Assembly: GCA_019916065.1 (NCBI GenBank)
Contig: CM034243.1
Location: 3,968,001 to 4,032,000, forward strand
From: Vitellaria paradoxa
Taxonomy: Eukaryota > Streptophyta > Magnoliopsida > Ericales > Sapotaceae
Length of the DNA: 64,000 nt
Reading direction: 5' to 3'
Shown: positions 1 to 64,000 of the stretch, in pieces
Layout of the letters: the number at the start of each line of letters is the position of its first letter
Position numbering within the stretch: the stretch's first letter is position 1
Position numbers and translations under genes: made by a program
The notes under the pieces: model-generated
Databases searched by the model: none
What the model was told of the DNA's origin: nothing
The model's input: the letters and a program-made list of their open reading frames with translations, nothing else

Positions 1-742
1 TCATTCTCATGAAATAACGATGCATTGCTTCAGCATCTCCTTCCACGAGTCGTAAACGTCGTTGTTTATCCAAATAATTTCTACAATCCTTCTTAAGAAA
101 TGGAAGCTTATCAGGTCCCCCAGCCTCAGTACAAAGTGCATTATAAGTCTTATGTGCTCTAATCCCAGCTCTATCATTTAATTCAAGCATTCTTTTCACT
201 TTTTCATCAAGTACCCTGTTACTCTTAAAAAACCTTGCCTTCGATGGACTTTGTTCATGATTGTGCTCCAAAGTAACTAGGTTAAACCTCCACTTTCCCT
301 CTGGGTTCATGACAACAGTAATGCGAGCTGGACAACCAATTCTTGACTGTGGTCGTGGTTTGATCGGGTTGCTTGTATTCACTTTTGCCGTTCCATCACG
401 AGTACATGAAAGTGCAAGGCGTTGTAACTTTCCATCTTTTCCCTTTCTCGATGTTCTTTTATGAATAGCAAACCCTTGTTGTTTAGCATATCTGGAGTAA
501 TAAAGATAAGCATGCTCCAATGTGTCGAATGTCATTCCTTCCTTCGGTTCTTCTACTTTATCTTCATAACTGTCAGTTTCATCTTCCTCACACTGAGTAG
601 TATCTATCTCTTCACACATTTTGTTTGAAAGACAACTCCGTACCTCTTGCTTGCTTTCACTCTCTCCACTCCATACCTGTTCTTTTTCTTCACACTCTAT
701 GTTTTGAGGCATTGTTGATGGAACAGACTCCGACGACATCAT
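1..742 (-). CDS. FAR1/FHY3-related transcription factor (FRS family), 5' part, runs off left edge
   Basis: Reading the minus strand from the ATG at 742 gives 247 open codons that reach the window edge without a stop. The next upstream in-frame codon is TAA (751-749), which fixes the start at this ATG or at the second ATG three bases later. Residues 1-65 are acidic and low-complexity. Residues 70-165 match the FAR1 DNA-binding domain (WRKY-GCM1-type zinc finger derived from Mutator-like transposases): the YYSRYAKQQGFA segment at 81-92, then Cys113, Cys137, and His160-x-His162 in the 'EHNHE' signature. Residues 170-245 are the linker typical of FRS5-like proteins ('RAGIRAHKTYNAL'). The MULE transposase-like core and SWIM finger would lie beyond the left edge. 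Known family members are nuclear regulators acting in light signalling and related pathways. The exact member is not resolved. No frameshift is seen, so this looks like a live gene rather than a transposase relic. Confidence 0.88.
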   Translation of the reverse strand, partial: MMSSESVPSTMPQNIECEEKEQVWSGESESKQEVRSCLSNKMCEEIDTTQCEEDETDSYEDKVEEPKEGMTFDTLEHAYLYYSRYAKQQGFAIHKRTSRKGKDGKLQRLALSCTRDGTAKVNTSNPIKPRPQSRIGCPARITVVMNPEGKWRFNLVTLEHNHEQSPSKARFFKSNRVLDEKVKRMLELNDRAGIRAHKTYNALCTEAGGPDKLPFLKKDCRNYLDKQRRLRLVEGDAEAMHRYFMRM

Positions 743-1965
743 CTGCCATTAAAAAACAAAGGAAACAAGGTTAGAACGACCAATAACCTAATTATTTATA
801 TCATTAATCAACATATTCATTAAAACAAATCTTATTGCTTTAAACCATAGGGACGACAAACTATTAGCTGAATCTAATATTGCCAATCATTGTTCATCAA
901 ACACAAAAATCCAACTAGTTATGAGTCAATTTTGTATATGCATATATTATTAGGATCAGGGATGGAACCAGGAATTTAGTTGATGGGGAGCCAATTCTTA
1001 ATAAATATTAATATTTTTTCCTAATCTAAAAAATGCAATATAAGAATTAAATAGTCTGTTTGATCTTCAACGCATAATATAAATCAAAAATTCAAAACAT
1101 AATCATTCGTATATAAAACAATCATGAGAATTCATCATTCAAACACATTTCAAAATAGCACCTATTAAATTGAAAGGACCAAAAGATAACTTCAATTATG
1201 GCTCAATATAAAAGAGTATACATCCTGTAGTTTATAAATGGTATAACTCAAAAATTATGGCTCAATGTAAAAGAGTTGGGAGTGCCATTTTTAAAATAAA
1301 ATATTTATAAATATATTTTTACTCTATATATAATTTTTTTCAATGTTTGGGTGAGCCAGGGCCCTATTGATCAGCGCATAATTCCATCTCTAAACATTTC
1401 TGTTTCATTTTGTTTTTTACTTGATAAAAAAAAATTAGTTTGAAAAAATCAAGGGAAGCTAAATACGTCGATGGTGGGGTGGTTGTAGTATGACACGGTT
1501 CCAGTGGTGGTCGGAATGAAGCTGGCGGAGCTGCTCAAAGCTGGTTGACCCTTCTCCAAATGACGTTGAACTTGGGTGTTGGTTGCTTGAAGAAATCTCT
1601 GCACTTCAAAAATCCTCCCGACGGAAAATGTATGGAAAAACATGACGTGACGAGTTGGCCAAAACTAAGACAAAACGACGTCGATTCAAATTATTTGAGA
1701 GCGGGAATTAATTTGAGTGAGCATCGGGCTGCGCCTGATTTGGAGCTTTTTTTTTTCTCTGGAAAAAAACGGCGTCGTTTTATCGGGATGTAACTCACGG
1801 TGTAAAAGCATGTGTGTAAGCGTAGCACGACCCGAATTAACGTGACTATTAACCGTGGCGGGGTTGACGTGGCAACAGATAATTGGATAGAGGGCATCGA
1901 CGGCTCCAGCTGGGAGATGGTGCTGGACCTTCGCTTGGTGACAGGAAAGGGTATTTCTGTACTCA
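743..1965. other. Intergenic region between the divergent FRS gene and SEC61B
   Basis: The upstream regions of both neighbouring genes lie here, and no coding exon is recognised. At 957-1392 the ends resemble each other in inverted orientation (CAGGGATGGAA at the left; reverse complement TAGAGATGGAA at the right), as in hAT-type elements, but no 8-bp duplication is visible, so this is only a probable degraded element. The remainder is AT-rich. Confidence 0.4.
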
Positions 1966-1987
1966 TATATATATATATATATATATT
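1966..1987 (+). promoter_or_regulatory. (AT)n tract at the likely SEC61B core promoter
   Basis: An AT dinucleotide run starting CATATATAT is followed directly by C-rich, leader-like sequence (about 1990-2125). It may serve as the TATA region of SEC61B. This is inferred from position only; the leader exon and its donor were not fixed. One candidate donor is AAG|GCGAGT at 2119/2120, a GC-type donor. Confidence 0.3.
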
Positions 1988-3578
1988 GTTCCCAATCCTC
2001 GCCTTCCGACCCGAATCGCGCAGAAACTTTTCGTCAAAACCCTTTCTTCTTTTGAGAGATCTTCGAATTCGGGCCATCAAAACGCAGGGCAGCCATCTTC
2101 CTCCAATCCTGAGACCAAGGCGAGTTCATTGCCCTCTCTATCTCTCTAGAAATTCTATACGACGTCATTTAATTCGTAGGAAATATGTATTGTTCATTTT
2201 GAGGTTTGGTTGTTCTTTACTGTTTTGGTGTTTTCATGGCCCTGATTAGAGAAAATCGAGATCTGATTCTCAGATCTTTGGAATTTGAATTTTTTTTTTC
2301 CTACATTGTGGATCTGGGATTTGGGTGTGGTTAGTTACCGATTTTTGAAGAGTAATTTGCAATTTTTTGATGTATTTGTCAAATTTGATTGCTTTTGGTT
2401 CATATTGTTGTGTTCATGGTTTCTATTGCTTTATGAGCTATTTGGGTTCTGCTAGAATTAACCTCATATTCTGGTTTTTAATGACTTTGTTGTTGTACAA
2501 AATGAGTTTTATGGCAACGTCCTTTGCTTGTCAATATATATATATATATATATATATATAAGTGGTTTACACAATGGTTCTATAAATCATAAATTAATAA
2601 TTTTGAATTAATGATTATATCCCACCTGAGGATTAGCAATTTAGTTAATAATTATATCGCGGATGTAATATGATCTATTCAGTGGAAATATCAATGCCTA
2701 CAAATTTCGGAATGAGGATTAGAGGAAGCTCTCTCTCAGTTGATTCGATTAACTAACCTTGAACCCCTCTTACACATGCTAATGCCTAAAGGTTTGAAAC
2801 CTACACAGAGTGAAAATGGAAGTGTTGAAACCTACACATGCTGTTGCCTAAAGGTTTCTCAAATATGCCTTTCCTGTTTTCTACCACACAAAATTTTGTC
2901 ACAATGTGTAGTGTTGTTATATTACAATATTATATGTTTAACTGAATCTTGAAATTATTGTTGATTAAGGATGGAATTTAATGGATTACCAGTTTTAGTT
3001 ATTTGATCCCTTATCCAAAAAAAAAAAAAAAAAGGCAAGAGGTTTTGAGACATGGACGCTAATCCCAATTCGGTTGGATGGTTGGTCCACCTGACAGATG
3101 ATGGGATTCTCAATTGATTTCATTTAATTTTGAAAAGATTTTCTCACTATTCAGAAATTGAATCTTAATTTTTCACTTCTTACAGGATGATAGATCAATG
3201 TTCTTATTTAATTTCCTTGTATATTTGACAACTTCCCGAAATCTACGTGTTTTAGTATTCCCACAGCAAACTATTTCAGCACCCGCCCTCCCTACTTTAT
3301 ACCTGTTTCAACTGCTAAGTATACAAAGGATTATCTAAGACTTATCCATATGCCTATATAAAGTATACGCCCTTTACTCTGGAAGGTTTTTGTTTGTAGA
3401 GCAAAGTGAATTTGCTGGTTAAATAAATGCAATTGATTATAACCTAGAGGTTCTATAGAAGTTGATATTCTACTCTTATTATAAAATATGTAGTAGTATA
3501 TTTTCTACAACGGCTCTGAATGGTTGGGTTCCTGCTTATTCCCTGCTCTTTCGTCACTGTTTTGCGTGTGCTTTTATG

Positions 3579-4050
3579 CATGGGCGGATGCACATAGGGG
3601 CAAGGGGGGTCAATTGACCCCACTGGATCCCACTGAAAGTAAAATTTCTGTAGAAAATAGTATAATTTTTGAGATATTTTTGTACTTTTGCCCCTATAAA
3701 ATATATCTTTCAAAACAAATTGCCCTTATACTTTAAACAATTTACAAGTTTTGTCCCCCCACCGGAAGCAAAATTTCTTTAAAAAACAGTATAATTTTTG
3801 AGATATTTTTGTATTTTTACCCTTATAAAATATATCTTTCAAAACAAATTGTCCCTATACCTCAAGCAATTTACAAGTTTTGCCCCCATTGGAAGCAAAA
3901 TTTCTTTGGAAAATAGTATAATTTTTGAAGTATTTTTGTCCTTTTGTCCCCATAAAATATATCTCTCAAAACAGATTATCCATAAGTCAAGTACACTGTA
4001 TTTATTTATCGGCTTGACCCTACTGTAACAAAATCTTGGATCCGCCACTG
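3579..4050. mobile_element. Non-autonomous hAT-like element with internal 127-bp tandem repeats
   Basis: The left end reads CATGGGCGGATG and the reverse complement of the right end reads CAGTGGCGGATC, a short terminal inverted repeat of the hAT 'CAGNGGCGGA' type. Flanks CTTTTATG (3571-3578) and CTTTTTGT (4051-4058) look like a decayed 8-bp target duplication (6 of 8 bases). No transposase is encoded. Confidence 0.6.
3637..3990. repeat. Tandem repeat, about 2.8 units of 127-129 bp
   Basis: Units start at about 3637, 3766 and 3893. Each contains the block AAAATTTCT..ATAATTTTTGA, then ATAAAATATATCT and CAAGTTTTG. The array fills most of the hAT-like element at 3579-4050. Confidence 0.8.
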
Positions 4051-4108
4051 CTTTTTGTGGCCAACTAACGAATAGATGGTTCATTACTCTAAAACATTTA
4101 TTGCAGAA

Positions 4109-4363
4109 ATGGCTTTAAATGGAGCTGCTCCCCCAAGAGGAAGTGCAGCGGCGGCGGCTGCCAACCTGCGTAGGAGGAGGACAACAAGTGCTGGGGCGGC
4201 TGCAGGAGGGGCGAGTGGCACCATGCTCCAGTTTTACACAGATGATGCCCCGGGGCTCAAGATTTCTCCCAATGTTGTTCTTGTTATGAGCATTGGTTTC
4301 ATCGCTTTTGTTGCCATCCTTCATGTCATGGGTAAGCTCTACTTTGTCCGCAGAGAGGCTTGA
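4109..4363 (+). CDS. SEC61B: Protein transport protein Sec61 subunit beta
   Basis: This single coding exon gives an 84-residue protein, the usual length for plant Sec61 beta. Residues 1-38 are a cytosolic, Ala/Gly/Ser-rich tail with an RRRR cluster at 21-24. Residues 39-54 carry the conserved '[16 protein letters not shown]' block, and residues 55-75 form the single C-terminal membrane anchor, followed by '[10 protein letters not shown]'. The protein is the tail-anchored small subunit of the heterotrimeric Sec61 channel that moves nascent proteins into or across the ER membrane. An upstream in-frame ATG at 4076 was rejected because a clean acceptor (TTGCAG, 4101-4106) sits between it and the family start MALNG. 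The exon begins two bases before the ATG, so the 5' UTR must be spliced. Identification is firm. Confidence 0.96.
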
Positions 4364-7054
4364 GACAGGTTTCATTGTTAGACAGCCTAAGTAAATGCAC
4401 TAAATTTTGGATTTTACTTTTAAGACTTGCAGTCTGGGTTCATTTGGTTTCCAAGTGTTTCTACTGTTATTGTTTGGGTAACCAAATATTTGGAAGAATT
4501 ACTTACTTGTAATGGAATCTGCAAATGGCTTTAGAGTGATGTGATTACGAGGGGCCTTACGCTTTCCCAATGCAAGATTACAGAATGCCCTGTTGGGATC
4601 AGTGTTTTATGAGTACGGCAAATATCATTTGTGACTGTTGAATCTTGACCGTTTATATGCGCGATGCATCTTACGATTTGTTTGAGCAAAACAAAGGATT
4701 ATGAGGATTTGGGGGCTGACATTGCATTCGATGTCAGCTTGGGGACATGAGGTTGGAGAATTCAGTAATTCAGATGCATTTGTGCCTTTTTTAGATTAAA
4801 AAAATGTGAATACATTTAAATTGTAGAATTTTAATTCAACGATTTCCGACCTCAATGTGGCATTGAGTTACCCTCCCCCCTTTTCGGATTTTGAACCCCA
4901 TCTTCCGTGCTTTAATTCCCAAATGTATCTTTAAACAACCTCTCTCTGCCCATCGTGAATCCTCTCCCGAATCAACCCTCAATTCATCCTCTTCACCTAG
5001 CAATTGTCATGGAATTGAATTAATCGTGACCCCAATCCATTATCACACTCTGATCTCAATCGAAGTCTAGTTGGATTGGGACCCATATCTGGGTCAGGAC
5101 TCTGGCCCAGATTAACGGTCAAGATACCTTAGCATTCTGTCGGTTGAGCTCTATCCAGTGAGTGGAGTCACTTCCTGCATTTGCTTAGATGCCCTCCCCG
5201 CGCCCCAACAATTTCATTTTCTCGTCCCATGTTTGGTCAGTTAAATGTTTCTGGGGCTCAATAAGAAGGTGAAAACTAAAAAGTGAATTTCATTTGTTAA
5301 ATATATATATTTTTATTTTTTTTTTAAAATGATAATTTAATCTATCAACTGATATTCTCATGCCATTTTAAATGTATTAATGCATAACAATAGGGGTCTA
5401 AATAAGTGCACCTAGGTTTTGCCTTGCTCAAGCTCTCCTTGTAACATTTGTTGGGCTTGAGTTGAGCTCAGGCTAAGTAACGCCTAAAAAAGTTGAGTTT
5501 GAATTCGAATTGTTAGAAAAAAAAATATAGGCTTGGGCTCAATTTGCTAAGTCTTGTTTATACAAATATACAAGGAATCAAATAATTTATCTAATATTAT
5601 GAAATTGTTATTTTATTAAATAATAATATTTATTATAAAAAATAATTCATATTTATTTTAAGTAGAACTTAAATTTCTTAAAAGTATAAATGATAAGGGT
5701 TCTACATAATTTGAAAACCTGAATTGTTACAAGTTTTCAACAAAAGTGACTCCCAAAAATTAAGTTAAGCACCAAGGGACCGTTTGGAGTGTCAAAAAAA
5801 ATTTCAAAAAAAATCAAAAGTGAAATTTTTTAGTATTTGAAGTATAAAAAGTTTTTTTGAAATGATGATTAGATGTTGTGTTTGATTTGATATAAAGTTG
5901 TTAAAAATTATATAAAGTGACACATGATAAAATTTTAGTGGAGAATTTTAAAATTTTTTGGAGTTTAGTGAAACTTTTTCGGAGTTTTTGTGGAAATAAC
6001 AAATTATTTAAATAAACATAAAATCTTTTTATATTAATATTATATAATAATATTATTATAAATTATATAAGTGGGGCCGTTGAACTTAATGAATCGAGAT
6101 TTCTTAATTTAAACCTCAATTCGTTTAATAAATATTTTGAAAAAATATTTAATTTTGGTTTATTAATTAAAAGGGATGAACTCAAGGCGAAACCTAAGCA
6201 AGACGAACTTGAAACCCTTACGTACCACCACTAGCCAAAAAATAAAATAAAATAAAATAAAATTCACTCTAATTGATTCATGATTCATTAACTAATATAA
6301 TATCTAATTTTTGTAATTAAAATGACAGATTGAAATATCTATTAATCAACACTGTGAGAAAATATTGTTACAAAAAAAAAAAGAAAGAAAAGAAAATGAA
6401 ATCCATTCACAAGTAGTTTTTATTCATTATTAGCTAGCATTAGACATGATGCTGTCACGAAAACAATAATACTGGATTTAATTAACCCGCTGGAAGTTTA
6501 TCGTCTACGGCATAAGGCCCTCGGGACTGTTGGGAAGGAAAAGGAAAAGCTGACATTCAAAGTAATGTGGTTTAGATGTATTACCAATTTTTTTAAAATG
6601 TGAGTCTATTTACATTTTACTTTATTTTTTATTAAATAAAATTATACAATTATTCTCATTTTTTTAATAAAATATGTTATCTAATTTTAATATCATAAAT
6701 ATTTTTTTATAAAAATAAAAGTAATTGTGTAATTTTATTTAATAAAAAAAATAAAATGGAGTGCAAAATTCATTAATGGAGTGCAAATGAACCTATCATT
6801 TTTAAATTCAAACAATATATATATATATTTGAATTGTTAAATTTTAATTTAATATTCCTAACCTCGTATTTCCAAGCTGTCATTGTATTTAATGTTGGCC
6901 CCTCATGCCCTCGAACTGAAATTGCATTAAATATCAACCACCCCCAACCCGCTGGAAAGGATTACTTCTGGAATGTTTGGGATTTTGAATTGCAGAAATT
7001 TTGAGAAGTGTTGATGACTATTTAAGGTGTTTTTAGTGTGATAAAAAGTATTGT
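4364..7054. other. SEC61B 3' flank and AT-rich intergenic DNA
   Basis: The first few hundred bases are the presumed SEC61B 3' UTR. The rest is AT-rich. At about 5781-6003 a MITE-like segment begins GGGACCGTTTGGAGTG, but no matching right end was found. A small A4T repeat (AAAATAAAAT) lies near 6240. No exon is recognised. Confidence 0.4.
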
Positions 7055-7674
7055 CTTAAAAATCAGACTGAAACGGTCAGTTCAACCGATTGAATCGGAA
7101 CTGATCTAAGAAACGATCCGATCAACCAGTAAAACCTAGTGAAAAGTTGAACCGACTTAAAATTGATGACTCATCGGTTCAACTAGTGAATTAGTACTAG
7201 TTTTGCCGGTTGTACTAAACTTTTTTTTTTATTTTTTTGAATGATAAAACAAATAGACTAATATGCACCAACTTATAATTGAATCTGAGTCCATTTTATG
7301 ATAAAATACTATTATCCCACTAAATCACTGATAGTTATTGTTTCTTATTTTTACTTGATTTTACTTATATAATATATTAATTTTAAGTGATTTTATTTTA
7401 CAACATATTTTGTTAACACTTTTTATTAGTAAAACAAAACAAAATAAAAAAATATGTGAAAAAATATAAGTTTTTAAAATTATTATATAATTTTAACATA
7501 TTTTTGATATTTTATTTATATATATAAATATAATTTTATATTTTATTTATATATTTAAATATATTTATTACGTCACGGTTCAACTCCGGTTCAATTCCGA
7601 TTGAACCGATGGTTAAACCACTAACCCATGACCCGATCACTTTTTTGATTCGATGAACGGTCCAATTTTTAAAA
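7055..7674. mobile_element. Fold-back/MITE-like element rich in GGTTCAACCGAT motifs
   Basis: The left end CTTAAAAATCAGACTG and the reverse complement of the right end, CTTTTAAAAATTGGACC, are similar. Both ends carry inverted copies of the 'CAGTTCAACCGATTGAATCGG' type block around an AT-rich core. ATTGT and ATTGA flank the ends, but the target duplication is not convincing. It lies next to a partial Tourist-like MITE (7676-7797). Confidence 0.5.
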
Positions 7675-8802
7675 GATTGATAAAAAGTGAGATGAAATGA
7701 GATAAAGTGAAATAAGTTATGGGTTCGTAATTCTGTACAATGAGATAAAAAGTGAATAATTTTTAGAGATTTTTTTTTGTTTCCTAGCACACCAAACGGT
7801 GAATAGATTGGATTTTAACTATTTTTTCCTTCCAGCTGTTACAAATACAAATAAAATTACATTTGTGAATTTAGTTGATTTGGCGTCATTGATCGGTTAT
7901 TTTATTTATATAAAAGCCTCATTTGAACATTTTTTTTCAAACACAAGCCAGATGCAAATAGAATTCAAGAAACTTTACTAATTGAACAATAAGCGTTGTC
8001 ATCTTTGGATTTCATCCATGAAAAAAAAAAGTTAAATTAATTCACTTTTATTTCTAACTTCTTTCATCTTAAACTTTTCATTTTATTTAAAGTATAAAAA
8101 ATTAAAAATAAAGTACATTTAATCGAGCCCAACAAAATTTTGAATTTGGACCTTACCCAAATCTGAGCAAAGCAACTGTGTGCTATAAACCTTCCTCCAC
8201 CGCTGCGACTGCAGTGACTTTACGGTCGCTGTGACATCACAAATGCAGGGAAGACTCAGAACAGGCCATATTGCACAAGATTGTGATGACGATCGAGTCA
8301 ATATGAACCATCAGATCTAATCCGCGCCTACGTCATGGAATCCTAGGCTCGTAAATGAACCCATCAAAATTCATTTTTGGCATCCTAAGCTACACCGAAT
8401 CATATTCTATTCTTTAATCCCCCCCCCCTCTCTCTCTCTCTCTGCCCCGCTTCTTGCGCTGCCTTCTCTGTTTTCATGTGATACATAGACAGAGAAAGTT
8501 ATATATATATATACGGAGAGAGAATATTCTCTCAGCCTCATCTGTAGGGTATCACGTGGAACGCCACCGCTCCAATCACACAAACGTTTACGTTACCCTC
8601 AAGTAGCAGTGGTGGTTGAAACTTTTATAACGCCGGGGAAGGAAAAAAGAAAAGAAATTCAATGAAGTTTTCGTGAGAAAATTTGAGGAAATTAGAAAAA
8701 AGTGTTTCTCGATAAGGCAACACGGGAGGGGTTGGAGGAGAAATACACTGAAATGTTAAAACACAAAAGAGTTGTAATCCTGACACCTGTGCGGGGCTGG
8801 CG
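7675..8802. other. Downstream flank of the GATA gene
   Basis: A partial Tourist-like MITE at 7676-7797 shares the 'AAGTTATGGGTTCGTAATT' core with the copies at 12393 and 43050. A C8(CT)n tract lies near 8420-8443. The last ~150 bases are the probable 3' UTR of the GATA gene. No gene is recognised. Confidence 0.4.
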
Positions 8803-9823
8803 TCAGCATACCTCGAAGTTGTGAGGGTGATGGAAAAGCCGGCGCTGGTGCTGCTCTTGCTGCTGCTGCTGTTGTTGCCGGAGGATCTCCTTCTGCCGCC
8901 GGAGCTCCATGACCTTCCGGTGTGAGTTGGAGTGCTGAGTCAGCACGAAGGTGGGGCTCGCCGCTGGTCGGTACTCCGGCACGAGCCGACCCGACTTGAA
9001 TCGTACGCCGCAAGCGTTGCATAGTGTCTTCGGCCCCAACGGTCCGGTCCGCCACTGCGGCGTCTTCTCAGACGCGCAGTGCGTGCATCGACGCGTCACC
9101 GCCTGCGACGTTTCCGACGGGGAAGGCGAATAGCGGTCTCTGGAAAACCCCGACGAACTCGACGAGCTCTCTCTTTTCTTTGCGGTGTTAGTAGAGGTGT
9201 TTCCTTTTGATTTCCCGATCATCAGAGTATCAGATTCCTGCGAGGAAGTCCATCCGTTGTTGGTTGAAGATGCTCTGGACCGTTTGCTCCGCGACCGGCC
9301 GTGAAATGAAGTTTCAGGTCGGAGATTTAAATTGCCGGCGAACTCGTTCGCCGGAAAATCAGTGAACGAGTCGTCCACGAAGTTCGATAACCATTCCAGC
9401 TCAGCTAAATCGTCACTCTACGCAAATATCACCAACCAAGAACCAAATTAGTCAATAATCTCTCCAAAAGCAAACACAACACTAGCTAAACACAGAGGCT
9501 CATAGCCATATATAGGCCACAGCTATACATCTACAACACACACAAACTACCAACGCTGGAGGTAGCTAGGATTCTGACGCACGGAGATGATATAGTATTA
9601 GTGTGCTTACAGGGACGCAGAGGTCGTCCGTGAAATTAGTGGACTGTTTGGGATTGGGCGCAGCATTACAGTGGCCGCCGGAGTTGTAGGCGTTAGCGGA
9701 GGAAGGGAGGTAGTGGTGGAGGTCGGAGTCGGCGGTGGAAGAAGAGAAAAGTTCGTCGTTGGAGAAGTCGAGAAGGTCGTCAATGCGAAAACACTCCGGC
9801 GCCGACATTCCGTACACATCCAT
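8803..9823 (-). CDS. GATA-type zinc-finger transcription factor, subfamily I, two exons
   Basis: The CDS is joined on the minus strand: exon 1 is 9823-9611 (71 codons, phase 0) with donor CCT|GTAAGC, and exon 2 is 9417-8803 with acceptor GCGTAG|AGTGAC. The product has 275 residues. The N-terminus has the acidic '[15 protein letters not shown]' region seen in GATA1/2/4-like proteins, and exon 2 opens with a second acidic block ('[13 protein letters not shown]'). Basic residues follow at about 112-120. A single zinc finger C-x2-C-x18-C-x2-C uses Cys182, 185, 204 and 207 and contains '[19 protein letters not shown]', then '[15 protein letters not shown]'. A poly-Gln stretch and the C-terminal 'FEVC' end the protein. 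Family knowledge: it binds (A/T)GATA(A/G) sites in the nucleus and acts in light and hormone responses. GTATGC at the stop resembles a donor, but 'FEVC' is a natural end. The closest paralogue cannot be named. Confidence 0.93.
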
Positions 9824-9829
9824 CTCCGG

Positions 9830-9875
9830 TGATATATAGATAGATAGATAGACAGATAGAGAGAGAGAGAGATAG
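9830..9875 (-). repeat. GATA/GA microsatellite in the GATA-factor 5' UTR
   Basis: Repeated GATA tetranucleotides followed by (GA)n lie 7-52 bases upstream of the start codon of the GATA-factor gene. On the transcribed strand they read (TATC)n and (CT)n, a common 5'-UTR composition in plants. Confidence 0.8.
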
Positions 9876-12392
9876 AATCTTCTTTAGTGTTTTTAGTAGT
9901 TCTCTCAGCTCCCTAACTGTGTAGTGTTAGAGAGAGAGAGAGAGGGGGGTGGGGTAACGGGGTTGGGGACGCTGGGCTTGAAATAGTAGTGGATTGAAAT
10001 GGCATGTGAGGGGGGGGGGGGCAGAGGAACGTGGGTAGAGTGACCATGCAATGTGAGAGATAGAGAGAGAGAGAGAGGGAGCTCCGTCGTTGTTATCTTT
10101 CTCTCCCGATATTCCAATGGATTGCTTTTATTTTAATCTGTGGGCACGGAAACAGACGAGTGCATGGTCCATTTTGTGCAATCACCCACAAATGGCTCCA
10201 CATGCATGCATGGCTGGCACTGTCTACTGGTACTACTGCCCTTACCCAGGACTACTTTTTTGTTTAGTTTTTTACTCCCAAATTTTGGATTTGGGCGTCC
10301 CATTTAAACTAGTCTAGTTTTGATAAAGAAAAAATAATAAAAATTAACCTTAATTTATTTTCAAATAATTCAGTTTTACTGATTTTTTAATTCTTTCTTT
10401 TAGTGCAACCAAATTGAATATATAATTTGAATTGTAATTATATAACTTTTACATAGTATTTTTAAATGTTTAAGAATTTTAGTGGGAGATTCATCCAAAG
10501 ACACAGTACTCGAAAATTGAAAGAGACCCGCCACCACTTATATAGCCCAAAAGTCATAATTCAATATTTGTTCATAATTTAACAAAAATGAAAAAAAAAA
10601 AAAAAGAAAGAAAAGTCATAATACAAATACATGCATAAATGTATTATATTTATACGTGGATGTGCTCCCAAATTACTAATTTGTGGGTAGCAAGGAGATT
10701 AGGATGGTTATCCCGCTCGTTTCGTACTTTACCTGATTCTTGCCCCAAATGAGTAGGGGATTCAGAAATTTTTTTGGGGATCAGGGTATGAGGACATTTT
10801 TTACAAAAATGCAAGAATCGGGTAGAGTACAAGTATGAGTTTGTTTTCGTCCCATACTCTACTTATATCTCCATGTATATATATATTTTAATTTTTTTAG
10901 TGTGTTTATTACTGTAGATTTCTCAATAAGATTGAAAATTAGAATTCTGAGTTTCTTTATTTATCAACTTCCTATTAAATTACTTTGTTTTCCAGTTTAT
11001 AAAGAAACTATGAATTGAGATAAATCAACTGTGAATGTTTCTTTATTTACCTTTCCTACCTTGAACTGTAGAACCAATTAACAAGGTTGGAAAACTTTTC
11101 GATTTTCTAAATATATATTAGGATTCTGTTCTATTTTTTCATAAGTCATACTTTAAAATTTTTGTATTTTATATTTTTTTCAATTCAGATATTCAATTTT
11201 CCGTAGAGATTTTTATTCTTCGGGTTGCATTGGAGTTGTAGGGTAAAAATAAATTTCCAGTAATAATAATTGGATAGTACATGTGGATTGATTTTAGTTT
11301 AGAAATTAAGTATGTAGCATCCCGTACCCACCCATGCCCATTCTTAAAGGGGATTGATTTCTAGCAATCCCTCATGAAAAAATATTTTCCCTGCAAAAGT
11401 GTTTTATTGGTGATTCACTCTGGTTTCAAGTTTCTTGATTGGGACCTGCCCCTTCCATGCCATATAACCTTAGCTATGTGCTTTTTATATCCAGTGTAAC
11501 TTTTGCCACCGACACAATTTCGATAGGTAAATTATTACTTACTCAATTCAGTGTAATCATAATTTTTAACTAAATTTTATTATAAGAATGAAGTAATTAT
11601 TTTGTGGACTTATCAGTTAAAGATAAATAATTTATTAATAAAATAACAATGCTTTTGTAAAGACAAATAATATTTTTAGAACACTTCATATCTTTTTGTT
11701 AGAACAAAATTTTAGTGCCGTCTACATTAATAATTATACATTGTTCTGGATAGATAGAATAAAAAAAAAAAAAGTACTTTAAAAAAATCTTTTTTCTTAT
11801 ATAAAACATTGCCCTCCAACGCAATTTTCTCTAAAATTCATGATTTACTTGAGAATGTTGGAGTGTGCAATTGTTGGTCTCTGGATAAATTATCATATCC
11901 CGAACAAAATAAAATAAAATAAAACCAAATACCCCAACCTAATATTCAAATATTAATTTTTTATTAAAAAAATAACACCTTCTGACTTAGTTTACTAACA
12001 TGGAAAAAGTTTTTATTTTCTTCTTTCATCTCATATGATTTCATTTAATGAAATTTTATTTTTTTAACAATTTTTGGGCATGTTGTATTTGTTTAAAAAG
12101 AAAGAAATTCTTCTAAGAGACCAAAAGAATTAATTGTTTCATCTGTATTGATTTGAGTTCTCTTATTTTAGAATTATTTCAGAATTCTTGTTATTTTATG
12201 ATTAATGAAATAAAATTTATTTAAAAAATTAAATTTTAGTAAAATAACGCATGAAGCGCAAAAAAAAAAAAGACGAAAAATAAATAAAAGAAAACTGGGT
12301 TTACATGACTATCTAATCGGCAGTATTTTACAATTTTCTTTAAAGAGAAAAAAAAGAACAGAAAAAAAGAAGTGAGATAAAAAGGGTATTTA
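9876..12392. other. GATA-gene promoter region and AT-rich intergenic DNA
   Basis: 9930-10085 has GA tracts and a G12 run (10010-10021), probably 5' UTR or promoter of the GATA gene. 10660-10870 and 11310-11340 carry 'GTGGGTAGC' and 'CCCGTACCCACCC' blocks that look like opposite ends of an old hAT-type element, not resolved further. The remainder is AT-rich with no exon seen. Confidence 0.35.
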
Positions 12393-12549
12393 GAGTGTGT
12401 TTGGAGTGAGAAAACGTGAGAAAAAATGAGACAAAATAAGAAAAGTTATGAGTACGTAATGCGTGTACTGAAATAAAAAAGTTGATGTGATAAAAGTTTT
12501 AGAAATTTTTAGAGTGTTTTTTTATTTTTTGTAGATGCCAAACAACACC
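12393..12549. mobile_element. Tourist-like MITE, 157 bp, TTA target duplication
   Basis: The ends are GAGTGTGTTTGG and, in reverse complement, GGTGTTGTTTGG. TTA flanks both sides (12390-12392, 12550-12552). The core 'AGTTATGAGTACGTAATGC' is shared with the copies at 43050 and 50027. The 3-bp TTA duplication fits the PIF/Harbinger superfamily. Confidence 0.75.
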
Positions 12550-12552
12550 TTA

Positions 12553-14161
12553 GTTGGTAAAAATTTAGTTAAAAAATATAATAAAAATACAAACATTTAA
12601 TATAAAAATGACATGAGATAAAATTTAATTAAAAAATATACAAAAATTAAAAGTTAGTAAATTTTAATTAATTTTGATAAATTAAATAACTCAAGGAAGG
12701 GAAAAAAATCTCTTGGGAATTGGGCCCGAGAAACTTTAGGCTTGCTCAGAGCAGGAAAGCAAAAGAAAGGAAGAGACACGTGTTGGCACAGTAATGGGGG
12801 GTGGGGATAAAGGGGACCGCACATTCCAACGGCAAACATAAAAAGTAAAAACGGACGTCCCACTACGTTCGTTCAGTCATCGTGACGCGACCCAGCGGAT
12901 ATTAAAAAAAAAAAGAAAAAAAAGTAGCTGGAGCCAGCTGTCAGTGACACTCACTTTCTCGCTCTAGAAGTGTCGGTCGATTAGGGAGGAGAGAGAGAGA
13001 GAGACCGCAGTAGAACTGCCACCGGCGGTGGGGAAGCAGAAGTGGTTGAAGTACGGTCCGTACAGTTACTTTTCCCTTGCTGAAAAATTTAGGCGGGAAT
13101 GCGTGATGATGCATCCTACGTGTACCCTCTCTCCCCTTAGTTTGCCAGGTGGATTAGTCCACGTCATCGCTATCGAATCCGGACCTAATTGTCATTTTAT
13201 TTTTTAATCAATCAAACCAAGATCTAAGGTTTGCAATCTTTTAATGCAAAGTTCGTGTCCCTAATTTCTTTCCCTTTTAAGTATGCGCCATGCTTGTTCT
13301 AGTTTTAAGTTGAGTTTTTAACTTTTCTTTTTATTATTATTATTATTTTTTTTTTTGTACTTATTTAGGCCATGTTTAGAGTAGTAAAAAAAAAAAAAAA
13401 AAGAAAAAAATCCTAACTTTTAATGTTTTAAATGTTTGGTAAAACACTAAAATTTATCACTTTTACTGAATTAGTAGGTTGTCAAAATATCACCTTTTAC
13501 TAGGTGGCGAGGGGTATAATAGTCATTTTTTTAATCTAATTTAAAAATTACCAAAATTTTTATCAAATATCTAATAATCGTCAAAAATTACTAAAAATTT
13601 GTATTTATTTTATCAAATAGTTAAAAGTTGTTAGAGATTATTAAAAATTTGTATTTATTTTCCAAACACAAAAAGTTTCACTTACCAATTTTTGTCAAAA
13701 AATTATCAAAAATTACTAAAAATTTGACTTCTAAGGCTAAATTAGAAAAAAAAAATTATTTATTTTTTTAAAAATTCATATTTTATTTTTAAAAATTTTT
13801 AATAAAATTTTAGTTTCAAGCTAAAATTAAAAACAAAAATAATAAAAAAATAAAAATTATGTGGGGGGGGGGGTGCAACTAGAAGAGCCCTCCCATCATT
13901 TCAATTAAGAAATCATACACAAGCTACGCGTACCCACCTAATGTCATGTTTTTTTGCCAACACAACTATTTGAATGAAAATTGAAATTATATTAATTTAA
14001 ATAAAAACAAAATAGTGAAATTGTCGGTTACCCACAAACAAAAACCATTCCTCATATTTCAAGATATAACAATTCAAACATTACATCCATCACATCGTAT
14101 AGAACTCGAAAGTAATAAACTTGAAACTCAAATACATCATTCATTCACACACTAGCACGAT

Positions 14162-14215
<54 letters not shown>

Positions 14216-16200
14216 AATTATTGCTAACTTAATCTAGTGTTAAAACAATTACGTGAAATTACTTAGTACTCGATTCGACTTTAAATTTGTCTGTGCGCAT
14301 GTGAGAAAAAAGGGGATTAATAATTATTATAAACTTAATTTAGTGTCAAAATAATGCATAACTTAAGCTTAATTTGAACTCAAATTGATTTTAAAATTAT
14401 TATAATTGACATTTATCATAATACAACATTACTTATTCTAGTCTGTAATTAAGTACAATACGAAAATTTTTAAGAAATTATTTTTTTATAATACTTTTAT
14501 CTAAACACGTTTAATTTTTAAGTTTTGATGATATCTTTACGGCCTTAAAATACTCGAGCTTGAATGAAGCATCCTGATGACTCACAAACTTAATTCTAAT
14601 TTTTTTTATTTTTTTATTTTAATTATTATTATTTTTTGGGGTTTTGGGGGGGGGGGGGGTGGGGAGTGGGGGAATGGAAGGTCTCTGAATTTCATGTTTC
14701 AACATTCTTTGCTTCTTTCAGAAACGTTCTAATGAACTTTGAGAATGTGCCCTTGTTTCTAGACTTGGTTATCTTTTTGAGAGTGCAATATATCTCTAAA
14801 AAAATAATATAACCGTCCCTAAATTGAATACGGTTATACCCAAGAACTCATCAATTATTTATAATTTTAGGTTGTATTTGGACTAAATTGAAATTTGTCA
14901 ATAAAAAAGAAAAATAAATATTTAAAATCACTCTTTATATTTGGTTCATGAGAAGAAATGGAAGAAGAAATTTAAAAAGTATAGTATTAGAGTAATTAAA
15001 TTAAGAAATTAATTTATTGGTAAAAGAAAAATACCTTTTATTTTTTTATATATTTTAATTTACTTGAATAAAATCTTGCATTTAAGGTTTTGTATTTTCT
15101 TTCTATTTTGTTTTCCATTTCTCCTGTTCTTTTCTTTTCCCTCTCCAAATACCCAATCTAAAAACAGCCTTAAAAAATAATTATACTTTGTTCTTACTAG
15201 TCCCTAATAATGAAAAATTTGACCCAGATATAATTGCCGCATCGTGTGAGGACGTTTTTTAATTAAAACAAAAATTAAACTAATCTAAATAGTTTATTGT
15301 AACACATCTGGTGAAAATATTTAGATTAAGTAAGAAGCTTTTTAAATCTCTAGATTAACTTTCAATGGAGGTGGGAAATTGAAAAAAACAAAATTAATTG
15401 AATAAATTTTGAAATAATAATAATAATAAATTAAATAAAATAGAATATGGTGAAATTGTGGATAACGATTGAACTTTCCCATTGGAAGCACAGTTCCATA
15501 CTTGGAGATATCATCCCTCGAATTATGCAGTAAGATACATATGTATTTGGGGGGTGGGGGGACATTATTGAACCACGTGACAGGGAGGGGATTGTGATCC
15601 CGAAGGAAACAGCATGGCACGTGCACTCCCCATGTGCTCTCATTACAACTCTATTCGTTTCTTAAGAAATGGGGGGGGGTTGATTGAAAAATGTAATCCT
15701 ACATTGGGATTGCTACTTTCTATAATTATTTAAATTTTATGGGTCCAATAAATAATTATAGAAAAAGTCAAATATCCGCAAACACACGTATACATGTACA
15801 CAAAATATATATATAATTAAATAAATTATAAGACTTGAATTTCAGAGCTACTCTCAACAGTGCTTCATGTCCCCCAGTACTCGAGTAGTACCCCTTGAAA
15901 ATTGGCTTAACAGGCTGGCCTGTCGATTCCCTTCGCTTTCTTGACCAGTGGAAGAGAAGTGAACTAGAGCTTTCTCCCCCCCTCCCCCCCCCCCCCCCCA
16001 CCCCACCGGCTCTTTCTTTTTTTTTTTTTTTTTTCAATTTAGACTAAATGGTTGATAAATTTTTTATTTTCAATTAAACTTTGTTTCTACTTTTTGAATT
16101 TTATTAAAATTCTTTTATTGATAAACAATTGTTGGGTGTATTGCCGTAATTTGTGAAACAATGCAAGTTAACTTATATTGCATTGAGATTTTTGTATTTA
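12553..16200. other. AT-rich intergenic DNA with repeats
   Basis: 12553-12655 is a partial MITE similar to 40626-40772. 12980-13005 is a GA tract, 13370-13740 is MITE-like with repeated 'AAAATTACTAAAAATTTG', and 14165-14212 is a pure (CT)24 run. G or C runs lie at 13863-13873, 14646-14659 and 15984-15999. No coding exon is recognised. Confidence 0.4.
14165..14212. repeat. (CT)24 microsatellite
   Basis: An uninterrupted CT dinucleotide run in intergenic DNA, with no gene assigned nearby. Confidence 0.95.
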
Positions 16201-16538
16201 GGACCCGTTTGACAACTCAAAAATTAGTAAAAAAATGTCAAAAGTTATTTTTGGTGTGTTTGGTAAAATTATAAATTTTTTCACTTTTTGATTTGTTACA
16301 GTAAAAAGTACACTCCATAATTACAACTTTTTTAATTTGCTACAGTAAAAAAATATACCAAATACCCAAAAGTTACCACTTTTTTATTTTGCTACATTAA
16401 AAAATTTACCAAACACCCAAAAGTTACTAAAAAATACTAAAAATTCCACTTGGTTCTACCAAACACACAAAAAAGTGCAAAAAAAAAAATCCAAAAAACT
16501 ACCAAAACTTGAGTTTTTTTGAACTTCCAAACACCCCC
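16201..16538. mobile_element. MITE, 338 bp, TTA target duplication
   Basis: The left end GGACCCGTTTGACAACTCAA and the reverse complement of the right end GGGGGTGTTTGGAAGTTCAA form an inverted repeat. TTA lies on both sides (16198-16200 and 16539-16541). The interior has repeated 'TTTGCTACAGTAAAAA'-type blocks. It is PIF/Harbinger (Tourist)-like by its 3-bp duplication. Confidence 0.75.
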
Positions 16539-16541
16539 TTA

Positions 16542-18266
16542 TACAAGCTTCGTTTTTGTTGTAACTCTTCGAAAACTTTTAAAAATTATTTATTTTTTTA
16601 TCTCATTATACGAATTACGAATTCATTGCTTATTTTATTTTTTATCACTCCAAACACTTTATATTATAATCGAGTAAAACTAATCAAATATTTTAAAGAA
16701 TCAAATTGAGATTAATATTAAATGCTCTTTAATTTTAACTTTTCGCATTCCATTATTACGTGAATAGGTTTTTTTTTTTGGGTGTTAAAAAAAAAAAAAA
16801 GTAATGTGTGTGCAGCATTGCCATTAATCTGAAGGCAAATAAAAAATCATTTAGGTAAATATTTATTATGCACACACCAAACGTATCAAAGTAAATTGGT
16901 AGAGAATATAAAAGTAAATTTAATTGATAAAATTACTTAAGATTTAATTACACTTCACCTATTAAGGAATTGACTCAAATTTCATCTAGTTTAAAAGTTA
17001 ATATACAACTCCATTTAGATTACAGTGTAAAATTGATGTAATCTGTTAAATTTATTTTATTTTATTTCTCTTGTACCAAAATTAGTTAAACGAAAAAAAA
17101 GTTACAAAAATTCGATAGATAAAAAATTATTTTTTATCCATTTTTGTTAAAATAAAATATTTTATTTCGTTTTTAACAAAACGTCATACAAAATTCATAG
17201 ATAAAATTATCTGAATGTTGTCAATAACATTCATAGTAGGTAGACGAATTTAGTTAAATTTAATAAATTTTAAAATTTATAATTTAATCTAAATTATAAA
17301 AAAATATGCATTTACTATTAAATTAGAGATGAGTTATATACTTTTAAGTCAAACCACAGTTTACCCAATTACTTAGTTAGGTACCATAAAGGCCGACCCA
17401 ACGTTAGTTAGTAGGGGCCTACGGCGAACTGGACGAGGAATTTTTTTTTTTTTTTTTTTTGCTCTTTTATAACAATTTGAGTGACTTCTTAATGATCTTC
17501 CTATTGGATAAAGACCATAATACCTGAGACAACTTTCAAACGAGAAATTATTTTAATCCTAGAATGAATCTGGCAATTTCATTTATTTTACGATACAATT
17601 CACCCTCATAGGGTAAGAAAGCCACGTGAGCTCGTAAAATTTAAAGGCAACGAACCCGCACCCATAAGCTCGCTCACATGCCATGCCCTTCCACAGTCAT
17701 GGTTTGACCCAAAAATATTCTCGTCCCAAAAACATAGAGAAAAGCCATGACACTTATAATCTAACTACTTCTACAAGGTTTGTGATCAGCCCGAGATTAT
17801 GAAAGTAAATTAAGTCTATATATTCGATTGCGAATCAATTTCTGAAAATGCTGCTTTTATCAGAATTTTTAACCGACAAATTGTGCAACAATAATGTGGT
17901 AACAGTACCTTGTGTAATAAAACTTCATTTTAGTGGATACTGATTTAAAAGTGATTAACCCACAATCAATACATGTTCTGTCAACTATGTCTGATCAAAA
18001 GTTCAGAAAAAATAAAAATAAAAACCTTGGGGTAGGATCAAACCTGCATGTTGGCTCCAAACAAAAATCAGACGAAAAATCAATATTCTCACACCTAAAC
18101 AAGAAATACATTCGTCTTCCAAATTTCACATGCAGAGAGAGTACTGCTGCAACTGGCAATAACATCGCGCACATAGATGGTAAGCAGTGATTGTCCTAGT
18201 CATTTAACCCAGCAAAATTCTTTTAAAGCAGCAAGGAAAGGGACCACCTCCCATTTAGGCAAGAAT
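16542..18266. other. Intergenic DNA and CCT1 3' flank
   Basis: About 16555-16670 resembles a reverse-oriented part of the 12393-type MITE ('ACGAATTACGAATTC' core, TCACTCCAAACAC end). The rest is AT-rich, and the last few hundred bases should hold the CCT1 3' UTR. No other gene is seen. Confidence 0.35.
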
Positions 18267-21200
18267 CTACTCCTCATTTTGGCTTTCATCTTTGACAAGC
18301 TTGACCATGTCATCAATTCGGAGAATTGTTATAGCTGCTTCAGTCGCAAACTGTACACGAACGAATAATTCAGGGAAAAACTTGGAACAACGCTTTCTCT
18401 TTAAGAAAAAATTCCATACTTAAGTGGTGAAAAGTCCCCAAATATAAATTTCACCTGAATTATCTTTACTTTGCTCATTGCAGGCTCAATGACTCCAGCT
18501 TCTAGATTGTTGCGGATACTTCCTTTTAAAAGATCAAGCCCCATGCTGCCACAATTTAAAAGAATCCGAACCAAATAAATGATTGAAAAATAGACACAAA
18601 CCCCCCCCCCCCAAAAAAAAAAATCACACTGCCACAAGCTAAGTAATGAATGACGATAAACCTAGCAGCCACTTACACATGAATGCATTTGTTTCCCTGA
18701 ACACTTTCTTTATTTAATATGCAATGACCTATCCACATGGGTAAATTTAGTTGGTCGCATGGCACAACATCAGGAACAAAGACATCATGCAGCAAAAGAT
18801 TGCATCCACCCCATTTACAAAGCAACTTGGGGAGGATAGCTTCTGAGTTCAATAAACCAGTCGAAGACAGATATAGCATGATTAGGCTATAAGTATATTC
18901 TTAAGAATTCAAGGAATGCTCTTCAAAATGCTTAACTTATAGGGGTATTCTATTCGTCCAATTACAACTTCATGTGACTTATCTCAAGATTATTTCCCTC
19001 AGAAAACTCTCCCTCTTTGTTCCTCTCTGCACCCTCCCTTATTCTATTCATCCAATTACAACTTCATGTGACTTATTTCAAGATTATTTCCCTCAGAAAA
19101 CTCTCCCTCTTTGTTCGTCTCTGCACCCTCCCTTCTCCCTTTTTCTCCTTTGCTTGTTTCTCCAGCTACTACTACTACACCAAAGTTCAAAAAGTGCTAG
19201 TAATCTAAACTACCAGCAAGTGGTGACATTAAAAGTTTTTATACATTCAAGACATATCTATCCATTTTTCTTTTAATTTTAATGCATGAACTTGAAACAA
19301 CTACAAACACACTATCTGATTAAACCCTCAGTACCAGCCACTTTATCTGTGGTCATCACTCATGTCACCCCACAAACCCTCTTCCGTAAGTGTGGTCCTT
19401 GTCGATCTTCATTATGCAAATCTTGCAAGTTCTAGCCTTCTCACAGCTAATCATGGTGCGCCACGTGACAATGACATCTTACATCTGTTAGTACTTGTAC
19501 CAAATGCCCTATTCAAATCAGAAGGTTGCATTATGTAACGACGACATTCAGTTCAGATATGCATAACTTCTAATGAGGCTGCTTAATCCTTGTCATCCTA
19601 AAAAATCACAAACCAGGAACTGTAACAGCAGAATAGCAAAAGTCTCTAGACTCTGTACTAACCACATCATTTGAGGAAATTTTTCAGTTCGTTTCAGTTG
19701 GTCAAATTAAATAGCAGTAACATCACTCGTCTTAAAGCTTCTCCGAAGCAAAGCGAAGAGAAAAAATAGGCCTGCACCGTGCTAAAACACACTACAATAC
19801 CTTGACAGATGCTTCTTATCTGCCTTTGTTTGTGCAGTGTGGTGGTAAGCACGCAGTTTAGCAACTAATTCAGTTGAATCCTTTGCCGCATTAACAGCAA
19901 GAACCTGCAACAAATAAATGTCGCTAGTGACAACATACAAACTCCAAAAAAAAGGAGGTGGTTGAAATTGTGAAAACAAGGAAGATATCATCAACTCATC
20001 ACATCTTCTGGACCTTTGGTATGATTAACAAAGATTCAGCAAATTCTGCAATAGCCAGCTGCTCCCGAGATCCTAATGTTGTGGCAAGATACTCTAAATA
20101 GACAGATAAAGCAGCCTCAACTGCACCTCCACCCGCTACCACCTGTTTCCACAATTCATGTCAATAACATAAACAAATAGGCCAATAACAATTATTGTAA
20201 TGCAGTTAAACCTTGTTTGAGACATTTTCTTTTATTGTACTACTAGAAAAAATCTTTTAAGGTGGGTAGTCATCACAGACATTGTTCCAAGAATGGGGAA
20301 CTACATAAAGATCGGATGTACCAATTCAAAATTAACTCAATATCAGGTGCAATGTACTCCAAGCTAGCATCTTGGGACTCTTCAGAACCCACAAAAATGA
20401 AACAAGTTCAATCCAAATTGTAGCATTTCAAATGAATTCTTCTTGCTTCTCATCACTTCAAAGTGAGAAAATATATATCTTAATTTCACAACATTTGCAC
20501 TTTAATGGTACGAATTAGACCCCTTGGCAGACAAAAGAATTAATTAATAAGCTCAACGTTATATGAAGAAGAAACAATATGTAGGCTGATAACACATGTT
20601 CTAGAAAGAGTTGGATGCCAACACTTCATCTTGGATAACTGACATCTCAAATTCTCCTTGGCCAGCAATGTACATGCAATATATATTATTGACATAACCA
20701 TCATTTGACAAAGTATACCGTATTGGATTCCAGGGTCCTCTTGACAATGCTCAAAGCATCATGCAAAGCTCTCTCCATCTCATCAAGCATAAAGTCATTT
20801 GCACCCCTGAGTATTAATGAAACCTGGATGTAAAACATGCAAAAATAAAGAAATAAGTAAATAAAACAGGTGATAATATACGCAAACCATATGCCCAGCA
20901 GGAATTGTAAACAAGAAATATAATTGTGCGACTTCCTATCGATCACATCCGTTTCCATCAAATTTTGCTTTAAAATAAGCTCAACACATGTGAGCCAAAT
21001 GAAAGCACTACACTACTATGCCACCACACTTGAGCCACTAGAAAATTTTAATAATGTAAACGAAATAAATTACATACAGCACTCGTGGTTTTTGTTCCTT
21101 TTATCAGGATCACATCATCATCAGAAATGCGCTCCTCAACTACTTCATTTGCATGACCAAGAAGCGATGAATCAAATGTTTCCTCTCCTTCCATATCAGC

Positions 21201-24200
21201 AAATGTTGAAACCTGCATAATACCACAGGATAAGAACAAAATAGATTGGATAATTTGTTCAAGATTCATCGAAATAAAGAGAAAAACATTATAGAACAAA
21301 AGTTAATGGGTGGCCATGATAAGTCAGACAAAATAGAAGAGAGAGCTAATTCCATGTCAATAATTGCAAGATACCCAACCAAAATACAGCACAGACAAGT
21401 AAAGAGGAAAAATAAAGCTAATGGATCAGAGAGAAGATAGAAGATGCAGTGGGAATTGTTACTTTTTTTTTCTTGGGTAAATCAACAAATTTTATTAAGG
21501 GCACTAAGAATGTGCCAAAAGACCAAGAGTATTACAATTCATATCAGAATATTATTCGATCTGGTCTCTATAAAATTCAAAAAGGAGTTCAACTTGGGTT
21601 CTATACCCCCTTCCACCCCGCTATACACAAAAAATAACTCTTCACTCAATACAAAGGAGTAGTCTGTCTTCAAAAATTCCCATTTCTTTCTCACCAAGCC
21701 AACCAACAAACACAGGAAAGTGCTAGCCTCCGTGCTTTACTCGATCTAGCGTTCAGGATATGCCCTCACAACTCACTCATCAAACTTTTCAAATTACTAG
21801 GAAAGACCCAATGCAACCCAAATCTTCCAATTACAATATCCCACAACACAGATGTCCATTGACAAAGGATTAACAAATGACTCTGTGTTTCTTCATCTTT
21901 CTTAGACAGCACGAATTCACTCCACCACATTATTTTTTTCTTCAAATTGTCAATGGTTAATATGATGTCTCTAATTGCACACCAAACAAAAAAGGCCACA
22001 TTCGGAGTGACCCCGGAGAGAGTTAAAAAAGGTAAAAAAAAACTATAATATTATGTCATTGTATCTTGAGATGCGCCTATTGTACCTGATTTTAAATTCA
22101 TAAATTCCCTCCAAAATCTCTACAAAAATAAAAAAATAGAAGTTATAGATGTTTTGTACATGACAGTAAATTTTGATAAGTACTTTTTTTCTTGAAAATT
22201 TTGAAAATATACCCTAGACCAAATATGGCATCACGTGGATTGGACTGGTTGAAAGCAGGAGGTCGATATCTACAGGTGGTTTCAAATAAATATTGACAAT
22301 CAAACTTGATTGCTAGGTGGATGAAGTAGATGCACAATGAGATTCACCCTTTTCTTGAACCACAGCTTGCTTTCTACGGGGGAACAAGTAAATCACATAA
22401 ACCAGTTTAAAGCTAACTTTTTCAGAATATTTTAGATAGCCTTGGGTCATAGTAAAATCCTTTTGTTAAAAAAAAAAAAAAAAGAAAAGAAGAAGAAGAA
22501 GAAGTACCAGATGATTCCATCATTCTAACCCTCGAGTTGAAAACCTGAAATGCCCAAGGATTATGCCCAATGGCAAAATAAAACCCCTTCTAATCTTGTG
22601 GTCACTTAAGCATGAAAAATACAAAGGATATCTTTGAGGAACAAAAATTGGGCATGGAGATTTGTAACTTAAATTAACAACCCCATGACTTCTCAAACTT
22701 ATAGCAATGTTTGTGCTCATATTCTTTTTTCCAAAAGCTTTGCCCATGCTTAGGGCCTCAAATTTTAGTACATTGATAAAGCTTTCATTCTCACCAATAT
22801 AGTGCAAGACAAACTTTTGCCAGTGGACACTATCATTAGTTAGCTAAAAGACTATAACAGATGATATCATTTTAGATGCTAAATTAAGAAACATACCATA
22901 GTTGCACCCGTTGCTTTGGCAACATGGCGAAGATCTTCTTTTCGAACACGTCTCACAGCAATTGCACCAGCCTCCACAAAGTACTGAAAACGTATTTAAG
23001 GAAACAGGATTAGAGAAAAAAAAATCCATCATCCACATCAATGAATTAGATGTAATTTGATAAATTCTGACAAACCTCCAGCATTTAACAACCCAAATAC
23101 ATAATAAAAGAAAGCCAACCCGAATACACTTGGAACATAAGAAACCAATGTTACAAAAACACGTGAAACATCTGGGCATAAATTGGACGAGACACAACAT
23201 GGGCATGTGTATATACGGACTATATCAGACATCCGTTCATTTAAAATGCCCACAAGCACTTCAAATGAATCTAGCCCCAGTGCAGAAATGAACAACAAAG
23301 GTAGAAAAAAAAAATAGCCATGAACACACACAGGAACATCTGCAATGTGACAGCCAGAACACAACCAAGAAATGTCTCCAAAACAAGGTTAGACAGTGGC
23401 CTTATAGAGGAAGCCAATAATGTGCAAGCATCAGAATCTATCATCAGTGCAAACTTACCTTAAGGGCCATGTCATCAATTCCTTTTGTAGTCAAAACAAC
23501 ATTGGCTCCAGCCTTTAAGAGCTTCTCAATCCGTTCTTTTGTCATATCAGCTTCTCTGTAAAGATAGAAAGTCTTTTAGTGCTGCTCATACTAGAGAGCC
23601 AAAAGTAGAAAAAAATGAAAAAGAAAAAGGCATACGCATGAATTTTCTTGCAGATAAAGTATTACAGAGCCACTTTAACTCTCTCACAACATGCCAAATA
23701 AATCTTAATTATTACATAGTTTGGTTCAGCAGCGAGGGAAGACCCGTTCCACATTTTCAATAGTTGTATTTTGGTTTATTTATTTTTGGGGATACAGCCA
23801 AATTTTATGCTTTCACCGAACAATTAGCATAGTTATGACATTTTTTGTCACCACCACCTAAAATCATGTGAAGTTTATACAACAATCACCTTTGACGAAT
23901 CTTTTCAAGCTCCCTTGGATCGGTGACTAAAACTTGGATACCCAATTGCATTTTTGTCTTCTGAAGATTAAAATCAAGACAGGCAATCCTTGCAGGGGCA
24001 ACTCTTACTGGCATTCCCTGGGCCGCACGGCCTGTATTTAAAGCATAGCCATTCAGCAGGTAGCTATCTTTTGCACTCTTTCCATGAGCTTTGAGAATAT
24101 TAATTGCCTAAAAAAAGCAACAATTCATTACAACCTAACCATCAGACCTTGAAGCTTAAATGGAGGCAGGCGCTGATTAAAAAATTAAAAACAAAACAAA

Positions 24201-24679
24201 AAAGTCAATGATTTCACAGCCTCTAATCTTTAATTTGAGCGAGCTCAACTTTCTCTTACAATAGCACAATATAGTAAATTGGCACATCCTCCAAAATGCA
24301 GGCATGTTCAACAATCTTCAAAGACCAAAGGATTTTTGCAACAACTAACCTTGATTGGATATTTGATTTCACCCCTTGCATTGGTCATCTTAACTGCTTG
24401 TACAGCATCCACAACCTATCGAGTGAAACTAATGGATTAATTCTCTCCCCAGATAAAAGAAACCAAAAACCTTAGTAGAAAAGGAATTCACAAATGCACA
24501 AGGCACTAATCTAGAAAATAGAAAATATTTGTTTAGTGAAAGAATCAGGCATATTCCACAAAATAATTACAGGAAATGAAGACAGGTTATTCATTATCAT
24601 ACGCAAAACACATTGTAGCCCAGCACTAAAATGCAAAACCATAAATTTACATAAAATAAGAGGCAAAACTTTAAATTTT

Positions 24680-24712
<33 letters not shown>

Positions 24713-27700
24713 AAGTGGCAAAACTTTAAAATTCAGTAGTATAAACTTTGCGCGGCACAGAGTGAACTTCTCAAGCTTACAGCAGTTCACAGCCACAACG
24801 TCAATTTGAGTTTTCAATAGTGTTGCAGAATTTCAATGTGACAGCTCAAAGTCTGCAGCAATCTGTTCAAGTCTGCAGCAATCTAGAAGAAAGCCTAAGA
24901 GAGTCCATATATTCTGATTTATGCAAGACTTAGGCTCCGTTTGTTTCAATGTAAAATATTTTCCCAGAAACATTTCTACTTATATTTCAAGAAAATATTT
25001 TTCAAAGACATGAATAAAGGTATTTTTGAAAAAAATTTGACATTGAAACAAAAAGAGCCATAAATACACACAAACACATGTACTTTGGTAGTTTAAACTG
25101 TATTACTCTCCTAAATTTTAGAAAAAAAAAATACACATCACAGGTTCAAAATGGTTTTAAATAATAAAAATAGCACAAATCACATGTAATAATTGAATGT
25201 GGTATTCAGCTGCATTAAATTCTATTTCCAAATTTAACTACTGGAACCAAAACAAAATTGATCACCTTTTTTTCTTTTTTCTTTCTTTTTATTTATTTAT
25301 TTTTTTGGGGTTGGGGGGGGGGGGGGGACCAGCACATACCAAATTAGCAAAAAAGTCACTATCGCCAGCTATCAACTTTGAGGACATGCTTGTCTTGGCA
25401 CAGTTTACAAGAGAATCTTTTCCAAGCTTTTCCACCTGCAAAAGACAAAACAAGCAACCTGGTTGAGAAACAGAGATTAGATATGTTAAAGCTTCCCAGT
25501 ACATTTCAGCACCCAAGAGAATATGCAGCTCCAAAGCCCAAGCAAATCTTGATTGATCCAAACGAAGGGATCAAGAAAATAACTTTCTGGTTCCATATAA
25601 AATACAACTCTCCCTAGCCATTCAAGAATAAGCCTACTAGACATGCAATGCTATCTAAGGTGATGAGTCCCTTTAAATTTGATCATTTGAGATAAAGAGT
25701 GGTCCATGATTGGGAGTTAGAGGCAATGGACAATTTGTCAGATGTCGTATAAAGCAAAATAAATCATGGGAGATCATGCAAACAGGCAGAGGAGGAAAGA
25801 TTCAAATGTTCTCAATGATCCTTCCATTCTCTTCTTTTTGGTAGCAGGATTGACATTCTCTTTTCCATGAAGATAATTTGAAAAACAGTTGGCCCAAAGA
25901 AGGTTTGCTTTGAGTGGTCTGCCAACCTAGCCACTATCTTTACCAAAAATTTGGGGAAACTGTATCAGTAGCTATTTAACTGGTACTGCACCATGCAACA
26001 CGGAATCTGATAAAAATACAATAAACAATACAACACAATAAGGACGTGCCAACACAAAAGAAAAGCAAATATAGCTGAACGAATGCATAAAGAGATACAG
26101 TAAAATACAAAACCAGAAAAAGAAAAGAAACGTGTATGTGGCAACTAAAAAATAGAAATAGCTAATGAATTCCCATGAATTTAGAAAAAGGGAAACCCAC
26201 AAACTAAGGAATACTTGAACTCCAAAATGATGCAAAGAACATGATATTTTCCCATATGCCAGAAACATCTTTGTCATAAAAAAATTATGGCATTTCTCTC
26301 CCTTCCAAATAACCCACAAAGCCACTGTCACTACGTTCCCCCACAAACAGGAAGATGTTTGTATAAGTACATATCAATGCTATTATGATATACATCTTTA
26401 TAGGCATGTATTTATACATATCTAAAATAGTATGATAAGGAAACACTTTAGTTATTAGGTGGAAGATGAAACCTAAAATTGGCAAAATCCACATTACTTT
26501 TTTAACTTCCTTAGTTATCCCTTAACTAACTACTACTTCAAAAGTTGTGCAACATTTTTTTTTGGGGGGAGGGGGGGAGATAACTTAGGGTGTTTAGGAA
26601 AATTAAAAGTCAAGTAACAAATTTTTAAAAAAAGGCCCATTTAATTAGATTATTATATGAAATGATAATTATTATGCGCATCATGTATAACCCAAGGCTA
26701 GTTGTTTTCATAGGCATATACAAAAAGTAAAATTATTTATTCCTTCTTTTAACAGTACAAGTACAGTAATATTTTTATTTAATATTGTTAAATAAAAAAA
26801 TAATGTTTTCCATTCTATATATTAGAAAAGGAGTGCAAACAGTCCTAATATTTATTTTTTAAAATACTCAAACTTTTGGAAATTTAAGCTTGTGACTAGT
26901 GTTTAGAGGTTGGTGCACACCCACTGGCACCTATAGTGCATTTATTCACTCATCAATAAAAAAGGGTATCTGAGGTATAAGAATACAGAAAATTGCCTAC
27001 CTCTATACATATGCCATGAAAACAAAAATATGAAAAGAAAAAATTTCACATTATAATTTGTGAAAGTGAAACATGCAGAAAGAACGCTTCACATCAATAT
27101 AGTAAGGAACTTGACAGCGTCAACTTTCTGAAAAATTAGAATGATCAATTTCATTGCATTCATTACCTTCACAGCTAACTTTTCATCAACATACTTGCAT
27201 GCTTCCCTCATAGCAAGCTGACAAAATAAACAATGTTTTTAAGCTGCTTGTAGCTTAATGGAAAGTATAAGCCAAAAACTTGAGCCAGAAGGTCAAACAC
27301 AGATGCATATTTGCCAATCTAGGTACTTCTATTGAAAATAGTGAAAAAAAAAATTTAATGAAAACAAAATACTCACCCTATAACCGCTGATTATAGATGT
27401 TGGGTGAATCTTATTCCTCACCAAATCATTTGCTCTCTGCAGTAACCAAACATTGAATCGAAAAAAATATGAAGCATTTTCAGAAATACATATCAGATTA
27501 TGACACCTGAAAGGATCACAAACTAATATGATGCATACAATATCAATTAACTAGCTGACTTTTACCTTAAGCAGTTCTGCAGCTATAATTACAACTGAAG
27601 TTGTCCCATCACCAACTTCTTGGTCCTGAAGCTCAGCCAATTCAACGAGTACCTATAAATTTTAGAGGGAAGAAATTTAAATATAAGAACAGCAAAGAAC

Positions 27701-30001
27701 TTGGATTTTTATTTCCGAGTAAAGCTCTAACAATAACATAAAAGATGCTTTATTATTCCACCTTGGCAGCTGGATGCTCAACTTCTAACATCTTTAGTAT
27801 TGTAGCACCATCATTAGTAATCGTTACATCACCAATATCGTCAACTAGCATCTGAAATACACAATCAATAGAGGAGCTGTCAGAGCATATAAAACCAATG
27901 TTACGTGGACTCTTCTATTTCCTCCAATGTACCCATGTCCCCAGATGTGACAAGGGTAAGGGTATAGGATATGTACCCAACACCAGTACCAAGTTGGACA
28001 CTTGGATAATCTAATTTGAAAAAAAAAAAAAAGGCAACAACATATATTTGATGGTAAGAAAATTTTTTTAATGTTTTATGTTGATAGAATATTAGAATCT
28101 CATTTTTTTCATCAAATTCCAAGTACATTTCTAATTAATAACAGCACTTTTTTCATCAATATATTACACAATATACAATGTATTTAAATGTTCACAAAGT
28201 AGTCTGCACATCCTACCCAATTTTTGTATCCCTATCCTAGTATCCTAACAATAAAGTTTTGGGAGGCCGGACACATGGACCCAAACTGCATGCAACACTC
28301 TTATCTGACTCCAAGTGACATAGTACCAAACCCTCTCACCTGGTTTTCAATATTTTGAAGTTTATATAGTTCATAGATAATGGCATTGTTGAAGAAGTTC
28401 ACTGATATGACAATTTGTGCCATCAATAAGCATATCAATCAGCAAACGAAGCAAATATAGAATCCGGACAGAGACTTGTACATGTAATTAAAATAGGAGA
28501 TTATTCCAAGTTCTAATAGCAAAAAAACTAGGTCCAATCCACGGTAACAGTTACTTTTATTTGGTCCAGCTTCAACGCTTCATATATCATTTCTTCAACT
28601 GGACTGAGAAAAAAAATAAAAATTAAAAAAAGAGCTGAAAAATGTGCATTAATAACAAGTTAAAGGTCACACCATGCCCAAAATGTCCATAATGACACAA
28701 GGAAATTTACTCCGTGCCGTAAGAGCAAATTAAACTTGCCTCCTAGTGGGATGGATAAGTAAACGTGTATTAAGATGTATCCCTTTAAACACATCCCCCT
28801 CCCCCCCCCCCCCCAAAAAAAAAAGGTGCTCCTTTACCATTATGGTGTCATCAATTGTGCAAAAGCTTCATTAACTTTTCCCTAACTTGACCCTGAAATA
28901 ACAGGGCTTTAAGAATTTGATACTCATTATCATTACTGGTAGTTTGAAGTTTAAATTAGCAGATCCGATGGTAAAGTTTTGTGAACCTGAACAAAAGGAG
29001 AAAGTGAAAGAGTAACTCCATAAATTGTTGGAATCTTCAATCCTGATTAAAAAACTTAAATTATCTTCATAAAAGTTAAAAGGTTTTTTGATGACTTCTT
29101 GGTATATGTGGACTTTGGGTGACAATAATCATGATTTAGTTTATTATTTATCTTTTTTTGAGGGCACGGGACCTTAACATATCAGTGCATAAGGGTAGCA
29201 TTTCCTTGGTGCCCTTCTATTAATAAAATCCTTTAATTTTTGTAAAAATAATAATTAAGCATGCAACACATAATAGAACAAAGTACAAGGAGCAAAATGC
29301 CCCAATGTTTACATAGCTGAAATGCATATAGCAATAGGAAGACGGAGTTTGAATGGGCAAATAAATACCTACGGAAACAAAAACCTAAACCCTCAATTTT
29401 GAACAAATAGATGACCTGTAGTAAGACAACAGATTTAAGTAAATTCTCATTGTGTATGCAATGGTATGAATTTCTGGCCCCGTTGAATTCTTTGAACTGT
29501 TGTTCCTGTCTTTAAGGTTATTTTTAACTGTTTTTCGAGGTCTTCAGTGAAGAAAACACATAAGTGCTTTAAATTCCCTGATTAGATTGCCAAAACCCAA
29601 AGGCAATCCACTAGTAAGTTGCAGAATATTGTTGATTTACTGTAGTAAAATTCTTTTCATTCAGCTAAATCCATTGTGGAATGATCATGGCATACCCATT
29701 ACACTATAAACACAAAAACAAATGGCATTGCACACCTGAGCTTACTAACACATATTTAAACCTCCACCCACAAAACACCACAAATTAAAACAGGTAAAAC
29801 AAAAAAATTGACACAACTCCAATGAAGAAGAAAAGGAAGGACAGAATACCTTGTCGAGCCCGACAGGGCCAAGTGAAGACTTCACAATATTTGCGACTGC
29901 TTGACACGCCATCACTACCGATTACCACAAACCACCAAAACAGCATTCAGAACTAGTGAAATGCAGACACCTGTGCATATATGTGAGTAATATAGAGATG
30001 C

Positions 30002-30042
<41 letters not shown>

Positions 30043-30118
30043 TACCGTTTTGGGTGCGAACGTCCTGCCCGGACTGGCGTTCCCCCATGATATCAGGAGT
30101 TTGTGCCGAAATCGCCAT
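18267..30118 (-). CDS. CCT1: T-complex protein 1 subunit alpha (CCT1), 17 exons
   Basis: Exons, minus strand: 30118-30046, 29914-29850, 27851-27762, 27652-27566, 27436-27377, 27217-27167, 25435-25340, 24415-24350, 24107-23890, 23555-23459, 22983-22897, 21212-21078, 20823-20719, 20142-20014, 19904-19801, 18545-18455, 18350-18267 (stop TAG). They join without a frame break to 1638 nt, 545 residues, the usual length of plant TCP-1 alpha. Group II chaperonin motifs in order: the N-terminal '[13 protein letters not shown]' alpha-subunit signature, NDGAT at 59-63, GDGTT at 90-94 (ATP/Mg binding), catalytic Asp397 in 'ALHDAL', and 'VAGGGAVE' at 412-419. Equatorial regions are the two ends; the apical domain is about 220-370. 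Known role: one of eight subunits of the cytosolic CCT/TRiC ring that folds actin, tubulin and other proteins using ATP. Introns 2, 6 and 11 are 1.7-2 kb and hold LINE remnants. Intron 14 has a weak donor (GTCCAG). No truncation is seen. Confidence 0.97.
18601..18612. repeat. C12 homopolymer in CCT1 intron 15
   Basis: A run of 12 C followed by A-rich sequence, 56 bases upstream of CCT1 exon 16 on the minus strand, where it reads as T-rich then G12 near the acceptor. Confidence 0.9.
18947..19134. repeat. 94-bp tandem duplication in CCT1 intron 15
   Basis: Two adjacent units, 18947-19040 and 19041-19134, share ATTCTATTC..CCAATTACAACTTCATG..CCCTCCCTT with about three mismatches. It lies in intron 15 of CCT1. 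Confidence 0.93.
21464..22030 (-). mobile_element. 5'-truncated LINE (L1-type) 3' end in CCT1 intron 11
   Basis: Minus-strand translation of 22010-21766 gives '[18 protein letters not shown]', '[11 protein letters not shown]' and 'GLHWVFP', the zinc-binding zf-RVT region at the C-terminus of plant L1 reverse transcriptases. It continues to a tail with 'GTGCCCTTAATAAAATTT' and ends in poly-A (poly-T at 21465-21473 on the plus strand). A stop after 'LMSEL' and the missing RT core show it is dead. Confidence 0.72.
24690..24711. repeat. Poly-T tract in CCT1 intron 7
   Basis: A run of more than 20 T. It is followed by GAAGTGGCAAAACTTTAAA, which repeats the GGCAAAACTTTAAATTT lying just before the tract, so the run appears flanked by a short direct repeat. 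Confidence 0.8.
26005..26345 (-). mobile_element. Decayed LINE 3' fragment in CCT1 intron 6
   Basis: On the minus strand from 26345, '[14 protein letters not shown]' is followed, after a frame change at a T7 run, by '[18 protein letters not shown]'. Both resemble the extreme C-terminus of plant L1 ORF2. T-rich sequence with TTGTATTTTTATCA follows, as in LINE 3' UTRs. Frame change and stop indicate a relic. Confidence 0.5.
29150..29252 (+). mobile_element. Possible LINE 3' tail in CCT1 intron 2
   Basis: The segment 'TTCCTTGGTGCCCTTCTATT' followed by AATAAAATCCTTTAA resembles the terminal 3' UTR of plant L1 elements and the tail of the LINE at 21464. There is no coding part. Confidence 0.35.
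30002..30042. repeat. (GT)n(GA)n microsatellite at the CCT1 intron 1 donor
   Basis: A compound dinucleotide repeat lying inside intron 1 of CCT1. On the minus strand it reads (CT)n(CA)n and begins three bases after the donor GT at 30045-30044. Confidence 0.95.
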
Positions 30119-31085
30119 CTCTTGCTGATTAACTTACGGGTGAGATTGGAGAGGGAATAACTAAGCTGGGTGTGAAATTCTTTGGAAACGTCAAATGGAG
30201 AACCAATGGATGCGAGGAGATGAAGTGGAACCCTAGATCGGCTCTGAGCGAGGATGGTAGCGTAGAATCAGAAGAGTGGGCGCAAAAGAGATTCTGGAAC
30301 GTCTCGGAACCGAAAAGAACAGTGCCGTTCCCCTGATTCGCCGAGTAAGCGTAGGGTTTTAGTTCCGGTCCGCGCCCTAAGGGCGTGTTTGGAACATAAA
30401 AAAGGTGCAAGTAGGAGATAGCTTTCCCTTCGTCTCTTGTCGGTTAGGCCGGTTGCTAACGTTTCTTTACTGTTTTTTTAATTTAAATGTTTATAAATTT
30501 TTAAAAATTATTAATAAAAATGTATTTAGTAAATTTTAAGTTATTTTTATTTTTATAAAAAATTTAAAATTTAAGTTCAAAATATAAATAAAAAATTATG
30601 ATTTCAAGTTCTTTTTTTTTTTCAAAAATATTTTGTCAATTTTTATTACATTTTAAATTTTTTTTCTTAACAAATTTTATTTCATGAGACACAAATTCAA
30701 GTTATTCAATCGATTTTGCTTTTTTTATTTAAATTACAAGATAATTATGCAGTAATTTTTAAATTAAAAACGAGTCATACATTTTTTTGATCAAAAATTG
30801 AAAAGGCAAAATGTGATTACTCATAACAAATAATAGAAAAACGTATAAATATAAAACACTGGAGTTAAAAAAATATATAAAATTTTATAAATATTTACAA
30901 ATATAAATTACGAAATTATAAAATTTAAATTTTTCACTCACAGTATAAAATTTAAATTTTTCATTTACTGTATAAAGTATGAGGTATTAACTTTTATAAA
31001 TTTACATAATTTCAAATATACCCAACTCTGTCTGCACAAACAAAATTTTAAAACTAAATTTTGATCAAAAAAATCATGCAGAAAC

Positions 31086-31119
<34 letters not shown>

Positions 31120-31813
31120 TTGTGGATCTTTTGGATTTATTTGATTTCTAAATGCCAGATCCCATTCACCGACCTTATTTCAGGTCATAAAAGCTAACGA
31201 TGCCATGGCTGTGTTGGCCAGAAACATACAACTTAAAGATTACCGTCCAACCCCCTACACATCGGGTTTTATTTGTTCACCCAAATATCGAAATTGCTTC
31301 GCCCCAGACAGTCAATTTTAGGTATATCTCGATGTTTATGTTTTGACAATACAAATTTGCAACCGCGTATTGTTCCAAGATCAGCGCAATCCCGGGAATC
31401 ATTCTTTGAGTTTGATACTGAAGTTTGAATGATGATTGTTATTACAGTGTTAGTTTTGGTTTATTCGCTTGTTGTAGTCCCCAGGGTTATCCTCCGGCAG
31501 CCCTTTCATTTGGCCGTTGCCTTTTGGCCTTGGGTTGGGAGTAAGTCCGGTGCACCGGACCGGACCTACCCCTTGCCTTTGGCCTTTGGAGTTGCTTGTT
31601 CGGAGATACGAGAAAATTTTGTCAATTTCTTTTTTTTTGTTTTTTTCGGTTGAAAGGTTATTTTTGTCAATTTCTTTGTTCTATCATGCTTATCGCCTTA
31701 AATTTATCCATTACGGAGGAAAAGGGGATGTGGTTATGACAGTCCCTTTAATCATTCACATTATTTTTAGCTCTATTGTTTGAAACAAATGGGGAAACAC
31801 CCCGTAAAATTAC
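30119..31813. other. CCT1 5' UTR/promoter and flanking DNA
   Basis: 30119-30375 is GC-richer and is the probable 5' UTR and proximal promoter of CCT1 (minus strand). At 30379 the sequence changes to a MITE-like GGGCGTGTTTGG and then AT-rich DNA. An (AT)n(GTAT)n run lies at 31087-31118. A palindromic CCGGTGCACCGG lies in the GC-rich patch at 31500-31600. No exon could be assigned. Confidence 0.4.
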
Positions 31814-32304
31814 GAGTGTGTTTGGTGTGATTAAAAGTGAGATAAAATGTAATTTAAAAAATTTTTTATATTTGGTACACACATATCAAATCGTATTTTT
31901 TGGAGATAAATAATAAACGGATTAGATTTTCATTTAGATGAATTCAAAATTTTGGGTATTCATGGTTTCTTTGTATTATAATCCGTCCAAATGATTTGTA
32001 AAAATTGTTTGGACTGAAATTGGTCATGCGAATCCGTCGAAACAGGTTTTACAATCCGTTAGAACGGTTTCTATAATCCGACAAAAAATAGTCAAAGTAT
32101 GTGTCATTCAATAGATTGGGAGTCCATGTTAAGAACGGCGAAAAAATTTTTACTATTTGATTAATCAAATCTTAGTTATTGACTTTTTTTTGAAAGGTAT
32201 TGAATTTTTTTGAACTTTGAGGAGGTAAGAATGTGTAAAAATATATAGAAATTTTTAAAAATTTTTAGATATTTTCATCAAATTTTGGTGCACCACACGC
32301 GCCC
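31814..32304. mobile_element. MITE, 491 bp, TAC target duplication
   Basis: The left end GAGTGTGTTTGGTGTG and the reverse complement of the right end GGGCGCGTGTGGTGCACC form an inverted repeat. TAC flanks both sides (31811-31813, 32305-32307). The interior 'CGTATTTTTTGGAGATAAAT' block is shared with the element at 51545-52117. Confidence 0.7.
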
Positions 32305-33249
32305 TACATTACTCTTAGTTTTTGTCTGGCATTTTTTGCTCATTGAAACTAATCCTGGAACTTCATGGTTGAAAAGCATTGATCTGTTAGGCAGAAATTC
32401 AATCTTATCATGGTGTGTGTCATCACGATCTTGCTTTTAAGCTCATCATTTGTATAATATGTTGAGTTTATTGATGATTTGCTGTCCTTTCTGGTTAATG
32501 TTATTAATTTGGAACTCAGAGTGCAGCAAGTATTCTCAAGAATAGTCTCTCAAGGAAGTGATTCTGGGCCGTGTGAATTTTCATTCTTTTATCCTTTCTA
32601 TTGTTCATTATTTCATTTTCCTCCTTGTCCTCCTTTTTTTGATGGCATGCTAATTTGTGCAAATGAGCCAGTTTTAGATTCCTCGGTAATCTTGTGCTAA
32701 TCTTGTGCTATGCTTGTATGCCGTTAACATACTTTTGCGCTTTGAAAATGTTAAAAAGCCGCGTAGTTGCTATCATTTCTTTAAGCGGTCTCATTGCATT
32801 TGTGTTATATCTCTTTACGGGATGCCCCTCGGCAAGTTGATAAGTTAAATTATTGCTCATGATTTTGATTCGTGTCTAAAAACTAAGTTAGATCTATAAT
32901 TCAATTACTCGGGATTTCTTTTTATTTCACCCTTTGGATCTGGACAACACTCTTTTCATATTCATGTACTAGATGTTTATCATGTAAATGCACATACAAT
33001 TTGTGTGAGCATCACTTTGTAAAATTTAAATAATAGGTAAATATAAAAAACTAAATTAACTTGTAGAAAATACTTAATTAGGTAGGTGGTTTTGGATGTA
33101 AAATTTTTGATAAAAGAGGGTTATAATTGTAAAACTAAACACTAGCTATGAAATTAGGCAGTGAAATTACTTAATGCAGTAGTTTTTGAAAATTATTTTA
33201 GACGACTTTCAAATATTGGGTGGTTGAAAGGGTATAAAAGAAAAAAAAA
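32305..33249. other. Intergenic DNA, nothing assigned
   Basis: Moderately AT-rich. 32520-32700 is open on the plus strand for about 60 codons but has no recognisable family, splice context or start. A duplicated 'AATCTTGTGCT' lies at 32691-32710. Confidence 0.35.
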
Positions 33250-33614
33250 AAAAGGGGTAAAACAAAAAAAAAAAAAAAGGATTTAACCTCGAGAGATTCA
33301 CTCCCTAGGTCAAACCCCTAGAGAGTGAATCTCTTTTGGTTTGTGCCACACATACCGGCCCCTCAACATGTATAGCGGTCAATCGCGAACTCGCGTAGCG
33401 GCGGGGAGTCGGACCCACACCCAAGAACTGGATACGGTTCGTCCAGCCAAGGAGGCCCGTCCTACCAACCTTTACTACGCTTTGCGCCCGGGAGGCTGGC
33501 CCCAAGTTTTTGCTAGAGAGGAGACTTGAACTTGAGACCTTGGGGTGGTAAGCCCCTAAGTCCCAGTCCAAGACCATCCCATCTAACCCCTTGGGGTTAA
33601 AAGGGGTAAAACAA
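33250..33614 (-). mobile_element. tRNA-derived SINE, Au-like, with 16-bp target duplication
   Basis: The element proper is 33266-33598. Identical flanks AAAAGGGGTAAAACAA lie at 33250-33265 and 33599-33614. On the minus strand there is an A-box-like TAGATGGGATGG (33585-33574) and a B-box-like AGTTCAAGTCTC (33532-33521), and the 3' end is poly-T (poly-A at 33266-33278 on plus). A poly-T end is a feature of the Au SINE type. A hairpin of GAGATTCACTC..GAGTGAATCTC lies at 33293-33334. Confidence 0.82.
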
Positions 33615-34395
33615 GCTTCACCAACTATGGGAAGATCCACTATTGTTTCCTTGTGTAAGAGTAATAAATAAGGCGTAGCATTGCATGTATTGTTTTTTCC
33701 CTTTTTTGGAAGCAACAGGTAAGCAGGAATTAAATCTCACCCAAAGGGATGTGCGAGTTTAATGTTATGATCATCCGGCTTGTTGCTAGAGAACCATGTA
33801 AGCAACTTCCTTTTGGTGCATACTCATTTTTAAGTCTTCCGTACTCAACACAATAAATTAAGTTAATCTTACTAATTTAAATCAGGTTTCTTCTCAAGAT
33901 AGACATATATAGCTGGTTCATTTTTCTCCTGTTTCCTTTAAAATTTATTATGAAATTAAAAAAATTGGGGCATGCAACATGTCTATATGAGTTCTCTATT
34001 TTTATCTGTTATTTTTTGTTTTACTTACTGGTTCAGTGCTTGATTTTATGGTTTTTGACCGTCCTTTTTTTTTACTTTATTTCTTTTGATTGATAATTTA
34101 TCATTTTTACCTTGATCAACCGAACTCAAAAACAGGGGAGGAAAAAAAAAAGGCAGAGTTTTTTTTTGTTGGGCCGGGGGGGGGGGGGGGAATTTGATGG
34201 GGGTGTAAGAAAACCTCGAAATTTAGTGCACCTTTTGGTGCCTGAACTTAGGAATTCTGTCTGAGTGTTATTTCAGTCAATTAACTGGGACATAGGACTA
34301 AGCACAGAGATTTAACATTAGGTGCAATTTTCTTGCTTTCTACCAGTGAATTGAGGTGGAACCTAGTCCCCGAGCCTCTCTTTTTTTTTTTTTTT
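33615..34395. other. Intergenic DNA between two SINEs
   Basis: AT-rich sequence with a G15 run at 34176-34190. No gene or element is recognised. Confidence 0.35.
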
Positions 34396-34626
34396 ATGTT
34401 AAAGCTTACCAACCTGAGAGATTAAGGTTGGAGCCATACAGCCACCCTCTCAACACATGTGGTAGTACATTGTGAACTTGTGTAATTGTAGGGGTTCGAA
34501 TTTGTTACCGTTCGACAAATCAAAAATTTTCATTAATCTTACTATGCTTTGCACTCGAGAGGATTTGAATTTGTGATCTTTCGAAAGAAGTCCTTACCCT
34601 GACTAGCTGATCTAACTCAATCGGTT
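34396..34626 (-). mobile_element. Second, diverged SINE of the same family as 33266-33598
   Basis: On the minus strand it begins TTAACCGATTGAGTTAGATC (A-box region) and has B-box-like AATTCAAATCCTC. It then follows the neighbour block by block: GCAAAGC(A/G)TAGTA, AATTCGAACCCCTAC and ACATGTGTTGAG. It is much more AT-rich than the first copy, as expected of an older, deaminated copy. No target duplication was confirmed. Confidence 0.6.
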
Positions 34627-35711
34627 AAGTTTGTTTAGATAAAGCTTTAAATACTCATATTTGGTATGACAATCAACGCAGGCACAGATGGTAAGTTTCT
34701 CTTGGTGGAGGTTGCGGTTGTTAGTGGTTTGAGTCTTCATCCACACTGTTCCCAAGCTACATTCGGAGCACAAACTCACTCTGGAAATCTCCAAATTCCA
34801 CTGGTTAGTCTTTTGTTAGAAGTTTGATTTCATATGACCATCAAAAGACATGTGTTTTAAGATGAAACAGACAATCTCAGGCTCACTGTTTGGTTTGCAA
34901 TACTTTTCTGTACAGAATTAAAACTACATTTTGTTTTTTTTTTTTTTTTATGAAAAAATGCAAACACGTTTTCCAAAAATATGTCTGTAAAAATCAAACA
35001 CTAGGAAAACCGTCAGAACTAAATCTCTTGATCTGGTCGAGGTTGAGCTGCTCCAAATATTACAAAACTGTACTATTTTTTAGCATATGGGCCAAGGATC
35101 TGCTCTCAAAAACCTTTGATGAGCCCCAATCCTCCAGTAGTGTGATTCAGATTGACTTTCAGGCTCGGTACCAGCCTCTCGTTGACCCAACCTTCTAAAC
35201 TGTTGACTTTTGTTTAATTTTGTTGGGACGCCGCCATTTTCCTAGAAACGTGGTGGTGAAAAAGTGTTTCATTTGACGATTTTTATTGTGTCCTGAACAC
35301 CTGTAAAGTGAAACGATGTGTATTTTACTATTAAAATCATGAAAATCGTCATTCAATGCGAGAATTTCTCATAGCGAGTCGTTTGTGGTTGGTGTGCCAC
35401 CATGGATTGAGGCGGCGTTGGGGTGCGCAAGTATGCACAGGACCAACAAAATCAGAGCAATTGTGGATCCTTGGTTGTGTAGTTAGATCCATCTAATGAT
35501 ACTTAGTTAAAATAATTGAGAGAAGGTTTAAAGTTGTAAAAATTAATATAAATTTGTACGAATTATAATTTCATAACTCGTGTTGATGAGTAAAATATTT
35601 AGATTTTATAAAGATTTGTAGAATTTTATAAAATTTTATAAAACTCCAAACACACCTTAAATACATAGAAAATTGTATTTAAGTCATACTTTGTAATCTT
35701 TTAAGCTTATT
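34627..35711. other. Intergenic DNA left of the tandem-array element
   Basis: An open stretch of about 100 codons on plus (34890-35198) ends 'QARYQPLVDPTF' but matches nothing I recognise. 35500-35660 is MITE-like ('TTTATAAAACTCCAAACACACC'). No supported gene. Confidence 0.35.
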
Positions 35712-37654
35712 GGTCACTCCAAAAAAAATTATTGCTTTTAAGTCATATTTATATAGAAAGTATTGTGATTATGTCACACTTTTTAGTGGGTCTCACGAGT
35801 TTATTTTAAATATAATTTCTAATATTCCAAAAATACCATTTATTTCTATTATTAAGTTACATGGGAGTTGCCGAAAATCATGCTAACTAAGAATTATGTC
35901 CTTTTGTTTTTGTTTTCATTTCTTATAAATCATGTGAAGATGCATGCTTTGATTGATTTGAACGAGCACGAACTGAGATTAACGTCAGTCGAAGGAGGAA
36001 ACAGTACCAGTTATATAACTGACGGTACCACATCTATGTGGTACTGTTTCGTATAAAATGCATGCTCATATAAACACAATACCAGATGGATGAGAGTACC
36101 GCATACATACGGTATTGTTTCCCCTAAGATGCATGCTCTTACAAAAACAATACCGAATGTTTCTAGTATGCCAACAGGACCATGAAACACAAAAAAGAGT
36201 CACATATCTAACGCATGACTGACAATACTACATGGATGAGAGTACCACATACATGCGGTAATGTTTTCCCTAAGATGCATGCTCTTGCAAAAATAGTACC
36301 AAATGTTTCTAATATGCCAACAGTACCATAAAACACAAAAAGAAATCACATATCCAACAAATGGCTGATAGTACCACATAGATGAGAGTACCACATACTT
36401 GCGGTGCTATTTTGTAAATGATGCATGCTTTTGTAAAAACAGTACCGAATGTGTCAATATACAAATAGCACCATGAAACACAAAAAGAAGTCACATATCT
36501 AATGAATGGCTGACAGTACCACATAGATGAGAGTACCACATGCATGCGTTATTGTTTTCTCCTAATATGCATGCTTTGGCAAAAACAATACCGAATATTT
36601 CTAGTATGCCAACAGTACCATAAAACACAAAAAGAAGTCACATATCCAATGAAAGGCTGATAGTACCACATGTATACGATACCGAATGTGTCTAGTATGC
36701 AAACAGCACCATGAAATATAAAAAGAAGTCACATATCCAACGAACGACTGACAGTACCACATGGATGAGAGTACCCCATGCATGCGGTACTGTTTCCCCT
36801 AAGATGTATGCTCTTGCAAAAATAATACCGAATGTTTTTAATATGCCAATAGCACCATAAAACACAAAAAGAAGTCACATATCCAATGAATGGCTGACAG
36901 TACCACATGGATGAGAGTATCACATGTATACGATAATGTTTCGTATAAGATGCATGCTTTTACAAAAACAGTACCAAATGTATTTAATATGCAAACAATA
37001 CCATGAAATACAAAAAAGAAGTCACATATCCAACGAATGGCTGATAGTACCACATGGATGAGAGTACCACATGTATGCGGTACTGTTTCATATAAGATGC
37101 ATGTTCCTGCAAAAACAGTACGGAATGTTTCTAGTATGCCAACAGCATCATGAAATACAAAAAGAAATCACTTATCCAACGAATTGCTAACAGTACCATA
37201 TAGATGAGAGTACCACATGCTTGCGGTACTGTTTCTCCTAAAATGAATTTTCTTGCAAAAACAGTACCGAATGTGTCTAGTATACCAATAGCACCATAAA
37301 ACACAAAAAGAAGTCATTTATCCAACGAATTGCTGACAATACCACATGGATGAGAGTGCTAAATACTTGCGGTACTGTTTCTCCTAAGACTCTAGATTTG
37401 TTCGACGAAAATTTAGGAATGATGATCGATTGAGGTTTTTTCTGATAAGTTTTAATTATCTTTCCGAAATTAGTTTCGAATCTGTTTGTGACGAAGACGA
37501 AAAGTCGCAGACGTTTCTGATAAAACAGGCAATTTCAAAATGTCAGTGGAAAACATGCGATATTCTTTTTTATCTTTTCGTTGTAAGTGTGACTTATTCA
37601 CAAATAAATTTTTTAAGTATGACTAAAATTCATATAAATTCATAAATAGTGACC
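35712..37654. mobile_element. Long-TIR element carrying a 146-bp satellite-like array
   Basis: The left end (35712-35782) and the reverse complement of the right end (37654-37585) align over about 70 bp. Both start GGTCACT, have AGTCATA 29-30 bp in, and end TTGTGANTANGTCACACTT. Most of the interior is the tandem array. No transposase and no clear target duplication are seen. Long imperfect inverted repeats would fit a non-autonomous Mutator-like element, but this class call is inference. Confidence 0.6.
36014..37388. repeat. Tandem array, about nine 146-bp units
   Basis: The anchor CACATAT(C/T)(C/T)AA recurs at 36201, 36347, 36492, 36639, 36730, 36876, 37023, 37169 (CACTTAT) and 37315 (CATTTAT). 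Spacings are 146, 145, 147, 91, 146, 147, 146 and 146. An extra, more diverged unit precedes the first anchor. Each full unit contains GAGAGTACCACATGCATGCGGTACTGTTT-like sequence, ATGCATGCT, ACAGTACCGAATGT and AAACACAAAAAGAA. Spacing is not a multiple of three and every frame has stops, so the array is not coding. Confidence 0.95.
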
Positions 37655-38542
37655 GGCCTCCAAAAAACCCCTTAAATATATGTCTATCCTCTCTTTATCT
37701 TTCAAATTTTAATCATAAGCCATTATGAGCCTAAATTTGTGCTCACCTTCATCTAAAAATGTCACTCCAAATCTTTGAAGGAATTAATTAAGGGCCCGTA
37801 TTTGAACCTAATCTATGGGTTTCCCCATAATCTGTGTACTAATTAACTATGGGCCCATATCTGCACCGGATTTGTGGAGCTCCCCTCCCCACCCATCAAC
37901 GAAGAAAAGTGAACAATTGTAACCGAGCCACGTATATGGTGCGTTGGAAATTATATAAATCTGTAAAATTTATATCCTCATAATTCATATTATAAATAAA
38001 AATATTTAAATTTTAAAAAGGTTGGTAGAAGTTTATAAAGTTACAATTACTCCAATAACCTTTAGCCAAAAGAATTTCTCATTTTTTGTGTCAGAGAAAG
38101 TGAAAGGGAAAGATGAGAATTATTGATGGGACTGAAATGGTACGAGAGAAAGCCGTGTATGAAATCATTTTTGAAAACATTCTTTTTTTTCCTTTGAGAA
38201 ATAATCACTGGTAGCAGCAGCGCGCAAATAAAAATAAATATGTACATGTGTTTCGGTTGGCACCGACAGCACAAGTTTTCACTGACACTTTTTAGTAATG
38301 CTTTTATTTTTTGATATTCACAAGGGCCCCACCCCCCCTCCCCCAAAAAAAAAGAATTACCACATATATGTGGCGTGGCGTGGCGTGGCGTGGCGTGGCG
38401 TTTGGGGGGGGGGGGGGATGACTTGACTGGGATCTAATCTGCGAATGTGGAGCCATCAATTACTGATATGAGAGAAAAAGAGGAGGTAGGAAAATAAATT
38501 ATAATATTTTGCCAGTTTTTAGCATTTTAATGTTTTTATTAT
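37655..38542. other. Intergenic DNA with GTGGC repeat
   Basis: 38369-38400 has five or six head-to-tail GTGGC pentamers followed by a G14 run (38404-38417). No gene is recognised. Confidence 0.5.
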
Positions 38543-38708
38543 GGGTGCGTTTGGAGTTTCAAAAAAAATAAAAAAAAATCAATAGATGGGATTGATGTGA
38601 TATAAAAATGATAGGTGGTAAAATATGATTGGAGGAATTTGAAAACTTTTGAAGTTTTTTGAAGTTTTTTGAAGTTTTTTAATTTTTTTTAAAGCTTCAA
38701 ACGAGGCC
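38543..38708. mobile_element. MITE, 166 bp, TAT target duplication
   Basis: The left end GGGTGCGTTTGGAGTTTC and the reverse complement of the right end GGCCTCGTTTGAAGCTTT form an inverted repeat. TAT flanks both sides (38540-38542, 38709-38711). Inside are three copies of GAAGTTTTTT. Confidence 0.72.
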
Positions 38709-38711
38709 TAT

Positions 38712-41700
38712 GTCTTTGCCTAAATTTTAATTGTAAATTTATTGTTTGTATATATTTAAGATATATACAATAAACTACATGAGAATGGAGTAGATATCAA
38801 TTATGCAGTTATGGTACTTTATCCCTTTGGATTTTGTTACTCTAATTTGAATTAAAATTTAAAATTGGCAACATATATTAAATTTAACTGAATTTATATT
38901 CCACGGGTCAAAATTAATGGCAAGAATAAAGTTTTTGTAAAACTTGGTGGATAAAAGTATATATATATATATATATATTGCATTTTTATATTAAAGTAAA
39001 CTATTTTTTTATTTAAAAAAAACTCAATGCAAAATTCATATGAAAATGTTTTTATTTTTTCTTTCAAATCTCGGCAATGTCTTTTGTTTAATTAAGTATA
39101 AGTTTTCATGATATGTGAGATGCAAATTTAATTAAATTTAACATATTTTATTAATTTTGTATTTTAATTTAAATTACAAATGATAACGTATTAATTTTTA
39201 AATTTGAAGATGTCATTTGTTTTTTGGTTAAACTTGAAATAAAAGAATTGTGGCCAAAATCAAAATATTAATGATAATTCATTAGTAGAAAAGTCACACG
39301 ATTATCATTATACACTCAGATCTCGTAGATAGGAGGATAATTATATGGTTCCGACGCATATAACCCTGAATTATTGCATGATAATATTATTAAAAGGACC
39401 AACTCATAGAAGGAAATAAATGAGAATGAAGTACGTTATATTTGGGAGAAAATGAATGAAAGTGAGAGAAAGTAAATGGAAGTGTGGGAAGGGGAGAAAT
39501 GTGTGGGGTTCAAGGGGGGCTGCATTGAAAAAATGAATGACTGAGATTTCTTTACATTTTAGTGACAAGTGATTTTTGACATTTTCACATTAATTGTGCT
39601 CCAATTAGATTTTTTTAATTTTTATTTTTATTTTGAAAGTAAATTTAATTAAAATAAACTGGAACCATTGAATTAAGTGTAAATTTTTCACTGTAGCCCC
39701 TTCAATGAATTTTTTCACTGCAGCTGCCTTAAACCCAAATGTGTGCAAAAAATTTTTAAAGTGTTTTCTCTATCTTGCTTTGGGTTTTTTTAAATTATTT
39801 TTATAAATATCTATCACAAATAAATATATTTTAAGAGGTATAATAGTATTTATTATGCTTTTTTTTTTTTTATCTTGCCCTCCATTTTTTATTTTTATTA
39901 ATAATAATAATAACAATAAGGGCAAATTACACATATATCCTCTAACTATAACTTAGTATCACTTATAAAAACATGTAACACCTACTCTCCTTATTTTTTC
40001 ACTTGATACCTATAATAGTCTTCTGTCAACCATCCATCGGGTTTAGTAGTGTGATATTCACATGATGTCCATCTATATAAATTATAATACAAAAAATGAC
40101 CTCTCCTAATAAAAATAAGATATATACCCAGAAGAAAGATAAAAGAAATCCCAAATTGTATAAGAAATATGCTCTAAAGTTTAGGTATAACAAGTCATGC
40201 AACAACTAAGACAAGTTTAAGAATGAAATACTTAAGAAAGAACAAAAATATCTTGATTTTCTATTAATTAAGTGAGGCTAAAAAAGTTTTTTTTTTTTTT
40301 TTTTTTTTTTTATCATCTTGACTAACATTGTTAACTTTATCAATCCTTTTCATAGTTGAAGGGTGTATGTATTATATTTTTTTGATGAAGGAAATTCAGT
40401 GATCATACTGAACCATAGTTGAAAGGAATATAAGTATAAATTACCCTAATAATAATTAACATCCATTCCCTTCCCTTATTTATTTATTTATTCTCATTTA
40501 CAATTTAGTTACCTTTACCCTCTTACTCTTCCAAGTAAAAAACTAAATAGTGTGAGGAATTGGCCCGTGTGTACACACACATAGAGACACCTTTTGGATT
40601 TTAGAATTTTTTTTTTTTTTTTTTAGGGAGTGGTTAAATGGTAAAAAAAAAGTATAATAAAAGTATAAAAAATTTAATGTAAAAATGATATGTGGTGAAA
40701 TTTAATTAAAAGAATTTAATAATTTTTATAATTTTTAATAAATTTTGATTTTTTTTAGTATACCAAACACCCTAATTATTTATAATATTGGTTTAAATTT
40801 GAGATCATATTATATATCAATTTCCTAATAGGGTTGGTCAATTTCTTGGAATTGATGTAGTTCTTTTTAAGTTGTATGATAGAATAAAGTAGCCAATGAT
40901 TTGTTTCACTTACAAATTGGGAAAAAGGATGAGATATTAGAGTTTATAATATAGTTTTTTAAAACAAATTATTATAGAAAAAAATCTTAATTTATCCAAG
41001 TAATTAACTAAAGATCTGTTTGAAGTTACGAATTTTTTTAAAAAAAATTTAAAAATCTTTCAATTCTTTCTAAACAAATTTTATCACGTCACTTTTTACA
41101 CCACTTCAATATTAATTTTTTATTATTTTAAAACATTTTCAGAACTTCAAATATCCCTAAGAGTCGGGGGCATAACGGTAAATGCAATATATCGACGAGC
41201 CAAGGGTCGACAATGCAATATAATATTCTCCTAATAAAATATATAATAGATTGAGCGTTGCATGTGAAAATTCTTTGGCATTCGCAAAGTTTGCTTGGAG
41301 GGATTGGGAGAGCGACATATGGAATTAATGTACAACCATAGAAGATGACGCTTAGTTAACTATGACGTATCATACTTGTTATATAAATGCGGGGCGGTTT
41401 CTTGGAATTATAAAAATAAAATTAGCATAGCTTTTTGAAGTAGCTAGGAATATATGAAATTACTATTCCCACCCCCCAACCAAAAAAAAAAAAAAAAAGA
41501 ATAACTTCATCAGTTGTTTTTCATCTTCGCTTTAAAATTATTAATATCTAAAGTTCTAATGAATTGAGGCTTGATTTGGTTACATAAAAATAAAATTGAT
41601 TTTTTGCTTTATTCAAATGAAAAAAAGATTTCAATAAAAAGGAAGTACGGCGGCGGTGTTTGAATGATCAAATAGAAAGAAAATTTTGATATAAAAGTGA

Positions 41701-42565
41701 TATATAATAAAATATAATTAGAAAAAATTTAAAAAAAAATTAATAACTTCTTAGTGCATTTTGATGTGCAAAACACTACTTACGTCGAAAGGCCGGAGGG
41801 GACCGTTTTCCTATTGGGTAAAACATTGGGTGTGCGTCAAGGGCGCGACACCCGCTGTCATGTCCCATCCCCATGCAATATGCGTGCAGGTGACAGTTCG
41901 TGGAACGTCATCTACAAATTTTAATAATTTTTATTTTTTTTTAGTAAATTTCAGTGATAGGGTAATTTTTATTTTAATTAAAATAATATATAATTATTAA
42001 TACAGATGCTAAGTGATGTTATATATGCTCAAGTCATAACAAAAATAATTCTGATATTATTTTTTTCCTTTTATTTTTTATTTTTTAAGATTAGCAAAGT
42101 TAATAAGCTGATTGATAAGGCGATTTGTATTTATGTTTATTAACTTATTGTCAGTGACAAGAGTTCTTAGTTTAATTTTATTTTATGTAGTAAATAATGA
42201 AACTATTTAACTGATTATGACTTGATTAAAAAGAAAATTTTACTTTACCAACCACGGCAGTTGGGTTGTGTAGTTATACACGTGATTTGCATGTGCTACG
42301 ATTTTGAGTTATTTTATTTTTTAATAAAAAATAATTCCTTATGAAAAAAAATGTAAAATAATTCCATATATGCAGCGGTTGATGGAAAGCAATAGCCAAA
42401 GATGGATCCGAATCTAAAGTTGATGTGTCTGGGAATAATGATACGACGATGCTTGAGTTTGGGAACAAAGTTATGAGAGGTTGGCATGGATTCGAGCCAC
42501 GACTTTTTTGCCCTTAATTTCCATCTCATTTTTGTCTCCTTCCTCTGTGGATGCTTACCCACACC
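38712..42565. other. AT-rich intergenic DNA
   Basis: It holds an (AT)n run at 38958-38978, poly-T tracts near 40288-40310 and 40606-40623, a MITE at 40626-40772, and a degraded MITE-like stretch at 41660-41770. No coding exon is seen. Confidence 0.4.
40626..40772. mobile_element. MITE-like element, 147 bp
   Basis: The left end GGGAGTGGTTAAATGG and the reverse complement of the right end GGGTGTTTGGTATACT are similar. The left flank is TTA and the right flank TAA, so no exact duplication is seen. The interior 'TTAATGTAAAAATGATATG' resembles 12600-12640. Confidence 0.5.
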
Positions 42566-42580
42566 TAAATGTTATTTAGG

Positions 42581-43366
42581 TGGCATTTAATTTTATTTTT
42601 TATTTTTTATTTCTTATTTTTATTTTATGTGTTAAAAATTTTAAAACGAGAAAGTAAAAAATACTCTACTTTCTTTGTTTTGAAATTTTTTTTTATTTTT
42701 TGTTAAAAATTCTCAAAATAATTTTTTGTCATTTTTATTTTATGTGTAAATTTATTTTCTGTTTTCGAAAATAAATTTTAAAAATATAAAGTGACATTTA
42801 GTTTACTTTTTTATTTTCTATTTTCTATTTTTGTTTTATGTGTTAAAAATTCCAAAACAAGAAAACAAAAAATACTCTATTTTTTTATTTTAAGATTTTT
42901 CTTATTTTTTTTGTTAAAAACTCTCAAAAAGACTTTTTACCATTTTTTATTTCATGTATAAATTCATTTTCGATTTTCGAAAATAAATTTTCAAAACACA
43001 AGTGATCAAATGAATTTTGAGCTGTTTTTCTTATTTTCAAAAGCACAAAGGGTGTGTTTGGAGTGAAAAAAATAAGATAAATTGAGAGTTCGTAATACGT
43101 GTAGTGAAAGAAAAAAGTTGATGTGATATAAAGTTAACAGAGATTTATAGAATTTTTTGTTATTTGTTTGCAAACCAAACGGAGTCAAAATAAAAAATAA
43201 ACTCAAAACAGAAAATAAAAAAACAAACCAAATGACCCCTAAGTAACTAAATAAGTTTTGAATTGTTTTCCTTATTTTTAAAAGTACAAAATAAAAAATA
43301 AATTCAAAACAGAAAATAAAAAACAAAAACAGAAAACAGATAAAAACAAACTATATGACACATTAG
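42581..43366. repeat. Internally duplicated element, host of a nested MITE
   Basis: Units 42581-42791 and 42792-43002 are a tandem pair (TGRCATTTA start, GTTAAAAAT, CGAAAATAAATTTT end). They are followed by two shorter units at 43003 and 43243 (TTTTGARTTGTTTTYCTTATT). The right end reads as a partial inverted copy of the left end (ACAAACTATATGACA). The third unit is split by the MITE at 43050-43186. Confidence 0.65.
43050..43186. mobile_element. Tourist-like MITE, 137 bp, nested, AAA target duplication
   Basis: The left end GGGTGTGTTTGGAGTG and the reverse complement of the right end GACTCCGTTTGG form an inverted repeat. AAA lies on both sides (43047-43049, 43187-43189). The next tandem unit (43243 on) preserves the uninterrupted site, TACAAAATAAAAAATAAA. 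The core 'GAGAGTTCGTAATACGTG' links it to the 12393 copy. Confidence 0.82.
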
Positions 43367-43450
43367 TCACTAGTTTATTATTGTTAAAAGTCATTTTCAT
43401 TACTGTCAACATTTTCGTCTATACAACTGCATATTGAAAGGTCAGTTCAA

Positions 43451-43482
<32 letters not shown>

Positions 43483-44371
43483 GTATTGAAAGGGTAAAAT
43501 AGTAATTGAAATTTATAAATTGTGTTTCATAAAAGTTGGTACATTAATTAATAATGAGTTAACTCAACTAGTAAAATATTGAGTTTACTTTCCAAAAATT
43601 ACTAATTTAAGTCTCTTCAAGATCGCTAGAGGATTTATCTAACTATTAATTTTAAGATTTCAGAGATTACTCGAGATGCGAGTAAATTGGTTCGAATACT
43701 CTGAGTTATGAAAAAGGGAGCTACATTAACATTTTCGTGTTGGTGATCTTTAGCGTTAGTCATTTATTGATGCATGACTGATAAATGCTTCAGTATTAAT
43801 TTATATAAAGTTTATATGAGATTTACTGACGGTTGAAATTTGTTAGTCGAAACTAATCTTTTAACATTCTCCTGGTAATGTTCCATCACGAGAGCTACTA
43901 CAATTGTTAAAATATATGAAAATGAGTAGAAAAAAAGAAGAGAGAGGGAGAAGAAATGAAAGATTTTAAAAAATTTTGATTATTATTATTATTATTATTA
44001 TTATTTTTTACAAAATCATGTAACATCAATTATTCGCCTTTTTTTTTTCTTTTGAACCAGGGCATAGCCATGCATAAGTTATGGTTGGCTATAGTCTGGG
44101 TAAAGTTTGGCCCAAATTTTTTATTACTAATATTATATAACATTCTAACCCAACTGCTAATAATTCATATCTCAGAGTGAAAAAAATTTTAGCACACTTT
44201 CAACACTTAACCCCCAAAAAAAAAAAAAAAAAAAATTCTAACTCCACCCTTCTTTTGAACTGCATGTAATTTTACTTTGAAGTGTAAAAACATACAACTC
44301 CAACAAAGCAATAATCTGCTAAAGTATTTTATGCAATACAAAAAGGCATATAAATTCATAGTTGAATATAA

Positions 44372-45312
44372 TTTTTAGAGAAAAGAATAAATGAAAAAAT
44401 TGGAAAAATTATATATATTAAATGTGTGAAATATAATGAAATAACAACCCTATTTATAAGATTACAAAGTGCACATAAAATAAAAAACAAACTCTATTTT
44501 GAAACATCTATCCAAACTCTACTATTAACTATATAATATGTATTAGAATCATAAATACATTAACATTTCCCCTCAAACTCAAGGTGATATAGTAGAGATC
44601 ACTTGAGTTTGGAAATTAAGGATTGCACTAAACTGGCTAAAGGCAAAGCCGGATAAAAGCAGACCCCTTCGCGAAGGGCCAGTTACATGCCAAATCTCAC
44701 AGACCTAGTTCTGGTTATACACCCGAAAGTCACAAACTTAAGTTTGGTTACACGCCGAAAAGTCACAAACATAGCTCTACTTACACGCTTAGAGGTCTCA
44801 AACCTAACTTGCAGGGGGAAACGTGTTGAATGGTTGAAAGATACAAAACCAAAAGCGTAATGAGACATGTGTAGGTCTCCAATAGAGTGATTGGAGTCTT
44901 TAATAGAGAAATTGAAGTTGAAAGAAGTATTTCTAAAAGAGAGACTTGAAATTTAGGGTTTTCCAAAAAAGTGACATGGCATAAACAAAAGCAATAGGAA
45001 ATTGGGTAAAGCAGCAATGGAGACGACAGCGACACCAAGAAGGGCACCATCGATAGCTAAAAATGTAGTTGTTGCATGCCTAATCTATTTAGGATAAAAA
45101 CCCATTAGCTCTGATACCATGTTAAGAGAAAAAAATAAATGAAAAAGTTGGAAAAACTATATTTATTAAATGTGTAAAATACAATGAAATAACAACCTTA
45201 TTTATAAGATTACAAAGTAAAAATAAAATAAAAGACAACTTTATTTTTAGAAATCTATCCGAACTTTACTACTAACTATGTGATATGTATCAAAAATATA
45301 GATACATTAACA
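44372..45312 (-). mobile_element. Miniature LTR retrotransposon (TRIM-like), minus orientation
   Basis: Two direct repeats of about 193 bp (44372-44565 and 45120-45312) are LTRs. On the minus strand each begins TGTTAATGTAT, and the right one ends TTAACA. Directly after the minus-strand 5' LTR lies TGGTATCAGAGC (45119-45108), the primer-binding site for initiator Met tRNA. Before the 3' LTR is a purine tract TTGAGTTTGAGGGGAAA. The ~555-bp interior has no gag or pol. The left outer end is slightly eroded; ATTTT at 45313-45317 may pair with ATTTT at 44371-44375. Confidence 0.82.
44698..44810. repeat. 33-bp tandem repeat inside the TRIM-like element
   Basis: Units start at 44698, 44731 and 44764, with a partial fourth at 44797. 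The shared pattern is CACAAAC..TAG..TTACACGCCGAAAAGT. There are about 3.4 imperfect units. Confidence 0.75.
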
Positions 45313-47430
45313 ATTTTTAAACAAAAGCAGACTCACTTAAAAGCTATACAAAGTTTAAGACAAACCCAACTCACCAACATGCTGAAACTTGAGAAAATTG
45401 CAAAGGAAGAGACTTTTGAAGCCACAAGAGAGATCCAGCTGATCTCCAAGATGACCCACAAACATCAAGGAAATAAGCTATATATAGATAGAACTGTAAA
45501 AAGCTGACACAGATATGAGAGGCCATGCAAGTCATAGCTGCCTGCTTCTGCATTTCTTCTACAAACTTGCCCCTCCAAATGCTCTTTGTAACTCCGAGCT
45601 AAGTTTCCATCGATTAGTGGTGCTCTCTGACATGGCTTTTCATCTTTTCTCTCCATCTTTCCATGGAGGCCGCTAACACTTCCTTAACGAATTAAATAAA
45701 TATATTATATATGCACATATATATTTTAATTTCATGAGCGAAAGAATAAGAAATGATACAGTCTTGAAAAAAAGGTAACAGCTGGCATAACGGTAACAGA
45801 AAATAATAACTATAACAAAAGTGTAATGGGAAAAACAAAAAAAAAATGTAATAGAAATGTAGAAATCTGAAAATATTAATAATGGTCAAATTTTAAAACT
45901 TACGATACGTAACACATGTTTTTCTACTCTTGAATTTAATTGATATATTAACACAGAATATGATTTTAGTAATTTGGAACCATCTTGTAATAGAAAGCAC
46001 GGAAGCAAGCGAGCATAGTGTGGTATATAGTTTAGATTTCACGGGTGTGACCATATAATGGTAACTAAATCAGTTAAACTAGTTGGAGTTGGATATATAT
46101 TGATAATGATGGAAGCAGCTAGAACTAAATAAATTATAGGCAGAGCTGTAGTGCCCCCACCAAGTCCTGTGATTTTGACCTAATTCATCACCATTGTCAC
46201 AATCATTCCTTTCCTTGTAAAGAACCTTCGAGTTTGGAGTCTTTGATCAGAAATATCAGCCAAGTTATTTTATTTATTATTCATTTTTATTTTTTATTTC
46301 CCGGTAAGGGTATTTTAGTTGGGGAAGCAATACCCATCGCTTGCTCTAACTTATTTTTTTTAATGTTATTTTATTGTAAAAATATTTTAAAAAGCAAAAC
46401 TAATTTATTAAAAATAATTATGTAATAAAAATATACTTTTTGGATCCCATCCGATCTAGATTTTTAACTCAAAATATGTAATTTTTCAAACTTAAAAACA
46501 TTGCAAACACCCCTCAATTTAGTATTCTCTCCCGTCACTCAAATTCTATGCATGTATATATTTACATTTCCCCCCCTCTTGATCCCTAGTATAGATATAT
46601 GTAAAAGCTTATATTTAATGCATGGAATTGAATATAATGCAAAATTAATTAAGGTAGAGACTCATCCCCATGTTTACAATTTTGTAAGAAGGTGATAACA
46701 ACGTTCTGCATATTAAAAACTCATTTTATATTTTATGTTTTCTTTCAATATTTTAATTGGTTTTGTATAGATTATTCGTGTGTTTAGAATTTAAAAAAAA
46801 ATTATAAATTTTTATAAATTACATCTCAAAATAGATGGAAAATATAAACAATTAAAAGAAATTTAAAATTTTATAACAATTTAATTATGAGGTTCCAAAT
46901 GGAGAAAATATTGTTTGTGTACTTTTAATGTATTGCGATTTAGCTTTCTATTATCCGTCATCATTTTTTTAAAATAATTCAATATTTTGAATATTATGCT
47001 AAAGTGAAAAAAAAAAAAATCCACCTAGTCGATTTACGCACTTGAAGTTGTCGCAAGGCATGAAATTTTATCCCTTTCTTTGTCCATATACAGCGGGGCA
47101 TGCCAGCTTGTCCTTTTGTTGTAATAAACTACTCACCGGGGGGGGGGGGGGGAGAATTTGGACACAACGTGTGGCACCCCTTGTCAGGACATGTGGACAA
47201 ACGGCCCCACCACATCGAGGACAGTTGAGGAGAGTTGAAAGAGTACAAAGAGGAAGGAAATGAAAATAGATAAAAAATTTTCATTTCTGTAGAGGATGTT
47301 AGGATTGAAAAAAAATTAATATAATTGATAAAAATTATAATTTTATAATTCACGCAGTATGTAAAAAAATTAAATTTTACAAATATTTATAGATATCTAT
47401 TATGATTTATGGAGTTTCCAAATAGAATCA
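45313..47430. other. Intergenic DNA right of the TRIM-like element
   Basis: On the minus strand 45656-45465 is open for 63 codons from an ATG ('MERKDEKPCQRAPLIDGN'), but no family is recognised and no splice partners were found. G15 lies at 47138-47152 in a GC-richer patch at 47090-47240. Otherwise AT-rich. Confidence 0.35.
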
Positions 47431-47735
47431 TAGTATATGTTTGATTAAGTAAAAAATAAAAAAATAATAATAACACATATATATATATATATATATATAT
47501 GCGTGTATATGTTTGGTTGGAAAAAGTTAAGGAAAAAGTACAGTAAAAGTATAAAGATGTGACATAAAGTTGATATGTGTTAAAATTTTATTGAAGGAAA
47601 AAATGAAAAGTAATTAAAATTTAGTGACTTTTGGTATTTTTTGATTGGCCAAACAAGCCCTATAGTGTATGTTTGATTAAGTAAAAAATAAAAAAAAATA
47701 ATATATATATATATATATATATGCGTGTATATGTT
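47431..47735. repeat. Direct repeat pair (83 and 73 bp) flanking a MITE-like insert
   Basis: 47431-47513 and 47663-47735 both read TAGT(A)TATGTTTGATTAAGT, then A-rich sequence, (AT)n, and GCGTGTATATGTT. Between them 47511-47660 is MITE-like: GTTTGGTTGG at the left and CCAAACAAGCCC at the right. Confidence 0.8.
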
Positions 47736-49600
47736 CTAACTCATTTTTTTATTACAGGTTATTTAAAAAAAAGTGTAAATTTTTATTTTTTTAACACACT
47801 TTTCTTATTCTTCTTTTTCTTCTTTTTTTTACTCTTCTTTTTCACTTACAATTAGAAAAGTAATAAGATAGGGGCCTTATACCTTTCTTTTCGCCCTCTC
47901 ATCTACGAATTCAGAGGAACTGACATAATTGTTATATCAAATCCATGATATAAAATCTGAATTGTTAATTTTAAATTTAATGGTTCAAATATATTTATAT
48001 TTATTTTAAATTAAAATAATATGAATGCAATTAAACTGTTGAATTATTAAGATTATGTTAACTTAGCAAATCCTCCCCCTTTTCTTCTTTTACTTCCTCT
48101 TAAATCAAATACCGGAAAAGAAAGATTATCCTGATTCTCTCTCTATTTTTTACATCACCACCTACATTACCAGGAACTCATTTTCAGTCCACCTTAACAT
48201 TTCTCATTTTTTTTTTCACATTATTTTCTTGAGTAATATTATATTTTCAAAAAATATAGTAAAAAATTAATACTTATCAGAATGATATAGAGGCATTATT
48301 AGGACTTAACACTTTAAATTATTTAACTTTTTAAAAAATATTTTATAATTACAAATTATTATTAGCACATTATTCTAACTAAAAGTTTTGATCTAATTTT
48401 TAATAAAATATTTTTTTCTCCCTATTTTCCGTGTAAAACTTTTCGGAGTCTTGAGAAGACAGAAGGCTGCATCGAAGTGCAGATGAAACTGAGGTAGGTT
48501 GAATTCCACCGTGCAAACTTTCCTTTCCTTTGTCACTTTCGCTGATCGAATTTTCTGATATTTTTAAAATAGTTGACTATCCTCTTGAAGGCCACGGGCT
48601 CAACCAAACAGGAGATTTTGGATTGTGTACAATTTGGGGCTTGACTCAACTAATTAATTCGTATTTAAATGTAATATTTTAATTACAAAATCACCCACCA
48701 AAACTAAATTAAACGATTCTCAATCTCAAAATCCAGAGACCAATTAAAAAAATCTTGCAATTTTCTCCATTGAAAACAAGTGGACCTTAATATATATATA
48801 TATGTAGCAATCAAAGTAAATGGAGGTCCCATAAAGATCCTCCTCTTTTCTCATGCATATGTTAATTTCCTAAGAACAAAGTCGATGGAAGAGAATGGAT
48901 CCCACATGATGCCTATCAATTCTATACATCATTGAATGCTCTCTATCACACCGTTTGTTTCCATTCACCTCAAATCTCACCGTTGATAAGTGGGGCCTCT
49001 CTTCGATTCTACGGTCGAGAACAAATTTTGTTGGGTTGATGAGTACCAGTAGTACAATATGTTGAACGTAATTTATCAATTAATCGATTTTTAATCGTAA
49101 AAATTAAAACAGTTAATTCCGATGACAGGCTTGTCATGCTTTGCCCCGTTTGGATAGCTGTGAATTTTAAATAACCAAATTTAAAATTAAATTATATTAA
49201 AATATAAATAAAGGAGCTAACATATGTAATATATAGATGGTTGTGCTACTACTTACTAAATGATAAAATTACCATCATTGAGCATTTCAAATAACTATTT
49301 TTTTTATAATAATTTTAAATTTATCATGTTGAATTATTTAGATTCATCATGAAATTTCTATCTAAACTAATTAAATCATGCTTGATTAATTCTCATTAAA
49401 TATTTAGATCAAATTCCTTAATTTAAAGTTCATAAATAAAGACAAATAAGTAGAATTTTAATTTATTTGAATTTAGTTAAGTAAATAACAATTTAGAATA
49501 AATTTATGAGTACTAACTAAAAGTCAAAAAGTATATATTATTTTATTGAAACATTTTATAAGTTAAATTGAACATTTTATCGATTACTTAATTTTAAAAA
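47736..49600. other. AT-rich intergenic DNA, nothing assigned
   Basis: No gene or complete element is recognised. There are only short AT repeats, such as the (AT)n run near 48792-48803. Confidence 0.35.
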
Positions 49601-49823
49601 CGACTCATAAATTGAATTGCCCTCAGGGCGTAGCTCCGTTAGTACTCAGTAGGTAGATCTGCAGGCAAGGGCAAGGTTCGAATTCTCGTTGGACCGAGCC
49701 TCCCCACTAAGAGGCCGCAGAGTCATCCTGACTTACCCCCGCACGTGCTTGTGGGGCCGGGTCGTACGGGCCGACTAGGGTGTCCGATTATACACCTTTT
49801 GCAGGCGAGTCATGAATTGAATT
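49601..49823 (+). mobile_element. tRNA-derived SINE with 18-bp target duplication
   Basis: The element proper is 49619-49805. It begins GCCCTCAGGGCGTAGCTCCG, has a tRNA-like A-box region (CAGTAGGTAGA) and a good B box (GGTTCGAATTC at 49675-49685). A GC-rich body follows, quite unlike the AT-rich surroundings. Flanks at 49601-49618 and 49806-49823 match CGANTCATRAATTGAATT (16 of 18). Confidence 0.82.
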
Positions 49824-50026
49824 TAATAATATTATAAATTTAGTATAAACAAAGTTCATATAACTCACGAATAACTCGATTTAGCCACACTGTACATAAA
49901 TATCAACAACCTTACAGTTTTCATATTATTTGAGACATTATTTTTGCATGATTTAATCAGACGGTTGAAATCATTTGATGTTGTTTGGTTTATATGATCC
50001 ACCATTCCATAATTGAACTTCTCTTT

Positions 50027-50192
50027 GGGCCCGTTTGGTTTGATATATTTTGTTGAAAATCTCCAAAAATTTCTATAAATCTCTGTTAACTTTATATCAG
50101 ATCAATTTTTTTTTCACTGCACGTATTATGAACTCTTTCCAAACCACAATTTATCTCAATTTATCTCATTTTTTCTTACTCCAAACAACCCC
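50027..50192. mobile_element. Tourist-like MITE, 166 bp, TTT target duplication
   Basis: The left end GGGCCCGTTTGG and the reverse complement of the right end GGGGTTGTTTGG form an inverted repeat. TTT lies on both sides (50024-50026, 50193-50195). The interior is the reverse complement of the 43050 copy (GCACGTATTATGAACTCT). Confidence 0.8.
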
Positions 50193-51544
50193 TTTATTTT
50201 CTTAATTATGATGCTATAGACTTTTTGTTTGAAGATCAACCAACACAGCGGTACTGTACTTCGCGTCTGTGAAATTCCTCAATTCCCCCACATGCACTGG
50301 TTAAATTACAGATATATCCCATTTGTATCTGAGGACACAAAGAACAGATGGAAAGTTAACCTCTTTCTTTTCTTTGCCGTTACTGTTTTTACCGCGTCAC
50401 TAATCTCGAGGATCATATCTCTCACTCTCTTTAGAAGCGCGTGCTAACACACTGTTGAAATTTACTTCGCAGATTAACTTATTAGAAGAATAACTAATTA
50501 AAAGTAGGTTGTTTATCTTATTTAATTTTCATTTTGCACAATAATAAGTCCAAATTCAATTTTCGGGTTGACGGCTCCATTGACCTATAAAGTTTAAAGT
50601 ACATTAGTTAAATAAGCTAATATATATATATATATATATCTATATATATATATAAATTATAATGTCACTGTCAATCCCAAATGTATATGCATGGGAAGCC
50701 AATCAAAATTTGATAATTCAAATTTCTTTGACGTTAGCAAGTTTATGTTTTCTCATTGAAAGGAGTAATTTTATTTTATTAGAATTTATTATTAGATTGA
50801 TGTGTGTATTCATTATTAATTTTAAAATTATAATTTTATTAATATTCATATACACAATTAACTGTGTGTAATTATTATTAATTTTAAAATTATAATTTAT
50901 TAACATACATGTATACGATTGAAGTATTAATTATGCATCTTTAGTTTCAATTTCAATTTTGTAAAATTTTGAAATAAATAATTTCAAAAAGAAATTTTTT
51001 AATCTATACGTATCTTAGAACTATTTTAAAAGGTTGAGGAACTAACTCATGAGATTTTAAAATTTGAAGTTAAAAAGTATGAAATTATTGCAAGGAGATC
51101 AAATTTGTAACATTTGAATTTCTCATTCTTGTGTCTATGTAGCACAAAATATTTGAAAAAATAAAAAATTGAATTAATTTAATCACTTTGAGTCAAGTTG
51201 ATTCGGTTTTAGTAGGAGCTAAATCGATTTAATTTTGAGTTCAAAAATTGTTAACCTGATTACTTCAAATTAATTTTTGGTTAATATATTTGTAGACTCA
51301 ACCTGACTATTCTTACTTAATTTTTAAACTTAATTTTGTAAATAATAGTATGTGAACTTTGACTTGAAAAAATCAAAATTAAGTTGGATTTTTTTTTTTT
51401 GAAACTAGGAAAAGATAAAATAAGTTAGATTCTATAGATCATCAATTTGAATTCGAATCCCAAAAAAAAAAAAAAAAATAGATGCCGTAAAAATTAAATT
51501 GATATCATATTTATTATCAACCCTGGTTCTGCTTATCCTATTAA
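50193..51544. other. AT-rich intergenic DNA, nothing assigned
   Basis: It has (AT)n runs at 50621-50653 and a 'TTTTAAAATTATAATTTTATT' type repeat at 50820 and 50881. No gene is recognised. Confidence 0.35.
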
Positions 51545-52117
51545 GATAGCGTTTGGAGTCATAAAAAAATGTAGTTTGAAGTAAATTTTGGCGTTAAGTA
51601 TTTTTTTAAATCGTGTTTTTTGGAGATAAGTAGTGGTAAATCATTAAAACAAAATTCGTTCTAACAGATTCAAAAAATTTTCGTTCCTAATATCTCTTGC
51701 TCTTTCTTTCTCCAAATCGTGTTTTTTTTTTTAAGATGAAAAGTTGTAAACCGTTAAAAGGTTTTCCCAAATCCGAATTCAAAAAATCTCTGCACCCCTA
51801 ATATCTCTCAATCTCTCTCTCTTTAAATTACATTTTTTAGAAATGAATAGTGATAAACTATTTGAACAGTTTTCCCAATTCCGTTGTAACAGATTTAAAA
51901 AATCTCTACACCCCTAATATCTCTCCATTACAACGGAACGGTTTTTCTAAATTCGTTTTCTTCTAGATTTTATATTTTTTTAGTGAAATATTGAAATTTT
52001 TTTAAATTAGTGAAGGTGGAAATGTGTAAATGTATAATAGAAAATTTTAGTAATTTTTAGAAATTGTTGTAGTTTTATTTTATTTTATGTTTTTTTTTTG
52101 GCACGCCAACCGGCGCC
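51545..52117. mobile_element. MITE-like element, about 573 bp, with three internal tandem units
   Basis: The left end GATAGCGTTTGGAGTC and the reverse complement of the right end GGCGCCGGTTGGCGTGCC are similar, with flanks TAA and TAG. Internal units start at 51608, 51714 and 51825, each with AAATCGTGTTTTTT-type sequence then CTAATATCTCTC. It is related to 31814-32304 through the 'TTTTTTGGAGATAAGTAG' block. Confidence 0.6.
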
Positions 52118-52343
52118 TAGGCAAGATTTGTTGGCAAGATGAGGGTGTGCGCCACGCGCCCCGGAATCGCTTGGTAATGAAACTTCCACTTCTGCCATTA
52201 AAATAAGACAAATGAGAAAAAAATAACACAAAATGACCAAACGAAGGAAAGAAATTGGTAACAAATGAAAATCAAGCAAGCTTCGTATTGGGACACAACT
52301 GTCATTTTTTCATCTCAATTTTAATGTTTGCATCCCTCCTCCT

Positions 52344-52352
<9 letters not shown>

Positions 52353-52400
<48 letters not shown>
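52353..52400. repeat. (CT)n microsatellite upstream of the PHD-like gene
   Basis: A CT run with one interruption follows a C-rich stretch, about 260-310 bases upstream of the start codon at 52664. Confidence 0.95.
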
Positions 52401-52460
52401 TCCCTAACTGAAAACGACTGCAAGCAACCTGTGGTCTACCTGTTTGTATCCATTGCATTA

Positions 52461-52480
52461 TAATATATATATATATATAA
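52461..52480 (+). promoter_or_regulatory. Candidate TATA region of the PHD-like gene
   Basis: TATAATATATATATATATAA lies about 185-200 bases upstream of the ATG. A second CT run at 52580-52606 would then fall in the 5' UTR. The choice is positional inference; other AT runs are nearby (52496-52513). Confidence 0.35.
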
Positions 52481-52576
52481 TTGGACATATAATATAATAT
52501 ACATATATAATATGTATTGGAGATGTAACACCGACTCAAACCACTACCCTTCTTTATATTACAAGCTAATTTCCCT

Positions 52577-52607
<31 letters not shown>

Positions 52608-52663
52608 GGGTTTCCATCTGCAGTTTGTGTTCATCGATTCAAGGCTCCAAGTAGCCGTCAGCA

Positions 52664-52806
52664 ATGGTGGATCTTCAGACTGTATGCTGTATGTGCGGTG
52701 ATGTAGGCTTCCCCGACAAGCTGTTCCGCTGCAGCAAGTGCCACCACCGCTTTCAGCACTCGTATGCCGCCGCCGCCACCAACCCCCTTCATTTACACAC
52801 ATCATC

Positions 52807-52847
<41 letters not shown>

Positions 52848-53412
52848 CACACACACACATCATAATCACCTTCACTCACATACCCTCCATGAAATTTCAT
52901 GTTCTGTTGTCATTTTAAGCATATACCCATCTAGAAGAAACACCACCCAACAGCCGCCGCCCACCACCAACCAATCTTCATGATTCATATTACAATTCTT
53001 CCTGAACTGTCCATGAGTTTTTTCTTCTTTTTTTTTTAATTATTACTATTATTTTCTATGATCTGAATTGAATTATATTCAAACGTTTTCATCAACTGTG
53101 TGGTATAGGTATTGTAGCAACTACTACAGCGAGTCATCGGAGCCAATTGAACTCTGCGATTGGTGCCAAACGGAAGAGAAAAGTTCATCAAGACACAGCG
53201 CTTCTTCAAAGAAATCTTCGGCAGCAGCCGCCGGAAATGAGGCCACCGCCGCCACCAACAGATCCGAGTACTCCGGCGACAAGATCAAGCAACACGATCA
53301 CCGGGAAGATCAGAGCGCGGCCGCCGCCGAGAAGGGAAAGAATCCGACCGGCGCGCCTTCTCCGAGACCCACTACCCGCAGGTACAAGCTTCTCAAGGAT
53401 GTCATGTGTTGA
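52664..53412 (+). CDS. Small PHD-like zinc-finger protein, two exons
   Basis: Exon 1 is 52664-52761 (donor CTC|GTATGC), the intron is 347 nt, and exon 2 is 53109-53412 (acceptor GTATAG|GTATTG), joining in phase 2 to a 133-residue protein ending TGA. Residues 8-52 form a C4HC3 finger: C8/C9..C11, C23-x2-C26, H32-x2-C35 and C49-x2-C52. It contains 'CGDVGFPDKLFRC' and 'YCSNYYSES..PIELCDWC', the pattern of the short plant proteins annotated as RING/FYVE/PHD superfamily. Residues 53-130 are low-complexity (Ser, Ala, Lys) and end in a basic 'RRYKLLKDVMC'. PHD fingers commonly read histone tails, but a substrate for this short type is not known to me, so function is unassigned. The finger is split by the intron between H32 and C35, and a (CA)n run lies in that intron. 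Confidence 0.9.
52807..52859. repeat. (CA)n microsatellite in the intron of the PHD-like gene
   Basis: A CA run with one AA interruption begins 44 bases after the donor site. Confidence 0.95.
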
Positions 53413-54938
53413 TGAGTGAAAAAGAATTAAGCAAATCCGTGTCCATAGTAGCAAGCAAGTGTTGATTACATAAGTAGCTTTGCTTTGTGTGCTTTCAGAG
53501 TTTTTGGGTTTTCGTTTGGGCTTCTGGTTTTCATTAGTAAGTTGTTATCAAATAATGAAACCTATATATACACAAAACATATATTAATATATATATTGGT
53601 TTTGCATTAAGGTTTTACTCTCTCTTGTTCTACCATGATTTTAACATGTTTGGCACTGTATATTTTGCCTCGGTTTCCATCTGCAGTTTGGATAATTTTG
53701 GGGATAATTTAGCAAAGTTGATATCAAAAAAGGAAACTTTTGCATATTAGTTTTTAATTACTCGTGTTTCTTCCATGATTTTAACTTGTTTGTCAATACA
53801 TATTTCTTGGGGTAATTAGTGATCAGAATCGATTAGTTTGAGTTTTGATTGTATGTATGGGAGTAGATATACTTTTGGTGGTATTTAATTAAGTGAACTA
53901 GCTTAATGGATTTATAATTAGCTATATACGATGGTGTGGTGTTATGGGGGGTGGTTCAAATAGAAAGAGGCAAAAAGGTTGGTGGTTGCTTGCAGTGAGT
54001 TTGTTTTTCTTGATACGGCTAGGGTTTCTGTATAAGGTTTGTCTTTGTCACCAACTGGGGTTGTAGGTGTGCACACTCACTGCTGTGTTGAGTCTCTTAA
54101 TAAGGAGAGAATTGAATGCACTTGGATGACTTTTTCCCAAAGAAATTCATAGTACCCTGAAGCTGCTGCCTCTTTCAGGTTCACTGAAAGTATTTATGAG
54201 CCCCTTCCTCTATTATTATTGTTTTTTTAATTTTTTCAGGAAAAATGGTAAAATATAATTTAGGCAATTAGTGAAAGAGTAAAGCAATACTACAATAATG
54301 ACTTGCTTCAAAAAATTACTATATATATTCGCGGGTCTAATAATATAGATGAAATTATATATTAAGATGAATTTTAATTTATAAAATATCATTAAGTACT
54401 ACATCATTCTAATAATTTTTTTTAATAAATTCTTCTAAAAGAGTAACATTTTTAATAGCATAAATACATACATGCATCTCTCCTTTGGGAGTTTTCTTTA
54501 ATTTAATATTAATTTAATGTAATAAGGTGCCTAGAATGGGGTGAACTCCAAGGATAGAGTAATTACAAATTGGTGTTGGTGCATTGAACAAAAGTACCTG
54601 GGGGGGGGGGAGAAAATTGAGAGCCAAATGGTTGTTGTATCTAGGCCATTCATTTCAAGTCATGAGCTCTTGATTTTTTTTCATTTTTAATTTTTTCTAC
54701 ATGGCATGAGTAATGTTGACCCGTTGTGGTGTGAAATATCTTAAAAGCGCGCAAGCTGATGAAGTCTCTTCCACTGTATCTGTTTGGCTATTTATGATAA
54801 ACCAACAAAAGCTCTTCTCGATGGGGTCTTGAAATGACATTGAAGCCACGACTTCTATATCCACCAAAATCCTTCCTTCTTTTATTTTTCTAATTTTTTT
54901 CTTTCCATTTTCTCCTAGTTTTATTTTACCATGGGTTA

Positions 54939-54980
<42 letters not shown>

Positions 54981-56084
54981 TATAGACCTATCTGACCTTC
55001 ATGTGCATGTGATTTGAAGATGAAGAAAATTCACTGGAAATGAAAACATTATGACCCATTAGCAGTAGTTTCCATCTGTCCTCACTTTCCTTTGTTTCCA
55101 AACTATCATCAAGGGAGTCACGTGGTTGCTTGGCTTCACTCTCTTCCACCTTTCATTGTCCAACTTGCAAGCAAACTTTGATCAACACAGATTAACAAGC
55201 AATTGTAATGATATATTTTTCACAAATCTCTATGCCTTTTATTCTTTGCCATTATATTAAGTTAAGTTACAAAAAAATTCACACCCAAAATTTAGATTTT
55301 GTACAAATTAAATTTATACCACGCACCCTATTGCATGCACAAATCACACATACATGAGGCTAAAAAATCTGAGTTGACCCGGCTAACACTTAACTGATTG
55401 TATAGAATTTGTCAAAGTTTGGATTTTTCAATCAAATCCAACCAACCCCTTTATTGGTTGTTGCTTTCTTAACATATAGAAGTAAACCAATGGTTGTTTT
55501 GTTTTCATAAGCATGGTATGCTTTAGTTGGAATTACTGGTACCATTTTTAGAAGGGAAATTTTCAAAAGGAAAAAAATAATGGACTGAAAATTTGACTTT
55601 AGTAAAATGAGAAATTGAAATTACAAATACGGGTCATATATTAAGAATTTCAAATTCAGTTCATAATTAAAATATAAAGTTCAGTCCAGTTTTTTCCTTT
55701 TTCTTTCTTTTTTTTTTGGGAATTTTCTCCTTTAGAGACAATGCTGTCTCATGACCAATTAATATGGTGAAACGAAGGCAGAGTTTATAATTTTCTGATG
55801 CATGCGATAGAATATACAACTCATTAGAGTTAGCACTTTGTGCTCCTTCGTGACTTATTACATGGAGTTGGAAAATCAAGAATCTAAGGATTAAATGCAC
55901 CTATATATATTTATATATAGATTGAATCTCCAAAAGATAGTTCAGTAGCTTGAGGTTATAGCTAGGACATATCTGCATATATATATATATATATATATTG
56001 CATGTGATTTCTTTTCCTTACAGAGATAAGAATATATAGAGTCTTTAATGCTGTGTATAAAAACTTTCTAACACATACATGCAG
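53413..56084. other. PHD-like gene 3' flank and intergenic DNA
   Basis: The first 150-200 bases are the probable 3' UTR (AATAATGAAACC near 53552). A perfect CT run lies at 54941-54979 and a G11 run at 54600-54610. No further exon is seen. Confidence 0.4.
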
Positions 56085-57130
56085 ATCCTAGCTAGCCAAC
56101 AACCAAAAGATCTTTGGCTACATTTGGTGTTGGAGGGTGGTAAATATTTAGGAAAATATAATATATACATATATCAACTTCTTTGTGTTTGGGTTGTCTA
56201 GCAGAAGTGAGAATTTATAACCCATTTAAGAGAAAAATTGATCCCAGAAACACAAATATATAATTTAATTAAATTTTTATGTACAAAATAATAAGTTTTG
56301 ACAAACTAAATACGAATCTAGATTATTATTAGAACAAATTTTGTACAGACCTTTTACTGATATTGTACGAGTTAAATTGCAAATTTTATATCAAATTTTT
56401 TCTTATTTCGAGAGGAACAAAAGCCCTTTATTAGATTCTAAAAACAGTAGATGATTTATTTATATCAATCAACACAAAATCCAGTTTAAACTTTGAAATC
56501 AAATTTTAATATAAAAAATGAAAAGAATTCGAAATTCACATACAATTGGCTTTGATACCAATTGTTGTAATAAATTTGTTTACAATTGTATGCAAAGATT
56601 GGAATATTGATTACATAAGAACAAAATATGCGGAAGCGTATCGAATTGTAATTGTTCCATCTTCAACTCTGAAAGATCAAAATACTAGGCTTGGTCTTCC
56701 TCTCTATCATAATCAATATATGACGGCTATCAATGGGCATAACTGTCTGTATATTATGAAGAGATGGAACCTATCCATTATATAGAGGGTGAACAATAGC
56801 CTCACTGGACCCTCCCATAAAAGACCTGCAGTGGACTTAATAATTGGCTCACATTAACCGTCTATTCTCATTATCCCTATTAGGTGCACATAAGCCCAAC
56901 AAAATAGATCACAATAAAATGGGCCTTATAATGTACGTTCTTATCTTTAACTTGGTTCTAACCCATTTTTTTTTACAAAATAAAAATTAATTAATATATG
57001 CTTAACGTATGAAAAATTCCGACAACATCATATCCTAGCTAACCAACAACCAAAAGATCTTTGGGTACATTTGGTGTTCGAGGGTGGTAAATATTTAGGA
57101 AAATATAATATATACATATATCAACTTCTT
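56085..57130. repeat. 99-bp direct repeats 848 bp apart
   Basis: 56085-56183 and 57032-57130 are nearly identical (three differences seen). Both begin ATCCTAGCTA and contain CCAAAAGATCTTTGG and GGTGGTAAATATTTAGG. Between them, 56549-56560 (reverse complement TGGTATCAAAGC) resembles a Met-tRNA primer-binding site, with an LTR-like TGTTGTAATAAA edge next to it at 56563. Confidence 0.85.
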
Positions 57131-59670
57131 CTAGGAATTTTGTTTTAATTGCTTCTAAATTTTGCAGTGCCATAACATTTTATGTGACAACTTATTCCGA
57201 CGGTGATTATTCAATTATATTTATATTCTTATACTCGATTCACAGCTTTATCGATATATTTCTTCTTCGTGGATCACTATGTTTCTATCATCCTAAACGT
57301 TGTCTTTTCGTCTCAAACAGTGGCCATCTATTTTCAACAATTAATGGATTCATCTTAACAGTGTCGTTTTTTAGTTGTACCATATTCATTCTTACACTTG
57401 CTTGCTTTTACAAAAATATATATATAAATAAGTAACCAAATCACACATTTTTTTCATAGTGTAGTCCAATATATATATATATATATATATCAAGAGCCAA
57501 CCCTCTTACAAATGAATTTAAGAATCTATATTAAACCAACTTTAGCTAAAATAGAATGAGTGAGAGACGAATACTCATCTCATTTTGATTGTTTTTAAGG
57601 AAATTTAAAAAAAAGGGGGGGGGGACTTTTGCTCCTTTCAAAATACACAGACAGAAGAGTAATTATGACACCTCCTTTTCCTCCTTTCTCCTGTACATAT
57701 ATATATATATATATATCCTCCTCCATTTCCTTTCACTAATTAAGCTTAATCTAACATGCTAATCGGCCAATGATTTTCTTTTCTTATCAGTTAAATTCAT
57801 ATCATGTTAATTTTGGTCTATTCCTTCTTTTCACATTACTCGCAACTTACATGAAAGAAAGTTTAATCTTGATCTATTGTTGTACCAACTGTGTGTGTAG
57901 ATATATGTTATTGCCCACATATAACATTTTTTTCTTTTAAATATTATTTTTTAATTGACACATTTATTATTGATGCTACTAAAAAAAACGTTCTAATGGT
58001 CCCTGGAAAACTTCCTTTATTAGGCTAGCTAGTGTCCTAAGTAAACCTAACAGTAGGGTCTATCGAAGTCACCGAAGTTGTAGGACTAGGGGGTACACTG
58101 ATTCACCAGCATGCGTTGGTAGCTACATATATATATATATATATATATATTTGTATATTTATATACTGCATGGCTCATGTTTTGCTGGTGAGGTAATTGA
58201 ATGAACCCTCTCCTTTACGCTCCCCTCAAGAAGTTTGTGGTGGAGAATGGCTGATGTTGACTCACGACCTAAGCACAAATGGATGGACCTTCTGAGTCTC
58301 CAACACTTGGATAACACTAGAATCCAAAATGTCAACTTTCTATTCATTCTGGTGTTTATTGGCATGATGGCAGCTGGGATGGGTGCTCACATGATCACGA
58401 CCGTTGTACCATTTTTTTTCTTTTTTAAACAAGTCTCTAAATAGTTAACCCTACCCAGTTTTTCAAAACTTTTCTATTGTTGTGAGGATGGTGATGACAT
58501 GAAGCTGACTATGTATTATATATATATATATATTAAATTCTGTAGTCAAAGATTTCCCAATTCAATTTAATTTGATTTTATTAGAAGGGATAGAAAGACA
58601 ATCATAGTTTTAAGGATTCCTTCAAAAAATAAAAAATAAAAAAATTAAATAATAGATTTTACAATTCCAATTAAATTTAGAGAATATCCGGTATCAGGTA
58701 AAAATTTTGAGGTAAAAGATCTTAAGAGTTAATTATTACTAGTAATAATTAAGAAATAACAAATTCATAATAGAAAACGTTACTTGAGATAAAAGAATAA
58801 AAGAATATTTTTACAGAATATGTAATTAGAAAAAGGTATAATTTTTCTATTATTTTTCATTATGTACTCACCTCACTTACTAATAACAATTTACACTCAC
58901 AAGAGAGTAATCCTTACCCTTAGTATAATTATTATCTCTCATTTTTTAAACTTATGTAATGGATTTACATTTTTAAAAGGAAATTACAAAAAAAAAAAAG
59001 AGTACTTATAAAATAAGAAAAAATGGAGGAAGAATTGAAGACAGAATAAGGTATTATGGTCATTTTGCATTCCACATCCTTCCAAAACCCCAGAAATTAA
59101 AGCAGACTTCTATTATCTGTTAATTAATCTCTCGGCTCCCCCACCAAAGGGTGCGCATTTGCTTTTCCTGCCAAAAAGTAAGATATTGGCAACGCTTCAA
59201 AAAAGGTGAAATATTTTTTAAATAGATTTTTGAATCCACTTCAACAAGCATGTGGCATTTTATTAATCCAATTAAATAAACTAATGAATTTAAGGGTTTT
59301 CTTACGAGGACCACTAGGTTGACCAGTGGATCATTGGGTGGGGTCCATTTAATTAAGCTGATCTTCGGTTCAACTTTCAAAAGAACCATTATTAAAACAA
59401 CATCACAAATCAGGCTGCAACTATAAGCTGATCATGCATATCTTTGAACTTATATTGTTTTATCTGATTATATATTGGCACTCTCCCAACAACTCCTAAG
59501 TTTTGGTTATATTAATTAATTCTTTTTTGGAACAAACACTACCTCCAACGAATTATATCCACTATCTGCAATTTCCCTCAATTAATCAGTAATTGATATG
59601 TGCAGTATCAAGCTTGCTAACCCTGACCTCATCAAATCAAATCAAATCACACCAACACCCTTGTCTATGC
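57131..59670. other. Intergenic DNA, nothing assigned
   Basis: Plus-strand open stretches at 57184-57435 and 58235-58444 have no recognisable family. (AT)n runs occur at 57471-57490, 57698-57715, 58128-58150 and 58517-58533. Confidence 0.35.
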
Positions 59671-59937
59671 TTTTGATTTTCTTCGGCTGCAAAAGACGAT
59701 AACCCTCGCTCTCAGGCCCCCACCCCCAACCCCAAGGAAATGGTGGAGAAGGTAAATCACGGTACACAGCGACCTCCTAGACAGGAAGACCAGTGTATGG
59801 TGTCCACAAGGAGTCACCCCCACAGGGGGGTGAAACTTCCACACTGCGGTTGTCAGGACTCGATCCTGCATTCACGACTGCAATCTACTATCCAAATACC
59901 AACCGTGTTACGTCCGTGGGGGCCTTTTGATTTTCTT
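59671..59937 (-). mobile_element. tRNA-derived SINE with 13-bp target duplication
   Basis: The element proper is 59684-59924. Identical flanks TTTTGATTTTCTT lie at 59671-59683 and 59925-59937. On the minus strand it has a tRNA-like 5' part, an A-box-like segment (TTTGGATAGTAGATT) and a B box (GGATCGAGTCCTG, 59866-59854). It is GC-rich against an AT-rich background. The body differs from the SINEs at 33266 and 49619. Confidence 0.8.
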
Positions 59938-62900
59938 GATACAATCTTATCATGGATAAACAACTAAATTGACTCTACCTCGGCTTAAAAAATTAGAGTA
60001 CATGTTGGCTATCTGATTGTGCCATGCCATCTTTTAAGAGAGAGAGAGAGAGAGCGATTTATGCATTTGAAAATTCTAAACACAAAATATGTGAGGTTAT
60101 TTTAGTAGGAAAAATTTTGAAATCTTGAATGTAACTACAACTTAATTAGTAATTAAAATTGCATGTATTATTTTGTCTCTATCTAATTAACTTATTATAC
60201 ATATTTAAAGGTAAGCATAAGCCGATTCTATTTTAGAGTGTATTGAAATAAAATAATTTTGGTTTTCATTAGACAGAAACTGAATAGGTCGAATAAGAGT
60301 TTTTTTTGTTAGGTAAGAATGACAAATTATTTAGTTCGATATCCGAAATATTTTAGTTTGAAATTTGGTCATTTTGATTTTAATATATTTTGTAGTTTGT
60401 TAAACAGAAATATATAATGTATAAACATTAATTTAATATTATTATATTTTATTAATATAAAATTTTATATAATATGAATAATTCGTGGGGTTCAATTTCT
60501 TTTTGGAGACGCTGGACTAAAACCTAAAATTTGCGTAATCTCTGAACTGAGGTACCATTGAATTAACCAAACAGACCGAACCATTTGAACGAAACATGAA
60601 TTGATTGGGTTCGAAAATTTGATCTTAATCAAATTTTGCCATTACCAGGGGTAGACATTCTCGGAATAGCACTATCTATTTTCCAGACTTTGGGAGATTT
60701 TTCGAGCGTTGTTTCTTAAACAGCATAGATCAGCCCAAAATAGTTAAGAAAAATATTTTATGTATTTATATATTATTTTATTTGTATGTTTTTAAAATTT
60801 AATATATTTATATCGTATTTTATAAAAAAATATATATTTTATTATTTTAAATTATTTTTAATAAAATTTTAAATTGTTTTTGTCTAAAAATATTAGTTTA
60901 AAGTATTTTTAAAAAATAAATAAATTCAAGTGGGCATCCCTGGGAGTAAACGTAGTTTCAAAAATGGCCAGATCAAGGACACTGGTAGGCGTTCTCAGCC
61001 CAAATAATAACAGATCCACAGGTTTGGGCTCTCGCAACGTGGCTTGCATAATTTGTGAATCATTTAAAAAAAAAGGTTCTATTTCAGTTTTTCTACATAC
61101 AGCCACATTTAAGATTATTGATTTTGACGTATTCTAAAGCTAACAAGTATGTATACAAATATAGAATACAGACATAATGTAGATATAGATATACGTATAA
61201 GTATAATAATATTTAAAATTAAAAATACAAACGCAGTATGATAAAAAAAATTTATTAGCTACATTTATGTAAATATAATTCTCACAATAAATAAATTAAT
61301 TCAATATATAAAATATAATAAAACATAAATTAATAAATTCTGCGTCAGACTACTCAAATTAGGTCTCTCTTGATCATATGTTTGAAAAAAAATAATAAAT
61401 AATTAGGTAGATCACGTGGCACGCATGTATGACACTTCTATGGCCAAAAAATATGTTTTTTTTTTTATTTTTTTAATACGTGTCAAATACGTACATAACA
61501 CTTATTTTGTAACTCCTACGATTCATAATCTGAGCCTATGTATGGAGTGAGAATTTGGTGAGGAACCCAAAAAAAAAAAAATGGAGGAAAAATGTAAGAA
61601 AAAGAGAAAGGAAATAAAATTCAAAATACATATTTTCGTTTAAATAAATTCAAAAAATAAAATAAAATAAATGTTATTCATTCATGTATTAATTTTTTTG
61701 ATTTAGTTATTCTTAATTTCTAAATTCTATACCTTTTTTGTTTTATTTTTCATCACAATCTAAGCAAAATTGGGAATTTTATAATTTTAATTTTCTTTTA
61801 CAAATTATTGATCCAAACACAAAGAGTACTTGGAGTACTCTCTAACTTCCAAATGAAAAAAAAAAATCAAATTCCATGTGACACGTTTCTACAATCTACT
61901 CTTCAAGATTATTTGCGTCACACGTAGAAAAATTAATCTTGAGGTGTGTGTTTGTTGTCATATATATCAATGTTCCATGAGAAATCCTTAATTTGTTTTA
62001 TAAAAATTCTTATATACATGAACATAGATACATACATATATATATATATATATATGTATGTATGCATGTATGTATATGTAGTCAACGATCGATCGAACAA
62101 GAATCAGAAATACTAAATGAAAAGGCTAAAATGTTTAGATACACCAAAAATACATTAATTATAATAAATTTTAATTAATACCTATATTTGAAAATTTTTA
62201 ATTTTAAAATACAAGATGCTTCTGATAATTCTAACCGTCGTCGGACCTTGGGGGCCAAAGCTCCCCGTAGCCCCTCATAATTCCGCCGTCGTTTTGCTTC
62301 TGATATCTATAATTGTTGAATTTTCTCAGAAAAAAAATAAATAAATTCAATCTGAAAAAGACAAGAGAAGCATGAGATACATACCTAATGAACATTTGTT
62401 TATATCTATCTTTCTCGATCGATCTCCCTGCTGAATGTAACCATGGCAGTTTTCAAAAGCAACGGAACGGTGTCCAAGAAGATGAAGTCAATTAATGGAA
62501 ATGTATATTATTTCTATTTCTTCGAACATTAACTTGCTAGAAGATTATAGTACTCTGATCAATACTCTCTCTCTCTCTCTCTTTCTCTCTCTAGCTTTCT
62601 CATCCTCCTTTGAAATGTTTTGTCACTTTATGTTTATTTGTTTGGGTCTCCTTCTATGAATAAATCCACGAACCTAATCGATGTTGATGGCGTTAAATGG
62701 GACAATGACCGGCAGAGGCTATGCTGACTTTGAATAATTGACTCGATTAGGTACCATGAATTTTCTCGTATTCTTATTTTAGTATGTATTGCATGTATGA
62801 CAAGGAATTTCAGCGAAATTCTACAGTATGAGTTGGGTACACTGTAAGGAAGGTTGGTTGGTGATCCCCATGATCGTCACCACCCGCTTGGGGTTGGTTG

Positions 62901-63217
62901 GTGATCCACGGTGTATTTAAAATTGTATAAATTTAATAAATTTATAAAAGTTTGTATTTTATATTTTGTGTAGTGATTAAAAACTTAAATTTTATAATCT
63001 TATAATTCATATTTGTTGAGATTTGTAAAGTTTTATATATATTTTTTTAATTTCAAACGGTGTTATCATTAATTTTGGGATGTGCGTTTCAAACAACGTA
63101 CAATGATTAGATAAATGGAAATATTATTTTCCAAAAAATAATATTAAAGGATGTAATTATGATAATTTTACAATAAAATAACACTAAATATAATACTACA
63201 AATACCAAATGGTCTTT
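59938..63217. other. AT-rich intergenic DNA
   Basis: A (GA)n run lies at 60040-60053, an (AT)n(GTAT)n run at 62036-62076, and a CT run at 62568-62593. A short open stretch from ATG 62443 ('MAVFKSNGTVSKKMKS') ends before a GTATAT donor-like site, but no second exon was found. No supported gene. Confidence 0.35.
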
Positions 63218-63782
63218 ATTGATATTAGAGATGTCAAAATTATCCTTACTTAACCACTAAAAAAAAGAAAAAAAAATTATCTTTACTTGGTGGGACTTAT
63301 TTTATCTATCTCATTCGGGGAGGGTATATAAATAATAACAACGGGGACATGGACAAGTATGAAATTTTAAAGTATTCCTCAACAGGAATGGAGATGAAAA
63401 CGGGTATAATAGTTTTCACTCTGTCTCGTAGTTGTTTAAATAATATTCATTTATAAATTTATATATTTTTGTTTTAATATTTATTTAATACATATAATAT
63501 GTATTTTTATTTAATATATATAATATATAATTTTAATATTTATTTTATATATAATTATAACCTACAATTGTTACTTATTATGTTTGGCAAGTAAACAAGA
63601 ATTAATAGGGACGAGGACAAAGACAAAGACGGAGTATCTACTATTTTGTGAAGATGGATACGGAGAAAATTTTTATCACCAAAACAAGAATGGAAATAAG
63701 AAAAAATATTACTAAACAGGGACGGAGACGAAAAAAGCGATACCCATCCCATACTTACCTAATTAGCAACCCTAATTGACAT
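63218..63782. mobile_element. Non-autonomous hAT-like element with 8-bp target duplication
   Basis: The element proper is 63226-63774. The left end TAGAGATGTCAAAATT and the reverse complement of the right end TAGGGTTGCTAATTAGG are of the hAT 'TAGGG.TG.CAA' type. The flanks are ATTGATAT (63218-63225) and ATTGACAT (63775-63782), 7 of 8. Inside are GGGACGGAGACG-type blocks. No transposase is present. Confidence 0.75.
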
Positions 63783-64000
63783 TGACCCAAAAAAAAAAAA
63801 AAAAAGATATGTAGAACAATTGTTTGAAATATTATTAGTGATTAAAAGACTTGAAAAAAGTAAAATTTTACGAAATGTATATTAATTTTTTTATTGAAAG
63901 TTAAATTAATGTTTTATCAAGTGCATAAAAAATTATTACACTAAACTTATAAAATTTTCTAAATTTTCTAAAAATTGTGTGTTTTACCCAACAAATAAAA
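63783..64000. other. AT-rich right edge of the window
   Basis: A poly-A run lies at 63788-63805, followed by AT-rich sequence. Nothing is recognised. Confidence 0.35.

Follow-up and report, generated by a model that had tools for sequence, protein, structure and literature searches.

The window analysed here, a stretch of 64,000 nucleotides from Vitellaria paradoxa (contig CM034243.1, positions 3,968,001 to 4,032,000), carries what is very probably one dead member of a non-autonomous Mutator-like family, with degenerate terminal inverted repeats (TIRs) and a tandem array as its interior. This assignment is based on ends that are shared among copies, an array that lies between them, target-site duplications (TSDs) of 8-11 bp, GTCA boxes in phase with the tips and the lack of a coding domain. 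A preliminary description of the same DNA had proposed a non-autonomous DNA transposon, perhaps Mutator-like, and this proposal is supported by copies in the same genome, with their shared ends and TSDs. At least 45 places, the window included, possess both ends, and between them lies the same tandem array at 3 to 16 units. The TSDs show that the array moved as a whole, and the first stages in the history of a transposon-borne satellite are thus open to direct observation. A motif repeated in several registers and boxes phased to the tips provide concrete leads on the purpose of the array and of the ends.

No coding capacity was detected in the window copy, in which all five listed open reading frames of at least 75 amino acids lack a Pfam match. 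Similarly, Pfam revealed no transposase in the 33 frames scanned of the 99 listed for the window. The element has no match in collections of plasmid, phage, viral and prokaryote contigs, as expected for plant DNA.

Copies of the element in the genome

The source genome (667 Mb in 71 contigs) was searched with the whole element, and the best 40 of 3085 candidates were scored. The 106 matches obtained were merged into 40 places, which include the window; the other 39 were inspected together with flanks of about 600-1000 bp. In 37 of the 40 places, the window counted, both ends surround the 146-bp array, so the further copies with the same ends that the preliminary description had called for do exist. 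The remaining three (L038, L041 and L047) lack one recognisable end, also when a profile is used. A second search, with two units alone (best 40 of 1027 candidates scored), returned at least 274 matches, and among the matches listed these form short clusters and include 17 places beyond the first 40. Eight of these 17 were examined, and in all eight both ends are present, with 6-11 full units between them. An array without ends, which had been named in advance as an observation that would show the inverted repeat to be coincidental, was therefore not seen in these eight places. Altogether 48 places were examined, of which 45 have both ends.

Two pairs of copies (L019 with L033 and L029 with L030) have a TSD in common and therefore represent two duplicated insertions. 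In L033 (C7:32266064-32270592) the array is split by a stretch of about 680 bp that is not array sequence. Since this copy has its target duplication in common with L019, the locus must have been duplicated, with one of the pair differing by the insert of about 680 bp.

The surroundings of the window copy contain other repeats and several pieces of host genes. A dispersed AT-rich repeat is found at 35540-35660, 37948-38042, 47311-47393 and 62916-63037, and on the reverse strand at 30860-31016, with matched stretches of 52-125 bp that are 70-79% alike; the repeat resembles a MITE family, in that GGTGCGTTGGAA and TCCAATAACC delimit its copy at 37.9 kb. A fragment of a LINE-type retroelement occupies 21766-23388 (reverse strand), with a zf-RVT domain at 21766-22050, and the three frames that neighbour this domain have no Pfam match. 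Direct repeats are present at 3629-3981 (a 129-bp unit, 2.8 copies, 85%), at 18946-19134 (a 94-bp unit, two copies, 96%) and at 42580-42996 (a 211-bp unit, two copies, 83%). The host gene pieces comprise Sec61 beta (4076-4363, forward), a GATA factor (8803-9417, reverse), a Cpn60/TCP-1 fragment that falls below the Pfam cut-off (20701-21012, reverse) and a plant PHD-finger protein (52655-53412, forward). The best relatives of the GATA factor, among the best 120 of 3728 candidates, are from Sarracenia (79%), Diospyros (77%) and Bertholletia (74%), together with a match of 79% over 88% of the length from Davidia. Sarracenia, Bertholletia and Diospyros belong to the Ericales and Davidia to the Cornales. 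This gene thus indicates a host among the asterids, probably within the Ericales.

Borders, target-site duplications and the boxes at the ends

The preliminary description placed the outer borders at 35712 and 37654, giving an element of 1.94 kb with GGTCACT at its edge. These borders are not borne out. Homology over 37 aligned copies spans about 35666 to about 37671, and because it continues past both positions GGTCACT cannot be the outer edge. Indeed, the first G of this sequence does not belong to the family, the consensus of which reads AGTCACT. No TSD abuts 35712 and 37654. A 10-bp repeat near these positions, CTCCAAAAAA, was considered as a TSD and rejected, as both of its copies lie inside the element defined by the family; an exact 10-bp repeat is found in range for 5 of 1000 random point pairs, which gives the chance level for this candidate.

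At the usual family border the window copy is flanked on the left by TTAAATACA (35657-35665) and on the right by TTAAATATA (37672-37680), which agree at 8 of 9 bases with a C/T difference. When the frame is shifted by two bases from this border, CCTTAAATA at 35655-35663 is repeated exactly, 9 of 9, at 37670-37678. Taken by itself, the direct match between the outer flanks is weak, as it is equalled by 47 of 2978 random pairs, yet the true TSD, as defined by the borders of the family, lies within it. For the family as a whole, TSDs were scored as their length minus 3 for each mismatch, with mispaired ends as the control. A score of at least 8 was obtained for 29 of 37 copies and for 19 of 400 mispaired controls, a score of at least 9 for 20 of 37 and 4 of 400, and a score of at least 10 for 9 of 37 and 0 of 400. 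With the two duplicated insertions taken into account, 27 of 35 independent insertions reach 8. Eight held-out copies, which were not used to set the borders, behave in the same way (7 of 8, compared with 5 of 56 controls). The lengths of the TSDs that score at least 8 are 9 bp (11 copies), 8 bp (7), 11 bp (6) and 10 bp (5); a score of 8 was not reached in 8 of the 37 copies, as decay would leave. The flanking duplications of 8-11 bp that had been anticipated are therefore present, with a mode of 9 bp.

The imperfect inverted arms of about 70 bp that had been described are real: the left arm (35712-35784) and the reverse complement of the right arm (37582-37654) are identical in 52 of 75 columns. 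The arms were compared end to end with other 73-mers of the window, on both strands, tiled every 10 bases and with near neighbours excluded, and their score of 27 was reached by none of 12,722 (the best were 0 for the left arm and 15 for the right). In local alignment the gap is smaller, with a score of 38 against best values of 33 (left) and 35 (right). None of 1000 Markov sequences attained this local score, but 21 of 989 random real pairs of 301 bp and 3 of 990 pairs of 161 bp from the AT-rich window did. Judged on the window alone, the arms are thus suggestive.

The manner in which the arms had been paired needs to be corrected, as it is one box out of register; the family ends match each other chiefly where the distances from the two tips are equal. 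When the right-end profile was run on the left ends, 34 of 72 hits on the opposite strand fell at an offset of -1, with the best E-values among them, and a second cluster of 31 hits at offsets 26 to 35 corresponds to the earlier pairing. The ends are accordingly inverted in tip register, in a degenerate form (best E 1e-5 in the 37 left ends searched), and the inversion does not extend to the outermost bases of the tips.

Aligned over 37 copies, the left end spans 35666-35790 (forward), with inward GTCA boxes at 35683, 35713, 35742 and 35773, and the right end 37575-37671 (reverse), with inward boxes at 37648, 37618 and 37588. In the family consensus the distances of the GTCA[CT] boxes from the tips are 17, 47, 76 and 107 nt on the left and 18, 48 and 78 nt on the right, so that three boxes per end are in matched phase (17/18, 47/48 and 76/78). 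Chains of at least three GTCA[CT][AT] boxes at 28-32 bp occur in the window only at these ends and in none of 30 shuffles of one strand, although the pattern was chosen after looking. A candidate for a fourth box at the right end was discarded, as its 7 mismatches are matched at 48% of random positions. It is only through a six-base core that the two GGTCACT boxes belong to the series, since they differ from the 14-bp box consensus by 7 and 8 mismatches, which is the level of chance. From the phase alone, we infer that the GTCA boxes are putative binding sites for a transposase. Among the copies the boxes are no better conserved than the spacers (0.049 and 0.039 non-deamination changes per column, respectively; P = 0.71), and for this reason the role in binding is put forward conditionally.

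The array, its motif and the decay of the copies

Inward from the left end, the left interior (35791-36000) has no tandem structure, apart from a stray unit match of 16 columns at 35937. The array then begins, on the forward strand, with a divergent partial unit (36001-36071) that contains the dyad GTACCACAT-CT-ATGTGGTAC and that scores 52, compared with a maximum of 27 among 1441 random 201-mers. Full 146-bp units 1-4 (36072-36655) are followed by unit 5, shortened to 91 bp (36656-36746), by full units 6-9 (36747-37331) and by a partial last unit (37332-37390). The count of about nine 146-bp units given previously was consequently close: eight units are full length (145-147 bp), another measures 91 bp, and the array has a partial unit at either edge. 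The right interior (37391-37574) is of variable length in other copies, some of which have extra motif repeats. The mean pairwise identity of the eight full window units is 83.0%.

The number of units varies among copies, as had been predicted. Over 37 copies it ranges from 3 to 16 full units, distributed as 3 (one copy), 6 (four), 7 (eight), 8 (seven), 9 (three), 10 (four), 11 (seven), 12 (one), 13 (one) and 16 (one), and its correlation with element length is 0.89. A comparison of 324 full units gave an identity of 0.864 within copies and 0.849 between them. That these values are nearly alike suggests that the array travels with the element and was present in the progenitor, and there was no sign that the repeat was captured from elsewhere. 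For 65 of the 324 units the best match is in the same copy, compared with 8.4 expected by chance, which points to some local turnover of units.

Several other properties of the array were examined. The consensus unit contains a dyad of 10 pairs out of 11, equalled in 1 of 300 shuffles; in the search for a hairpin or RNA role, a single unit folded no better than its shuffles (z -1.28, 23 of 200), and there was no match in Rfam. A 109-amino acid reading frame in the array has no relatives at E up to 10 and no Pfam match. The unit includes a box, AAGTCACA, that resembles the inner box of the right end; exact AAGTCA[CT]A occurs 5 times in the array and 11 times in the remaining window, and the AAGTCACA boxes of the array may be one event that was copied, which we offer as a lead only. 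We also observed that 36072-37390 is rich in TGCATG/CATGCA (10 compared with 1.2 expected) and in GTAC (25 compared with 2.9), which we take to be the cores recognised by B3 factors and SBP-box proteins.

The changes that separate units from their consensus are strongly biased. In the eight full units of the window, C>T and G>A account for 82 of 121 changes and their reverse for 4, a ratio of 20.5 that exceeds those of four simulated rate pairs (0.78-7.75). These changes affect the three contexts alike (CG, 6 of 48; CHG, 18 of 96; CHH, 58 of 368). Of the 4352 changes counted in the 324 units of the family, 2699 are C>T or G>A, compared with 701 in the opposite direction; in our opinion this ratio is weaker than that of the window because older differences are included. 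Such a pattern suggests that the copies are, or have been, methylated by the host and are decaying as methylated DNA does.

A short motif recurs throughout the array. The ACAGTACC-type motif is placed in 17-bp steps inside the 146-bp unit, which holds five CAGTACCA-like sites. Counts of CAGTACC/GGTACTG were taken from 35 copies, with the second copies of duplicated insertions dropped, and amount to 11.24 per kb in the arrays (580 in 51,602 bases), 2.12 in the right interiors (23 in 10,867), 0.15 in the left interiors (2 in 13,077) and 0.03 in the flanks (1 in 39,934). L037, L042, L043 and L046 additionally carry a 17-18-bp repeat (7.5-8.2 copies) and L027, L032 and L040 a 46-47-bp repeat (about 2 copies), and both repeats contain the motif, exactly or in a closely similar form. 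Because part of the 146-bp unit is itself similar to the 17-18-bp repeat, the scales of repetition are not independent.

These observations raise the question of whether the array might have a function beyond that of a passenger. It could serve as a platform of short motifs at which a protein encoded by the element would strip off DNA methylation and so counter RNA-directed DNA methylation by the host, much as VANC targets do in the VANDAL elements of Arabidopsis. The contrast in motif density between arrays and flanks, and the multiplication of the motif in 17-bp steps, in the 146-bp unit and in the 17-18-bp and 46-47-bp repeats, would fit this idea. VANC targets, as far as passages of two papers describe them, are likewise motif-bearing tandem repeats that differ between related elements, and VANDALs also have degenerate TIRs (PMC5735166, PMC10398659). 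We nevertheless consider the idea unlikely, because the motif sites decay like their surroundings: in 324 units deamination is 0.157 inside and 0.139 outside them (P = 0.24), and at GTACC sites the values are 0.142 and 0.148 (P = 0.58). Nor was protection of the motif apparent in the eight units of the window (P = 0.11 and 0.32). The published VANC21 motif, YAGTATTAY, occurs 0 times in the window array, a likeness to it with two mismatches is meaningless since 712 of 1000 shuffled versions of the unit show as much, and no VANC-like gene is known here. RY-like sites are less deaminated (0.099 compared with 0.153), with a nominal, uncorrected P = 0.028 for one of four masks. By analogy with the VANDALs, a broader proposal, and a slightly more doubtful one, would be that it is the ACAGTACC motif and not the 146-bp unit that is multiplied, and that arrays recruit an element-encoded VANC-like anti-silencing protein outside Arabidopsis. 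If this were true, such transposon-borne satellites would be by-products of a contest between silencing and anti-silencing.

Alternative readings and known parallels

The mechanism that we envisage for the Mutator-like family has four steps. A Mutator-type transposase supplied by another element would grip the phased GTCA boxes and cut at the tips. The array, already present in the family progenitor, would be carried along with the element. Slippage or unequal exchange would later add some units to individual copies and remove others. Finally, methylation by the host would silence the copies, and their cytosines would then decay.

A source of such a transposase was sought by scoring the best 150 of 1211 candidates for PF10551, the MULE transposase domain, which is common in this genome. 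The smallest distance between one of the 150 scored and one of the 40 copies is 36 kb, and 30 transposase loci, each about 3.3 kb long, show no family end at E <= 1. One MULE transposase domain lies 0.1-0.4 kb to the left of the window (G000:C11:3967603-3967887, reverse strand), in an open frame of 770 amino acids. It is among the strongest such matches in the genome, and its 3.3-kb locus (L049) is without a family end.

It is improbable that the family belongs to a different cut-and-paste superfamily with similar duplication lengths. In favour of such an assignment, no partner transposase was found and the tips are not inverted; against it, the TSDs, with a mode of 9 and a range of 8-11 bp, are close to the 9-11 bp given for MULEs, the TIRs of which are typically 100-500 bp (in passages of PMC3310237). 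A free-standing minisatellite flanked by coincidental arms would account for the fact that local alignment of the arms alone is not exceptional for the window. It would leave unexplained why the same ends surround the array in 45 of 48 places, with TSDs, and we regard it as hardly credible. The probability of a Helitron with a central array is just as slight, because the family has inverted ends and TSDs of 8-11 bp. To our knowledge, Helitrons have neither. The attraction of that reading is that such arrays are frequent in Helitrons, according to part of the literature (PMC12628747).

The closest parallel to the Mutator-like family comes from Vaccinium, which is probably of the same plant order as the host of this element. 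Passages of PMC7290377 describe Vaccinium DNA transposons that hold tandem VaccSat3 units of 152-154 bp. Like DNA9-20_VMa and related Vaccinium elements, the Vitellaria family combines a DNA transposon with a satellite-like tandem interior, and DNA9-20_VMa has TSDs of 9 bp. As far as tested, the units themselves are unlike, in that 7 of 12 primers published in that work have 8-12 mismatches at their best position in the unit. VaccSat1 has a unit of equal length, with a GC content of 18.4% (PMC7290377, in part) compared with 36.8% in the Vitellaria unit.

Other comparisons likewise show both agreement and difference. Plant MULEs, including those with multiple TIRs, resemble the family in TSDs of about 9-11 bp, in inverted ends and in an interior that may be non-coding, and differ from it in that the family TIRs are about 100 bp, compared with a typical 100-500 bp (passages of PMC3310237), degenerate and not inverted at the tips. 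Arabidopsis VANDAL21 and VANDAL6 also have TIRs that are degenerate, and a single short motif abounds in their non-coding tandem repeats (PMC5735166 and PMC10398659, as excerpted); the motif is a different one, no VANC gene was found in our case, and the family shows no protection from methylation decay. The Tetris foldback element of Drosophila virilis is also non-autonomous, with internal tandem repeats able to seed satellites, although in Tetris the repeats lie inside the TIRs (PMC4079207, in part). The miDNA4 MITE of Xenopus is an inverted-repeat element with a variable internal array, but of the Tc1/mariner type (passages of PMC12628747 and PMC9659126). This kind of element has thus already been described, including in Vaccinium, and the Vitellaria family is a good additional example of it.
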